Origin: Bacillota bacterium
GTDB lineage: Bacteria; Sysuimicrobiota; Sysuimicrobiia; Sysuimicrobiales; Segetimicrobiaceae
Length of the DNA stretch: 53,190 nucleotides
Assembly: GCA_021324975.1 (NCBI GenBank)
Contig: JAJPIA010000055.1
Span: forward strand, 1 to 53,190
Direction: 5' to 3'
The notes beneath the pieces are model-generated. The model was not told the origin of the DNA. It searched no databases and was given only the letters and a program-made list of their open reading frames with translations. The first letter of the stretch is position 1; every line of letters starts with the position of its first letter. The translations under genes and the position numbers were made by a program. This document shows, piece by piece, positions 1-53,190 of the stretch.

Positions 1-111
1 ACGCTCGACACGGTCGCCATGACCGAGCTGATCCTGGACCGGCTCCGCAAGACGCCCAACAACCAGGGGTTCCTGCGCTCGATCATCAAGAACAGCGACG
101 CCGACAACTAG
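1..111 (+). CDS. rho: Transcription termination factor Rho, C-terminal 36 residues (partial)
   Basis: The window opens inside a reading frame that ends at a TAG. The visible tail contains TLDTVAMTELILDRLRKT followed by NNQGFL, which matches the usual C-terminus of the Rho hexameric RNA helicase (the helix with the M-E/T-L-LxDRLxKT pattern). Rho unwinds nascent RNA at rut sites and releases RNA polymerase. Only the end of the RecA-like motor domain is present, so no catalytic motif can be checked. The position next to rpmE supports the call, because rho-rpmE is a conserved pair in many bacteria. A small hairpin (AGCCC CGC GGGCT, 115-127) follows the stop. Confidence 0.85.
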   Translation, partial: TLDTVAMTELILDRLRKTPNNQGFLRSIIKNSDADN

Positions 112-330
112 AGAAGCCCCGCGGGCTCGCACGGACGACCGTCCTCGCGCGAGCGCGCCGGCGGACTGATGCGCTCGGGCGATCGTGCGCGCGGCGGTGC
201 CCCGGGGCCCGCGAGGCGCACGCGGCCGCGGCCACCCGGAGCGAGGAGGAACCCGCGTGCCCGGCCTGAAGAGATAATGCCGCAGACGTACACGACGCAC
301 ACGTCGCCCGTTCAACCCCGTTCAATCTAA
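112..330. other. Intergenic region after rho, no gene recognised
   Basis: About 300 bases separate rho from the next gene. I see no convincing coding sequence. There is a Shine-Dalgarno-like GAGGAGGA (243-250) followed by GTG and only five further codons before TAA (257-277), too short to claim. A direct repeat GTTCAA lies at 310-315 and 320-325. The right part contains the hairpin listed separately. Confidence 0.5.
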
Positions 331-360
331 CGTGACGCCGCGCATGCTGGCGGCGTCACG
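331..360. terminator. Perfect 11-bp inverted repeat, possible terminator
   Basis: CGTGACGCCGC and GCGGCGTCACG-type arms (331-341 and 350-360) form an 11-bp perfect stem around an 8-base loop. No T-run follows directly; a TTTTT occurs only at 391-395. The position between rho and the peptidase gene fits a transcript end or a protein-binding site. Both readings are inference. Confidence 0.4.
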
Positions 361-412
361 CCAGTGATCCCATCACACGGGTCAACGGAGTTTTTGTGTC
401 CAGGGAGGCGCG

Positions 413-1090
413 ATGACGCGGATCGTGTCCCGCGCGCTGGCGGTAATCGTTGCCATGACGCTGCTCGGCGCGGTCGTATGGGCGGGACGTCGCCTCGGCG
501 TGCAGGGACACACGACCGGGCCCGCGCCGGTGGCGGCCGTCGTGATCCACCTCGAGCCGGTGTCCCTGCCCGTTCCGGCGCCGCCGAGCGGCGCCGGAGA
601 TCATGCCGGCGATGGCGCGCCGGCGGGCGATCTCGCGCCCGCCCGCGCGGCGCGCGTGGCCGCGCCCCGCCCGCTCCACTGGCCGGCGCTCGGCCGGGTG
701 ACGTCGCGGTTCGGCTGGCGGATCCATCCCATCTTTCGGACGCGCGAATTCCACACCGGGTTGGACATCGCGACACGCTGGGGATCGCCCGTGCTTGCCG
801 CCAGGCGCGGCATCGTGCGGTTCGCGGGGTGGGCGTCGGGCTACGGGGAGATGATCGTGCTGGAGCACGCGCACGGCATGGAGACGAGGTACTCCCACCT
901 GTCACGGCTGCTGGTCAGGGTCGGTGAGCGGGTCGCCGAGGGGCAGCCGATCGGACAGATCGGCAGTACCGGGTGGAGCACCGGTCCCCACCTCTTCTTT
1001 GAGGTACGGCGAAACGGCGTGGCCGTGGATCCGGCACCGTACCTCGACCGATCCTCGGTGTCCCACGGCGGCCGTGGCGGCCGCACCTGA
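413..1090 (+). CDS. M23 (LytM) family protein, membrane-anchored, with an altered zinc site
   Basis: A 225-residue protein with one N-terminal hydrophobic segment (about residues 5-25), a Pro/Ala-rich linker and a C-terminal LytM/peptidase M23 domain (about 100-215). M23 enzymes are zinc endopeptidases that cut peptidoglycan cross-bridges. The first zinc motif is intact (HTGLD, His114 and Asp118), as are the catalytic-type His162 (YSHLS) and His193. The second histidine of the HxH motif is Phe195 (HLFFEV instead of HLHFEV), so one expected zinc ligand is missing. It may therefore be a non-catalytic activator like the EnvC/NlpD LytM proteins, or have altered metal binding. The start is chosen for the GGGAGGCG ribosome site just upstream. 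Confidence 0.85.
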   Translation: MTRIVSRALAVIVAMTLLGAVVWAGRRLGVQGHTTGPAPVAAVVIHLEPVSLPVPAPPSGAGDHAGDGAPAGDLAPARAARVAAPRPLHWPALGRVTSRFGWRIHPIFRTREFHTGLDIATRWGSPVLAARRGIVRFAGWASGYGEMIVLEHAHGMETRYSHLSRLLVRVGERVAEGQPIGQIGSTGWSTGPHLFFEVRRNGVAVDPAPYLDRSSVSHGGRGGRT

Positions 1091-1126
1091 GCCCGTCGGC
1101 ACGATCGACGCGGGCGAGGTGGTTGT

Positions 1127-1156
1127 TTGCGCCGCCGCGGCGGCGTGTGCTATAAT
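1127..1156 (+). promoter_or_regulatory. Sigma-70-type promoter of rpmE
   Basis: A perfect -10 TATAAT lies at 1151-1156 and a weak -35 TTGCGC at 1127-1132, with an 18-bp spacer. The spacer contains a perfect 14-bp palindrome (GCCGCCGCGGCGGC, 1131-1144), which could be a repressor site or chance in GC-rich DNA. The rpmE start codon is about 55 bases downstream. Confidence 0.65.
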
Positions 1157-1210
1157 TCGCTGGCCGCCGCAGACGATACCCGCGCGGCGGTATTCGAGGT
1201 GGCCGGTTCA

Positions 1211-1414
1211 ATGAAAAAAGGCATCCATCCGCAGTACCAGCAGACCATGGTGACGTGTGCCTGCGGCGAGACGTTCACGACCGGGTCGACGCGGGCCAAC
1301 ATCCGGGTCGAGATTTGCTCTAAGTGCCACCCATTCTACACGGGTCAGCGCAAGTTCGTGGACTCCGAGGGCCGCGTGCAGAAGTTCGCCAAGAGGTACG
1401 GCCTGCAGATCTGA
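1211..1414 (+). CDS. rpmE: 50S ribosomal protein L31 (zinc-binding type)
   Basis: A 67-residue protein beginning [10 protein letters not shown] and carrying the L31 zinc ribbon cysteines (CACGETF near residue 16 and [10 protein letters not shown] near residue 37). It belongs to the C+ form of L31 that holds zinc, and sits on the large subunit bridging to the small subunit. Length and sequence are typical. The start is the ATG preceded by GAGGTGG; the frame is open further upstream but that part has no L31 character. Its own promoter lies upstream and a strong hairpin terminator follows, so it is probably transcribed alone as well as by read-through. Confidence 0.97.
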
Positions 1415-1432
1415 TCGCGCGGAACGGCGCGG

Positions 1433-1471
1433 GCGCGGCGGGCGGGGAGTCACTGACCCCGCCCGCCGCGC
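1433..1471 (+). terminator. Strong intrinsic terminator after rpmE
   Basis: Two 15-base arms (1433-1447, GCGCGGCGGGCGGGG, and 1457-1471) are perfectly complementary around a 9-base loop. TGTGTT follows, a weak U-tract. It separates rpmE from the prfA promoter. Confidence 0.75.
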
Positions 1472-1484
1472 TGTGTTCCCGCGG

Positions 1485-1490
1485 TATAAT
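1485..1490 (+). promoter_or_regulatory. TATAAT -10 element of the prfA operon
   Basis: A consensus TATAAT occurs 25 bases before the prfA start codon, just after the rpmE terminator. No good -35 can be seen at 16-18 bp; that position falls in the terminator's right arm. Confidence 0.5.
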
Positions 1491-1515
1491 TGAGGCGGTC
1501 GAGGAGGCGGCTGGG

Positions 1516-2598
1516 GTGCGTCCGGAACTGGTCAACAGGCTCGCGACAATCGAGACGCGGTACGACGACTTGACGCGCCGCCTCGCGGATCCGGCCGTGT
1601 TCGGCGACCCGGCCCGGTATCAGGAGGTGGCCCGGGAGCACGCGGCCCTCCGCGACGTCATGGCGGCGTACGAGGAATACCGCCGCGTGGCGCGGGAAGC
1701 CGGCGAAGCCGCGGACCTGGCGAGGAACGGCGAGGACGAGGAATTGCGGGCGCTGGCGGCCGCGGAACGCGACACGCTGACCGAGCGGCAGCGCGCGCTG
1801 GAGCAGGATATCGAGCTGTTGCTGGTGCCGCGCGATCCCCGCGACGCGCGCAACGTCATCATCGAGATCCGGGCCGGCGCCGGCGGCGACGAGGCAGCGT
1901 TGTTCGCCGGCGATCTGTTTCGCATGTACGGGCGCTACGCGGAGCGGCACGGGTGGGGGTCGGAGGTCCTGTCGGCCAGTCCGACCGGCCTCGGCGGATT
2001 TCGGGAGGTCATCTTCGCGGTGCAGGGGCGGGGCGCCTACAGCCGGCTGAAGTATGAGAGCGGTGTCCACCGCGTTCAGCGCGTTCCGGTGACCGAGGCG
2101 AGCGGCCGGATCCACACGTCCACGGCGACGGTGGCGGTGCTCCCGGAAGCCGAGGAAGTCGACGTGGTCATCCGCCCGGAGGAGCTGCAAATCGATACGT
2201 ACCGCGCCGGCGGGGCCGGCGGGCAGAACGTGAACAAGGTAGAGACCGCGGTGCGCATCACGCACGTGCCGACCGGGATCGTCATCGCGTGCCAGGACGA
2301 GCGGTCGCAGCACCAAAATCGCGAAAAGGCGATGCGCATCCTGCGCGCCCACCTGCTGGAACGGGCGGTGGAACAGCAGAAATCCGAGATCGATGCGACG
2401 CGGCGGCGCCAGGTTGGCACCGGCGAACGCAGCGAGAAGATCAGGACGTACAACTTCCCGCAGGATCGCGTGACGGATCACCGGATCGGCAAGACGCTGC
2501 ACGACCTTCCCAGCATCCTCGACGGCGATCTCGACCCGCTCATCGACGCCCTGGCGGCCTCGGAGCGACTGGAGAGCCTGACGTCGGCGGGCGCGTGA
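1516..2598 (+). CDS. prfA: Peptide chain release factor 1
   Basis: A 360-residue class I release factor that reads UAA and UAG and triggers peptide release on the ribosome. The GGQ motif that enters the peptidyl-transferase centre is at residues 235-237 ([11 protein letters not shown]). The stop-codon-reading tripeptide is PVT at about 191-193 ([10 protein letters not shown]), which marks RF1 rather than RF2. The start is the GTG at 1516 because GAGGAGGCGG precedes it and the length then equals the usual RF1. The stop overlaps the start of prmC, the methyltransferase that modifies the GGQ glutamine, so the two are translationally coupled. Confidence 0.96.
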
Positions 2599-3545
2599 GC
2601 ACCACCTCAGGCGAGGCGCCTGCGTCCCACCTCGCCGCCGCGACGCCGGTCACCCGGCAGGCGGCTCTGGCGTCGGCCGCAGCTCGGCTGCGCGCGGCCG
2701 GCCTGGCTCCAGATGCGGCACGGCTCGAAGCCGAGGTACTGCTCCGGCATGCCGCGGGTCTGAGCCGGGAGGAGTTGTTCCTCCGTCCCGAGGACCCGAT
2801 CGATGAAGCCGCCGCACGCGCCTACGCCGCGCTGGTCGCGCAGCGCGCGGCCGGTCATCCCACGGCGTACCTCGTCGGCCACCGCGAGTTCTTCGGCATC
2901 GAGTTCTCGGTGGACCCGCGGGTGCTGATCCCACGGCCGGAAACCGAGCGTCTCGTCGAAGTCGTGTGCGAGGCCCTGCGCAACCGGCCGGCACCCGCCG
3001 CCGCCGATGTCGGCACAGGGAGCGGCGCCATCGCGGTCACCCTCGCGCGGCAACTGCCGGCGCTGCGCGTGATCGCGACGGATACGTCTGCCGGGGCGCT
3101 CCAGGTGGCGCAGCAGAACGCGGCGCGCGCCGGGGTCGCCGGGCGAATTTCGTGGGCGGAGGGTTCGGGCACCGCCCCGCTCGAGGGGCGCGTGCCGCCC
3201 GGCGGACTCGACGCCGTCGCCTCAAACCCGCCGTACATCCCCACCGCCGAGATCGCGGCGCTGCCCCTGGAAATCCGCGCGCACGAGCCCGCGGCCGCGC
3301 TGGACGGTGGTCCGGACGGTCTTGCGGTGCACCGCGAGATCGTGGCCGGGGCCGCGCGCTTCCTCCGCGCCGGGGGGGTGTTGGCGCTGGAGGTCGCGGC
3401 GCCCGGTGCGCAGGCTGGGGCGGTGTGCGCGTTGATCCGCGCGACCGGTCGGTACGAGGCGCCCTCGATCGTGGCCGACTACGCCGGAGCCGAGCGGGTG
3501 GTGCTGGCGGTGAGGGGGAGGGACGATGCGGATCCTCGGCGTTGA
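2595..3545 (+). CDS. prmC: Release factor glutamine methyltransferase
   Basis: A 316-residue HemK/PrmC-type enzyme that methylates the glutamine of the release-factor GGQ motif using S-adenosylmethionine. It has an N-terminal helical domain (about 15-100), the AdoMet-binding loop [10 protein letters not shown] and the hallmark NPPY motif (SNPPYIP) that holds the glutamine side chain. The start is a GTG forming a GTGA overlap with the prfA stop. The last 20 bases overlap tsaC, so the three genes form one operon. Confidence 0.94.
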
Positions 3546-4170
3546 CCCGCGGAGCTCCGACGTGCCGCACGCGGCCACGAGGGCCCTCCTCGAGGGCGGG
3601 CTCGTGGCGTTTCCGACCGATACGTACTACGCGCTCGGGGCCGTCGCCACGAATGCCGGCGCGGTGGCCTGCGTGTTTGCCGCCAAACGCCGCGACGCGG
3701 CCGAACCGTTGCCCGTGCTCGTCGCCGATCAGGATCAGTGGCGCGTGGTGGCGGACGCGCTGCCCGAGGTCGCGCTGCGACTCGCCGAGCGGTTCTGGCC
3801 GGGTGCCTTGACGATCGTGTGCCGGCGCGCCCCCTACCTGCCGCCCGCACTGACGGGCGGCCGCGACACCATCGGCGTGCGACAACCGCGCAACCCGCTC
3901 GCCGTCGGACTCTGCCAGGCCGTGGGTGCGCCGCTTGTCGGGACGAGCGCGAACACGCACGGGCAGCCGGCCCCCGTCACAGCGGCGGAGGTGGCGCTGG
4001 ACCTCGGCGCCGCGGTCGACGTGATCCTCGACGGCGGCCGCTGCCCGGGGGCCCGTCCATCCACCGTCGTCGATGTCACGCAGACGCCTCCGAGGATCGT
4101 GCGTGCGGGGTTGATCGGCGCGGACGTGCTGCGGGAGATCCTGCCGGAGCTCCAACTCGCCGGCTCGTAG
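3526..4170 (+). CDS. tsaC: L-threonylcarbamoyladenylate synthase (Sua5/YrdC/TsaC family)
   Basis: A 214-residue YrdC-domain protein. The family makes threonylcarbamoyl-AMP from threonine, bicarbonate and ATP, the first step of the t6A37 modification in ANN-decoding tRNAs. Typical features are [12 protein letters not shown] near the N-terminus, the [13 protein letters not shown] stretch, and [13 protein letters not shown]. It has only the YrdC domain and lacks the C-terminal Sua5 extension. It overlaps prmC by 20 bases, a conserved neighbour relation in Bacillus-type genomes. Confidence 0.92.
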
Positions 4171-4199
4171 CGTCGCGGCAGGGCGGCGCCCGCGGCGGG

Positions 4200-4205
4200 C
4201 ATAAT
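4200..4205 (+). promoter_or_regulatory. Possible -10 element (CATAAT) before glyA
   Basis: CATAAT in an otherwise extremely GC-rich gap, 45 bases before the glyA start. No -35 is recognisable, so this is weak support for an internal promoter. Confidence 0.3.
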
Positions 4206-4250
4206 GAGGGAGGAGCGCGGCTGGTTGCGCAGACCGGAGGAGGCAGCGTG

Positions 4251-5507
4251 GTGACAGATCTCAAGCGCACGGATCCCGAGATCGCGGAGGCCATCGACCG
4301 CGACGTCGAGCGTCAGCGGTTCTACGTGAACCTTATCGCGTCGGAGAACTACGCGAGCCCGGCGGTGCTCGAAGCCCTCGGCAGCGTATTGACGAACAAG
4401 TACGCTGAGGGATATCCGGGGAAGCGGTACTACGGCGGCTGCGAGTTCGTGGACGTGGCGGAGCGCCTCGCGATCGACCGCGCGAAGGCGCTGTTCGGGG
4501 CCGAGCACGCGAACGTCCAGCCGCACGCGGGCGCGCAGGCGAACATGGCCGCGTACTTTGCGGTCATCAAGCCCGGCGATGCCATCCTGGCGATGAACCT
4601 GGCCCACGGTGGCCACCTGACGCACGGCAGCCCCGTGAACTTCTCCGGCCAGCTGTACCGCGTGATCCCGTACGGGGTGCGCCAGGATACCGAGCAGATC
4701 GACTACGACGACGTGGCCCGGCTGGCCCGCGAGCACCGTCCGCGCATCATCGTGTCCGGCGCGACGGCCTACTCGCGCACGTTCGACTTCCCCCGCATCC
4801 GCGCGATCTGCGACGAGGTCGGCGCCGTGATGATGGTCGACATGGCGCACTTCGCGGGGCTGGTCGCCGGCAAGGTGCATCCCGACCCCGTGCCCTACGC
4901 GGACATCGTCACCTCCACGACGCACAAGACCCTGCGGGGACCGCGCGGCGGGATGATTCTCTGCCGGAGCCAGCACGCCCAGGCGGTCGACAAAGCGGTC
5001 TTCCCGGGCCTGCAGGGCGGCCCGCTCATGCACTGCGTCGCCGCGAAGGCCGTCTGCTTCAAGGAAGCCGCCGGCCCCCAGTTCCGCGCGTACGCCGCTC
5101 AGATCGTGGAGAACGCGCGCGCCCTGGCGGACGAGATGCTGCGGCGCGGCTACCACGTCGTCTCCGGCGGGACGGACAATCACCTGGTCCTCGTCGACGT
5201 GCGCAGCCGGTCGCTCACCGGCCGAAAGGCAGAGCAGCTACTGGATCGCGCGCACATCGTGGTCAACAAGAACATGATTCCGTTCGATCCGGAGAAGCCG
5301 ATGACGACCAGCGGGATCCGCATCGGGACGCCGGCGATGACGACGCGTGGGATGGCCGCCCGGGAGATGCGCACCCTCGGCGGCTGGATCGATACCGTCC
5401 TCTCCGCGCCGGACGACCCTCGGGTGGCGGAGCGCGTCCGGGACGAGGTCCACGCGCTGTGCGCGTCGTTCCCGATCTATCCCGAGCCGGCGGAGGTCGC
5501 GGGGTAG
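4251..5507 (+). CDS. glyA: Serine hydroxymethyltransferase
   Basis: A 418-residue PLP enzyme that interconverts serine and glycine with tetrahydrofolate, the main source of one-carbon units. The PLP-binding lysine lies in [14 protein letters not shown] (about residue 226), and the N-terminal [15 protein letters not shown] and [15 protein letters not shown] blocks are canonical. Two adjacent GTG codons (4248 and 4251) could start it; the second sits at the better distance (8 bases) from GGAGGAGG. It is followed at 61 bases by upp, the same order as in Bacillus subtilis. Confidence 0.96.
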
Positions 5508-5568
5508 AGCAACGGGAAGCGGCGGGCGGTCGCACGGCCCTCCGCACGGCGTCGCCGGAGGTCACCTG

Positions 5569-6198
5569 ATGGGGCAGGTCCGGGTCTTCAGCCACCCCCT
5601 GATTCAGCACAAGCTCACCATCCTGCGCGACGCGACGACCGGTCATAAAGAATTTCGAGAGCTGGTCGAGGAGATTGCGATGCTCATGGCGTTCGAAGCG
5701 ACCGGCGACCTCCCGGTCCAGGCCGTGGAGGTCACGACGCCCGTGGGCCCGGCGCGCGGCGCGACGATTGCCGGCCAGGAGCTCGCGGTGGTGCCGATTC
5801 TGCGGGCCGGGCTGGCGATGGAGACCGGCGTGCTGCGACTCATGCCGACGGCGCGGGTGGGGCACATCGGCATCTATCGCGACCCCGCGACGCTCCAGCC
5901 GCACACCTATTACTGCAAGCTCCCGCCCGATGTGGCGAGCCGGCAGGTGCTCGTCGTGGACCCCATGCTGGCGACCGGCGGCTCGGCGGTCGAATCGATC
6001 ACACTGCTCCGGCAACACGGGGCCAGGACGATCCGCCTCATGGTGCTCATCGCGGCGCCGGAGGGCATCCGCCGCCTGCACGCGGCGTACCCCGACGTCG
6101 CGGTGTACACCGCGGCGGTCGACGATCACCTGAACGACCACGGGTACATTGTGCCCGGGCTGGGTGACGCCGGCGACCGGCTGTACGGAACGCGGTGA
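5569..6198 (+). CDS. upp: Uracil phosphoribosyltransferase
   Basis: A 209-residue type I phosphoribosyltransferase that salvages uracil with PRPP to give UMP. The PRPP loop [13 protein letters not shown] is present, as are the family's start ([16 protein letters not shown]) and C-terminal uracil-binding segment ([16 protein letters not shown]). GGAGGT precedes the ATG at good spacing. The stop overlaps the start of the dCMP deaminase, tying two pyrimidine-salvage genes together. Confidence 0.96.
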
Positions 6199-6665
6199 TG
6201 GGCCGTCCTTCGTGGGACGTCTACTTCATGAGCCTGGCCCGGCTCGCGTCGACGCGATCCACGTGTCTCCGGCGGCGTGTGGGAGCGGTGATCGTCAAAG
6301 ACCGGATGGTGCTCAGCACCGGGTACAACGATACGCCGCGTGGAATGCGGAACTGCGGCGACGGCGGCTGTGAGCGGTGCCGGTCCGACGCCGTGCCGGG
6401 CACCTCCCTCGACACCTGCCTGTGCCTGCACGCGGAGCAGAACGCGATCATCCAGGCGGCCTACCACGGCGTCGGCATCGCGGGGGCGACGATCTATTCC
6501 ACCCACCAGCCGTGCCTCACGTGCGCGAAGATGATCGTGAACGCCGGGCTCGTACGGATCGTGTACGAGGAGCCGTATCCCGACGCGCTGGCCGAGCGGA
6601 TGCTGGGCGAAGGCGCCGTGGAGCTCGTACGGCTTGAGCCGGAGGCTGCGCGGGCCGCGGACTGA
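6198..6665 (+). CDS. comEB: Deoxycytidylate (dCMP) deaminase, ComEB type
   Basis: A 155-residue zinc-dependent cytidine/deoxycytidylate deaminase that converts dCMP to dUMP for thymidylate synthesis. The catalytic HAE motif (CLHAEQNAI) and the PCxxC zinc motif (QPCLTCAK) are complete, and RPSWDVYFMSLARLAS is the usual family N-terminus. The ATG shares bases with the upp stop (TGATG); a GTG three bases earlier is the alternative start. Confidence 0.92.
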   Translation: MGRPSWDVYFMSLARLASTRSTCLRRRVGAVIVKDRMVLSTGYNDTPRGMRNCGDGGCERCRSDAVPGTSLDTCLCLHAEQNAIIQAAYHGVGIAGATIYSTHQPCLTCAKMIVNAGLVRIVYEEPYPDALAERMLGEGAVELVRLEPEAARAAD

Positions 6666-6709
6666 CGGACGCGGGCGGCGCGGCGGCGCCCCAGGCGCTT
6701 CGCGTGGCG

Positions 6710-6738
6710 TTGTCGGGCCTCCCGGCGAGTGCTATAAT
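6710..6738 (+). promoter_or_regulatory. Sigma-70-type promoter of rplY
   Basis: TTGTCG (6710-6715), a 17-bp spacer and a perfect TATAAT (6733-6738). This is the best-formed promoter in the left part of the window. The rplY start is 79 bases further on, so the transcript has a leader of about 70 bases. Confidence 0.75.
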
Positions 6739-6817
6739 GGGCCGTCGTGGCGATGCCCCCCTCCGTGCGTGGCCGGGCCAGGCCGGCGCGGGGGCCCGGG
6801 ACGGGGAGGGTCTGACA

Positions 6818-7525
6818 ATGGATCGGATCAGCCTGAGCGCGCAGTCGCGCTCGGCGGTCGGTAAGAATGCGGTCAAGAAAGTCCGGCGGGACGGGCTCGT
6901 GCCCGCGGTGCTGTACGGGCGCGGGCGCGAACCCATCCCGCTGTCCGTGGGGCGCAAGGACCTGCTCGGGGCGCTCGCGACCGGCCGCAACGTGCTGATC
7001 GACCTACGGATCGCCCAGAATGGCGAGGAGCAATCCGACATCGTGATGATCACCGAAGTTCAGCGCGATCATCTGCGCCGCGACGTGCTCCACGTCGACC
7101 TTCACCAGATCAGCATGACCGAGGCGCTCGAGGTCGACGTCCCGGTCGCGCTCGTCGGGACTCCCGAGGGGGTGGCCGCGGGTGGGGGCGTGCTCGAGAT
7201 TCACCTGCGCGAGCTGACCGTCCGATGCCTGCCGGCGCAGATCCCCGACCGCATCACCGTCAACGTCGAATCCCTCGGTGTCGGCGCCTCGCTCCATGTT
7301 CGGGACATTCAGGTGGCCGAGGGCATCGAAGTCGTCACGCCGCCGGAGCGCGTGCTGGCCGCCGTCGTAGCCCCGGTCGAGGAAGTCGAGGCACCGGCCG
7401 CCGCGGCCGGCGAGGCGGAGGCGCAACCGGAGGTGGTGGGTCGCCCGGCGCCCGCGGAGGGCGAGGCCGCCCCCGCGACCGAAGCCAAGCCGGCGAAGCC
7501 AGAGAAGAGCGAGAAGAGGGAGTAG
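6818..7525 (+). CDS. rplY: 50S ribosomal protein L25 / general stress protein Ctc
   Basis: A 235-residue L25/TL5/CTC-family protein that binds 5S rRNA. The N-terminal L25 domain (residues 1-95; SAVGKNAVKKVRRDGLVPAV) and the C-terminal TL5 beta domain (about 100-190) are both present, followed by an Ala/Glu/Lys-rich low-complexity tail of about 45 residues. The start is the ATG after GGGGAGGG; the frame is open upstream but only from inside the promoter. pth follows, the classic ctc-pth order. Confidence 0.94.
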   Translation: MDRISLSAQSRSAVGKNAVKKVRRDGLVPAVLYGRGREPIPLSVGRKDLLGALATGRNVLIDLRIAQNGEEQSDIVMITEVQRDHLRRDVLHVDLHQISMTEALEVDVPVALVGTPEGVAAGGGVLEIHLRELTVRCLPAQIPDRITVNVESLGVGASLHVRDIQVAEGIEVVTPPERVLAAVVAPVEEVEAPAAAAGEAEAQPEVVGRPAPAEGEAAPATEAKPAKPEKSEKRE

Positions 7526-7569
7526 TCCGGCCGGAGCCCCGTGTCCGCGTCGATGTCGCATCAGCTACA

Positions 7570-7591
7570 GGAGGGCGCGTCCGCGCCCTCC
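7570..7591 (+). other. Perfect hairpin between rplY and pth
   Basis: GGAGGGCGCG (7570-7579) and CGCGCCCTCC (7582-7591) are complementary over 10 bases. The left arm contains a Shine-Dalgarno-like GGAGG that would be hidden in the stem but is too far from the pth ATG to serve it. No U-tract follows. It may be a partial terminator or an mRNA structure limiting pth expression. Confidence 0.5.
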
Positions 7592-7602
7592 GCGCTTGTA
7601 CC

Positions 7603-8193
7603 ATGATCCTCGTCGTGGGCCTTGGGAATCCCGGCCCCCGGTACCGCGGTACGCGGCACAACCTCGGCCGCGCCGCGGTGGAGCGGCTCGCAGCGGAGGT
7701 CGGGGTTCGCCTCCGCGACGACGGTTGGGCCCGCGCCGGGCGTGCGCGGCTGGGTCAGGCGACCGTGTTGCTGGCTGTCCCTGAGACCTACATGAACGAA
7801 AGCGGCGTGGCGGTGCGGGATCTCCTCCGCCGGCGCCGCCGGGGTCCAGCCGACCTGCTCGTCGTCTATGACGACCTGGACCTTCCGTTTGGGACCCTCC
7901 GGCTTCGCCCCGGGAACGGCGCTGGGGGGCACAATGGGATTCGCTCCATCATCGATCATCTGGGCACCGGCGCGTTTCCACGCGTGCGCATCGGCATCGG
8001 GCGGCCTCCGCGGGGTATCGACCCCGTGGACTACGTGCTCGCGCGATTCGCGCCCGAGGAGCGGGCGACCGCCGAGGACGCCGTCGCGCGCGCGGCGGAG
8101 GCGGTGGTCACCGTGGTGCGCGAGGGCCTGGAGACGGCCATGAACCGGTTCAACCGGCGCGCGGCGCCGCCGATCGCCGCGCCGCTCCCGTGA
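7603..8193 (+). CDS. pth: Peptidyl-tRNA hydrolase
   Basis: A 196-residue enzyme that recycles tRNA by cleaving peptidyl-tRNA released from stalled ribosomes. The catalytic histidine lies in GTRHNLG near residue 20. PETYMNESG, VVYDDLDLPFG and GGHNGIRSI are standard Pth motifs. The start is the ATG of MILVVGLGNPG. There is no Shine-Dalgarno sequence directly upstream; a stable hairpin occupies that stretch instead. Confidence 0.95.
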   Translation: MILVVGLGNPGPRYRGTRHNLGRAAVERLAAEVGVRLRDDGWARAGRARLGQATVLLAVPETYMNESGVAVRDLLRRRRRGPADLLVVYDDLDLPFGTLRLRPGNGAGGHNGIRSIIDHLGTGAFPRVRIGIGRPPRGIDPVDYVLARFAPEERATAEDAVARAAEAVVTVVREGLETAMNRFNRRAAPPIAAPLP

Positions 8194-8230
8194 CCGCGCC
8201 GGGGCGCCGCCCTACCGGTCCGGCGTTCGC

Positions 8231-9814
8231 ATGACGGACGCCGCCGGCATCCCGTCCGTCGCCGCCCCGGTCACGGCGGAGCCCCACCTGCGCCGCGACG
8301 TCTCGGTATGGGGCTCGTTTATGTGGGGGTTCGCCGATGTCGGCGCCGACATCTACGCGGCCCTCGGGATCGTCATCGCCGCGACGATGGGCGCGGCCCC
8401 GCTCGCGTTTGGCGCGGCCGGGCTCGTCTACGTTATGATCGGGCTCGCCTACACCGAGCTGGCGTCGGCGTACCCGATGGCCGGCGGCGGGCAGTATTTC
8501 GTCAGCCGCGGGCTCGGCGATCTCGCGGGGTTCATCGCCGGCGCGGCGCTGCTGCTCGACTACACCATCGACATCGCGCTGTTTGCAACGTTTGCCGCCG
8601 GCTACGTGAACTTCTTCCTCCCCGCGGCCCGCGACTTCAAGATGACGCTCGGGCCGTTCCCCAACATCAACCCGGTCTGGGCCGCCGAGACGGTCGTCCT
8701 GATCGTGTTCCTGACCTGGGTGAACGTGATCGGGGTGCGGGAGTCCTCGCTCCTCAACGAGCTGCTCGGGGCGTTCGGGCTGGTCGTGGAGGCCGGGCTC
8801 ATCATCGTGGGGCTGATCTTCGCCTGGGACCCGGGTCTCCTGGTGCAGCAGTGGGTGCACCAGTTTCCGTCGCTGCCGCAGTTCATGTACGGCTCGTCGC
8901 TCGCGATCATCTCCTACGTGGGGCTGGAGTCGATCTCGCAGGCGGCCCAGGAGACGCGGCGGCCGGCGACGGTGATCCCGCGCACGTCGATCGGTTTGAT
9001 CGGCAGCGTGTTCTTGTTCGCCGTGTTTTTTGCCATCACCGCGCTCGGGATTCTCCCGTGGCAGGCCTACGCCCGGGACACCGGCGATGCGGTCGCGCTC
9101 CTGGCGAGCCGGCTGCCGTTCGTCGGGCTGATCGCCGGGCCGTTTGCCGCGGTTCTCGGCGCGGTTGTCCTGCTGATCTCCGCCAACACGGGCGTCATGG
9201 GGGCGAGCCGGCTCGCGTTCTCCATGAGCCGCCTCGGCCTGGCAACACCGTGGCTGCGGGAGGTGCACGCCCATTACCGGACCCCCGTGCGCACGATCCT
9301 CGTGTTCTCGGGCCTCGGCCTGCTGGAGGCGGTCCTCGCGTTTCTCACGCCGAACGCGGTCGACGCGCTGGCCAACATGTACGCGTTCGGCGCGACGCTC
9401 GGGTACACGCTCGTGTTCGTGGCGCTGATCGCGCTTAGGTTCCGCGATCCGTATACGCCGCGGCCGTACCGCTTGCCGGTCAACCTCCCGTGGCAGCGCG
9501 GCGGCACCACGGTCATGGTGCCGATCATCGGCTTCCTCGGGCTGGTCGGGGTCCTGTTCACGCTCACGGAGGTCGTGCTGACCCACGCGATCGGCCGGAT
9601 CGCGGGACCGGCGTGGGTGCTCGCGTGCCTTGGCTACTATTTCTGGTACCGGCGGCGGGAGCGTCTGCCGCTCACCGGTAGCATCGCGCACCACTGGGAA
9701 GAACATCAGCGGGCGGTGCTCCGGGACGCGGGGGAGCACGACCTGCTTGAGGAGTACGAGTTTGCGCTGGCGCAGCGCGATCGCCGGCTCGCGAAGAAGC
9801 AGTCCCGTGTCTGA
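8231..9814 (+). CDS. APC-superfamily permease (KimA-like potassium or amino-acid transporter)
   Basis: A 527-residue protein with about 12 predicted membrane helices. The first helices carry the APC pattern, with ASAYPMAGGGQYFVSRGLG followed by LLLDYTIDIALFATFAAGY. The YP-x-GGG-x-Y and LLxDY features resemble KimA-type transporters as well as amino-acid permeases, so the substrate cannot be fixed from sequence. Its context (small membrane protein, UspA protein and two RCK proteins immediately downstream with overlapping starts) favours a cation-linked role, like the APC gene beside ceoB-ceoC in Mycobacterium. The C-terminus (about 470-527) is a charged cytoplasmic tail. Confidence 0.85.
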   Translation: MTDAAGIPSVAAPVTAEPHLRRDVSVWGSFMWGFADVGADIYAALGIVIAATMGAAPLAFGAAGLVYVMIGLAYTELASAYPMAGGGQYFVSRGLGDLAGFIAGAALLLDYTIDIALFATFAAGYVNFFLPAARDFKMTLGPFPNINPVWAAETVVLIVFLTWVNVIGVRESSLLNELLGAFGLVVEAGLIIVGLIFAWDPGLLVQQWVHQFPSLPQFMYGSSLAIISYVGLESISQAAQETRRPATVIPRTSIGLIGSVFLFAVFFAITALGILPWQAYARDTGDAVALLASRLPFVGLIAGPFAAVLGAVVLLISANTGVMGASRLAFSMSRLGLATPWLREVHAHYRTPVRTILVFSGLGLLEAVLAFLTPNAVDALANMYAFGATLGYTLVFVALIALRFRDPYTPRPYRLPVNLPWQRGGTTVMVPIIGFLGLVGVLFTLTEVVLTHAIGRIAGPAWVLACLGYYFWYRRRERLPLTGSIAHHWEEHQRAVLRDAGEHDLLEEYEFALAQRDRRLAKKQSRV

Positions 9815-10019
9815 CACGCCGCGCTTCACGTGGACGGACGGGTACCGCACGGTCACCAGCACCCTCATGGTGGTGCTCGGCGTGGTGATCCTCGTGCGGA
9901 CGCTGCCGTTCGGGGTGCATCTTGCCGCGGTGCTCGTGGGCGGGTGTTTCATCGCGCTCGGCGTCTACCGGCTGTCGTTCGTGGTGGCGTATCTGCGGCG
10001 GCGCCGAGGTGCGGCGTGA
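9807..10019 (+). CDS. Small two-helix membrane protein
   Basis: A 70-residue protein starting at a GTG that overlaps the permease stop by 8 bases. Two hydrophobic segments are visible: VTSTLMVVLGVVILVRTL and VHLAAVLVGGCFIALGVYRL. They are followed by an Arg-rich end, suggesting a hairpin with both ends in the cytoplasm. I recognise no family. Sitting between the permease and the UspA gene with overlaps on both sides, it is probably an accessory subunit of the transporter. Confidence 0.7.
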   Translation: MSDTPRFTWTDGYRTVTSTLMVVLGVVILVRTLPFGVHLAAVLVGGCFIALGVYRLSFVVAYLRRRRGAA

Positions 10020-10666
10020 CCGGCGGGGCGCACGTCAGCGTGGTGGGCACGGTGCTCGCGGCCGGGTTTGCCGCGACGCTGGCCGGCCTGCTGCTGTGGA
10101 TGCTGCGCGTGCCGCGCCCGATCTCCGCGCAGGTGGCGCGGGCGGTGCACTCGGTCGGCGCGGTGCGGGTCATCCTCGTGCCGATTCTCGAGGCGTACTA
10201 CTCCGAGCGTGCGGTGGAGCTGGCGAGCCGGTTGGGCCAGCTGCAGAAAGCGGCGATCCGGCTGAGCTACATCATCGAAGTGCCGCGCACGCTGTCCCTG
10301 GGCGTGCCGCTGCCCGGCACCGAGGAGCAGGCCGCACGCGCGCTCGACGGGGCCAAGCAGATCGTGCAGATGCACGACCTGAAGGTCGACGCCGAGATCG
10401 TCCGCGCGCGCGAGGCCGGCGAGGGCATCGTGCGTACGGCCCGGGACAACGACGTGGATCTCATCGTGCTGGGCATCTCTCCCGGGGCCGGCCTGCTCGA
10501 GGGCTCGACGGCGCGCGCGGCGGAGTCGCTGCTCCGCCAGGCGCCGTGCGAGGTCATCATCGACCGGCTGGCGGAGACGAGCCCAGGCCTCCCGAGCCCC
10601 GCGGAGCCGGAGGCGAGGGCCGGCGCGGAGCGCGGGCGGGAGGAAGCGTCCTCCCGGCCGGTGTAA
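10016..10666 (+). CDS. Membrane-anchored universal stress protein (UspA domain)
   Basis: A 216-residue protein with one N-terminal transmembrane helix (about 5-30) and a UspA-type alpha/beta domain (about 45-185). The end of the Usp fold is clear (VDLIVLGISPGAG, then LEGSTARAAESLLRQAPCEV). Its G-x-G-S/T nucleotide loop is only partly canonical. Usp domains bind ATP, AMP or cyclic dinucleotides; in KimA the cytosolic domain has this fold. The GTG start overlaps the previous stop (GTGA). A membrane anchor on a lone Usp domain is unusual and suggests it sits against the neighbouring permease. Confidence 0.8.
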   Translation: MTGGAHVSVVGTVLAAGFAATLAGLLLWMLRVPRPISAQVARAVHSVGAVRVILVPILEAYYSERAVELASRLGQLQKAAIRLSYIIEVPRTLSLGVPLPGTEEQAARALDGAKQIVQMHDLKVDAEIVRAREAGEGIVRTARDNDVDLIVLGISPGAGLLEGSTARAAESLLRQAPCEVIIDRLAETSPGLPSPAEPEARAGAERGREEASSRPV

Positions 10667-10705
10667 CCCCACAGGGCAGGGCGCGTGGCGAAGGGAGCGG
10701 ATGGG

Positions 10706-11197
10706 ATGCACATCGTAGTCCTCGGCTGCGGGCGGGTCGGCGCAACGCTCGCCATGGCCCTCGAAGCCGAGGGCCATTCCGTCGCGGTGATCGACCGGAA
10801 CCGCGAGGCGTTCCGCCGGCTGTCCCGCGGTTTCAAGGGCAAGACGGTCCTCGGCATCGGCATCGACGAGGACGTGCTGCGCAAGGCGGGGATCGAGCGG
10901 GCCGGCGGTTTCGCGGCGACCACGAACGGCGACAACACCAACATCATGTCCGCGCAGATCGTCAAGGTGCGGTTCCGCGTGCCGCGCGTGATCGCGCGGA
11001 TCTACGATCCCCTCCGCGCGGAGGCCTACCGCGAGCTCGGCATTGACACGATCAGCCCGACCCTGCTGGGGGCGGGCATGTGCCGGGACTACCTGCTCGG
11101 CAAGCCGTACCGGCACGTGGACGAGTACCTCGCGGTGCGGGACGCACCGAACAGCCTGGCCCGAGGGTCGGGGGCGGTGCCGGAAAGGGGCCGGTGA
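10706..11197 (+). CDS. TrkA-type RCK_N protein (single domain)
   Basis: A 163-residue Rossmann-fold regulator. The nucleotide loop VVLGCGRVGATLAMAL (GxGxxG) and the acidic residue at the end of the second strand (VAVIDRNREA) indicate NAD(H)/ATP binding. It stops after the RCK_N domain and lacks an RCK_C ligand domain. It is placed one base before a full-length TrkA gene, as in the CeoB/CeoC pair of mycobacteria, so the two probably form a hetero-oligomeric gating ring. The start is the ATG with GGGAG nine bases upstream. Confidence 0.87.
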   Translation: MHIVVLGCGRVGATLAMALEAEGHSVAVIDRNREAFRRLSRGFKGKTVLGIGIDEDVLRKAGIERAGGFAATTNGDNTNIMSAQIVKVRFRVPRVIARIYDPLRAEAYRELGIDTISPTLLGAGMCRDYLLGKPYRHVDEYLAVRDAPNSLARGSGAVPERGR

Positions 11198-11198
11198 C

Positions 11199-11873
11199 AT
11201 GTACGTGATCGTGGCCGGAGGCGGGAAGGTCGGATACTACCTGACCAAGGCGCTGTGCGCCGACGGGCAGGAGGTCACGCTGATCGAGAAGGCGCGCCAG
11301 CGCTACGACCTGCTGCAGGAAGCGTTCGGCGAGAGCGCCGTGCTGGGCGATGCATGCGAGGTGACCACGCTGGAACAGGCGGGCGCCGGCAGGGCCGAGC
11401 TGGTGGCCGCAGTGACCGGCGACGACGAGGACAACCTCGTGATCTGCCAAATGGCGAAGCGGAAGTTCAAGGTGCCGCGCGTGATCGCCCGCATCAACAA
11501 TCCCAAGAACGAGGTGACGTTTCAGCTCCTCGGCATCGACGAGACGGTGAGCTCCACGAAGCTGATCTACAGCTTGATCGAGCAGGAGGTGGAGGTCGCC
11601 GACGTCATTCCCCTGACCGCCCTGCGCCGCGGAAACCTCGAGCTCGTCGAGGTCGCGCTGACGGGGGACTCTCCCGCGGTCGGCCGGATGCTGCGGGACA
11701 TCGCGCTGCCGCCAAACTGTACCCTCGCCATCCTCGTGCGGGGTGAGACCGCGTCGATAGTGACCAGCGATCTCCGGTTCGAGCCCGGCGACATCCTCGT
11801 GGCGATCGTGCCGTCCGCGGCGGTCTCGTCGTTCAGGGAGGCGCTGCTCGGCCGGGGTGTCCCAACGCGCTGA
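11199..11873 (+). CDS. TrkA-type potassium uptake regulator (RCK_N + RCK_C)
   Basis: A 224-residue protein with an N-terminal Rossmann domain (VIVAGGGKVGYYLTKAL; acidic residue in VTLIEKAR) and a C-terminal TrkA_C/RCK_C domain (about 140-220) that senses ligands. The family gates K+ channels and transporters. It begins one base after the upstream single-domain partner ends. The five genes from 8231 to here look like one transcription unit: permease, two accessory membrane proteins and two gating subunits. Confidence 0.9.
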   Translation: MYVIVAGGGKVGYYLTKALCADGQEVTLIEKARQRYDLLQEAFGESAVLGDACEVTTLEQAGAGRAELVAAVTGDDEDNLVICQMAKRKFKVPRVIARINNPKNEVTFQLLGIDETVSSTKLIYSLIEQEVEVADVIPLTALRRGNLELVEVALTGDSPAVGRMLRDIALPPNCTLAILVRGETASIVTSDLRFEPGDILVAIVPSAAVSSFREALLGRGVPTR

Positions 11874-11882
11874 CGGAGGGCG

Positions 11883-11910
11883 GGAACCGCCGCCCGTCCC
11901 CGGACGCTAC
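11883..11910 (+). promoter_or_regulatory. Candidate ECF-type promoter of the sigma operon
   Basis: GGAACC (11883-11888) resembles the -35 of many ECF sigma factors, with CGCTAC (11905-11910) 16 bases later as a possible -10. It lies 32 bases before the sigma gene, where autoregulatory ECF promoters are normally found. No sigma-70-like element is visible in this gap. A 6-bp GGGCGG/CCGCCC inverted repeat (11878-11895) overlaps the site. Confidence 0.4.
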
Positions 11911-11941
11911 AGAGGGGAAGGTCGCGTCCAAGGGGTTGTGG

Positions 11942-12568
11942 ATGGCTGATGCGGTTTCCGTGCTGAGCGGCTGTGTCGAGGGGGTGGCGGTGACGCCCGA
12001 ACCGGCCGAGCAAGGCGGGGCACACCGTCTTGCCGCCTTCGAGGAGCTCCTGCACCGGCATCTGCGCAACATTCACCGCGTCGCGTACCGCCTTTCGGGA
12101 AACGCCGACGACGCCGAAGACCTGGTCCAGGAAGCGCTCGTCGAGGCGTTCCGCGCCTTCGACCGGTATCAACCCGGCACGTACTTCGACCGCTGGGTCT
12201 ACCGGATCATGACCCGCACGCACATCGATCGCGTGCGGCGGCGCGGGCGGCGTCCGGAGATGTCGCTCGACACCCCCGTCGGGCCGAGCGGCGACGCGCT
12301 GGTGACGTTGATCGGTGACACCCGCGACGACCCGCAGCAACGGACCGAGGTGACGGACCTGGACGGGCCGATCCAGGCCGCGCTGGACGGGCTTCCCGCG
12401 GAGTTCCGGACGGCCGTCGTCCTTGCGGACGTGGAGGGCCTATCGTATGATGAAATCGCGGCCGCAGTTGGATGCCCCATCGGCACCGTGCGGTCGCGCC
12501 TGCATCGCGGGCGGGAGTTGCTCCGCCAGGCGCTGCAGCCGTATTTAGGGCGCAGGAGTCGCGAGTGA
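11942..12568 (+). CDS. ECF-family RNA polymerase sigma factor (RpoE-like)
   Basis: A 208-residue sigma factor with sigma region 2 (about 35-105; DDAEDLVQEALVEAFRAF) and region 4 (about 140-200; LSYDEIAAAVGCPIGTVRSR, the helix-turn-helix that reads the -35). It lacks regions 1 and 3 as ECF factors do. The start is the ATG six bases after AAGGGG; a TTG two codons earlier is possible. The next gene overlaps by GTGA and encodes a zinc anti-sigma factor, so this is a classic sigma/anti-sigma pair probably answering envelope stress. Confidence 0.93.
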   Translation: MADAVSVLSGCVEGVAVTPEPAEQGGAHRLAAFEELLHRHLRNIHRVAYRLSGNADDAEDLVQEALVEAFRAFDRYQPGTYFDRWVYRIMTRTHIDRVRRRGRRPEMSLDTPVGPSGDALVTLIGDTRDDPQQRTEVTDLDGPIQAALDGLPAEFRTAVVLADVEGLSYDEIAAAVGCPIGTVRSRLHRGRELLRQALQPYLGRRSRE

Positions 12569-13050
12569 GCAAGCACGTCATCGATCGCCTCTCTCCGTAC
12601 CTCGACGGCGCGCTGGGGGCCGCCGATCTCGAGCAGGTGGAGGCGCACCTCGAGGCGTGTGTGAGCTGCCGGCGAGCGTATCAGGAGCTGCAGACGCTGC
12701 AGGGTCTCGTGCGCGCGCTCCCCGACCCGGAGCCGTCACCGGGATTCACGGATCGCCTGCACTGGCGCCTGCAGCGTGAGGGCGCGGCCCCCCGCCGTCC
12801 GGCCCCGCTCGGGTGGTTCTCCGTGCGTCCGCCGTTTCGTGTCGCGCTGGTGTGCGCCGCCGTGCTGGTCGTCCTGGGATTGCCGGCCGCGTGGATGGCG
12901 GATCGGTTCGCGCCGCAAAAGGCGCCCCTGGACACCGATGCCTACGTCCGCGAGTACCTGCTGCTGTCCGTGGATCGGCCGCTCGGGGACGAGGCGGCGC
13001 CGGCCTTCGTGCTCTCGGACACGCCCGCCTCGGAGTCGCCTCGTCCGTGA
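12565..13050 (+). CDS. Zinc-binding transmembrane anti-sigma factor
   Basis: A 161-residue protein. The N-terminal half is a ZAS-type anti-sigma domain with His4, His28, Cys32 and Cys35 (H-x3-C-x2-C in EAHLEACVSC). A single transmembrane helix follows (about 95-115, VALVCAAVLVVLGLP), then an extracytoplasmic tail of about 45 residues. It would hold the upstream sigma factor at the membrane. GTG start, four-base overlap with the sigma gene. Its outer tail is the likely contact for the RseB-like domain of the next gene. Confidence 0.88.
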   Translation: MSKHVIDRLSPYLDGALGAADLEQVEAHLEACVSCRRAYQELQTLQGLVRALPDPEPSPGFTDRLHWRLQREGAAPRRPAPLGWFSVRPPFRVALVCAAVLVVLGLPAAWMADRFAPQKAPLDTDAYVREYLLLSVDRPLGDEAAPAFVLSDTPASESPRP

Positions 13051-13051
13051 C

Positions 13052-15499
13052 ATGACCCGTTCGATCCGCCGCCGCATCGCCGCGCTGGCGATCGGCATGG
13101 CGGGCGTCGCCGTGCTCGGGGCGGCGCTGGAGCCGCCGGCGGCGACGCAGCCCGCAGGATCGTCCCCCGCGGTGAGCCAGCCCTTGAGTTGGTTGCAGGC
13201 GGCGGCGGCGGCGCCGCGGACCGTGAGCTACGAAGGCACGCGGACCTCGACGGTCTGGGCGGGACGGGTCCAGGCGTACCAGGTCCACGTCTATCATCGG
13301 GCGCCGGACCAGACGCGCCTGGAGTACCTCGCCGTCGGCGATCAGCCCGCGCGGATCGTCGTGATCAGCGGCGCGACACAGGCGACGTACACGCCGGCCG
13401 CCAACATGTTCGTCCGCGGCCCCGCGGCACGCACCGAAGAAGCGGTGGCCGAGCGGATCCTGCCCCAGATCGCCCAGAACTACGTGGTGCGCTTCGCCGG
13501 CACCGAGCAGGTCGCCGGCCGTGCCGCACGGATCATCGACGTCCAAAGCAAGTTTCCGGGCCGGCCGCGCCTGCGGGTCTGGGTGGACACTCAGACGCGC
13601 TTGATCCTGCGCTTCGAGCGGTACGGTCCCGCAGGCGCCCTCCGCCAGGAATCGGCGTTTATCCGGGTGCGCATCAATCCCCAGTTCGCGCCGGGACTGT
13701 TCGAACTCGCCCCGCCGCCCGGGGCGCAGCTCGAGACGCGACGCCCGGCCGGGAAGCTCACCATCGAGCAAATTGCGCAGCGGGTCGGATTCACACCGCA
13801 GCTGCCGGCGTATCTCCCGCCGGGATACAAGCTGGCCGGCTCGCGGGTGGTCCAAGTGCGCGGCGTGTCCGCGGCGGTTTTCACGTTCACGGACGGCGTG
13901 GCGACGTTGACGCTGTTCGAGAGCCGCGGCGCCCAGGGTGAGCCGGCGAACGCGCAGCGCGTGGAGATCCACGGGGCGGCGGGCGCGATCACGACGAGGG
14001 GCGTGGCGAACGTGCTGCACTGGAACGCCCGCGATTTGTCGTTCACACTCGTCGGGGACTTGCCGCAACAGGAGATGGTCCGTGTGGGAGGGTCGCTCCG
14101 GTCGTTCGGCGTGTCCGAGGCGCCGGCGGACTGGGGCCGTGTGCGCGTGTGGCTCGCCGCCGTGCTCGCGCTGCCCGCGGCACAGGCCGCGCAGCCGCGG
14201 GGCACCGCGGCGCCGGCCGAGGCGTCCACGGCACCGGGGCCCGTGGCGCCGTACATTACGAACAACACGCACGTGATCGGACCCGGGATCGCCCCCGAGG
14301 AGCGGGCCGTGTGGAAGGTCATGGTGGCGCGTGGGCTCGCGCCGGCCGTGGTCAAGGTCACCGTGGCCAGCGACGGGGTCACGAAGCTGCCGGACGGGCG
14401 GCTCGCGCGCCTGGCGTGGATCTGGTTTGTCTACGGCATGCAATGGACGGGCGGGGCGCCGGCCGCGGTTCATGAAGTGCAGGATCGTGCCGCCGCGCTG
14501 GCGCGCGCGGCGTTTGGCGCGGACCCGCGGATCACACGGGTGCTGCTGACGGGTTACTACCATCAAAGTGGGCGGTTCGACGGGCGCCGCACCGACGCGA
14601 CGTTTACCGCGCAGCTCGCGCGCGCCCGGTTCACCGGCGGCGGGAGCGGCCCGGCGCCCGGTGCGGCCCTCGCGGGCGCAGGGGACGTCTGGTACAGCCC
14701 CGCCCTCCTGGCGGGCGACTTGGTCGAAGAGCCGGCGGAGCCGCACGACCCGCACGTCTCCGCCGCGGAGCGGCTGCGTCTCGCGCGGTTGCCGGGGGAT
14801 CGCACCGTGGAGTCGACCGAGACGTTCCACGGCGGGCTGCTGGCGGGCGTCGTGGAGACCAAGCGCCGGCTGCAGGGACTGCTGTTCGGCGGCGAGACCG
14901 AGGGCCGCCTCTGGCGCGGCGATCCGCTCCGGCGTGAGATCGCGTTGACGTTCGACGACGGCCCGAGCCCGTTGGCCACACCGTTGCTCCTGGCGATCCT
15001 CCGGCGCTACGGAGCGCACGCGACGTTTTTCGTGATCGGAGAGCACGCCCGCGCATACCCGTATCTGCTCCGTGAGATGGCCGCCGACGGCGACGAGATC
15101 GGGGACCATACGTTCCACCATCCCAACTTGTCGTCCGTCGACGACGCCACCGTGGCGCAGGAGATCGCCGCGACCGTCGCGGTCATCGAGCGCGATGCCG
15201 CGCGGCGCCCCCGGTGGTTTCGTCCGCCGGGCGGGGACTATACCGGTGCCGTCGTCGCGGCGGCCGGCCGGGCGGGCCTCGGGCTCGCCATGTGGACCGA
15301 CAACTCCGGGGACTGGGCGCTGCCGCCGGCCAAGCTCGTCGTCGAGCACGTGCTGGCGCATGCGCAGCCCGGCGGCGTGATACTCTTACACAATGGGACG
15401 TTGAACACCGTGCAGGCCTTGCCCAGGATCATAGCCGAGCTGAGGCGCCGGGGCTACCGGCTGGTCACGCTCTCTCAGCTCATTCGGGATGTACAGTGA
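13052..15499 (+). CDS. RseB-like sensor domain fused to NodB polysaccharide deacetylase
   Basis: An 815-residue exported protein. A signal peptide (about 1-30) is followed by a MucB/RseB or LolA-like domain (about 45-225; LSWLQAAAAAPRTVSYEGTR), a second domain resembling DUF4367 (about 230-340), a central region of unknown type (about 400-600) and a C-terminal NodB deacetylase domain (about 625-815). The NodB motifs are complete: TFDDGPSP (Asp635, Asp636), HTFHHPN (His686, His690), RPPGG, and ILLHNG near the end. NodB enzymes remove acetyl groups from chitin-like sugars or peptidoglycan. The gene starts two bases after the anti-sigma gene, so the sensor domain may regulate it as RseB regulates RseA. 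The fusion itself is not one I know. Confidence 0.85.
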   Translation: MTRSIRRRIAALAIGMAGVAVLGAALEPPAATQPAGSSPAVSQPLSWLQAAAAAPRTVSYEGTRTSTVWAGRVQAYQVHVYHRAPDQTRLEYLAVGDQPARIVVISGATQATYTPAANMFVRGPAARTEEAVAERILPQIAQNYVVRFAGTEQVAGRAARIIDVQSKFPGRPRLRVWVDTQTRLILRFERYGPAGALRQESAFIRVRINPQFAPGLFELAPPPGAQLETRRPAGKLTIEQIAQRVGFTPQLPAYLPPGYKLAGSRVVQVRGVSAAVFTFTDGVATLTLFESRGAQGEPANAQRVEIHGAAGAITTRGVANVLHWNARDLSFTLVGDLPQQEMVRVGGSLRSFGVSEAPADWGRVRVWLAAVLALPAAQAAQPRGTAAPAEASTAPGPVAPYITNNTHVIGPGIAPEERAVWKVMVARGLAPAVVKVTVASDGVTKLPDGRLARLAWIWFVYGMQWTGGAPAAVHEVQDRAAALARAAFGADPRITRVLLTGYYHQSGRFDGRRTDATFTAQLARARFTGGGSGPAPGAALAGAGDVWYSPALLAGDLVEEPAEPHDPHVSAAERLRLARLPGDRTVESTETFHGGLLAGVVETKRRLQGLLFGGETEGRLWRGDPLRREIALTFDDGPSPLATPLLLAILRRYGAHATFFVIGEHARAYPYLLREMAADGDEIGDHTFHHPNLSSVDDATVAQEIAATVAVIERDAARRPRWFRPPGGDYTGAVVAAAGRAGLGLAMWTDNSGDWALPPAKLVVEHVLAHAQPGGVILLHNGTLNTVQALPRIIAELRRRGYRLVTLSQLIRDVQ

Positions 15500-15505
15500 G
15501 CCGCG

Positions 15506-16243
15506 ATGCATGACAAGGAAATGACCCTCATCGAACACCTGGAGGAGCTGCGACAGCGGCTGACCCACGCGATCCTGGGCCTCCTCATCGCCAGCGGGGC
15601 CGGCCTCCTGTTCGTGGACACCCTGCTGCACCTGCTGCTCCGGCCGTTGGGCGGCATCAAGCTCACGACGCTCACCGTGCTCGAACCGTTTCTCGTCAAG
15701 CTCAAGGTGGCGTTCCTGTTTGGGTTCGCCGTGAGCATGCCCTGGATCGTCTATCAGATGTTCGCGTTCGTCGCGCCGGCGCTGACCGATCACGAGCGCC
15801 GCCGGGTCGTGCCGATCGCGCTGCTCGCCGGCGTGCTGTTTGCTTGTGGCGTCGTGTTCGCCTACGTGTTCGTGCTCCCGATCAGCACGCACTGGCTGAT
15901 CGCGCAGGCGGGGAGCCAGTTCAACGTCTTGATCACCGCGAACGCGTACATCACGTACGTCCTGTTCTTCCTCCTGATCGTCGGCGGGACGTTCGAGACG
16001 CCGCTCCTCATCCTGTCCCTCGCGATGCTCGGCATCGTGAGCCCGCAGACGCTGCGCAAGGAGTGGCGGATCGCCTACATGGTGGCCGCCGGCATCGCCG
16101 TCCTCGGGACCCCGGATTGGAGTCCGGTCACGATGGCCCTCGTGTTCATCCCGATGGTGCTGCTCTACGAGTTCAGCCTGATCCTGTGCCGGATTTTCGT
16201 CCGGCCCCCGACTCCGCAGCCCGCGCACACCGCCGGCACGTAA
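15506..16243 (+). CDS. tatC: Sec-independent translocase subunit TatC
   Basis: A 245-residue protein with six predicted membrane helices. It carries the signature N-terminus MTLIEHLEELRQRL, which forms part of the twin-arginine receptor site, and the conserved FVAPALTDHERR loop. TatC recognises RR signal peptides and exports folded, often cofactor-bearing proteins. It lies six bases after the RseB-NodB gene, so it appears to belong to the sigma-factor operon. No tatA/B gene is in the window. A clear Tat substrate (the binding protein at 32283) is encoded elsewhere in the window. Confidence 0.95.
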   Translation: MHDKEMTLIEHLEELRQRLTHAILGLLIASGAGLLFVDTLLHLLLRPLGGIKLTTLTVLEPFLVKLKVAFLFGFAVSMPWIVYQMFAFVAPALTDHERRRVVPIALLAGVLFACGVVFAYVFVLPISTHWLIAQAGSQFNVLITANAYITYVLFFLLIVGGTFETPLLILSLAMLGIVSPQTLRKEWRIAYMVAAGIAVLGTPDWSPVTMALVFIPMVLLYEFSLILCRIFVRPPTPQPAHTAGT

Positions 16244-16390
16244 CGCCCTCCCGGCACGCCGTCGCGGTGCAATCCTCCGGCCGGCGGACTCCGCGGCCTC
16301 GGTCGGGCAGGCGCGCCGACGGTGTTCCCCGCGGTCCAGGGTAAAACGTCGGTGGAACAAATCGTTTCCCTGGGCCGTGTTTCTGATACA

Positions 16391-17935
16391 ATGTTGCGCA
16401 AGGTGTCTCAAACTGGCCGAGCGGTTGTTGCGTTGCACCGCCTCCGCGTCATCGCGGCCGGGTTGCTGGCCGGCATCCTGGTCGTGATGTCGAACGGCCC
16501 GACCAGCGCCGGCGTCTCGCCGTCGTCACTCGCGTACGACTGCTCCATGATGGTGCCGGTCTACGTTGCCGGCGGCACGCCGGCCGGCGTGGCGGCGGCG
16601 GTCACGGCCGCCCGCATGGGCGAGCCCGTGTTCATGACCGAGGAGCGTCCGTATCTCGGCGGCGACCTCACCGGTCCGATGCTCAATATGCTGGACATGG
16701 ACTTCGGGCGCGACGGGGTGCAGCTCGCGCGGGGCGTGTTCCGGGACATCTACCAGCGCCTCGGCCTGACGTTCGACATCGAGACCGCGAAGCATGTGTT
16801 CATGGATGAGGTCCGCAACGAGCCGTTGATCACCCTGCGGCTGCTCACGCGCCCGGTGGCGGCGATCGTCGACGGCCAGTGGGTCCGAGGCATCGTCGTC
16901 GAAAATCTGCTGACGCACCGCCAGGAGACGATCTGCGCGAAGCGGATCATCGACGCGACGGACGACGCGGACGTGGCGGCCATGGCGGGCGTGCCCTACG
17001 CGCTCGGGCGGGAGAGCTCGGGCATCGACCGCACCATGATGTCGTCGACGCTGGTGTTTGAGCTCGGCGGCGTCAACTGGCGGCAGGTGGTCGCCTACAT
17101 CACCGGGCGGAGCCGCGCGATGCTCCACATGACGGGCATCTACCGCGGGAACGTTTGGGGATACGATACAATCATGCGCCAGTATCACCCCTCACAGCCC
17201 GGCGTCGCGATCTATGATCTCAACATCGGCCTGCAGCACAACCACTCGGTGTTGATCAACGGACTGTTGATCTTCGGCGTGGACGGCACGGATCCGGTCT
17301 CGGTCGCGGACGGCATGCGTCGGGGCCGTCTGGAGCTGCCGGGTCTCGTGGAGTACTTGCGTGAGATGGCCCCGGGATTCGAGCAGGCGTATCTGATCCG
17401 CGCCGCCGACTACCTCTACATCCGCGAGACGCGGCACATCCGCGGCATGTACACGCTGACGGCCCAGGACATCGTGACGAGCCGCGTCTTTTGGGACGCC
17501 ATCGGGGTCGCGAGCTATCCGATCGACCTGCACCCGTACCGGCCGGGGGAGTTCAACCCGTTTGCGGCCCGGCGATACGTGTACACGATCCCGTTCCGCG
17601 CGCTCGTCCCGCACGGCATCGGCAACCTGGTGGTCGCGAGCCGGTCGATCTCCGCGACGTACGAGGCCGCCGGGTCGGCGCGTGTCGTGCCGACGACGAT
17701 GGAAGAGGGGCAGGCAGCGGGCGCGGCGGCGGTGATCTCGATCGACAACCGGCTCTCCTTCCGCCAGATGGCGCTCGCGCCCGACTTGGTGCACAGCCTG
17801 CAGCTCGCGCTGCACGCCCAGGGCGCCTACCTTCTCCCGGAGACGGTGCTGGCGGCCGGTCAGTCCTCGCACAGCCTCGGAGACCATCAGCCCGCGGTGC
17901 CAACCCCGGTCGCGCGGTCGTCCACGCACCAGTAG
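16391..17935 (+). CDS. Exported FAD-dependent oxidoreductase
   Basis: A 514-residue protein of the FAD_oxidored (PF12831-like) group. A hydrophobic signal-like segment (about 18-35) precedes the dinucleotide motif VPVYVAGGTPAGVAAAV (about 55-70), the EERPYLGGDLTG flavin contact and a C-terminal VASRSISATYEAAGSARV segment. The reaction is not predictable. The gene follows tatC, and a flavoprotein would suit Tat export, but the leader (ALHRLRVIAAG) lacks a twin arginine. The start is uncertain: the ATG at 16391 overlaps a TACAAT (16387-16392) that looks like a -10 box, so a GTG at 16403, on an almost leaderless mRNA, is equally possible. Confidence 0.8.
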   Translation: MLRKVSQTGRAVVALHRLRVIAAGLLAGILVVMSNGPTSAGVSPSSLAYDCSMMVPVYVAGGTPAGVAAAVTAARMGEPVFMTEERPYLGGDLTGPMLNMLDMDFGRDGVQLARGVFRDIYQRLGLTFDIETAKHVFMDEVRNEPLITLRLLTRPVAAIVDGQWVRGIVVENLLTHRQETICAKRIIDATDDADVAAMAGVPYALGRESSGIDRTMMSSTLVFELGGVNWRQVVAYITGRSRAMLHMTGIYRGNVWGYDTIMRQYHPSQPGVAIYDLNIGLQHNHSVLINGLLIFGVDGTDPVSVADGMRRGRLELPGLVEYLREMAPGFEQAYLIRAADYLYIRETRHIRGMYTLTAQDIVTSRVFWDAIGVASYPIDLHPYRPGEFNPFAARRYVYTIPFRALVPHGIGNLVVASRSISATYEAAGSARVVPTTMEEGQAAGAAAVISIDNRLSFRQMALAPDLVHSLQLALHAQGAYLLPETVLAAGQSSHSLGDHQPAVPTPVARSSTHQ

Positions 17936-17970
17936 TGTCCGCGCCCGTACGCTCGGCGGGGATGCATGAT

Positions 17971-17988
17971 GCGGCCCTCGCGGGCCGC
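17971..17988 (+). other. Stem-loop before the CoA ligase gene
   Basis: GCGGCCC (17971-17977) and GGGCCGC (17982-17988) pair around TCGC. There is no U-tract. It may weaken read-through from the FAD oxidoreductase gene. Confidence 0.4.
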
Positions 17989-18005
17989 GCCCCGGCCGGC
18001 GAGCG

Positions 18006-19352
18006 ATGATCTGGAACCCGGCCGTCGAGACCCTCCCCCGCGCCGAGCTGGCGGCGCTCCAGCTCTCCCGGCTGCGCGCGGTGGCGCAGCGCGTATATGA
18101 TGGGGTGCCGTTTTACCGCGCCGCGTTCGACCGGGCGGGCGTCGGGCCCGATGAGATCCGCAGCCTCGACGACGTGCGCCGGCTGCCGATGACCCGCAAG
18201 AACGACCTCCGCGATCACTATCCGTTCGGCCTATTTGCCGCGCCGATGGACCGGGTTGTGCGCCTGCACGCATCCTCGGGGACGACCGGGCGCCCCACGG
18301 TCGTCGGCTATACGCGCGCGGACCTCGCCGTGTGGGCGGAAGTGTGCGCCCGGTCGCTCGCCGCAAGCGGCGCGCGCCCGGGAGACGTGTTCCACAACGC
18401 CTACGGGTATGGGTTGTTCACCGGCGGTCTCGGAATGCACTACGGCGCCGAGCTCATGGGGCTCGTGGTGGTGCCCGTGTCAGGGGGGAACACCGAGCGC
18501 CAGCTGCTCCTTATTCAGGATTTCCGGCCGCGCGTCATCGCCTGCACCCCCTCGTACCTGCTCACGCTGGCGGAGGCCGCCGCGGCACGCGGCCTCGATC
18601 CGGCCGGATGGTCCCTGCGGGTGGCGGTCCTCGGCGCCGAGCCCTGGACCGACGAGATGCGCCGGCAGATCGAGCGCGGTCTTCCGCTCAAGGCCGTCAA
18701 CATCTACGGATTGAGCGAGGTGATCGGACCGGGCGTCAGCAACGAGTGCCTGGAAGCACAGCAGGGCTCGCACGTGTTCGAGGATCACTTTCTCGTGGAA
18801 GCCGTCGATCCCCTGAGCGGGGAGCCGGTCCCGCCGGGAACGCGGGGCGAGCTCCTGTTCACGACGCTGACCAAGGAAGCCCTACCGGTGATCCGCTACC
18901 GCACCGGGGACATCGCCGCGCTCGATCCCGCGCCGTGCCCGTGCGGCCGCACGCACATCCGGATGTCCATGGTCGTCGGCCGCACCGATGACATGTTGAT
19001 CATCCGCGGCATCAACGTCTTCCCGTCCCAGGTCGAGTCCGTCCTCATGCAGTTCGAGGAGCTTTCGCCACACTACCAGCTCGTCGTCACACGGCCCCGC
19101 ACGCTCGATGTCCTCGAGGCGAAGATCGAAGTATCGCCGGCGTGGCCGGCGGCGGCCCGGGCCCTCGATCCGGGTGACCGCGAGGTCGAGGCGCTGAAGG
19201 AGCGCATCACCAGGCAGCTGCGGGGCGTGCTCACCATCGCCGTGGACGTGGCGCTGGCCGCCCCGGGGACGCTGCCGCGCAGCGAGGGCGGCAAGCTGCG
19301 GCGCGTGGTGGACCGGCGGGTCACGCCCGGCCAAACACCAGGCTCGCGTTGA
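18006..19352 (+). CDS. paaK: Phenylacetate-CoA ligase (PaaK family)
   Basis: A 448-residue adenylate-forming enzyme that activates phenylacetate or a related aryl acid to its CoA ester. The ATP-binding loop LHASSGTTGRPTVV, the YGLSEVIGPGVSNEC block and GRTDDMLIIRGINVFPSQVE are those of PaaK. Length and order match the family. No other paa genes are in the window, so the true substrate could be another aryl acid. It ends convergently with the ketoacyl synthase, overlapping 32 bases tail to tail. Confidence 0.88.
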   Translation: MIWNPAVETLPRAELAALQLSRLRAVAQRVYDGVPFYRAAFDRAGVGPDEIRSLDDVRRLPMTRKNDLRDHYPFGLFAAPMDRVVRLHASSGTTGRPTVVGYTRADLAVWAEVCARSLAASGARPGDVFHNAYGYGLFTGGLGMHYGAELMGLVVVPVSGGNTERQLLLIQDFRPRVIACTPSYLLTLAEAAAARGLDPAGWSLRVAVLGAEPWTDEMRRQIERGLPLKAVNIYGLSEVIGPGVSNECLEAQQGSHVFEDHFLVEAVDPLSGEPVPPGTRGELLFTTLTKEALPVIRYRTGDIAALDPAPCPCGRTHIRMSMVVGRTDDMLIIRGINVFPSQVESVLMQFEELSPHYQLVVTRPRTLDVLEAKIEVSPAWPAAARALDPGDREVEALKERITRQLRGVLTIAVDVALAAPGTLPRSEGGKLRRVVDRRVTPGQTPGSR

Positions 19353-20556
19353 TCCCTCCGAACCCGAAGGAGTTGCTGAGGACGTACCGCGGCGCGAGCG
19401 TCCGGCCCGTACCGGGCACGTAATCCAGATCGCACGCGGGATCCGTCGCCGCGAGATTCAGGGTCGGCGGGATGTACCCGTGTCGCAGCGCGAGCAGGCA
19501 GATCGCGGCCTCGATCGCGCCCGTCGCGCCGAGGGCGTGACCGTGCATCGGCTTCGTGCCGCTCACGGGAATCCGGGAGGCGCGCGCGCCGAAGACCTGC
19601 TTGATCGCCAGCGTCTCCGTGACATCGTTGAGCGGCGTGCCGCTCGCGTGCGCATTCACGTAGTCGACTTGGTCCGGCGCGACCTCGGCCTCGCCCAGGG
19701 CGTCGCGCATGGCCCGGGCGGCCTGGGCGCCGGACGGCAGCGGCGCCGTCATGTGATGCGCGTCGTTGGAATTGCCGTAGCCGAGGATCCTGCCGTAGAC
19801 CGGCACGCCGCGCCGGCGCGCGTGCTCGCGTTCCTCCAGGACGAGCAGCGCCGCGCCCTCGCCCATGACGAACCCGTCGCGGTCGCGATCGAAGGGCCGG
19901 CACGACGCCGCGGGCTCGTCATTGCGCGTGGACATCGCCCGGATGAGGTCGAACGCGCCGAAGATGAGCGGCGCCAGCGGGACCTCGACGCCGCCGGCCA
20001 GCATGATGTCGGCGTACCCGTCGCGCACGGCCCGGAACGCGTTCCCGATGGCGATGGCGCCGCTCGCGCAGCTGTCCGAGTTGGCGCTGCTCGGGCCGCG
20101 CAGGTCGTGCTCGATCGCGACGTTGCACGAAGCGGCCCCGCAAAACACGGCGAGCGCGAGGGTGGGCTTGATCCGCCGCACGCCCTGGCTGAGAAACACC
20201 GCGTGCTGTTCCTCCGCAAACGCGGCGCCGCCGAGCGCCGAGCCGACGAAGCACCCGATCATGTCGCGGTTCTCGTCCGTCAGGTCGAGGCCCGCGTCGT
20301 CCAGGGCCTGGCGCGCGCACGCGATCGCGAATTGGGCGTAGCGGTCGAGCCGGCGCAGGCGCCTGGGGTCGGTGTAGAGGCCGCCGTCGAAGCGCCGGAC
20401 CTCGGCCGCGACGCGGCAGTTGAACGGCGCCGGATCGAACCGGGTGATGGTGTCGATGGCCGAGCGCTCCTGCCGCAGCCCTTCGTACAACCCTCCGACC
20501 CCGATGCCGATGGGGGTGACCGCGCCAATTCCCGTGACGACCACCTGCCGGCTCAT
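19321..20556 (-). CDS. Beta-ketoacyl-ACP synthase II-like (FabF/KAS type)
   Basis: A 411-residue thiolase-fold condensing enzyme. The active-site cysteine is in SANSDSCASGAIAIG and the two histidines in VNAHASGTPLND and KPMHGHALGATG, giving the complete C-H-H triad. The FGFGGINASLVFGR end is typical. It could be the primary FabF, but no fab genes or acyl carrier protein lie nearby. It is the last gene of a minus-strand operon with a cyclase-like protein, an FAD reductase and a methyltransferase, which suggests a dedicated polyketide or lipid pathway. Its start overlaps the cyclase stop (ATGA). Confidence 0.9.
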   Translation of the reverse strand: MSRQVVVTGIGAVTPIGIGVGGLYEGLRQERSAIDTITRFDPAPFNCRVAAEVRRFDGGLYTDPRRLRRLDRYAQFAIACARQALDDAGLDLTDENRDMIGCFVGSALGGAAFAEEQHAVFLSQGVRRIKPTLALAVFCGAASCNVAIEHDLRGPSSANSDSCASGAIAIGNAFRAVRDGYADIMLAGGVEVPLAPLIFGAFDLIRAMSTRNDEPAASCRPFDRDRDGFVMGEGAALLVLEEREHARRRGVPVYGRILGYGNSNDAHHMTAPLPSGAQAARAMRDALGEAEVAPDQVDYVNAHASGTPLNDVTETLAIKQVFGARASRIPVSGTKPMHGHALGATGAIEAAICLLALRHGYIPPTLNLAATDPACDLDYVPGTGRTLAPRYVLSNSFGFGGINASLVFGRA

Positions 20557-21107
20557 GCGTCACCTCCTCTGGGGGGCGAGACCGCGCCCCGCGCCTGTGG
20601 GCCCGGCGTCCGCCCGGCCCCGCGTGCCTCGCGCCGGGGCGCGGACACCGGCTGTTCCACGAGCTGCTTGATCCGTGCGAGCGTTCGCGCGGCGATCGGC
20701 TCCACGAACAGCGGCCCGATGATCCGGCGGGCGACGGCGCGCCCGATGAGCGGCCAGCGGAGGTCGAGGTCGTGCACCACCGTGACGACGACATCGCCCC
20801 CGGCGGCCGGTTCGAGGCGCCACTCGACCCGCATGCCCATCGTGACGCCGCGCACGTGCGTGTAGCGGATGCGGCGCTCCTCGGGCATCCGCACCTGCTG
20901 CGCCCACCACCACACCGGGAGCCGCCCGCGCCGGGCCTTCATCTCCACGATCCGCGCCGGGCCGCTGGTGGCGAGCACGCGGACGCTGCGATAGTGCGGG
21001 AGCCATTCGGGCCACCGCTCCACCTGCGCGGCGTAGTCGAAGATGGCCTCCACGCTGCCCCGGATGCGTGCCACCGTCTCAGTGTGCACGGGTTTTCCCT
21101 CCGTCAC
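20553..21107 (-). CDS. SRPBCC-family protein (polyketide cyclase/CoQ10-like)
   Basis: A 184-residue protein whose first 145 residues form a START/SRPBCC hydrophobic-pocket domain (IRGSVEAIFDYAAQVERWPEWLPHY), the fold of aromatase/cyclases and lipid-binding Coq10 proteins. The last 35 residues are Pro/Arg/Gly-rich and probably disordered. Between an FAD reductase and a ketoacyl synthase, a cyclase or intermediate-binding role is the natural inference. Four-base overlaps on both sides show tight coupling. Confidence 0.75.
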   Translation of the reverse strand: MTEGKPVHTETVARIRGSVEAIFDYAAQVERWPEWLPHYRSVRVLATSGPARIVEMKARRGRLPVWWWAQQVRMPEERRIRYTHVRGVTMGMRVEWRLEPAAGGDVVVTVVHDLDLRWPLIGRAVARRIIGPLFVEPIAARTLARIKQLVEQPVSAPRREARGAGRTPGPQARGAVSPPRGGDA

Positions 21108-22315
21108 AGCACGCCGAGCGCGCGCGCCACGAACCCGGGGCGCAGCACGGACCGCGGCTCCGCGACATTCCCGATGGCCGCGATCAGCGCGCTACCGAGA
21201 TCGGGGCGCGCGGCGAGGCGCCGGAGCGCGCGGCCCGCGAGGGCGGGCTGAAACGCGAGCCGCTGCAGCACCCGCGAGATCAGAAACACGCCCGCGAACT
21301 CGCGGTCGCGCCGCCGCCGGTACTCCGCGAGCGCCGCCCGGCGCGGGCCCGCGCCGTCGAGGGCGCGCAGCGCGATCGGCGCCGCGAGCTCCGCACCCCG
21401 CAGCGCAAGATAGACGCCCTGCCCGGTGAGGGGATCGACATAGGTGGCGGCGTCGCCGACCAGCATGATCCCGTCGGCGACGCACCGGCGTCGCCGGTAG
21501 GCGAGCGGTCCCGCTCCCGCGACCGTCTCGACCTGCTCGGCCCGGTCGAGGCGGCCGCGGAGCCCGGGAAAGGCGAGCAGTTCGCGCCAGTAGCCCTCGC
21601 GGACCTTGCCTCGCCATCCCTGGATCACGCGGCGCCCCAGGGCGACGGTCACGTTGGCAACGCCTCCCGGCAGGTACGCCACCCCGCAGTACCGGTCCGG
21701 CCGGAGGTGGATCTCGCCGATGTCGCAGCCTCCCGCACCGTCGAGCGGCGCCAGCCCCGCGACGTAGCTCCCCGCCGTGTAGCGTCCGCGGCGGGACGCG
21801 CCATCGAGCCCGGCCGCGCGTGCCACGGCAGAGCGCAGCCCGTCCGCACCGACCACGAGCGCGGCCGTGTGCGCCTCCACGCCGCCGCGACCGCGGAACC
21901 GGACCGTGACGGACATCCGCGGACCCTGGCGCACGACCGCCGCCACCGTCGCGCCCTCGTACACGCGCACGCCGGCCTGGGCCGCGTGCGCGAGCAGGAT
22001 CGCATCCAGGATGCGGCGCGGCACGGACCAGCCCGGGCGTCCCGTAAACCGGAGCGTCGCGGCGTCGCCCCGAGCGCCGGCGACGTGCATGCCGCCGACG
22101 GCCCGGGCGCCCGCGCGGATCACGGCATCCCGAACGCCGAGCCGGTCGAGCGCCGCGACCGCCCCGGGGTTCACGTAGTCCCCGCACGGTTTGCGCCGGG
22201 GAAACACCTCACGCTCGAACAGCACGACCCGGCACCCCGCCCGCGCCAACGCCGCCGCGGTGGCGCTCCCGGCCGGACCGCCGCCGGCGACGATGACATC
22301 CGCGCGCGGCGTCAT
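21104..22315 (-). CDS. Geranylgeranyl reductase-family FAD-dependent oxidoreductase
   Basis: A 403-residue flavoprotein of the GGR/p-hydroxybenzoate hydroxylase fold. It has ADVIVAGGGPAGSATAAALA for FAD at the N-terminus, RRKPCGDYV typical of the geranylgeranyl reductase group, and LVGDAATYVDPLTGQGV near residue 280. Members reduce isoprenoid double bonds or hydroxylate aromatic rings. The ATG is preceded by GGGGAGGAG on the minus strand; the frame is open upstream but the extra part lacks any fold. It follows the methyltransferase gene at 52 bases. Confidence 0.85.
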   Translation of the reverse strand: MTPRADVIVAGGGPAGSATAAALARAGCRVVLFEREVFPRRKPCGDYVNPGAVAALDRLGVRDAVIRAGARAVGGMHVAGARGDAATLRFTGRPGWSVPRRILDAILLAHAAQAGVRVYEGATVAAVVRQGPRMSVTVRFRGRGGVEAHTAALVVGADGLRSAVARAAGLDGASRRGRYTAGSYVAGLAPLDGAGGCDIGEIHLRPDRYCGVAYLPGGVANVTVALGRRVIQGWRGKVREGYWRELLAFPGLRGRLDRAEQVETVAGAGPLAYRRRRCVADGIMLVGDAATYVDPLTGQGVYLALRGAELAAPIALRALDGAGPRRAALAEYRRRRDREFAGVFLISRVLQRLAFQPALAGRALRRLAARPDLGSALIAAIGNVAEPRSVLRPGFVARALGVL

Positions 22316-22367
22316 GCCGCGGGCTCCTCCCCGTGGCGCAACAGCGGCGCCCCCTGCGGTGCGCGCG

Positions 22368-23102
22368 TCACCGCGGCGGCGCTCCGGCATCCTGAAGGCG
22401 CGCGAGCGAAACGCGAAACCCCGGGAGCGGGGACACACGCAGATCCGGGATGCCCGACGCATCCGCGAGCCGCCGGTACTCCTCCATCGACCGTGCCCGC
22501 CGCACCGAGAGCGGCCCGTCGTGACGCAGCACGCGGCTTCCGGAGAGCCGCGTCAACAGCCACACCGCCGCGTGCCCCACGCCGCCGCGCACGAGGTCGA
22601 CGGCCAAGAAGCCGCATCGCGCAACCCGGTGCAGCTCGCGCAGGACCAGGGCGGCGTCGTCGTCGCGCATGTGGTGGAGCGCGAGCGTGCACAGGCCGAC
22701 GTCGAACGTCCGGTCCGCGAACGGCAGCGCGCGGGCATCGCCGCGGACGATGGCGATCCCGCGATGGCGCGCCGTAGCCTCGCGCGCCAGCCGCGCGGTG
22801 GTCGCGTGGAGATCCACCGCGACGAAACGCACCGCGATCTCCCGCCGGGCGGCCCAGCGCGCCACCGCCACCGCGATGTCGCCGCCGCCGCTCGCCACGT
22901 CGACGAGGCGGAACACGCCCGCGGCGGGACGCCGGCGCGCGGCTTCGGGCACCGCGCGATCGAGGTAGGCGCGCACGAAGCGGTGCGCGCCGAAGACGCG
23001 GTTGATCCGGCCGAGGTCGCGGAGCGCCGGCCGGAGGTCCCCTTCGGCGCACGCCGGGTCGTCCATGAGTTCCTGTGCCGCCGGGCGCATCCGGATCTGC
23101 AC
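22368..23102 (-). CDS. Class I SAM-dependent methyltransferase
   Basis: A 244-residue protein with the AdoMet motif LVDVASGGGDIAVAVARW (about residue 70) and the later blocks GDARALPFADRTFDVG and LCTLALHHM of small-molecule methyltransferases (UbiE-like). The N-terminal INRVFGAHRFVRAYL segment is common in versions linked to polyketide or quinone clusters. The start is the GTG at 23102 because GGTGGAG lies seven bases before it; upstream in-frame codons have no ribosome site. It is the first gene of the four-gene minus-strand operon. Confidence 0.82.
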   Translation of the reverse strand: MQIRMRPAAQELMDDPACAEGDLRPALRDLGRINRVFGAHRFVRAYLDRAVPEAARRRPAAGVFRLVDVASGGGDIAVAVARWAARREIAVRFVAVDLHATTARLAREATARHRGIAIVRGDARALPFADRTFDVGLCTLALHHMRDDDAALVLRELHRVARCGFLAVDLVRGGVGHAAVWLLTRLSGSRVLRHDGPLSVRRARSMEEYRRLADASGIPDLRVSPLPGFRVSLARLQDAGAPPR

Positions 23103-23225
23103 TGCGTGACTCCACCTGTTCTCGAGGCGCGACCGGGCTGCACGCTCGCGGGCGCCTCGCACTGAGTCGGAGCGGCGCCGCGTGCGCCGGTCCGCCGTGT
23201 GGGACCGCCACCACGGCGCTGGTTG

Positions 23226-23231
23226 AGTATA
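23226..23231 (-). promoter_or_regulatory. Probable -10 (TATACT) for the methyltransferase-KAS operon
   Basis: On the minus strand TATACT sits 123 bases before the GTG start, in an AT-richer patch. A clear -35 is missing; GTGACG is 15 bases upstream. The leader would be about 115 bases long. The remainder of this 298-base gap holds the repeat at 23274-23337 and the HAD promoter. Confidence 0.4.
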
Positions 23232-23273
23232 CCCCACTTCCTGCAACGTCACCGTAACGCATATCGCCCGAGA

Positions 23274-23337
23274 CTAATGTGTCATCGCATGACTTCGGCG
23301 GGGGCTGGTGCCGGGCACACACGGGGTGAGGCGCCAG
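23274..23337. repeat. Two-part intergenic repeat, copy 1
   Basis: Part A (23274-23290, CTAATGTGTCATCGCAT) matches 39459-39475 at 16 of 17 bases. Part B (23315-23337, starting GCACACACGGGG) matches 39525-39547 at 19 of 23. The parts are 24 bases apart here and 49 in the other copy. In this copy CTGGTGCC (23305-23312) can pair with GGCGCCAG (23330-23337). Confidence 0.55.
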
Positions 23338-23388
23338 GGCCCGCGCGCGTGTCCACGTGGCCGGTGCACGGCGCGGGAGCGGTTTGCT

Positions 23389-23394
23389 ATCCTT
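23389..23394 (+). promoter_or_regulatory. Possible -10 (TATCCT) of a leaderless HAD gene
   Basis: TATCCT ends six bases before the ATG at 23401, the spacing expected when transcription begins at the start codon. There is no Shine-Dalgarno sequence upstream. No convincing -35 is visible. Confidence 0.4.
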
Positions 23395-23400
23395 ACTCCT

Positions 23401-24150
23401 ATGGAAGCACGCGCCGTCCTCTTTGATTTTGACGGCCTGATCGTGGACACGGAGACGCCGGAGTATCTGGCCTGGCGCGCGGTCTATGCCAGGCGCGGCC
23501 TCCAGTTTCCGCTGGCGTTGTGGCTCAGGAATGTCGGCCGCAACGACCGTCCGTTCGATCCGCTCGGTCCTTTGCAGGGCGGCCCCGAGGGGGCGGATGC
23601 GGTCCGCGCCGAGTGGCGGGTGACGTATGCCACGCTCGAGCCCGCGTACATGGTGCCGCTGCCCGGGGTGCTGCCGCTGCTGCGCCTGCTCGGCGAGCAC
23701 GGTTGGCGCGCGGCGATCGGGTCGTCCTCGAAGCGCGGGCGCATCATCGCCATGCTGGAGCGACTCGGGCTCGCGGGCCGGTTTACCGCGGTCGCGGGCG
23801 GTGACGAGGTCCCGCGGGCCAAGCCCGCGCCCGACGTCTATCTGCTCGCGGCGGAGCGCGTCGCGGTGCCGCCGAGCCGGTGCACGGTGCTGGAGGACAG
23901 CGAAAACGGCGTCCGCGCGGCCAAGGCCGCGGGGATGCGATGTATCGCCGTGCCGTCGGTGCTGACCCGGTCGCTGGACTTCTCGGACGCGGATCTGGTC
24001 GTCGACCATCTCGCCGCCGTGACGATGGACATGCTGTGCCCGTCGGCCGGCAACGGCGGCGGCGGCGCGCCGGCCGCCGGCACTCCGGATACCGGCGCCC
24101 TCGCCGGCATGTCCGGCGACGGTGTGGCCGCGGGGGAGGATCGTCGGTGA
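23401..24150 (+). CDS. HAD-superfamily hydrolase (beta-phosphoglucomutase-like)
   Basis: A 249-residue haloacid dehalogenase-type phosphatase or phosphomutase. Motif I is LFDFDGLIVDTE (nucleophile Asp), motif II is AIGSSSKR, the lysine is in RAKPAPDVYL, and motif IV is VLEDSENGVRAAKAAGM. The helical cap after motif I places it with PGMB/GPP phosphatases, so the substrate is a small sugar or metabolite phosphate. The final 40 residues are Gly/Ala-rich and probably unstructured. It may be leaderless. A GTGA overlap joins it to the BtuF-like gene. Confidence 0.88.
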   Translation: MEARAVLFDFDGLIVDTETPEYLAWRAVYARRGLQFPLALWLRNVGRNDRPFDPLGPLQGGPEGADAVRAEWRVTYATLEPAYMVPLPGVLPLLRLLGEHGWRAAIGSSSKRGRIIAMLERLGLAGRFTAVAGGDEVPRAKPAPDVYLLAAERVAVPPSRCTVLEDSENGVRAAKAAGMRCIAVPSVLTRSLDFSDADLVVDHLAAVTMDMLCPSAGNGGGGAPAAGTPDTGALAGMSGDGVAAGEDRR

Positions 24151-25100
24151 AGATCGCCACGCTCCTCCCGAGCGCGACCGAGATCGTGTGCGCGCTCGGA
24201 CTGGAGCGCGACATCGTCGCCGTCAGCCACGAGTGCGACTATCCTCCCGAGGTTCGCGGCCGGCCCGTGGCCGTCCATCCCTCGATCGACGCCGCCCTGT
24301 CGAGCCGCGAGATCGACGCCCAGGTCGAGGCGGCGCTGCGCCGCGGTGATCCCCTGTACCGCGTCGACGCGGACGTGCTGCGCGCCGCAGAGCCCGATCT
24401 CGTGATCACGCAGGACCTCTGCGAGGTGTGCGCGCTGCCGAGCCTCGACGTCGAGGCCGCGGCGGCGCACCTGCCCCGGCCGCCCGCCATCGTACGGCTG
24501 CATCCGCACACGCTCGACGACATTCTCGGCGACATCGTGCGGGTCGGCGCTGCCGCAGGGCGCCCGGACGCGGCCGGCCGCCTGGTCGACGGGCTGCGGG
24601 CGCGCGTGGCGGCGGTGCGGCGCGTCGTCCGGGATCGCCCGCGGCCGCGTGTGTGTTGCATGGAGTGGCTCGATCCGCCGTTTTGCGCGGGACACTGGAT
24701 GCCGGAGCTCGTGGAGTGCGCCGGCGGCCGCGAGGTCATCGGCCGTCCCGGGCGCCCGTCGTTCCGCGTGGGATGGGACGAGGTCGCCCGGGCCGCGCCG
24801 GATGTTGTGGTGCTCACGGTGTGCGGGTTCGACGTTGCGCGGACGGTTGCGGAAGCGCGCGGGCTCGCCGCGCGCGCGGAGTGGCGGCGGCTCCCGGCCG
24901 TGCTCGCGGGCCGCGTCTACGCGACCGACGGCAGCAGCTTCTTCAGCCGGTCGGGGCCGCGCGTCGTCGACGGCGTGGAGATCCTCGCGGCAATCCTCCA
25001 CCCGGACGCGGCCGCGTGGACGACGCCGCCGGGCGCGTGGACGACGGTCCCGATGGCGACGAGCGCGTCGCCGGGCGCCGGTCCTGCAACTCGGGCGTGA
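24147..25100 (+). CDS. BtuF-like periplasmic-binding-fold protein (cobalamin-binding family), no signal peptide
   Basis: A 317-residue type III binding-protein fold, recognised by its N-terminus IATLLPSATEIVCALG and by VITQDLCEVCAL and WLDPPFCAGHWMPE. Related annotated proteins are called cobalamin-binding or ABC substrate-binding proteins. No signal peptide or lipobox is present, since the fold begins at residue 3, so it is probably cytoplasmic and not a transporter component. No ABC genes adjoin it. It starts with GTG overlapping the HAD stop and has GGGGGAGGA upstream. The tail after about 290 is low-complexity. Confidence 0.8.
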   Translation: MKIATLLPSATEIVCALGLERDIVAVSHECDYPPEVRGRPVAVHPSIDAALSSREIDAQVEAALRRGDPLYRVDADVLRAAEPDLVITQDLCEVCALPSLDVEAAAAHLPRPPAIVRLHPHTLDDILGDIVRVGAAAGRPDAAGRLVDGLRARVAAVRRVVRDRPRPRVCCMEWLDPPFCAGHWMPELVECAGGREVIGRPGRPSFRVGWDEVARAAPDVVVLTVCGFDVARTVAEARGLAARAEWRRLPAVLAGRVYATDGSSFFSRSGPRVVDGVEILAAILHPDAAAWTTPPGAWTTVPMATSASPGAGPATRA

Positions 25101-25173
25101 ACACGGAGGAGCGCCCGCCGTCGGGTCCGGGCTCCGCTGGGGCGCGGCGACGGCGCTCCGGAGGGGGGTGCGC

Positions 25174-26106
25174 GTGGACGTCTCAGTGAATGCGGTGATG
25201 CGCCGCGGTCTCCTGCGGCTGTCGACGCACCAGGGCGCCGCCGTCTGGATGCGGCGCTATGGGATGCGGCTGGGAGCCGCGCGGTTCGTCGCCGGGGAGA
25301 CCCTCGACGAGTGCGTCATCGTGCTTCGCCGGCTCACCGAGAGCGGGTTCGAGACCAACACGACCCTGCTCGGGGAAGGCGTCGGGGATGGCGAGACCGC
25401 GGGGCGGGTCACGCGCGAGTACCTCGCCCTGCTGGACCGCCTCGCCGCGGAGCGGTTGCCGACGCGGCTCTCCGTGAAGCTGACTCACCTCGGCCTGAAC
25501 GTCGCCCAGGACCTCGCGCACGCCAACGTTGCGCGCCTGGTCGAGCGCGCCGGAGCGCACGGGCAGTTCGTCCGGATCGACATGGAAGAGTCGAGCCGCG
25601 TGGACGCGACGCTCGGCATCTACCGGCGCCTGCGGGACGCCGGGTACGCGAACGTGGGCGTCGTGCTGCAGGCCTACCTCCGGCGCACCGCGACCGACCT
25701 CGACGCGCTGTTGCCGTTACGGCCCAACCTGCGGCTGGTCAAGGGAGCCTACCTCGAGCCGCCGGACGTGGCGTTTCCGCAGAAGGCCGACGTCGACCGC
25801 AACCTGGTGAGCCTCATCGTGCGGTCGCTGCGGGAGGGCGGGTACACGGCCGTGGCGACGCACGACGACAAGATCATCGAGCGCGTCCGCGCGGTCGTCC
25901 GTGAGCAGGGGATCGCCTGCGACCGGTACGAGTTCCAGATGCTCTACGGCGTGCGCCCGCAACTGCAGCGCGACTTGGTCGCGCGCGGCGAGCGCGTGAT
26001 GATCGCGACCCCGTACGGCGCGGACTGGTACCCGTATCTCATGCGGCGATTGGCCGAGCGGCCGGCCAACGTGCTGTTCTTCGTCCGCAACCTGGTCCGC
26101 CGGTGA
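25174..26106 (+). CDS. putA: Proline dehydrogenase (monofunctional, PutA/FadM type)
   Basis: A 310-residue FAD enzyme with the proline dehydrogenase barrel. It oxidises proline to pyrroline-5-carboxylate as the first step of proline use. VSLKLT-type motif LSVKLTHLGLN, VRIDMEESSRVDATL, RLVKGAYLEP and FQMLYGVRP are the family's flavin- and substrate-binding blocks. The partner P5C dehydrogenase is not in the window. GTG at 25174 is favoured because GGAGG lies nine bases before it. It is probably co-transcribed with the HAD and BtuF-like genes, although a 73-base gap intervenes. Confidence 0.92.
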   Translation: MDVSVNAVMRRGLLRLSTHQGAAVWMRRYGMRLGAARFVAGETLDECVIVLRRLTESGFETNTTLLGEGVGDGETAGRVTREYLALLDRLAAERLPTRLSVKLTHLGLNVAQDLAHANVARLVERAGAHGQFVRIDMEESSRVDATLGIYRRLRDAGYANVGVVLQAYLRRTATDLDALLPLRPNLRLVKGAYLEPPDVAFPQKADVDRNLVSLIVRSLREGGYTAVATHDDKIIERVRAVVREQGIACDRYEFQMLYGVRPQLQRDLVARGERVMIATPYGADWYPYLMRRLAERPANVLFFVRNLVRR

Positions 26107-26143
26107 CGAACTGCACCGTACACGCCACGAGCCGCGGAGGCAG

Positions 26144-27262
26144 ATGCCGATGACGGAGCGCTCGCCCGTGACTCCCACGGAACGCTGGCTGCGGGTGGCG
26201 TTGGGGATGGTCATCGCCGCCGCGGCGGCGTACCTGCTCTTTCGCCTCCGCTTCGTGCTCCTGACCGTGGCGCTGGCGGCCATGCTGGCATACGCCCTGC
26301 TCCCGTTTGTCGAGCTCGCGGCGCGTATCCGGGTCGGCGGGCGACCCATGCCGCGAGTCCTCGCCGCCCTCGCGGTGTTCGTCGTCGTGGCCGCCGCGCT
26401 CGTGGGGACGTTCCACGTGGCGGCGCGCCCGCTCGCCGCGGAGTCCAGCCGGTTTGCTCAGAACGCCAAGACCTATCGGGATCAGCTGTCGGCGTTTCTC
26501 AGCACGACGCGCGCCTCCGTGCGCCGGGGGCTCCCGGCGCCGGCGCAGGCCAGGCTCGACCAGGCGATCAACCAGGCGGGCACGCTGGTCGTCAACTCCG
26601 CCGGGCGGATGCTGCAGGCGACGGCCCGGTGGTTGACGCATGTCGTGGAGCTCGTGCTGATCCCGATCCTCGCCTTCTATTTCTTGGTCGATCTGCCGTC
26701 GCTCAGCCGCGAGCTGTTGGGATTCCTGCCCACGGCGTGGCGCCCCGCCGCCCGCCGCGCGGGGCAGCGCGCGGATCGCATCGTTGCCGGATACGTGCGA
26801 GGCCAGCTCCTCCTGATGTTGATCTCCGGGGTGGTCGTGTGGATCGGCCTCGCGATCCTGGGCGCGCCGTTTCCCCTGCTCCTCGGCGTCTTCGCCGGGC
26901 TCACGCGCGCGATCCCGATCGTGGGGCCCGTCATCGGCGCGATTCCGATCGTGGGCGTCACGCTCTTGCAGTCGCCCAACATCGCGGTGCCCGTGCTGGT
27001 GTTCTTCGTGGTCCTGCAGCTCGTCGAGACGAAGTTCATCCTGCCCCAGGTCATCGGCCACGAGCTCCGCCTGCACGCCGCCACAATCCTCCTTGCGTTG
27101 TTGATCGGCAACGCCCTCTTCGGGTTCATGGGCATGTTTCTGGCGCCGCCGGCCGCCGCGTTCCTCAAGAGCCTACGCGAGGCGGATGCCGGCGCGCCGG
27201 CCGAACCCGGGGCGCTCGAACCCGGGGCCGAACCGGCGTCGGTTGCTGCGGGGCGGCGCTAG
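26144..27262 (+). CDS. AI-2E family transporter (PerM/YdiK-like membrane protein)
   Basis: A 372-residue protein with about eight membrane helices. The signature late segment RAIPIVGPVIGAIP followed by VETKFILPQVIGHELRLHA marks the AI-2E/UPF0118 family, whose members export autoinducer-2 or act as sodium/proton antiporters. Substrate is unknown here. GGAGG precedes the ATG. The C-terminus is a Pro/Ala/Glu-rich cytoplasmic tail. It ends tail to tail with the receiver-like gene, overlapping four bases. Confidence 0.88.
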   Translation: MPMTERSPVTPTERWLRVALGMVIAAAAAYLLFRLRFVLLTVALAAMLAYALLPFVELAARIRVGGRPMPRVLAALAVFVVVAAALVGTFHVAARPLAAESSRFAQNAKTYRDQLSAFLSTTRASVRRGLPAPAQARLDQAINQAGTLVVNSAGRMLQATARWLTHVVELVLIPILAFYFLVDLPSLSRELLGFLPTAWRPAARRAGQRADRIVAGYVRGQLLLMLISGVVVWIGLAILGAPFPLLLGVFAGLTRAIPIVGPVIGAIPIVGVTLLQSPNIAVPVLVFFVVLQLVETKFILPQVIGHELRLHAATILLALLIGNALFGFMGMFLAPPAAAFLKSLREADAGAPAEPGALEPGAEPASVAAGRR

Positions 27263-27669
27263 GCCGGCCCGCGGGCCGCGGCCGTCCCGAGCAGGGAGCG
27301 AAGCAGGCGCGGGAGATCGGCGCTGATGGCGCTGTTGGTCGTGACGAGATCGCAGCCGGCCTCGCGCGCGGCCGTCTGCCGCGCGACATCCCGGTGGCCG
27401 CAAAACGCGAGCAGGGGCACGGCGCGCGTCGCCGCCTCCCCCTTGGCCCGCCGGATCAACGCGGCGCCGTCGAAGCCCCGCGCCGCGAGGTTGACGATGG
27501 CCGCGGCCGGGCCGCGGCCGAGCGCCCGCGTAAAGGCGTCGCCGCTGCGGACGGCGACCGATGCGTATCCAAGGGCGGCGAGCGTCGCGGTGATCCGGGT
27601 CGAAAACAGCACGTCGTCGTCGGCGACGACGACGGTACTCCCCGCGGGGCCTGCCGTCACGGTGTCCAT
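27259..27669 (-). CDS. Degenerate response-regulator receiver protein
   Basis: A 136-residue stand-alone CheY-like fold. The acidic pair for Mg2+ is present (Asp17-Asp19 in VVVADDDVLF). The phospho-acceptor position is Asn60 (IVNLAARGFDG, where LDLxMPxMDG is usual), and the conserved Lys-Pro near the end is replaced by TN (LVTTNSAI). It therefore should not take part in normal Asp phosphotransfer and is probably a pseudo-receiver for protein interaction. No output domain and no histidine kinase is nearby. The start ATG lacks a good ribosome site. Confidence 0.65.
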   Translation of the reverse strand: MDTVTAGPAGSTVVVADDDVLFSTRITATLAALGYASVAVRSGDAFTRALGRGPAAAIVNLAARGFDGAALIRRAKGEAATRAVPLLAFCGHRDVARQTAAREAGCDLVTTNSAISADLPRLLRSLLGTAAARGPA

Positions 27670-27718
27670 GCGCTCAGGCCGTCGACCGCTGGGTGTCGGT
27701 GCTCGCGCCGCCGGTGGC

Positions 27719-28030
27719 TCAGACGGCAAACCCCATCGCCTGCAGCTGCAACCGGCCGTCGTCGCTCAGGCGCTCGGGGGACCAGGGCGGGCTCCAGACC
27801 ATCTCCACCCGACAGTCTTCGACGCCGTCGACCGTGAGCATTTTCGATTGGATCTCTGAGACCAGCTGCGGGCCCATGGAGCATCCCATCGCGGTGAGCG
27901 TCATCTTGATGTCGATCTCACCGCCCACGATGGTGACGTCGTAGATCAGCCCGAGATCCCAGATATTGACCGGGATCTCCGGATCGTAGCACGACTTCAA
28001 CACATCGATGACCTGATCGCGCGTAATCAT
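27719..28030 (-). CDS. MIP18/DUF59 family protein (SufT/PaaD-like)
   Basis: A 103-residue protein with the DUF59 hallmarks YDPEIPVNIWDLGLIYDV and LTAMGCSMGP (conserved Cys). Members help assemble or insert Fe-S clusters (SufT, MIP18) or belong to the phenylacetyl-CoA oxygenase (PaaD). There is no suf or paa operon around it, so the maturation role is the safer reading. A strong extended -10 lies just upstream, and GAGG sits eight bases before the ATG. Confidence 0.9.
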   Translation of the reverse strand: MITRDQVIDVLKSCYDPEIPVNIWDLGLIYDVTIVGGEIDIKMTLTAMGCSMGPQLVSEIQSKMLTVDGVEDCRVEMVWSPPWSPERLSDDGRLQLQAMGFAV

Positions 28031-28048
28031 GACATCCGCCTCAATTGT

Positions 28049-28057
28049 ATTGTACCA
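28049..28057 (-). promoter_or_regulatory. Extended -10 promoter of the DUF59 gene
   Basis: On the minus strand TGGTACAAT (TG-n-TACAAT) is followed at once by a second TACAAT (28049-28044). It is 19 bases before the start codon. The extended TG could make up for the lack of a clear -35. Confidence 0.55.
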
Positions 28058-28100
28058 TAGACCCTGATTCACCCATCCTGAGGCGCGAGGAGGCCAGCCG

Positions 28101-31034
28101 TTGACGATTCGCCGCATCGTGCTCGTCGCGCTGGTCGCCTTGCTCTTCCTGGCCCCCTGGCTCGCGCGCGGGTACACGGAATGGCTGTGGTTCGGCGAGG
28201 TTGGGTACCGCGTCGCATTTTGGACGCCCATCGTATCCGAGATCGTGCTCGGGACGCTCGCCGGCCTGAGCGTGTTCTTCATCTTCTATATCAACACCCG
28301 GCTCCTGCTGCGGCTGCGCCCGGTGCCGAGGGTCATCGAGCTGCGTGCCTCGGGAGGACGGGCGTATCGCCAGATCGTGACCCGCCTCCAGCCGGCCAGG
28401 ATCGCCGCGCTCGGCGCCGGGGTCGTCGGGGTGCTCGCCGGTATCGTGGCCTCGCGGGCATGGCTGCCGTTCCAAATGCTCGTGCACCAGGTGCCGTTCG
28501 GCACGCGTGATCCGATCTTTGGGATGGACGTCGGATTCTACATCTTCACGCTCCCCGCGCTCGTCCGGCTGTACGAGTGGTTGGCCGGCTGGCTCGCCGC
28601 GGCCCTGGCCGTGGTCGCGATCGGATATTATCTGGACCTCGCCCCGCTGGCGATGCGGGGGGTGTGGGTGGTGCCGCGGGGTGTCCGCGCCCACCTGAGC
28701 ATCCTTCTCGGCGTGCTCGTGCTCGTGGGGGCCGCGGGGCTCTGGCTGCAGACCTACGGGTTGCTGTTGATGCAGCGGGGCGTGGTGTTCGGCGCGGGAT
28801 ACGCCGACGTCCACGCGGCCCTGCCCGCGCTGCGCCTGGTCGCGGTCCTCGCGGCCGCCACCGGCGTGCTCCTCATGGTCTCCCCGCGGATGCCCTCGTT
28901 CCAGCCGGCCGCCGGTGCGCTGGCCGGTCTCGTGGCCGTGTGGATCGTCGGGGTCCAACTCTATCCCGGATTCGTTCAGCAGTTCAACGTGGCGCCCAAC
29001 GAGCTGCGGCGGGAGACGCCGTACATTCAAAGCAGCATCGAGGCGACGCTCCACGCGTACGGCCTCGACAAGGTGGAGGAGAAGGCGTTCCCGGCGTCCA
29101 CCACGCTCGACCCCGCGACCGTCCAGGCAAACCAGTCCGTGCTCGACAACGTGCGGCTGTGGGACGATCGCCCGCTCCTGCGCACGTATACGCAGCTGCA
29201 GAGCCTGCGGCTGTACTACACCTTTTCGAGCATCGGCATCGACCGGTACCGCATCGCGGGCCGGGAGCAACAGGTGATGCTCGCCGCCCGCGAGCTGGAC
29301 GCGTCGCGGCTGCCGCCGGACGCGCACACCTGGGTCAACGAGCATCTCGTGTTCACGCACGGGTACGGGCTCGTGATGAACCCCGTCAATCGCTTCTCCG
29401 CCGAGGGGCTGCCCGAGTTCTACATCAAGGACATCCCGCCCCAGAGCACGATGGGACAGGCCGTGAGCCGCCCGGAGTTGTACTACGGCTTGACGGCCAC
29501 GCCGTATGTCGTGGTGAATACCCGCACGCGAGAGCTGGACTATGCGTCCGGCGACCGCAACGTGTACGCGGCCTACACGGGATCGGGTGGCATCCCGATC
29601 GGCGGAAGTCTCAGCCGGCTCGCGTTTACCTACCGGTTCGGCGCGCTGCCGCTGTCCCTCAGCACGGACATCACGCCAACCAGCCGCATCATGTTTCACC
29701 GTGTGGTGTCCGAGCGGGTCGCTCACATTGCCCCGTTTTTGACGTTCGACCACGATCCGTATCTGGTACTGGCGGGCGGCCGGCTGTTCTGGATCATCGA
29801 CGGCTACACGACGACTGCGGCGTACCCGTACGCCCAGCCGACCGGGCAGCTCAACTATATTCGCAACTCGGTCAAGGCCGTCGTGGACGCCTACGACGGG
29901 TCGACCCGGTTCTACGTGGCCGACGCGTCGGATCCGCTCGTCGCGACGTACGCGCGGATCTTCCCCGGCGTCTTCGTCCCGCTGTCGGACATGCCGCGCG
30001 CCCTCGCCGCGCACATTCGCTATCCCGTGGACCTCTTCGCCGTGCAGGCGCAGATCTACACGACGTTCCACATGACGGACCCGCAGGTCTTCTACAACCG
30101 CGAAGACATGTGGGCGGTGCCGAACGAGGTGTTCGCCGGCGCGGCGCAGCCGCTCGAGCCGTACTACGTCAACCTCCGGCTCGCCCCCCGGGGCCGCGAC
30201 GAGTTCACCCTGATCCTGCCGTTCACGCCGTCCGGCAAGGACAACATGGTGGCGTGGATGGCGGCGCGGAGCGACGCGCCGAACTACGGGCACCTGCTCG
30301 TGTACCGCTTCCCCAAGGATCGCACGGTGTATGGCCCGATGCAGATCGAAGCCCGCATCGACCAGGACCCGGGTATCAGCAGCCAGCTCACACTCTGGAA
30401 CCAGCAAGGGTCGCAGGTGATCCGGGGCAACCTGCTCGTGGTGCCGGTGGCCGATGCGCTCTTGTACATCGAGCCGCTGTACCTGCAGGCCTCCGGGAGC
30501 GGGCTTCCGGAGCTCAAGCGGGTGATCGTGGCCTACGGTCCCAGGATCGCCATGGAGCCGACGCTCGAAGAGGCGCTGGCCCGCATCTTCGGCGCCCCGC
30601 CGCAGCCGCCCGTCGAAACCCCGCCGGTCGGGCCCGGAGCCGCGTCGTCGGTCGCGACCCGCGGGCCGGCACCGGCGCCCGGCAGCACCGCGGCGGCGCC
30701 CTCCTCCGTCCCCGCGGACGGCGGCGGCCATACCGGTCCCGCGCCAGGCGGCGCGATGGTGTCCTCAGCTCAGGCGCCCCGAAGCGCCAACTCCGCGCCG
30801 GCACCCGTCGCGCCCGCACCCGCGCCGCGCCCCGCCGCCCCGTCGGCACCGTCGCCGACGGCCGCGCAGCGCGGCTTTCAGCAGCGGGTTGCCGGTCTCG
30901 TGGCGCAGGCCGATGGACACTACGCTCGGGCGCAGGCGGCGCTCCGTGCGGGCGACTACCAGACGTACGGCCGCGAGATCGCGATGCTGGGCGGCGTGCT
31001 GGATGAGCTCAGACGGGTCACCGGCGCTCCGTAG
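28101..31034 (+). CDS. UPF0182 family large membrane protein
   Basis: A 977-residue protein. The N-terminal 300 residues hold about seven membrane helices, beginning with the Trp-rich WLARGYTEWLWFGEVGYR that marks UPF0182. A large extracytoplasmic domain follows (about 300-830; VAPNELRRETPYIQSSIEATLHAYGL region, DHDPYLVLAGGRLFWI). The function of the family is unknown. Residues about 833-922 form a Pro/Ala-rich linker, followed by a helical end (923-977). The start codon is TTG, chosen because GCGAGGAGG lies eight bases upstream. It is divergent from the DUF59 gene and ends overlapping mobA tail to tail. Confidence 0.9.
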   Translation: MTIRRIVLVALVALLFLAPWLARGYTEWLWFGEVGYRVAFWTPIVSEIVLGTLAGLSVFFIFYINTRLLLRLRPVPRVIELRASGGRAYRQIVTRLQPARIAALGAGVVGVLAGIVASRAWLPFQMLVHQVPFGTRDPIFGMDVGFYIFTLPALVRLYEWLAGWLAAALAVVAIGYYLDLAPLAMRGVWVVPRGVRAHLSILLGVLVLVGAAGLWLQTYGLLLMQRGVVFGAGYADVHAALPALRLVAVLAAATGVLLMVSPRMPSFQPAAGALAGLVAVWIVGVQLYPGFVQQFNVAPNELRRETPYIQSSIEATLHAYGLDKVEEKAFPASTTLDPATVQANQSVLDNVRLWDDRPLLRTYTQLQSLRLYYTFSSIGIDRYRIAGREQQVMLAARELDASRLPPDAHTWVNEHLVFTHGYGLVMNPVNRFSAEGLPEFYIKDIPPQSTMGQAVSRPELYYGLTATPYVVVNTRTRELDYASGDRNVYAAYTGSGGIPIGGSLSRLAFTYRFGALPLSLSTDITPTSRIMFHRVVSERVAHIAPFLTFDHDPYLVLAGGRLFWIIDGYTTTAAYPYAQPTGQLNYIRNSVKAVVDAYDGSTRFYVADASDPLVATYARIFPGVFVPLSDMPRALAAHIRYPVDLFAVQAQIYTTFHMTDPQVFYNREDMWAVPNEVFAGAAQPLEPYYVNLRLAPRGRDEFTLILPFTPSGKDNMVAWMAARSDAPNYGHLLVYRFPKDRTVYGPMQIEARIDQDPGISSQLTLWNQQGSQVIRGNLLVVPVADALLYIEPLYLQASGSGLPELKRVIVAYGPRIAMEPTLEEALARIFGAPPQPPVETPPVGPGAASSVATRGPAPAPGSTAAAPSSVPADGGGHTGPAPGGAMVSSAQAPRSANSAPAPVAPAPAPRPAAPSAPSPTAAQRGFQQRVAGLVAQADGHYARAQAALRAGDYQTYGREIAMLGGVLDELRRVTGAP

Positions 31035-31692
31035 GGACGTCGCCCGCGGATAAGCGCTCGAGGCGCGCCGCTGCCGCGGCATACTCCTCAGGGGTGTTTA
31101 CGTTGACGAATGACCCGAGCTCCGGATCCAGCCGCCGGAGCTCCTCCTCCTCGACCACGCGCACGCGTACCCCCGCGAGAAAGCCCGTCGTTGGCTGTCG
31201 GCGGGCGGCGCAGCGCCGCATCGCCTCGAGGCACGCCGGCGCGTAGACCGCGTGCAGCGGTTCGTATCCGCGGGCGTGGCGCGGGATGATCGCATCGGCG
31301 CTGCCCGCAAGCGATGCGAGATGGCGGACCAGCCCCGGGTGGAGAAACGGCATGTCGCACGCGCAGGCGAAGACCGGTCCGCCAGCATGCCGCAGGCCGC
31401 TGTAGATCCCGACCAGGGGATGCCCCGGCGACAGCGCATCCCGGAGGATCTCGACGCCTGAGCGTCTCAGCGCGTCGAATCGCTCGGGCGCGTTGGTCAC
31501 GAGGATCAGCCTGTCGAGGCCGGCCTCGCGGAGCCGGCCGGCGACAAGCTCCACGAGCGTCCGCCCGCCTACGGGAAGCAGGGCCTTGTCGCGCCCCATG
31601 CGCCGGCTCTGGCCGCCCGCGAGGATCACGCCCGCCACGGTAGGGGACGGGGTGGCCCCGTGGGGGTTCGACGATCCACCTGTCGCGATCAC
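31018..31692 (-). CDS. mobA: Molybdenum cofactor guanylyltransferase (MobA-like)
   Basis: A nucleotidyltransferase that attaches GMP to molybdopterin. The signature AGVILAGGQSRRMGRDKALLP is complete, with VFACACDMPFLHP for metal binding. The start is uncertain: GTG at 31692 gives 224 residues and GTG at 31638 gives 206, close to the usual MobA length; neither has a Shine-Dalgarno sequence. No molybdoenzyme or other mo genes are in the window. A related cofactor nucleotidyltransferase such as MocA cannot be fully excluded. Confidence 0.85.
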   Translation of the reverse strand: MIATGGSSNPHGATPSPTVAGVILAGGQSRRMGRDKALLPVGGRTLVELVAGRLREAGLDRLILVTNAPERFDALRRSGVEILRDALSPGHPLVGIYSGLRHAGGPVFACACDMPFLHPGLVRHLASLAGSADAIIPRHARGYEPLHAVYAPACLEAMRRCAARRQPTTGFLAGVRVRVVEEEELRRLDPELGSFVNVNTPEEYAAAAARLERLSAGDVPTERR

Positions 31693-31738
31693 GACACGCG
31701 ACGACGGCGCCGGCCGTAGGGTCGCATCATGTTTCGAA

Positions 31739-31744
31739 TATAAC
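31739..31744 (+). promoter_or_regulatory. Possible -10 (TATAAC) between mobA and the small helical gene
   Basis: TATAAC lies in the only AT-rich patch of the divergent gap, about 70 bases before the next start. Read on the minus strand the same patch gives TATATT and could serve mobA. No -35 is evident. Confidence 0.3.
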
Positions 31745-31813
31745 ACGGCCCCAGGACGGCGCGGGCCGTCCGACGAACCACACGATGCATCGACGATGCC
31801 GGAAGGAGCTGCG

Positions 31814-32101
31814 ATGAACGAAGCCGACGCCGCGAGGATGCTCAAGGCATTTGGCGCGCAGGTCGCGCAGTTCATGGACCGGCGGCGCGAACTCAAGATG
31901 CTCGCCGCAAACGCGATCGAGGGCCAGGACCGCACGGCGGTCGCGGCCGTGCTCGCGCAGCTCGGCACGGAAACGTCCGAGCTGCACCGCCAGTGGCTTC
32001 AGGTGACCAATCTCGTGCTTCAGGAGGAGCGCGAAGCCTACAGCGAGATCGCGCGCCTCTTGGAGCAGGCCGGTCAGGCCGAGGCGTCTTCCCAGGCGTA
32101 A
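31814..32101 (+). CDS. Small helical protein of unknown function
   Basis: A 95-residue protein with no family I recognise. It is predicted to be almost wholly alpha-helical and charged (MNEADAARMLKAFGAQVAQF; EEREAYSEIARLLEQAGQA), with heptad-like spacing that may form a coiled coil. GGAAGGAG precedes the ATG, so translation is likely. The 180 bases after it, up to the binding-protein gene, show nothing recognisable. Confidence 0.6.
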   Translation: MNEADAARMLKAFGAQVAQFMDRRRELKMLAANAIEGQDRTAVAAVLAQLGTETSELHRQWLQVTNLVLQEEREAYSEIARLLEQAGQAEASSQA

Positions 32102-32282
32102 CCCGGGCCGCACGCGGATCGTCGCCCGGCCCCGCGCCCGCATCGCGGCACGCACGGGGGAGGTGCCGGTACCCGCGCCGTCCGAGCCCGCGCGAGCACC
32201 GCTGCGTGGGATGGAAAGGGACGTGCCCGCGACGCCCCGAAAGGACGTAGCCTGAACGCGCCGCACCATGGGGGAGGTTGAC

Positions 32283-33932
32283 ATGCGCATCGACGACACG
32301 CCAGTCCATTCCCGACGCGCTCGGAGGGGCCTGTCGCGCCGCGAGCTGCTGCGCATGGCCGCGGCGGGCGGCGCCGCGGCCGCGGGCCTGGGGTCGCTCT
32401 CCGGACGTCTCGACCGCGCGTGGGCGGCGGCCCCGGTCGGGAAGCGCGGCGGAGTGTGGCGGATGGCCATCCCGGGCAACCCCACCGCCTACCCCATCAC
32501 GATTCCCGGGAAGCTGGTGGACATCCTCGTCGACAAGACGATCTTCAGCACGCTCGTCAAGTACGAGCTCCGCAACGGGGCCATCCAGGTCGTCCCCGAC
32601 CTCGCACTCTCCTGGAGCGCCAACGCCACTCTCACCGAGTACACGTTCCGGCTGCGCCCCGGGGTGAAGTGGCACGACGGCCAGCCGTTTGGGGCCGGGG
32701 ATGTGAAGTTCACGATGGACACCGTGCTCAACCCGAAGGTCAACGCGGGGATGGCGGGCGTGGTGTCGGCGATCGCCCGCACGACCGTGGTCGATCCATC
32801 CACCGTGAAGTTCACGCTCAAGTATCCCTACGCGTCGTTGCCGGTGATCCTCGGGTACAACATCGCGATCGTGCCGAAGCACCTGCTGGAGGCGCAGGAT
32901 CCGAATCAGCCCGTGCAGTTCATCCGGAATCCCGTCGGCACGGGGCCGTTCAAGTTTAAATCGTTCACGCAGGACAGCTACCTCGAGGTTTCCGCCAACC
33001 CCGAGTACTACCTGGGCCCTCCGATGCTGGACGGGATCGAGTTCAAGGTGATCCCCGATGGGAACACGCGGCTGGCCCAGTTGCGCTCCGGCGAAATCGA
33101 CTTCACGGTCATCGATCCACCGCAGGTGGCGGCGGTCCAGGGAGCGCGCGGCATCGAGGTCCGGCGGGCGCCTCAGGTCGATTACTACTTCTTTGCCATC
33201 AACCACGACCTCCCGAAGTTTGCCGACGTCCGCGTCCGCCAGGCGCTGACCTACGCGATCGACAAGCAGGCCATCGTCAAGAGCATCCTCAAGGGCGACG
33301 GGCGGCCCGCGACGGGCCCGATCAACCCGCTGCTGGGCGCCTTTTACAATCCCAACGTGGAGACGTACCCGTACAACCCGGAGAAGGCGCAGGCGCTGCT
33401 CGCCGAGGCGGGGTGGAGAAAGGGCGCCGACGGGGTCCTCGCGAACGCGAAGGGCGAAAAGTTCACGCTGCTCTTCAACGGCCCGAAGGGGTACCCGGTG
33501 ATGGAGCAGGTCATGACGTACGCCCAGCAGCAGTACCAGAAGCTCGGGTTCGACGTCACGCTCGATATCGTGGAATGGCCCGTCCATCTCCAGAAGTACC
33601 ACGACCGCAAGTACGACCTATTGATGGAATGGTGGATCACGCCGCCGGACCCGGATCTGTACGACCACTACTACAGCGCCTCGCCGGACAACTGGTGGGG
33701 CTACAAGAACGCGGCGCTCGACCAGATCCTCATCAAGGCCCGCAGCGAGCCGGACCGGCAGAAGCGCGTGACGCTGTACCATGAGATCCAGGCGATGCTG
33801 GCGAAAGACGTGCCGCTCGTGTACTTGTACTATCCGCCGGAACTGCAGGCGATGAGCTCCCGCACGCAGGGGCTGCCGCTGATCGGATATCGGGACGCGC
33901 TGACGTGGATGTCCAAGGTGTGGCTCGCGTGA
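32283..33932 (+). CDS. Family 5 extracellular solute-binding protein (dipeptide/oligopeptide type), Tat-exported
   Basis: A 549-residue SBP_bac_5 protein. The leader contains a twin-arginine motif (GLSRRELLRMAAAGG), so it is exported folded through Tat. The mature part starts near residue 50 and contains the family signatures TFRLRPGVKWHDGQPFGAGD, RNPVGTGPFKF and RVRQALTYAIDKQAI. Such proteins bind di- or oligopeptides, nickel or sugars. Two Dpp-type permeases follow but no ATPase genes. The start ATG is preceded by GGGGAGG. Neighbouring peptidase-like genes support a peptide substrate. Confidence 0.93.
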   Translation: MRIDDTPVHSRRARRGLSRRELLRMAAAGGAAAAGLGSLSGRLDRAWAAAPVGKRGGVWRMAIPGNPTAYPITIPGKLVDILVDKTIFSTLVKYELRNGAIQVVPDLALSWSANATLTEYTFRLRPGVKWHDGQPFGAGDVKFTMDTVLNPKVNAGMAGVVSAIARTTVVDPSTVKFTLKYPYASLPVILGYNIAIVPKHLLEAQDPNQPVQFIRNPVGTGPFKFKSFTQDSYLEVSANPEYYLGPPMLDGIEFKVIPDGNTRLAQLRSGEIDFTVIDPPQVAAVQGARGIEVRRAPQVDYYFFAINHDLPKFADVRVRQALTYAIDKQAIVKSILKGDGRPATGPINPLLGAFYNPNVETYPYNPEKAQALLAEAGWRKGADGVLANAKGEKFTLLFNGPKGYPVMEQVMTYAQQQYQKLGFDVTLDIVEWPVHLQKYHDRKYDLLMEWWITPPDPDLYDHYYSASPDNWWGYKNAALDQILIKARSEPDRQKRVTLYHEIQAMLAKDVPLVYLYYPPELQAMSSRTQGLPLIGYRDALTWMSKVWLA

Positions 33933-33947
33933 CGCTCGCCTGACGCG

Positions 33948-33988
33948 GCGCCCCGGCGGGCGCGGGCCGGCATCCGCGGGCCCCGGCC
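33948..33988 (+). other. Stem-loops between binding protein and permease genes
   Basis: GCGCCC/GGGCGC (33948-33963) and GGCCGG/CCGGCC (33965-33988) can form two small hairpins. Such structures after a binding-protein gene commonly protect its mRNA and reduce permease expression. This is inferred from position only. Confidence 0.4.
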
Positions 33989-34010
33989 GCCGGTCGCCCC
34001 GCGAGTCCGC

Positions 34011-34958
34011 ATGGCCGGATACCTTCTTCGCCGCCTCGCTCAGGCCGCCGTGCTGCTGTGGGTCGTCAGCCTCGTGACGTTCGTGCTGATCCACGCCGCG
34101 CCGGGTGGGCCGGCCATGCTCCAGAACCCGGACCTCAACCGAGATCAGATCGCGCAGTTCCGCGCCAATCTCGGGCTCGACGACCCCATCCCGGTGCAGT
34201 ACCTGCGGTGGCTCCGCGCCGCGCTCCACGGCGACCTGGGACGCAGCTACAATACCGTGGAGTCGGTCGGCCGCCTGCTCGCGACGCGCCTGCCGAACAC
34301 GCTGCTGCTTACGGGCATCGCGCTCGGACTGTCGCTCGCCGCGGCGATCCCGCTCGGGGTGGTGTGCGCGACCCGCCGCAACACCGCGCTCGACCGGATC
34401 ATCGCGGGCACCACGTTTCTCGGCATCTCCACCCCGGTATTCTGGCTGGCGATCGTGCTCATCGTCGTGTTCTCGGTGCAGCTCAGAGTGCTGCCCGCCG
34501 GCGGCATGTACCAAGTCGGCGCCGCGTTCTCGCTGGGCGACCGGATCCGCCACCTGCTCATGCCCGTGTTCGTGCTCACGATCGCGAACCTGGCGGAGAC
34601 GACACGCTACACGCGCTCGGCGATGATCGGCGCGCTCGGCGAGGACTACGTGCGCACGGCGCACGCCAAGGGCTTGTCTGGGCCCATCGTGCTGTTCCGC
34701 CACGCCTTGCGCAACGCGCTCATCCCCGTCGTGACGATCATCGGCGTGTACCTGCCCCGCGCGGTCAGCGCAACGGCCATCACCGAGACCGTGTTCGCGT
34801 GGCCGGGGATCGGTCAGCTCGCCGTCCAATCGACGTTGACCCGCGACTACCCCGTGCTGGTCGGGGCGACGCTGGCGGTCGCGGTGTTCGCCGTCGGCGG
34901 CAGCCTCCTCACGGATCTGGCGTACGGGCTCGTCGATCCCCGGATCCGCCTTGGCTAG
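34011..34958 (+). CDS. dppB: ABC transporter permease, DppB/OppB type
   Basis: A 315-residue permease with six predicted helices. The N-terminus YLLRRLAQAAVLLWVVSLVTF and the EAA-like loop (DYVRTAHAKGLSGPIVLFRHALRNALIP) are those of peptide/nickel permeases of the DppB group. It pairs with the overlapping dppC product to form the channel. No Shine-Dalgarno sequence is visible before the ATG, so the upstream hairpins may matter for its expression. Confidence 0.92.
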   Translation: MAGYLLRRLAQAAVLLWVVSLVTFVLIHAAPGGPAMLQNPDLNRDQIAQFRANLGLDDPIPVQYLRWLRAALHGDLGRSYNTVESVGRLLATRLPNTLLLTGIALGLSLAAAIPLGVVCATRRNTALDRIIAGTTFLGISTPVFWLAIVLIVVFSVQLRVLPAGGMYQVGAAFSLGDRIRHLLMPVFVLTIANLAETTRYTRSAMIGALGEDYVRTAHAKGLSGPIVLFRHALRNALIPVVTIIGVYLPRAVSATAITETVFAWPGIGQLAVQSTLTRDYPVLVGATLAVAVFAVGGSLLTDLAYGLVDPRIRLG

Positions 34959-35865
34959 GGACGCGGGCACGCTCGAGAAGGCATCCCCGCTCCGGCGCGA
35001 GGGCGCCGGCGCGGCCCGGGGCCCTCGCCGCGCCGGATGGCGGCGGTTTCGCGGCAACCGGATGGCGGTGGCGTCCGCCGTCTTTCTCGTGGGCATGTAC
35101 GTGGTCGCGGCCGCGGGCCCGCGGATCAGCCCTTACGGGCCGAACGCCGTGGACATCTTGAACACCAATGCGCCGCCCTCGCCGGCGCACTGGCTCGGCA
35201 CCGACGAGAACGGCCGGGATGTGCTCGCGCGCCTCATCGCCGGTGCGGCGACGACGATGACCGTCGGCCTGATCGCGATGATCATCGCGGTCGGCATCGG
35301 CGCCGCGGTGGGGAGCCTCGCGGGCTATCTCGGCGGGTGGGCGGACACCGTGCTCATGCGGCTCACCGACGGGATGCTGGCCATCCCCTACATCTTTTTG
35401 CTGCTCGTGATCGTCGCGGTCTTCGGCGCCAGCTTCCGCACCATCATCGTCGCCATCGGCGCCATCAGCTGGATGGTCGTCGCGCGCATCGTGCGGGCCG
35501 AGGTGCTCCGCTACCGCGGATTGGACTTTGTCCACGCCGCGCAGGCGCTTGGGGCCACGCCGGCGCGCATCCTGACGCGCCACATCATCCCGCAGACGGT
35601 GCCGTCGCTGTTGGTGGCGGCCACCTTCGGCGTCGCGAACGCGATCCTGTTCGAATCGGCGCTCAGCTATTTCGGCCTCGGCATCCCGCCGCCCCAGGCC
35701 AGTTGGGGCAACATGCTGAGCAATGCCCAGGCCTACGTGTGGGAGAATCCGCGGCTTCCGATCTATCCCGGCTTCCTGATCCTGTGCACCGTGCTGGCGT
35801 ACAACTTCCTCGGCGACGCGCTGCGGGACGCGCTGGACCCGCGGTACCGCGAGAGCAACGTGTAA
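34951..35865 (+). CDS. dppC: ABC transporter permease, DppC/OppC type
   Basis: A 304-residue permease with a cytoplasmic N-terminal extension, then the typical RRFRGNRMAVASAVF helix, HWLGTDENGRDVLARLIAGA and the EAA loop (DFVHAAQALGATPARILTRHIIPQT). The TTG start overlaps the dppB stop by eight bases. The usual dppD and dppF ATPase genes do not follow; the next gene is an M28-fold hydrolase. The ATPases must come from another locus or be shared. Confidence 0.92.
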   Translation: MARDAGTLEKASPLRREGAGAARGPRRAGWRRFRGNRMAVASAVFLVGMYVVAAAGPRISPYGPNAVDILNTNAPPSPAHWLGTDENGRDVLARLIAGAATTMTVGLIAMIIAVGIGAAVGSLAGYLGGWADTVLMRLTDGMLAIPYIFLLLVIVAVFGASFRTIIVAIGAISWMVVARIVRAEVLRYRGLDFVHAAQALGATPARILTRHIIPQTVPSLLVAATFGVANAILFESALSYFGLGIPPPQASWGNMLSNAQAYVWENPRLPIYPGFLILCTVLAYNFLGDALRDALDPRYRESNV

Positions 35866-35904
35866 GGCAATTCATTCCGGCACCTCGCGAAAGGAGCGGA
35901 CCCG

Positions 35905-37674
35905 ATGAGCCGTGTAGCAGAGATCACCGCGTGGAGCGACGACGAGCTCGAGCGCCGGGTGCTCGACGCGGTGTCGCCCAAGACGCCGTGGCGGGTGGTC
36001 GAGCAGTTCGCCAAGCTCACCCGCCTGTCGGGGTCCGCGGAGGAGCGGCGTGCGTTCGACCTGCTGGCCGGGCAGCTCGAGCGGATCGGCGTGCCGTACC
36101 GCCTGCACGAGCCCGTCTGCTTCATCTCCATTCCGGGGCCGTCGAGCGTCCGGTGCAACGGCACGGCGTACCGCGCGAAGACGCCGGCGATGTCCGTGTC
36201 CACCGGCGGCGAGGAAGTCTCGGGCGAGTTGGTGTACGTGCCAGGCGCCACGGGCGAGAGCGCCGGCGACGTGTTTTCGGCCGGCGTGGAGATCGACCGG
36301 GCGCGCGCCGCCGGCAAGGTCGTCGTCACCGAAGGGATGGCGTCGCCGGGCAAGGTCAAGGACCTGATGGCGTCCGGCGCGCTCGCCGGGATCTTCATCA
36401 ACCCGGGCCAGAACATCCACGAGGGCATCTGCACGACGATTTGGGGCACCCCCGACCTCGACTCGGCGGCCCGGCAGCCGACGATTCCGGTCGTCGCGGT
36501 CAACCGCCCCGACGGCGAGGCATTGATCCGCGACGCCGGGCGCGGCAGCCGGGTGGCGATCGCGACCCGGCTCGACACGGGGTGGCGGCCGATTCCCGTC
36601 CTCGTGGCGGAGATCCCCGGGCGGCAGGCCGCCGACGAGTTCGTCCTGCTGCACGGACACCTCGATGGGTGGCACTACGGCGTCGGCGACAACGCGACGG
36701 GCAACGCGGCGCTCCTCGAGCTGGCCCGCGTCTTCTGGAAGCACCGCCGCCGGCTCGCCCGCACGCTGCGCATTGCGTGGTGGTCCGGGCACTCGCACGG
36801 CCGCTACGCCGGGTCGACGTGGTACGCGGACCAGAACGCGATCGAGCTGGCCCGGTCGTGCGTGGCGCAGGTCAACTGCGATTCACCCGGCTGCCGCTGG
36901 GCGACGACGTACGATCACCTGACCGCCATGAGCGAGACCGTCCCGCTCGTCGACGCCGCGATCCGCGCCACGACGGGCCTGACCCCGAGCCCCGAGCGGC
37001 CGCCGCGCGCCGGAGACTACTCGTTCAACGGCATCGGGGTCTCGTCGCTCTTCATGCTGAGCTCCACGATGGCCGAGGCCGACCGGGCGGCCAAGGGCTA
37101 CTACGCCGTCGGCGGCTGTGGCGGCAACATCGCCTGGCACACGGAGGACGATCTGCTGGAGATCGCGGACAAGGACAACCTGCTCCGCGACATGCGCGTG
37201 TACGCCGCATCACTGCTCCGCCTCCTCAACGCGCCGCTCCACCCGCTGGACTGGACGCGCACGACCGCCGAGTTTCGCGCGACGCTGTCGGACTACGAGG
37301 GGGCCGCCGGCGGCGGAATCTCCCTCGACCCGGCCCGGGCCGCGCTGGACCGGCTGGAGGCCGCGCTCGACGCGTGGTACGCGAAAGCGCCGGCGCGCGG
37401 TACGGCGCGGACCCCGGCCGTCAAGCGCTTCAACGCCGTGCAGCGCCGGCTCGGGCGTCTCTTGATCCCGGTCAACTACAGCCGCATGGCGCCGTTTTGG
37501 CACGATCCCGCGGTGAACGTCCCACCGCTGCCCGACTTGGCGCCCGCCGCGGGATTGGCCCGCGCGGCGGGGGACGCCGCGCGCGAAGGCACGCTGCGGG
37601 CGCATCTCACGCGGGGACAGAACCGGCTCGTGTGGGCGCTGGAGCAGGCGCGCGAGATCGCCGGCGGCGTCTAA
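35905..37674 (+). CDS. M28-fold aminopeptidase-like protein with inserted PA-type domain and an EE-to-SH active-site change
   Basis: A 589-residue cytoplasmic protein without a signal peptide. An N-terminal region, a PA-like insertion (about 100-220) and the M28 zinc-peptidase core (about 225-430) are followed by a helical C-terminal part. Metal-binding blocks are HGHLDGW (His252), VGDNATG, NCDSPG and AWHTEDD (His412). The catalytic EExGLxGS motif is replaced by SHGRYAGS (Ser297, His298). The general base and one ligand are thus altered, and its paralogue at 37687 has the same change. AAAGGAG precedes the ATG. Location behind a peptide permease suggests it acts on imported peptides or conjugates, but the chemistry is open. 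Confidence 0.85.
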   Translation: MSRVAEITAWSDDELERRVLDAVSPKTPWRVVEQFAKLTRLSGSAEERRAFDLLAGQLERIGVPYRLHEPVCFISIPGPSSVRCNGTAYRAKTPAMSVSTGGEEVSGELVYVPGATGESAGDVFSAGVEIDRARAAGKVVVTEGMASPGKVKDLMASGALAGIFINPGQNIHEGICTTIWGTPDLDSAARQPTIPVVAVNRPDGEALIRDAGRGSRVAIATRLDTGWRPIPVLVAEIPGRQAADEFVLLHGHLDGWHYGVGDNATGNAALLELARVFWKHRRRLARTLRIAWWSGHSHGRYAGSTWYADQNAIELARSCVAQVNCDSPGCRWATTYDHLTAMSETVPLVDAAIRATTGLTPSPERPPRAGDYSFNGIGVSSLFMLSSTMAEADRAAKGYYAVGGCGGNIAWHTEDDLLEIADKDNLLRDMRVYAASLLRLLNAPLHPLDWTRTTAEFRATLSDYEGAAGGGISLDPARAALDRLEAALDAWYAKAPARGTARTPAVKRFNAVQRRLGRLLIPVNYSRMAPFWHDPAVNVPPLPDLAPAAGLARAAGDAAREGTLRAHLTRGQNRLVWALEQAREIAGGV

Positions 37675-37686
37675 GGGAGCGCGGGC

Positions 37687-39423
37687 CTACCGGAACCCCG
37701 CCAGCGCGAGGCCGGCCTCGCGCGTCGCGTCACGGAGCGCCGTGGTCACGCGGTTCGCCTCGCGTACCGTCTGCGCCCGGAGGAACCCGTACGCGGGCTG
37801 ACCGTGCAACTCCGGCAGCCCGGCCGCCTTGCCGAGGCCGGCCAGGAGGGACTCACCGGTCGCGCGCATGATCGGCGACCACTCCGCGGGGTCGTGCTGG
37901 AAGCGGCCGGCCCGGCTGTAGAGGACCGAGGTGAGCACGCGGCCGAGCCGGAGCAGCGCGTCGTTCAGCGGGCGGACCGCGGCGCCGCGCGCGGTCTCCT
38001 TCGCGGCCTCGATCTGCGCCGCGGCCTCCTCGAACGCGCCGGCCGCGGCGAGAGCGTCCCCGAGATCGAGGTGGCCGCCGGCCCGCTCCTGGATGCGCGT
38101 GAGCAGCCCGCGGCACTCGGCGGCGGTATCGGCGTGGTTGAGCGGGAGCACCGCGGCGTTGGCCAGGTCGACAACCGCGGTGAGCGAGACCCGCGTGTCG
38201 AGGGCCAGGATGTTCACGTCGGCCTTGTCCAGCGTGTCGAACTCCGTGTGCCACCACCAGGCGTTGGCGGAGCCGCCGGTCCACGGACGGCGATCCGGGT
38301 GATCGTCCGGGAGAAACGGGTACGTGGAGAGGGACGCCACCCCATTTGCCAGAAACGACTGATCCGCCGCCCTCGACGGGCGGTGTACCGTGATCCGGGT
38401 CTGTCCCGTCACGCGCGTGATCACGCTCCGGCAGAACCGCTCGATCTCGGCCGTCGTATGGCGAGCGACGTATGTCGTGGCGCCGCGCACGCCGGGCGAG
38501 TCGATGTTGTGATAGGCGACGCAGTGGTCGGCGAGATCCTGAAAAAACTCGTCCGCGTACCAGGTGGAGCCGGCGTATCGCCCGTGGGAGTGGCCCGGCC
38601 ACCAGCACAACCGCACGCTCCGCCGAAGACGTGCGCGGTGCTCCCACAGGATGCGGGCCATCTCGAGGAGGCACGCGTCCCCGGTCGCATTGTCCGTGAC
38701 GCCGACGTCCCACGAGCAATAGTGCGCGCCGATCAGGACGAAGAGGTCGGGCTCATCGGTCCCGGGGATCCGGACCTCCGGCAGGAGCGACGGCACCCAC
38801 CCCGTGCGGACCTCGGTGGTGATCCTGACGCGCACGGGCCCGCCGCGTTCGAGGCGCCGCCTCAACGCCTCACCGCTTTCGTGGTTGACGGAGACGACCG
38901 GGATCTCTGGCAGCCGCTCGAGCTGATCGAGCCCCGGGGTGCCCCAGATCGTGGTCCCGATCATGTTGTGGATGACCCGGTCCTCGTTGGCAAAGATCAC
39001 GGCGGCGCAGCCGGCCTGGCTGGCCCGCAGGATCGTGACCGGCGTCGCCACCCCATCGATGAGGGTCGCCCGCCCCGCGCCGGGGCCGAGGTCCGCGCTC
39101 GTGACGGCGGCCAGCTCCGCGACGATCCCGCCGGGATCGGTGCTGCGGCCGAACGAGTGCGTGATGCACCGCAGCCGCACCGGCTCGGGTTCGAGCACCT
39201 CGAGCGTGGCCTGGACCGGATAGCTCAGGTACGCGGGCAGCTCGTGCACGGTGACGGGGATGCCCGCGTCGCGCATCTGGCCGGCGATATAGGTTGCCGC
39301 GCTCGCCTCCCCGGGGCCGCCCGTGTCACGGCGTACGGCGGCGAACCACTCCAGCGACGCCCGCAGCCGGTCGGTACTGACCGCCTCGGTCGCGGCCTCT
39401 ACTGCGCTCGTGTCCGTGCTCAC
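37687..39423 (-). CDS. M28-fold aminopeptidase-like protein, paralogue of the convergent gene, same EE-to-SH change
   Basis: A 578-residue protein of the same architecture as the product of 35905-37674. Blocks include IGAHYCSW (His234), VTDNATG (Asp244), NIDSPG (Asp309) and WWWHTEFD. The motif PGHSHGRYAGSTWYAD again has Ser279-His280 where M28 peptidases have Glu-Glu. The HxD aspartate next to the first ligand is also replaced (HYC). The two genes are tail to tail with 12 bases between them. Conservation of the same unusual motif in diverged copies argues for a functional subfamily rather than decay. Confidence 0.85.
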   Translation of the reverse strand: MSTDTSAVEAATEAVSTDRLRASLEWFAAVRRDTGGPGEASAATYIAGQMRDAGIPVTVHELPAYLSYPVQATLEVLEPEPVRLRCITHSFGRSTDPGGIVAELAAVTSADLGPGAGRATLIDGVATPVTILRASQAGCAAVIFANEDRVIHNMIGTTIWGTPGLDQLERLPEIPVVSVNHESGEALRRRLERGGPVRVRITTEVRTGWVPSLLPEVRIPGTDEPDLFVLIGAHYCSWDVGVTDNATGDACLLEMARILWEHRARLRRSVRLCWWPGHSHGRYAGSTWYADEFFQDLADHCVAYHNIDSPGVRGATTYVARHTTAEIERFCRSVITRVTGQTRITVHRPSRAADQSFLANGVASLSTYPFLPDDHPDRRPWTGGSANAWWWHTEFDTLDKADVNILALDTRVSLTAVVDLANAAVLPLNHADTAAECRGLLTRIQERAGGHLDLGDALAAAGAFEEAAAQIEAAKETARGAAVRPLNDALLRLGRVLTSVLYSRAGRFQHDPAEWSPIMRATGESLLAGLGKAAGLPELHGQPAYGFLRAQTVREANRVTTALRDATREAGLALAGFR

Positions 39424-39458
39424 GCGTCCGCCTCCTTGAGTCCGGCCCCCCGGGCCCC

Positions 39459-39547
39459 CTAGTGTGTCATCGCATTACCGAACGCCCGCTTCGGCCAGGT
39501 CCGCCCGGCCCGTCTACCCTCGTCGCACATACGAGATGAGGCACCAG
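39459..39547. repeat. Two-part intergenic repeat, copy 2
   Basis: Part A (39459-39475) and part B (39525-39547) are near copies of 23274-23290 and 23315-23337. Here the spacer is 49 bases and CTCGT/ACGAG (39519-39523 and 39531-39535) can pair around the GCACAT core. This copy fills the gap between the racemase stop and the M28 gene start on the minus strand. Confidence 0.55.
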
Positions 39548-39568
39548 CGGGTGCGGGGGGGCCGCGCG

Positions 39569-40684
39569 CTATGCATGGCCCGCGAACGTCTCTTTGCGCA
39601 AGGTGTACTTGTCGACGAGCGGCTCGACGACGGCGACGCCGAGCCCCGGGCCGGAGGGGACGTCGACCGTGCCGTCCGGGTTCACCTCGAACCACGGGTC
39701 GATGATGTCCTCGTGAAAGTAGCGCCGGCTGGCGCCCAGGTCGGCGGGCAGCGTGAAGTTCGGCAGCGCCGACAGCGCCACGTTCGCCGCGCGCCCCACG
39801 CCCGTTTCCAGAAACCCGCCGCACCAGACCGGCGCGCCGCGTTCCCTGCAGAGATCGTGGCAGCGCAGCGCCGCGTCGAGGCCGCCCATGCGCGCCGCCT
39901 TGATGTTGATGATGCGGCACGCGCCGATGTCCAGCGCCTTGCGGGCATCGTCGGGTGAGCAGATCGACTCGTCCAGGCAGAGCGGGGTGCGAAGCGCCCG
40001 CTGCAGGGTGGCATGGTCGATGATGTCGTCGTGGTCCAGCGGCTGCTCGATCATGAGCAGATCGTAAGCGTCGAGCGACCGCAGCTGCTCGGTATCCTCG
40101 AGCGTGTAGGACGTGTTCGCGTCGACCTGCAGGCCGATGGCGCCGAACTGCCGGCGAATCGCCCCCACGACATCCACGTCGAACCCGGGCTTGATCTTGA
40201 TCTTGATGCGCTGGTAGCCTTGCGCCAGCCACGTCTCGACGCGTCGCAACACTCCATCTACTGTCGGCTCGATGCCGACGCTCATCCCGACGGCCACGCG
40301 CGCGTGCGTGGCGCCGAGCGCCTGCGCGAGGGAGAGGCCCCGGGACTGCGCGTACACGTCCCATGCCGCGGCCTCCAGCCCCGCCTTGGCCAGGTAGTTT
40401 CGGCGGATCGGCTGGAGCCACGCGGCGACCTCGCGAGGATCTGAGAAGTCGCGGTCGAGCACGCGGGGGATGGCGAAGTCTCGGAGAATCGACCAGGCCG
40501 TGTCGACCGTCTCCTCTTTATAGTAGGGCTTGACCGTCACCGGTGACTCACCCCACCCTGCGAGACCCCCGGCCCAGACGCGGACGAGGAGACAATCCTT
40601 GGAATCGTCTCGATCCACCGAGGTCTCAAAGGGAAAGACGTACGGCATCTGCAACCGGCGCAGCTCGACGCGCTCGATCTTCAC
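39569..40684 (-). CDS. Enolase-superfamily N-succinylamino acid racemase / o-succinylbenzoate synthase (MenC type)
   Basis: A 371-residue MLE-subgroup enzyme. The paired lysines (RIKIKIKPG and NIKAARMGG) and the metal ligands in QVDANTSY, MIEQPLDHDD and LCLDES are complete. This group makes o-succinylbenzoate in menaquinone synthesis and/or racemises N-succinyl amino acids. No men genes are nearby. It overlaps a GNAT gene by four bases and sits in an operon with an M42 peptidase, which matches the N-succinyl amino-acid racemase pathway turning D- into L-amino acids in Geobacillus. That function is therefore more likely. Confidence 0.88.
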   Translation of the reverse strand: MKIERVELRRLQMPYVFPFETSVDRDDSKDCLLVRVWAGGLAGWGESPVTVKPYYKEETVDTAWSILRDFAIPRVLDRDFSDPREVAAWLQPIRRNYLAKAGLEAAAWDVYAQSRGLSLAQALGATHARVAVGMSVGIEPTVDGVLRRVETWLAQGYQRIKIKIKPGFDVDVVGAIRRQFGAIGLQVDANTSYTLEDTEQLRSLDAYDLLMIEQPLDHDDIIDHATLQRALRTPLCLDESICSPDDARKALDIGACRIINIKAARMGGLDAALRCHDLCRERGAPVWCGGFLETGVGRAANVALSALPNFTLPADLGASRRYFHEDIIDPWFEVNPDGTVDVPSGPGLGVAVVEPLVDKYTLRKETFAGHA

Positions 40685-41580
40685 GGCGTGCCTCCTTGGG
40701 CTTCCATGACGTACGCGATGCGCGGTGCGCGGGCGCCCGCCGCGCGGACGACCGCGGTGGCGGCGTACCCCCGCGCGAAGTAGTGCCGGAAGACGTCGCG
40801 CGTCGCCTCCCGCCAGCGCAGCGCGGTTCCCAGGCGCTCGGCCTTGAGGCGGCCGAGGTCCGGCGGGATCTCGACGAGGACGCGTGCCTCCAAACGCGAT
40901 AGGTCCGGCGCCGCGGGCTCAGCGGCCCACGCGTCCGCGTCCCCCGCGTGCGCGGCGGCCGCAAGGGCCCAGGGGAGATCGTCCACGCGCGGCGCGTGCG
41001 GCGCCTCGCCGGAAAGCCTGGCGAGCACCCGCGGCGAGCGGAGCCACCAGTCGACCTCGAACCGGTCGCTCGGAAGGCCCCGGTTGATCGCGTCCGGCAT
41101 CGGGCCGTAGTAGTCGACGTAGTATCGTGACGCGACGACGCCGAGCCGGTCGAAGTTGAAGCGGGCGTTGCGCGCCTGCAACGGATCATAGGTCCAGACG
41201 ATGCGATCGACGCCCGCGGCGATGGCGGCCTCGCGTTGGGCCCACTTCAGGCGGGCCCCCAGGCCGGCGCTCTGGTGGGCCGGCAGCACGCCGAGCATGT
41301 GCGAGTACCAGAGCGGCCCGTCCGCGCGCCGACCCGGAAACGCGTAGGCGAAGCCTACCAGCCCGCCGTCCTCGTGGAACGCGCCCAGCACCTGGCCGCC
41401 CCCGGAGATCACCGCGACGAACTGGGCAAACGGGACGATCTCGTCGGCGCCCATGCCCCACACGGCGGCCTGCAGGCCTTCGCAGCGCCGAAGGGTAGCG
41501 GGATCGGTGATAGGCCGGATGGTGTAGCCGGCCGGGGGTGCCGGCGCCGGCGGGACGGGTGCGGGGTCGCGGTCAGCCAA
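40681..41580 (-). CDS. GNAT-family acyltransferase (COG3375 type), possible D-amino acid N-succinyltransferase
   Basis: A 299-residue protein with an N-terminal GNAT domain (about 18-160). The acyl-CoA loop is GVLPAHQSAGLGARLKWAQ; TYDPLQARNARFNFDRLG follows, typical of the uncharacterised group found beside menC-like genes. A second, less conserved half (about 170-299) has no clear fold. In the known racemase pathway a GNAT enzyme succinylates D-amino acids before racemisation, and the four-base overlap with the racemase gene supports that role. It overlaps the M42 gene by eight bases. Confidence 0.82.
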   Translation of the reverse strand: MADRDPAPVPPAPAPPAGYTIRPITDPATLRRCEGLQAAVWGMGADEIVPFAQFVAVISGGGQVLGAFHEDGGLVGFAYAFPGRRADGPLWYSHMLGVLPAHQSAGLGARLKWAQREAAIAAGVDRIVWTYDPLQARNARFNFDRLGVVASRYYVDYYGPMPDAINRGLPSDRFEVDWWLRSPRVLARLSGEAPHAPRVDDLPWALAAAAHAGDADAWAAEPAAPDLSRLEARVLVEIPPDLGRLKAERLGTALRWREATRDVFRHYFARGYAATAVVRAAGARAPRIAYVMEAQGGTP

Positions 41581-42625
41581 GGAGCCGGTGCGCCTCCTCC
41601 ACGAACGCGGTGACGAGCCGGACCGCCCCCTCCACGTCGCTCACGCGGAGCAGGCTGAGCGGTGTGTGAATGTACCGGCACGGCACCGAGACGCCGCCGG
41701 CGAGCACGCCGGCGCGGTTGAGGTGGATCGCCCCGGCGTCGGTGCCGCCGTAGAGCGGCGTTTTGAGCTGGCACGGGATGCCGCGTGCTGCGGCGATGCG
41801 CTCGAGCGCGCGGATGAGGTGCGGCCGCACGATGATCGAGCGGTCCGCGACCGAGATCGCGGGGCCGGCGCCCACACGGGTGACCCGTCGGGCGCCGCCG
41901 ACGCCGGGCACATCCGCGGCGACGGTACCCTCGATGGCGAGCGCGATGACAGGATCGAGCTGGTACGCGGCCGTGCGCGCGCCACGCAGCCCGACCTCTT
42001 CGGACACCGCGAAGGTGCACGCCACGGTCAGTTCCGGCGTGCGGCCGCGGAGCGCCGCGAGCACCTGCACGAGGACCGCGCACCCGACGCGATCGTCGAG
42101 CGCCTTGCCGAGCACGTGGCCGTCCGGCCACCGCTCGAACGGGTACGCGAGCGTCGCGGGGTCACCGACGCGAACGCCGCGTGCGGCCACGGCCTCGGCC
42201 GAGTCGGCGCCGATGTCGATAAACAGCGACTCCGGGGGCAATGGCTTGGCGCGTTCTTCGGTGCTGAGGAGGTGCGGCGGCAGCGTGCCGATCACGCCGC
42301 GGTGCAGCGCGCCATCCTGCGCGCGGACCGTCACGGCCTGCGCCGGGAGAATCCGCGCGTCCCAGCCGCCGATCGTGGCGAAGCGCAGAAATCCCGCGTC
42401 CTCGACGTGGTTGACGATCAGCCCGATCTCGTCCATGTGCGCGTCGAGCATCAAGACGGGCGCCGTGCGGCCGCGGCGGACGCCGATGAGGTTGCCGAGC
42501 GGGTCTGTCCGCACCTCGTCGGCAAGGTCGGCGACCAGCGGCTGGAGCACACGACGCACGTCATCTTCAAAGCCCGATACCCCAAATGCGTTGGACAGCG
42601 ATTCCAGTAGCGTCACCGTATCCAT
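41573..42625 (-). CDS. M42 family metallo-aminopeptidase (FrvX/glutamyl aminopeptidase-like)
   Basis: A 350-residue dinuclear-metal aminopeptidase of the TET/FrvX type. Metal ligands and catalytic residues are all visible: LDAHMDEIG, GKALDDRVG, VSEEVGLRGA (Glu-Glu), the glutamate in ALAIEGTVAAD and the final IHTPLS histidine. M42 enzymes form tetrahedral dodecamers that trim peptides in the cytoplasm. In this operon it is first, ahead of the GNAT and racemase genes, and could also act as the desuccinylase. The intact EE motif contrasts with the two M28-like proteins next door. Confidence 0.93.
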   Translation of the reverse strand: MDTVTLLESLSNAFGVSGFEDDVRRVLQPLVADLADEVRTDPLGNLIGVRRGRTAPVLMLDAHMDEIGLIVNHVEDAGFLRFATIGGWDARILPAQAVTVRAQDGALHRGVIGTLPPHLLSTEERAKPLPPESLFIDIGADSAEAVAARGVRVGDPATLAYPFERWPDGHVLGKALDDRVGCAVLVQVLAALRGRTPELTVACTFAVSEEVGLRGARTAAYQLDPVIALAIEGTVAADVPGVGGARRVTRVGAGPAISVADRSIIVRPHLIRALERIAAARGIPCQLKTPLYGGTDAGAIHLNRAGVLAGGVSVPCRYIHTPLSLLRVSDVEGAVRLVTAFVEEAHRLLG

Positions 42626-42705
42626 CCCGGCTCCTGAGGTCGATTTCTCGTGGCGCGTGTCACTCTTCCGTTCCGCACGGCTCCGATCCTGTGCTTGGCC
42701 CGTGG

Positions 42706-42726
42706 TAGTTTAATAATGTTAAACTA
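42706..42726. promoter_or_regulatory. AT-rich palindromic operator
   Basis: TAGTTTAA and TTAAACTA are perfect 8-base inverted repeats separated by TAATG. The 21-bp block is nearly all A/T in DNA that is otherwise around 70% GC. It covers the -10 of the minus-strand M42 promoter, as a repressor site would. The cognate regulator is not encoded in the window. Confidence 0.6.
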
Positions 42727-42746
42727 GATCTGAACAGGATTGCCAA
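42718..42746 (-). promoter_or_regulatory. Promoter of the M42-GNAT-racemase operon
   Basis: On the minus strand TTGGCA (42746-42741), a 17-base spacer and TTTAAC (42723-42718). Transcription would begin near 42711, giving a leader of about 85 bases before the M42 ATG. The palindrome at 42706-42726 overlaps its -10 and start point. Confidence 0.6.
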
Positions 42747-42896
42747 GCGGGCGAAGGGCCGGCGGGGCGGCATGGAGCGCCAAAGACCCATCTGGCCCGA
42801 AGTATTCATCTGCCCATCCAACATGCGATAGAGGGTTATGGGATCCAGGCCGGTCTCCCGGGCGTTAACATCATCATAAGAGACCGCTCGCGATAG

Positions 42897-42947
42897 TATA
42901 CTGGAGGGGGTATTCTCCGTTCGATGCGGGGCACAACTTCGCCCCGC
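42897..42947 (+). promoter_or_regulatory. Possible -10 and leader hairpin of the peroxiredoxin gene
   Basis: TATACT (42897-42902) lies within a palindromic AGTATACT and could be a -10, although no -35 is clear. Downstream GCGGGGC (42926-42932) and GCCCCGC (42941-42947) form a 7-bp hairpin in the presumed leader. The rest of the 400-base gap between the divergent genes shows nothing else recognisable. Confidence 0.4.
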
Positions 42948-43025
42948 GTTCCGAATCCTGGGCTCTGTTCCGGCGCGTCTTCGAGCGGCCAGACACGTTC
43001 GCGTAGGCGTAGAGGAGGGACGCAC

Positions 43026-43496
43026 ATGTCGGTGACGGTAGGGCAGCAGGCGCCCGACGCCGTGCTTGTCAACGGCGAGCGCAAGGCGGTCCGAATCAGC
43101 GAGTTGCGCGGCAAGCCAACGGTGCTGGCGTTCTTTCCCGCCGCGTTCACGGGGACGTGCACAAAGGAGATGTGCCGATTTCGCGACGACCTGAGCCGGT
43201 TCAACAGCCTGCACGCGCAGGTCTTCGGGATCAGCGCCGACACGCCGTTTGTGCTCGGCGAGTTCGCGAAGCAGCATCAGCTGACGTTTCCGCTGCTCAG
43301 CGACTTCAATCACCAGGCGATGAGAGCGTTCGGCGTGTATGACGAGAACTTCCTCGGGCTGCTCGACGGGATCGCGAGGCGGTCGGTGTTCGTGCTCGAC
43401 AGCGACGGTAAGGTTGTCTACACGTGGCTGTCCGATGCGCCCGGCCAGGAGCCGCCGTACGACGCCGTGCAGGCCGCGGTCGAGAAGCTGAGCTAG
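43026..43496 (+). CDS. Peroxiredoxin (AhpC/TSA family, BCP/AhpE-like)
   Basis: A 156-residue thiol peroxidase. The peroxidatic cysteine is Cys45 in PAAFTGTCTKEMC and a second cysteine at Cys50 is placed as in atypical two-Cys BCP proteins. It reduces hydrogen peroxide and organic peroxides using thioredoxin-like donors. The ATG is preceded by GAGGAGGGA. A hairpin terminator follows, so it is probably a single-gene unit. Confidence 0.93.
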   Translation: MSVTVGQQAPDAVLVNGERKAVRISELRGKPTVLAFFPAAFTGTCTKEMCRFRDDLSRFNSLHAQVFGISADTPFVLGEFAKQHQLTFPLLSDFNHQAMRAFGVYDENFLGLLDGIARRSVFVLDSDGKVVYTWLSDAPGQEPPYDAVQAAVEKLS

Positions 43497-43505
43497 CCGG
43501 CTGCC

Positions 43506-43530
43506 GGCCCGGGCACCACGCGCCCGGGCC
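43506..43530 (+). terminator. Intrinsic terminator after the peroxiredoxin gene
   Basis: GGCCCGGGC (43506-43514) and GCCCGGGCC (43522-43530) form a 9-bp stem around seven bases, followed by TTGCCTT. It begins nine bases after the stop codon. Confidence 0.7.
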
Positions 43531-43618
43531 TTGCCTTCGAACAGGAAGCGCCGCGCCGCCCGGCGGCGCGGTGGGGTCGATGCCAACCGTTATGCGCGGC
43601 GAGGAGAGGAGTCCCGGG

Positions 43619-44947
43619 ATGATGCCCACGGTCCGTACGACGCTGCCCAATGGCTTGGTCGTGCTGCTCCGCGAAGTTCACACGGCTCCGGTTGCGACGT
43701 TCTGGGCGTGGTACCGCGTGGGGAGCCGCAACGAAGTGCCCGGGATCACCGGCATCTCCCACTGGGTCGAGCACATGTTGTTCAAGGGGACCCCGACGCT
43801 GCCCAAGGGCGAGTTTTCGCGCCTCGTGAACCGGCACGGCGGCACGTGGAACGGCTTTACCTGGAAGGATTTTACCGCATACTTCGAGACCGTGCCCGCG
43901 GAGCACGTGCAGCTCGGGATCCGGATCGAGTCCGACCGCATGGTCAACTCGTTGTTCGAGCCCGCGGAGGTGGAGAGCGAGCGCACGGTCATCGTCTCCG
44001 AGCGCGAGGGGGCGGAGAACAACCCCGAGTACGCCCTGTACGAGGAGTTGGAGTCGGCGGCCTACCGCGTCCACGCCTACCGGCACGCCGTCATCGGATA
44101 CAAGAGCGATCTGTGGGCGATCACGCGGGACGACCTGTACCGGCACTACCGGACGTACTACGTTCCCAACAACGCGGTGATCGTGGCGGTCGGCGACTTC
44201 GACAGCCGGGACCTGCAGCGGCGCATCGAGGACGCGTTCGGCCCGCTTCCGGCCGGGCCGGCGCCGCCCGCGGTCAGGAGTGTGGAGCCGCCGCAGGAGG
44301 GCGAGCGCCGCGTCGTGCTGCGCCGGGCCGGGGGTGCTGTGCCGATGCTGCAGATGGGGTTCCACGCCCCGGCGGTGACGCACCCGGATTTCTTCCCGCT
44401 GGTGCTCGTGGACGGCGTGCTGTCAGGCTTCAAGGGGCCGGGCGTGTTCGGCGGGGAGGGCATCGGGACGCGCAGCAGCCGTCTCTACCGCGCGCTCGTC
44501 GAGCGCGAGCTCGCGGTGGAGGTTGGGAGCTCATACCGCGCCTCGCACGACCCGACGTTGTTCGAGGTGGGGGCCACGCTGCGCCCCGGCGTCGATCCGG
44601 CCCGGGTGGAGGCTGCGGTGCTGACCGAGCTGCACCGGGTGGCGGACGAGCCCGTCGGCCCGGACGAGCTCGAGAAGGTCGTGAAGCAGGCACGGGCCCA
44701 GTGGGTCTACGCCGCGGATGGCGTCTCCCCCCAGGCCGTGCTGCTCGGCAGCATGGAAATCGTCGCGGGCCCCGAGTTTCTCGGAGGATTCTGGGATAGA
44801 TTGTCGGCGGTCACGCCCGACGTGATGCGGGCCGCCGCGGCCCGCACGTTTGTCGCGCAGAATCGGACGGTGGGTTGGTACTTCCCGGAGCCCGCCGCCG
44901 AAGGTGCGGCGAGCGCGGCGATGGAGGAGGTGGCGCACCATGGCTGA
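43619..44947 (+). CDS. M16 family zinc peptidase, catalytic subunit
   Basis: A 442-residue M16 protein with the inverted zinc motif HWVEH (His48, Glu51, His52) and the downstream glutamate region VSEREGAENNPEY. It has two homologous halves as in mitochondrial processing peptidase beta. It has no signal peptide. The start is the first of two adjacent ATGs after GAGGAGAGGAG. The next gene, overlapping by eight bases, encodes a partner without the zinc motif, so the pair should form a heterodimer that degrades or processes peptides. Confidence 0.93.
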   Translation: MMPTVRTTLPNGLVVLLREVHTAPVATFWAWYRVGSRNEVPGITGISHWVEHMLFKGTPTLPKGEFSRLVNRHGGTWNGFTWKDFTAYFETVPAEHVQLGIRIESDRMVNSLFEPAEVESERTVIVSEREGAENNPEYALYEELESAAYRVHAYRHAVIGYKSDLWAITRDDLYRHYRTYYVPNNAVIVAVGDFDSRDLQRRIEDAFGPLPAGPAPPAVRSVEPPQEGERRVVLRRAGGAVPMLQMGFHAPAVTHPDFFPLVLVDGVLSGFKGPGVFGGEGIGTRSSRLYRALVERELAVEVGSSYRASHDPTLFEVGATLRPGVDPARVEAAVLTELHRVADEPVGPDELEKVVKQARAQWVYAADGVSPQAVLLGSMEIVAGPEFLGGFWDRLSAVTPDVMRAAAARTFVAQNRTVGWYFPEPAAEGAASAAMEEVAHHG

Positions 44948-46250
44948 GGCGCGCAGCCGGGTCGGTGCCGCGGGCGGGACGGCCGTATCGGTCCCGATCA
45001 CGCCGGACGCGGTGGTGCGGCGCCCCCTCCGCGAGGCCGCGACCGCGCTGGTTCGGGAGAGCCGCGGCACGCCGGCCTTTACCGTGCGCGGCTACCTGCA
45101 CGCGGGCGGGATCCGGGACCCCGAGGGACGCGAAGGGCTGGCGTTGTTGACCGCGTCGCTGCTGACACGCGGCACGGCGCGGTATACGTCGGAGAGTTTG
45201 GCGCTGACGCTCGACTCGCTCGGGGCCAGCCTGAGCGTGCGGGCCGACGTGGAAGGCGTCTCGTTCGGCGTGCGGTGCCTGGCCGAAGACGCGGCCCTGC
45301 TCCTCGACATGCTGGCCGAGGTCTTGATCCACCCGACGTTTCCGCCGGCCGAGATCGAGAAGCAGCGGGCGAAGCTCATCACCGGAATCCGCGAGGCCCG
45401 CCATGACACGCGCGCCGTGGCGGACCGAGCGTTCCGGGGCGCGGCGTTTCCGGCGGGCCATCCGTATCACCGGTCTCTGGAAGGTGAAGAAGAGACCGTG
45501 GCCGCGCTCACGCGGGACGACCTCGTGGATTTCCACCGGCGGTGGTACCGGCCCAACGGCGCCGCGCTCGCCATCGTCGGCGACGTCGCGGCCGACGGTG
45601 TGTTGGCGCGGCTCGATCATGCCTTTGCCGCCTGGCAACCGGCGCCGTCGGACGACGTCCGGGCGGTGCCGGCGGCGTTGCCCGCCTCGTCGGTGCAGCG
45701 ACGGGCGGAATCCATTCCCGGCAAGACCCAGGCCGACATCGTGCTCGGCGTCCCCGGCTTCAGTCGCACGAGCGCGGACTACTATCCGGCGATGATGGCG
45801 GATCTGATCCTCGGCAGGCTCGGCCTGATGGGGCGGCTCGGCGCGACCGTGCGCGACGAGGAGGGTCTCGCGTACTACGTCTACAGTCAGGCGCAGGCCG
45901 GCTTTTTGGCGGGCCCCTGGACCGTGCGCGCCGGCGTCAACCCCAAGAACGTCGAGCGCGCCGTCGCCGGCATCGTCCGCGAGATCGACGGGCTCCGCAA
46001 GGAGCCCGTGCGCGGCGGTGAGCTTGAGGACGCGCGGGACTACCTCGTCGGATCACTCGCCGTCCGCCTGGAGACCGACGCGGGCATCGCGCAGGCGCTG
46101 CTCGAGATCGAGCTGTTTGGTCTCGGCCTGGACTATCTCTTGCGCTACCCGGGACTCATCCGGGCCGTTACACCCGAGCAGATCGGCGCGGCGGCCGTGC
46201 GGTATCTCACGCTGGACGGCTACACCGTCGCGGTCGCGCGCCCGGCCTAG
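44940..46250 (+). CDS. M16 family protein, non-catalytic subunit
   Basis: A 436-residue M16-fold protein. At the place of HxxEH it has REGLALLTASLLTRGT, so zinc cannot be bound. The C-terminal half keeps the VRDEEGLAYYVYS segment whose Arg/Tyr pair completes the partner's active site in known M16 heterodimers. The ATG overlaps the stop of the catalytic gene, indicating equal production. Confidence 0.92.
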   Translation: MAEARSRVGAAGGTAVSVPITPDAVVRRPLREAATALVRESRGTPAFTVRGYLHAGGIRDPEGREGLALLTASLLTRGTARYTSESLALTLDSLGASLSVRADVEGVSFGVRCLAEDAALLLDMLAEVLIHPTFPPAEIEKQRAKLITGIREARHDTRAVADRAFRGAAFPAGHPYHRSLEGEEETVAALTRDDLVDFHRRWYRPNGAALAIVGDVAADGVLARLDHAFAAWQPAPSDDVRAVPAALPASSVQRRAESIPGKTQADIVLGVPGFSRTSADYYPAMMADLILGRLGLMGRLGATVRDEEGLAYYVYSQAQAGFLAGPWTVRAGVNPKNVERAVAGIVREIDGLRKEPVRGGELEDARDYLVGSLAVRLETDAGIAQALLEIELFGLGLDYLLRYPGLIRAVTPEQIGAAAVRYLTLDGYTVAVARPA

Positions 46251-46284
46251 GCACCGGCGGGGCGGTGCGGTCGTGAGCAGGACC

Positions 46285-47034
46285 ATGACGGCGACCGCAC
46301 TCACGGGCATTCCCGAGGTGCGTCCAGGCGCCTCGTTGCCGGATCTCCTCGTGCAGGCGATGCGCGAGCCCGGCCCGGCCCCGCAGGAGGGCGACGTCCT
46401 CGTGATCGCGCAAAAGATCGTCAGCAAGGCGGAGGGCAGCCTGGTCGACCTCGGCGAGGTCACCGCCGGTCCCGAGGCGACCCGCCTGGCGCGCCAGGCG
46501 GGCAAGGACCCGCGTTTCGTCGAGGTCATTCTCCGCGAATCCAAGCAGGTGGTGCGCGCGCACGGCGGCGTGATCATCACCGAGCATCGCCTCGGCTTCA
46601 TCTGCGCAAACGCCGGCGTGGATCACAGCAACGTCGGCATCGGCCCGGAGGTCGTCAGCCTGCTGCCCAGCGATCCGGATGCCTCGGCCCGGTCGATCCG
46701 GGAGGCGGTGCGGCGGGCGTTTGGCGTATCGGTGGCGGTCGTGATCAACGACAGCCACGGGCGGCCGCACCGCGAGGGCGCCGTGGGCGTGTGCATCGGC
46801 GCGGCGGGGTTGGAGCCGTTGGTGAGCCTCGTCGGACGGCCGGACCGGTATGGGTATGCGATGCGCACGTCCGTCGAGGCGGTCGCGGACGAGCTGGCCG
46901 GGGCCGCAACGCTCCTGCAGGGACAGTGCGACGAGGGCACGCCGGCCGTCTTGATCCGCGGCGCGGGGGTGCCGAGCGGGGAGCGCGGCGCCGCCGCGCT
47001 CCTGCGCGACCCGTCGCGGGATCTGTTCCGCTGA
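46285..47034 (+). CDS. cofE: Coenzyme F420-0:L-glutamate ligase
   Basis: A 249-residue CofE/FbiB N-terminal-type enzyme that adds glutamate to F420-0 with GTP. The motifs VLVIAQKIVSKAEG, ITEHRLGFICANAGVDHSN and VVINDSHGRPHREGAVG are characteristic. It lacks the nitroreductase-like half of actinobacterial FbiB. It implies that the organism makes the deazaflavin F420. The start could also be the GTG at 46273; neither has a strong ribosome site. It follows the M16 pair at 34 bases. Confidence 0.92.
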   Translation: MTATALTGIPEVRPGASLPDLLVQAMREPGPAPQEGDVLVIAQKIVSKAEGSLVDLGEVTAGPEATRLARQAGKDPRFVEVILRESKQVVRAHGGVIITEHRLGFICANAGVDHSNVGIGPEVVSLLPSDPDASARSIREAVRRAFGVSVAVVINDSHGRPHREGAVGVCIGAAGLEPLVSLVGRPDRYGYAMRTSVEAVADELAGAATLLQGQCDEGTPAVLIRGAGVPSGERGAAALLRDPSRDLFR

Positions 47035-47061
47035 ATGTAAGGGCTCCGGCATCCGCCGATC

Positions 47062-47089
47062 TTGCAATGTGACAATCGTCGTGTACCAT
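47062..47089 (+). promoter_or_regulatory. Promoter of the VOC gene
   Basis: TTGCAA (47062-47067), a 16-base spacer and TACCAT (47084-47089), 45 bases before the ATG. The stretch is AT-richer than its surroundings. Confidence 0.5.
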
Positions 47090-47133
47090 GAGGCGGGGCT
47101 GGGTGTCCCCAATCCCACACAGGAGGGAATGGC

Positions 47134-47499
47134 ATGGCCAACGCGTTCGTGCACCTGGAGCTCAACACGACCGATGTGGCGAAGGCCAAGGCGTTCTACG
47201 GGAAGCTGTTCTCGTGGAAACTGACAGACCAGGACATGGGCGGCGGGGCGAGCTACACGATGCTCAACGCGGGGCAGGGGCCGGGCGGCGGGATCATGAA
47301 GCACCCGGTTCCGGGTGCGCCCTCCGCATGGCTGGCTTACGTGGAGGTGGACGACGTCGGCGCCGCGACGCAAAAGGTGAAGTCGCTCGGCGGCACCGTG
47401 CTCAAGGATGTGACGGAAGTCCCGGGGTACGGCTGGTTCAGCGTGATCGCCGATCCCACGGGCGCCGCGCTCGGCCTCTGGAAGGCCAAGGCGCGCTAG
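47134..47499 (+). CDS. VOC (glyoxalase/bleomycin-resistance) family protein
   Basis: A 121-residue single-copy VOC protein made of two beta-alpha-beta-beta-beta units (VHLELNTTDVAKAKAFYGKL and YVEVDDVGAATQKVKSLGG). It probably acts as a dimer. Metal ligands can be suggested at the first-strand His and a late Glu/Asp but are not certain. Substrate is unknown; relatives include small-molecule dioxygenase-like and antibiotic-binding proteins. GGAGGG precedes the ATG and a bidirectional terminator follows. Confidence 0.85.
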   Translation: MANAFVHLELNTTDVAKAKAFYGKLFSWKLTDQDMGGGASYTMLNAGQGPGGGIMKHPVPGAPSAWLAYVEVDDVGAATQKVKSLGGTVLKDVTEVPGYGWFSVIADPTGAALGLWKAKAR

Positions 47500-47520
47500 G
47501 AACCGCGTTCCTCCGTAGAT

Positions 47521-47560
47521 CCCGCGGGGCGGGGACGCCGAGGGCGCGCCGCCCCGCGGG
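47521..47560. terminator. Bidirectional hairpin terminator
   Basis: CCCGCGGGGCGG (47521-47532) and CCGCCCCGCGGG (47549-47560) form a perfect 12-bp stem between two convergent genes. GAGCTCTTGAT follows on the plus strand. Position and symmetry fit termination from both sides. Confidence 0.65.
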
Positions 47561-47589
47561 GAGCTCTTGATCTCGCAAGCCTCGGACTA

Positions 47590-48081
47590 CTAGTACCCCC
47601 AGCCAACGCCGTTGCCCATGCGGGCCCGCCATGTCATGTCGGTGGCGACGTTGCCGAAGTCCGCCCGCTCGTACGTGATGTTCACGCGATCGCCCTTCTG
47701 GAGGGCCGTCACCGGCACCGTCGTCCCGTTGTCCATCGTGATCGACGTGCCGGGCATCACGTACACCGTGACGGCGTCGGTCGGCGCCACGGCGTTGCCG
47801 TGATCGACCCCAGGGTTGACCGGCGCCGGCGCGGACGTGACCTGCAGGACGGCCCAGCAACCGTGGGACGGGGCCGCCTGCGCCTCCGGCGTCAGGTCAC
47901 ACTGGGTGAGATGGACGTCCGAGACGATCCCGTCGATGGTCGTCGTCGGCCCGGTGGCCGCGGGCGGGGTGGCATAGGGGCCGATCTGCGGCTGCGACGG
48001 CGGCGTTTGAGCGAGCGCCGGTCCGGCAAGCGACACCGCCGAGAGCGCCAGACCGAGAGCGAATGTGACGATCTTCGTCAT
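47590..48081 (-). CDS. Secreted protein of unknown function
   Basis: A 163-residue protein with a clear Sec signal peptide (FALGLALSAVSLAGPALAQ, cleavage probably after ALA near residue 25). The mature part has a Pro-rich start, two cysteines (CDLTPEAQAAPSHGC) and a C-terminal segment (VTALQKGDRVNITYERAD) reminiscent of small OB-like beta barrels. No family is recognised. AGGAGGAG precedes the ATG on the minus strand. It is monocistronic. Confidence 0.75.
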   Translation of the reverse strand: MTKIVTFALGLALSAVSLAGPALAQTPPSQPQIGPYATPPAATGPTTTIDGIVSDVHLTQCDLTPEAQAAPSHGCWAVLQVTSAPAPVNPGVDHGNAVAPTDAVTVYVMPGTSITMDNGTTVPVTALQKGDRVNITYERADFGNVATDMTWRARMGNGVGWGY

Positions 48082-48573
48082 GCTTCTCCTCCTGTTGTGC
48101 CCGGTTGTCACAATTCGTGGGGCTGGTGGTGCCGGCGGCGCCGCGGCGGTCATATAACGCCTCCACGCGACGTCGCCACGAGGACGGAAGGTTATCCAGG
48201 AGGGTCTCGCGATCCCGCGCGACGGCCGCATCCGAACGCGGACCGTCTGTGATGGACTATGCGCGCCATTGACGATCCCTCGCGTGCCGCGCGCGCGGCG
48301 CGGTATGGTTCCCCCCGCGATGGACCTGTATTGATCTTCCCCATGCCGGTCCGTTCCATACCACCTGCGATGTGGGCCGCGACGCGAGGCGCGTCGCGCG
48401 GTGCGTGATCCCGGATATGGGATGCCCGCGCCTGGTCTCGAAATCGCGGTGAGCGCGCGCTCACCACGGCGTTTACCCTCCGGCGTGCCGGCGCAAACGG
48501 GCAGGAGATCGCGCGCGCAGACCGGAAATTGCGAGCGGCGCCCGAGCGCACGCGCAGGGCGCGGAGGTGCGGA
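48082..48573. other. Long intergenic region without a recognisable intact gene
   Basis: About 490 bases of GC-rich sequence with no intact gene. A CATATAAC patch (48151-48158) could give a weak -10 in either direction. TTGTG/CACAA form a short inverted repeat just upstream of the secreted-protein gene. The right edge runs into the pseudogene fragment. Confidence 0.5.
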
Positions 48574-48690
48574 GTGGTACGGCGGTGGGCGAGCCTCGCC
48601 ATCCTCACGGGCCGCGAGACGGCCGATCAGGGGCTCGCGGCGGCGCAGCGCGAGGCGTCGACCATTCTCGCGCCGTTTCAGAAAAAGTAG
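48574..48690 (+). pseudogene. C-terminal remnant of a family 1 extracellular solute-binding protein
   Basis: The frame ending at TAG 48690 reads LAILTGRETADQGLAAAQ then REASTILAPFQKK. This is how family 1 (sugar-type) ABC binding proteins end: xxxLTGxxTAxQALxxAxxExxxIL. Upstream no continuing homology is found in this frame. A neighbouring frame reads RSGTAVGE just before, where such proteins often have GxAVGEAL, so a frameshift near 48595 is likely. The rest of the gene and its permeases are absent. A GGAGGTG lies before the in-frame GTG but is probably chance. Confidence 0.45.
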
Positions 48691-48703
48691 CGCGGCCGGC
48701 CGC

Positions 48704-49438
48704 GTGCGGCTCACGTTCCTCGGGAGCGGCGACGCCTTCGGCAGCGGCGGGCGGTTTCATACCTGCATGTTGGTGGAGGCCGGGTCGACCGCGTTTCTCG
48801 TGGACTGCGGCGCGTCGGCGATCACGGCGTTGCAGCAGCGCGCGATCGACACGAACGCCATCGGCAGCGTGTTCCTCAGCCATCTCCACGGCGACCATTT
48901 CGGCGGGCTGCCCTACGTGATCATGGATGCGCACTTCGTGCGCCGGCGGGCGGCGCCCCTCGTCGTCGCCGGGCCTCCGGGGACCCGGGCGCGGACGCTG
49001 GAGATGATGGAGGCGCTCTATCCCGGCGCCTGGGCTGCGGGGTGGCGGTTCCCTTTGGAGATCGTGGAGCTCGCGCCGGCGCAGCGTTGGACGCGCGGCG
49101 AGACCGCGGTCACGCCGTACATCGTCGCGCATGAGAGCGGAGCCCCGGCGTTCGCGCTCCGCTTCGAGTGCGGCGGGAAGGTGTTCGCCTATTCCGGGGA
49201 CACGGAATGGACCGATGCGCTCGTGGAGGCGGCCCGCGGGACCGACCTCATGATCTGCGAGTGCAACGCGTACGACCGAAAGATCCGGTACCATACGGAT
49301 TTGCCCACGCTCATCGCGCACCGGCCGGAGCTCGAGACGAAGCGCTTGATCGTGACCCATCTCGGCCCCGCGATGCTCGCCCACCGCGACGGGCTGCCGT
49401 TCGAGCATGCGGAAGACGGCATGGTCGTCACGTTGTAG
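48704..49438 (+). CDS. Metallo-beta-lactamase-fold hydrolase (RNase Z / phosphodiesterase-like)
   Basis: A 244-residue MBL-fold enzyme with the binuclear metal motif SHLHGDHFGGLP, the mid-protein aspartate in AYSGDTEWTD and the histidines in YHTDLP and VTHLGPAM. The fold starts directly at VRLTFLGSGDAFGSGGR, so GTG 48704 is the likely start. Similarity is to RNase Z and cyclic-nucleotide phosphodiesterase-type members; the substrate is unknown. It lies 80 bases before the hpa genes and may or may not belong with them. Confidence 0.87.
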   Translation: MRLTFLGSGDAFGSGGRFHTCMLVEAGSTAFLVDCGASAITALQQRAIDTNAIGSVFLSHLHGDHFGGLPYVIMDAHFVRRRAAPLVVAGPPGTRARTLEMMEALYPGAWAAGWRFPLEIVELAPAQRWTRGETAVTPYIVAHESGAPAFALRFECGGKVFAYSGDTEWTDALVEAARGTDLMICECNAYDRKIRYHTDLPTLIAHRPELETKRLIVTHLGPAMLAHRDGLPFEHAEDGMVVTL

Positions 49439-49517
49439 CGGGCGCGCGCGAAAACCCTCCGGGGACGGCGCCGCACAGCGGAGGGACCGCACGCGCGGCC
49501 GGTGAAGTCCCTCTGCG

Positions 49518-50282
49518 ATGCGCCGGGTGCGGTTCGCCACGCAAGGGACGGTCCACACCGGGACGTTCGACGACGGCATGCTCCACGACAGCGGCGGCCG
49601 CGCCTACGATCCCGAGTCCGTGGTTTGGCTGCCGCCCGTGCTGCCCACCAAAGTCGTCGGACTCGCGCTAAACTTCGCCGACCACGCGGACGAGCTGGGC
49701 ATCCGGACGCCGGAGGAGCCGGCGCTGTTCCTCAAGCCCCTCTCGTCGCTCATCGGTCACCGCGCGCCGGTCGTGTACCCCGCCGGGGTGGAATACATGC
49801 ACTACGAGGTCGAGCTCGCCGTCGTGATCGGACGGACGTGCCGCCGCGTGCCGGCCCGCGACGCCTACGCCGTGATCCGCGGCTACACGATCGCCAACGA
49901 CGTCACCGTGCGGGACTTCGTCAAGAACTTCTACCGCCCGCCGGTGCGGGCCAAGGGATACGACACGTTCGGCCCCGTCGGGCCGTGGGTGGTGGAGGGA
50001 GAGATCGCCGACCCCCACGCGCTCGGGCTGCGCGCGTACGTCAACGGCGAGCTGCGGCAGGAGGGGACGGCGGCGCACCTGATTCACCGCGTTCCCGAGC
50101 TGGTCGAGTTCATCTCCGCGATCATGACGCTGGAGCCGGACGATCTCATCCTGACGGGCACGCCGAAGGGCATCTCCCACATCCGCCCCGGTGACGTGAT
50201 GCGCCTGGAGATCGACGGGATCGGCGCGCTGGAGAATCCCGTGGTGGCGGACCAGGCACCGACGGCGGCGCCCGGAGGGTAG
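49518..50282 (+). CDS. hpaG: Fumarylacetoacetate hydrolase-family enzyme, HpaG-like isomerase/decarboxylase
   Basis: A 254-residue FAH-fold enzyme. GYTIANDVTVRDF, PVRAKGYDTFGPVGPWVV and LTGTPKGISHIRPGD are typical of HpaG/HpcE, which decarboxylates and isomerises the ring-cleavage product in 4-hydroxyphenylacetate (homoprotocatechuate) breakdown. The metal-binding residues are in MHYEVELAVVIG. It has one domain, whereas the E. coli enzyme is a two-domain fusion. The next gene, hpaB, begins three bases after the stop codon. Confidence 0.88.
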   Translation: MRRVRFATQGTVHTGTFDDGMLHDSGGRAYDPESVVWLPPVLPTKVVGLALNFADHADELGIRTPEEPALFLKPLSSLIGHRAPVVYPAGVEYMHYEVELAVVIGRTCRRVPARDAYAVIRGYTIANDVTVRDFVKNFYRPPVRAKGYDTFGPVGPWVVEGEIADPHALGLRAYVNGELRQEGTAAHLIHRVPELVEFISAIMTLEPDDLILTGTPKGISHIRPGDVMRLEIDGIGALENPVVADQAPTAAPGG

Positions 50283-50285
50283 GCC

Positions 50286-51764
50286 GTGCCCGCGCGGACG
50301 GGGGCGCAGTTTCTCCAGGGGCTTCGAGAGCGGCCGCGCGAGCTGTGGATCGACGGCGCGCGCGTGGCGGACCCGGTCGAGCATCCGGCCTTCCGCAACG
50401 TCGTCCGCAGCGTCGCGGCGCTCTACGACATGCAGCATGATCCCCGGATCCGCGAGGAGATGACGTATGTCTCGCCGAGCACCGGCGAGCGCGTCGGCCT
50501 GTCGTTTCTCATGCCCCGGACGCAGGACGACCTCGTGCGCGTCCGCGGCATGATGAAGCGCTGGGCGGATTACTCCGGGGGGTTCCTGGGCCGCGCCCCC
50601 GACTACCTGAACCGCGCGCTCGTCGGGTACGCGTCCGCCTCCGCGTACTGCGCGGAGAACGACCCGCGGTTCGGTGACAACATCCTTCGCTACTACGAGT
50701 ACGTCCGCGAGCACGACCTGTGTCTGACCCACACGCTGATCCATCCCCAGGCCAACCGCTCGGTCGGACCGTCCCAGCAGGCCGACCCGTTCCTGGCGGC
50801 GCGGATCGCCGAGGAGAACGATCGCGGCATCGTGCTGCGCGGCGCCCGCATGCTCGCGACGCTCCCCACGGCCGACGAGATCATGGTGTTCCCATCGACC
50901 CTCCTCAAGGCCGGTCCCGACGACGCGCCGTACGCCTACGCCCTGGCGCTCCCCACGGAGACGCCGGGCCTCAGGTTTTTGTGCCGCGAGTCGTTCGATT
51001 ACGGGAGATCGGTCTTCGACCACCCGCTCGGCTCGAGGTTCGAGGAGATGGACGCGGTGGTCATTTTCGACGACGTGCTCGTGCCGTGGGAGCGCGTGTT
51101 CCTGCTGCGCGACGTGGAGAAGTGCAACCGTGCGTTCGCGGCCACGGGCGCGGTCGCGCAGATGGCGCACCAGGTCGTGACGAAGAACGTGGCCAAGACG
51201 GAGTTCGTGCTCGGCGTCGCCTCCCTCATCGTCGACACGATCGCGATCGAGCCGTTTCAGCACGTGCACCAGAAGGTGGCGGAGATTATCGTCGACCTCG
51301 AAGCGATGCGCGCGTTTCTGCGGACGAGCGAGGTCGAGAGTCAGGTCAATCGCTGGGGCGTCATACAGCCCGCGTGGCCGCCGCTCGACGCGGCGCGGAA
51401 CATGTACACGCGGATGTACCCGCGCCTGGTGGGCATCCTGCAACAACTCGGGGCCTCCGGGTTCATGGCGATTCCGGCGGAGCGGGACGTGCACGGACCG
51501 CAGGGGGACACGATCCGGCGATACTATCAGGCGGCGCGCGCGGATGCGATCAGCCGGATCAAGCTGTTCCGGCTCGCCTGGGACATCGCGCTGAGCGCGT
51601 TCGGGTCGCGCCAGGCGCTATACGAGCGGTATTTCTTCGGCGACCCGGTGCGGATGGCCGGCGCGATGTTCAACGCGTACGACCGCCGGCCGTACATGGA
51701 GCGCGTCCGCGAGTTCCTCGAGCGCGCCGAGCGCGCCGCTCCGGCGCCCGCGCCGACCGAGTAG
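50286..51764 (+). CDS. hpaB: 4-hydroxyphenylacetate 3-monooxygenase, oxygenase component
   Basis: A 492-residue FADH2-dependent hydroxylase that converts 4-hydroxyphenylacetate to homoprotocatechuate. MTYVSPSTGERVGLSFL, LTHTLIHPQANRS and VFDHPLGSRFEEMDAV are conserved HpaB blocks, and the acyl-CoA dehydrogenase-like fold spans the chain. It needs reduced flavin from the reductase encoded directly downstream. GTG start. Other phenols may be accepted, as for relatives. Confidence 0.92.
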   Translation: MPARTGAQFLQGLRERPRELWIDGARVADPVEHPAFRNVVRSVAALYDMQHDPRIREEMTYVSPSTGERVGLSFLMPRTQDDLVRVRGMMKRWADYSGGFLGRAPDYLNRALVGYASASAYCAENDPRFGDNILRYYEYVREHDLCLTHTLIHPQANRSVGPSQQADPFLAARIAEENDRGIVLRGARMLATLPTADEIMVFPSTLLKAGPDDAPYAYALALPTETPGLRFLCRESFDYGRSVFDHPLGSRFEEMDAVVIFDDVLVPWERVFLLRDVEKCNRAFAATGAVAQMAHQVVTKNVAKTEFVLGVASLIVDTIAIEPFQHVHQKVAEIIVDLEAMRAFLRTSEVESQVNRWGVIQPAWPPLDAARNMYTRMYPRLVGILQQLGASGFMAIPAERDVHGPQGDTIRRYYQAARADAISRIKLFRLAWDIALSAFGSRQALYERYFFGDPVRMAGAMFNAYDRRPYMERVREFLERAERAAPAPAPTE

Positions 51765-51765
51765 A

Positions 51766-52335
51766 ATGGGCACCCCGGGGCAGGCGCCCGGCCCCGAGCC
51801 CACGGAGTTCCGCCGCGTCATGGGGCTGTTTGCCACGGGCGTCGCCGTGATGACCGCCGCCGGTTCCCGCGGGACGCACGGGATGACGGTCAACGCCGTG
51901 ATGTCCGTGTCGCTGGACCCGTTGCTCGTCTGCGTGTCGGTGAACCGCGCCGCCCGGATGGTCCCGATCCTGCGGCACGCCGGCGCGTTCGCGCTCAACG
52001 TGCTCGCCGAGGACCAGCAACCGCTGTCGCGCTACTTCGCCGAGGCCTGGCCGCACGCGACCCCGCCGGAGCATCGGTTCGAGCCGTGGGTCGGAGGGCC
52101 CCGCCTCGTCGGGTGCCTCGCCGCCGTCGGCTGCCGGGTCGAGCGGACACTGGACGGCGGCGACCACGAGCTCGTCCTGGGGCGCGTGCTCGCGCTCTAC
52201 CAGGCCGTCCCGCCGCTCAGGCCGCTCCTCTTCTTCGGCGGCCGCTACCACAGGCTGCGCGAACCCGCCGCGCCGCCGCGCGATCCCGTCGAGGTGTGGA
52301 ACCCGGAGGAGGTGCAGATCTTCTATGACTCCTGA
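51766..52335 (+). CDS. hpaC: Flavin reductase, HpaC-type partner of HpaB
   Basis: A 189-residue flavin reductase-like domain protein (FMN-binding split barrel). The N-terminal FRRVMGLFATGVAVMTA, THGMTVNAVMSVSLDPLLV and FALNVLAEDQQPLSRYFA are standard for HpaC. It supplies FADH2 to the oxygenase. It begins one base after the hpaB stop and overlaps the dioxygenase gene. Confidence 0.92.
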   Translation: MGTPGQAPGPEPTEFRRVMGLFATGVAVMTAAGSRGTHGMTVNAVMSVSLDPLLVCVSVNRAARMVPILRHAGAFALNVLAEDQQPLSRYFAEAWPHATPPEHRFEPWVGGPRLVGCLAAVGCRVERTLDGGDHELVLGRVLALYQAVPPLRPLLFFGGRYHRLREPAAPPRDPVEVWNPEEVQIFYDS

Positions 52336-53190
52336 GATCGATCTCGCCCCTGGGCGTCCGGCGTTCAACGTCCTGCGCTGCGCCCACGTCGAGTTCCGGG
52401 TGACCGACCTCGGGCGGGCGCGCGAGTTCTACGTGGACCTCCTGGGTTTCGTGGAGAGCGGACGCGACGCGGACCAGCTCTACCTCCGCGGCTACGAGGA
52501 GTGCGATCACCACAGCCTGCTGCTGCGCCGCGCGCCGTCCCCGGGCGTCGCGCACCTGGCCTATCGCGTCGCCGCGGAGCAGGACCTCGAGCGGCTCGCG
52601 GAGATCGCGGAGCGAGACGGCCTGCCGGCGCGATGGGTGGAGGACGAACCCGGCCACGGGCGCGCGCTCCGGCTCCAGGATCCGGCGGGTCTGCCGGTGG
52701 AGTTCTTTCACCGGGTCGAGCGCGTGGAGCGCCTCCTGCAGCGCTACGATCTGCACCGGGGCGCCTTTGTGATGCGGCTCGACCACTTCAACTGCCAGGT
52801 GCCGGACGTGGCGGCCGCGGCCCGCTGGTATCAGAAGAGCCTCGGGTTCGCCTGCTCGGAGTACACGGACAGCGGGGACGACCCGCCGCAGCTCTTCGCC
52901 ATCTGGCTGCACCGCAAGCAAAACGTGCACGACCTCGCGCTCATGACGGGGATCGGCCCGCGCGTCCACCACGCGGCGTTCTGGGTGCAGGACCAGCTCG
53001 CCGTGCTGCGCGCGTGCGACGTGCTCGCCGCCGCCGGGGCCGTGGATCGAATCGAGCGCGGCCCCGGGCGCCACGGGCTCTCGAACGCGTTTTTCCTCTA
53101 CCTGCGCGACCCCGACGGCAACCGCATCGAACTGTACACCGGCGACTATCTCATCGTGGATCCCGATTGGCAGCCGATCCGGTGGACGCT
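52325..53190 (+). CDS. hpaD: 3,4-dihydroxyphenylacetate 2,3-dioxygenase (partial at window end)
   Basis: The first 288 residues of an extradiol VOC-superfamily dioxygenase that opens the ring of homoprotocatechuate. Metal ligands fit the Brevibacterium enzyme: His154 (RLDHFNC), His215 or 216 (VHHAAFWV) and Glu269 (NRIELYTGDY). Two VOC modules are visible (about 15-135 and 148-275). The ATG at 52325 overlaps the hpaC stop by 11 bases. The frame is still open at the window edge; only the C-terminus is missing. Confidence 0.92.
   Translation, partial: MTPEIDLAPGRPAFNVLRCAHVEFRVTDLGRAREFYVDLLGFVESGRDADQLYLRGYEECDHHSLLLRRAPSPGVAHLAYRVAAEQDLERLAEIAERDGLPARWVEDEPGHGRALRLQDPAGLPVEFFHRVERVERLLQRYDLHRGAFVMRLDHFNCQVPDVAAAARWYQKSLGFACSEYTDSGDDPPQLFAIWLHRKQNVHDLALMTGIGPRVHHAAFWVQDQLAVLRACDVLAAAGAVDRIERGPGRHGLSNAFFLYLRDPDGNRIELYTGDYLIVDPDWQPIRWT

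Follow-up and report, generated by a model that had tools for sequence, protein, structure and literature searches.

Two convergent M28-fold genes and their neighbours

The analysed window, a stretch of 53,190 nucleotides from a Bacillota bacterium, carries two convergent open reading frames, P1 and P2, whose stop codons are separated by 12 bp. Both products exceed the gathering cut-off of PF04389 (21.3 bits), P1 with 52.6 bits and P2 with 58.1 bits, which bears out the original prediction of a convergent pair of M28-fold genes, and a PA domain was recognized in P1 by a profile match of 24.2 bits. A binding protein and two permeases are encoded upstream of the pair, and an NSAR/OSBS-type racemase, a GNAT protein and an M42 family protein downstream:

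32268-33932, plus strand: peptide-type (family 5) substrate-binding protein with a twin-arginine-like leader (PF00496, 336 bits; nearest solved structure AppA)
34011-34958, plus strand: peptide/nickel ABC permease, OppB type (PF00528, 133 bits)
34951-35865, plus strand: peptide/nickel ABC permease, OppC type (PF00528, 111.7 bits)
35905-37674, plus strand: P1, M28-fold protein of HS type, 589 aa (ORF, PF04389, PA domain, AlphaFold, Foldseek)
37687-39423, minus strand: P2, M28-fold paralogue of HS type, 578 aa, with HxC instead of HxD (ORF, PF04389)
39569-40684, minus strand: MR/MLE enolase-superfamily protein, N-succinyl/N-acyl-amino-acid racemase or OSBS type (TIGR01928, 340.6 bits)
40681-41580, minus strand: GNAT acyltransferase-like protein (PF00583, 27.5 bits)
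41573-42625, minus strand: M42 aminopeptidase family protein (PF05343, 307 bits)

The 39569-40684 protein passed the TIGR01928 cut-off of 200.65 (NSAR/OSBS family) and its nearest solved relatives are N-acylamino acid racemases, while a PDB search with the GNAT protein gave no match. The racemase, GNAT and M42 genes (39569-42625) stay together as a block of three in sister genomes, and with P1 added this block recurs in G001, G002 and G005. P2 is missing beside P1 in G002 (L161) and G005 (L160); thus, the P2 slot is variable. An NSAR, an acyltransferase and a deacylase make up a route converting D- to L-amino acids, and the block may represent such an N-acyl-amino-acid racemization route, in which P1, P2 or the M42 protein would be the deacylase.

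The overall identity of P1 and P2 is 39%, and the longest identical run between them is a block of 15 residues, GHSHGRYAGSTWYAD. Inspection of the N-terminus of P1 by eye revealed no obvious signal peptide. Neither protein matched the TIGR01879/PRK09290-type models of HyuC carbamoylases (M20), and none of the curated NCBIfam models names their family, the members of which are labelled "M28 family peptidase" in RefSeq-derived records.

The catalytic Glu pair is replaced by His-Ser

Homologues collected from genome contigs, relatives and plasmids were aligned in 158 rows, where the canonical rows read GEEQGLL-GS, five rows carry [GA]HE[TN]G (HE type) and 139 rows carry HS at the catalytic pair (HS type), nearly all of the latter in the form GHS[THQS]GRYAGS. 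The change is EE to HS accompanied by a one-residue insertion past the following Gly (RFILWGGEEQGLL-GS / LWMGHETGTMISS / AWWSGHSHGRYAGS). Profile-profile comparison with hhalign gave the same register (RTLRIAWWSGHSH versus RTIRFILWGGEEQ), and a second comparison agreed with it (CLWMGHETG versus ILWGGEEQG). Since the profile comparisons and the alignment share this register, the general-base Glu corresponds to His296 and the zinc-ligand Glu to Ser297 of P1. The positions concerned are:

36787-36831, plus strand: P1 motif GHSHGRYAGSTWYAD, residues 295-309
36790-36795, plus strand: P1 H296-S297, which hhalign places opposite the EE pair of general base and zinc ligand (139/139 HS rows have H and S)
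38551-38595, minus strand: P2 motif GHSHGRYAGSTWYAD, residues 277-291, with H278-S279 at 38587-38592
36658-36660, plus strand: P1 H252, metal ligand (136/136 rows)
36688-36690, plus strand: P1 D262, bridging metal ligand (136/137 rows; one D262G)
36880-36882, plus strand: P1 D326, metal ligand (139/139 rows)
37138-37140, plus strand: P1 H412, metal ligand (138/138 rows)
37015-37017, plus strand: P1 D371, Asp of the HS and HE types (139/139 HS rows, 5/5 HE rows and 0/9 of the EE rows having a residue there)
38716-38718, minus strand: P2 C236 (AHYC), replacing the second-shell Asp of HxD (by alignment; position 254 in P1 numbering)

The original prediction had read the replacement as EE to SH, which is one residue off; this assignment was ruled out by the two profile alignments. 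The His of "SH" is residue 298, which varies in the 139 HS rows (T in 85, H in 48, Q in five and S in one). The first Gly of GHSxG is Ala in four rows. The general base, the first E of EE, which is required of an active M28 peptidase, is His in 139/139 HS rows, and four of the five residues of the M28 ligand set (H, D, E, D, H) are kept, the E being Ser in 139/139. P1 and P2 belong to M28 by homology and fold but are without two of the catalytic hallmarks of M28 peptidases. The annotation "M28 family peptidase" is probably misleading, because both catalytic Glu residues are gone family-wide.

Remaining metal ligands and other fixed residues

The retention of the other metal ligands in both paralogues was correctly anticipated: H252, D262, D326 and H412 (P1 numbering) are present in all HS rows, apart from rare gaps and the single D262G row. 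D371, D309 and R300-Y301/W306 mark the HS family, the first two being common to the HE type. The PA-domain stretch IHxGICTTIWGxPDLD, R300, Y301, W306, D371 and S327 are invariant or nearly so in HS rows, as would be expected of a working active site.

It had been considered that a nearby Glu might take the general-base role, which would make the replacement a trivial motif shift. Only three Glu columns are more than 80% conserved in HS rows, E272, which also occurs in canonical M28 proteins, E344 (132/139) and E414 (117/139). As far as conservation can tell, the invariance of H296 and the lack of any new invariant Glu among the 139 HS rows argue against such a shift, although E344 might still fill the role.

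HxC replaces HxD in the P2-type proteins of the window and of L083, L040, L048 and L100. The metal site of the P2 type appears to be altered further, since this substitution comes on top of HS.

Predicted structure

P1 was modelled in an AlphaFold run that took in 50 window and contig sequences (pLDDT 94.9, pTM 0.94). Foldseek ranked human GCPIII and GCPII first (E ~1e-28), followed by the transferrin receptor, and these matches place the modelled fold in the three-domain glutamate carboxypeptidase II type. In the sequence-profile comparison the 2ek8 aminopeptidase scored best among solved structures (E = 4.8e-29), and GCPIII came next. The tentative assignment of GCPII-like domains is based on a whole-length structural match and a weak C-terminal profile match, with no match to the Pfam TfR-type dimerization domain. 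In the model, H296-S297 are part of the loop that connects strand 286-293 with helix 302-310.

GCPII, GCPIII and the transferrin receptor appear to share with P1 the protease, PA and C-terminal helical regions (TM-score on the query ~0.75-0.81), whereas P1 is devoid of their membrane anchor and N-terminal extension. E424/E425 of GCPII are H/S in P1, the identity is ~16% and the residues around the site are different. The order of metal ligands is the same in the M28 aminopeptidases (2ek8 type, Aeromonas, Streptomyces), from which P1 differs by the replaced EE pair, the cytoplasmic context and ~130 extra C-terminal residues.

Distribution, descent and selection

The HS family was found in Chloroflexota/Thermomicrobiota, Armatimonadota, Bacillota, Deinococcota, Alphaproteobacteria and haloarchaea. 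Repeats of the window genes are among the 139 HS rows, of which 113 are mutually less than 90% identical, and H296 and S297 are fixed down to the lowest pairwise identity among them, 26%. A degenerate DNA pattern of the motif matched 30 of the 43 genomes from the window's phylum and three of 115 Alphaproteobacteria, one of the three being the genome used as the centre, and the reversed-pattern control produced zero matches.

In the tree, HS and HE each have one origin (support 78/92 and 100/96, respectively) and are joined with 100/98, even though the rooting is weak because the outgroup consists of three canonical rows only. This topology is compatible with a single origin of the HS motif. 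P1 clusters with P1 proteins of Thermomicrobiota and P2 with rhizobial P2-type proteins (94/86), with which it has HxC for HxD in common. As the tree puts P1 and P2 in different old clades, the HS family appears to be old and both proteins inherited the motif. The shared motif had been taken for a change in two paralogues; a recent parallel change is ruled out, since the motif is ancestral and fixed throughout the family.

The sister group of the HS family consists of the five HE rows, with His at the general-base position and the zinc-ligand Glu kept, so the likely path led from EE through HE to HS. HE-type relatives (C34/L006; L137-L139) resemble the HS type in the general-base His, D371 and overall length but retain the zinc-ligand Glu and lack the R300-Y301 and (mostly) the W306 signature. 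One HE-type relative (GHETG) is encoded in the window's own genome at G000:C34 (L006, L164), adjoining IclR, a racemase homologue, an MDR reductase and M20, and it is possibly an evolutionary intermediate residing in the same kind of cluster. The same genome contains two further HS paralogues at G000:C117 (L002, L003), one of which has SSAWYAD, not GSTWYAD.

The dN/dS ratio of P1 is ~0.14 (dN 0.028 and dS 0.198 against L018, the P1 of which is 95% identical to that of the window; 0.097 and 0.667 against L156), and that of P2 is ~0.22. The proposed subfamily with an altered metal or catalytic site is supported; it is widespread and under purifying selection.

Gene clusters of the HS family

Gene context was counted in the 53 contig loci that span 15 kb or more. 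A peptide permease occurs in 42 of these, a binding protein in 41, IclR in 32 and an MDR reductase in 30, while HyuA or HyuB is present in 24 loci, an Asp/Glu-type (hydantoin/allantoin-type) racemase in 20 and either of them in 34. The nearest relatives of the linked racemase are allantoin and hydantoin racemases; HyuA and HyuB fall into Pfam's hydantoinase A and B families, and among NCBIfam models caprolactamase fits them best, with a score below its cut-off. The Bacillota loci have other partners in their place, namely amidases, a racemase and M20 together with a Na+/solute symporter and a sigma-54 activator. L025, L030 and L070 are among the loci showing no pathway partners, and a Deinococcus cluster with an HS family gene also contains a DUF1028 gene (L129:6719-7456). 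The clusters have a catabolic composition, comprising a peptide ABC importer or Na+ symporter, an IclR or sigma-54 regulator, a racemase, HyuA/HyuB, and amidases or M20.

Fourteen alphaproteobacterial genomes that carry the gene served as a control and contain 74 HyuB copies in ~74.7 Mb; HyuB was predicted within ~10 kb of ~0.3 of the 14 HS family genes and observed at 12, an excess that reflects operon conservation rather than independent events, because these genomes were picked from known loci and share ancestry. HyuA, HyuB, HyuC and a racemase are combined in ATP-dependent hydantoin operons. HyuC has the same partners there (HyuA, HyuB and a hydantoin-type racemase) but belongs to another family (M20), shows no sequence match to P1 or P2 and keeps the Glu base in its site; M20 and M28 belong to a distantly related metallohydrolase clan. 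A HyuC-type carbamoylase was absent from the examined flank in 31/31 Hyu-containing loci. A literature search for reports of M28 proteins in hydantoin clusters yielded nothing useful. Clusters of cyclodipeptide-oxidase-like genes are reported to be enriched in hydantoin racemases, dipeptide/oligopeptide ABC transporters and peptidases (PMC11055893), and they resemble the present ones in this racemase, transporter and peptidase content, with no M28 protein named there. On the whole, the neighbouring genes suggest that the HS family acts on amides, hydantoins or N-acyl amino acids.

Proposed function

In terms of the Aeromonas aminopeptidase, we take the H97/D117/D179 site to be intact and the D117/E152/H256 site to be without E152. 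The corresponding site of P1 (H252/D262/D326) would hold the catalytic metal, whereas the second one (D262, E to S, H412) would be weakened or empty, and His296 in place of Glu would serve as the general base activating the metal-bound water. A "functional E151H" Aeromonas aminopeptidase appears as a title in the reference list of PMC4320195, and judging from this title a His in the place of E151 still allows turnover. The kept H/D/D site, the lost ligand Glu and this precedent led us to propose a His-base amidohydrolase with a presumably mono- or weakly di-metal site. That P1 and P2 are cytoplasmic, metal-dependent enzymes of this kind, acting in hydantoin- or N-acyl-amino-acid-type catabolism with a substrate suggested by context, has in our judgement a little less than an even chance. 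Candidate substrates are small amides, for example N-carbamoyl- and N-acyl-amino acids or short peptide-like amides, which the linked transporter would import. Ring opening or racemization by the linked HyuA/HyuB or by the hydantoin-type or N-acyl-amino-acid racemase would precede cleavage by the HS protein, which would stand in the place held by HyuC, the M20 carbamoylase, in the classical hydantoin operon. In a more far-reaching form, which we consider rather unlikely, the family would be a new class of M28-fold hydrolases with a single-metal (or non-zinc) site and a His general base, catalysing a non-peptidase reaction on N-carbamoyl/N-acyl amino acids or ring-opened lactams and substituting, from another family, for HyuC in bacterial and archaeal hydantoin-type operons.

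Plain peptide use would fit equally well, because the importer is of peptide type and an M42 protein is encoded in the window. The loci devoid of pathway partners also count against the amidohydrolase reading. P1 and P2 might be ordinary exopeptidases or dipeptidases with a shifted mechanism, in which His296 is the base and imported di- or oligopeptides are degraded in a peptide-catabolic neighbourhood. The peptide-type ABC importer in 41-42 of the 53 long loci, the M42 or M20 peptidases, membrane dipeptidase and S9 peptidase of some clusters, and the E151H enzyme, called functional in its title, are in accordance with this. Nevertheless, the ligand Glu has been lost as well, the site is surrounded by invariant residues other than those of canonical M28 proteins, and the recurrent HyuA/HyuB, hydantoin-type racemases and amidases are unneeded for ordinary peptides, which makes this alternative unlikely. 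The HS proteins are probably not ordinary peptidases but amide-cleaving enzymes of a distinct type.

Loss of both catalytic Glu residues could also mean a pseudoenzyme like the transferrin receptor, which has the same fold, with P1 and P2 acting without catalysis as a binding, regulatory or structural partner; the E424A and E424M variants of GCPII are inactive mutants according to PDB titles. However, four metal ligands and many active-site residues are invariant, the His and Ser never vary, selection is strongly purifying and the genes sit in operons of catabolic enzymes, so we hold this to be quite improbable. A serine amidase, with GHSxG as a GxSxG-like element, Ser297 as nucleophile and a neighbouring His as base, would agree with the presence of GHS[THQS]G in nearly all rows, the unvarying Ser297 and the modelled position between a strand and a helix, but is very improbable in view of the retained metal ligands, the Ala for the first Gly in four rows, the helix beginning ~5 residues past the Ser and not at once as in a nucleophile elbow, and the HE relatives, which already pair the same His with a kept Glu, so that the GxSxG look arose stepwise from GEExG.

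The HE and HS types offer natural steps for studying the remodelling of a two-zinc peptidase site, and the laboratory His-base mutant E151H, as far as its title describes it, has a natural counterpart in them. Judging from the operons, bacteria of soil and sea, plant-associated rhizobia and haloarchaea may degrade hydantoin-like or N-acyl amino acids by a so far undescribed pathway.
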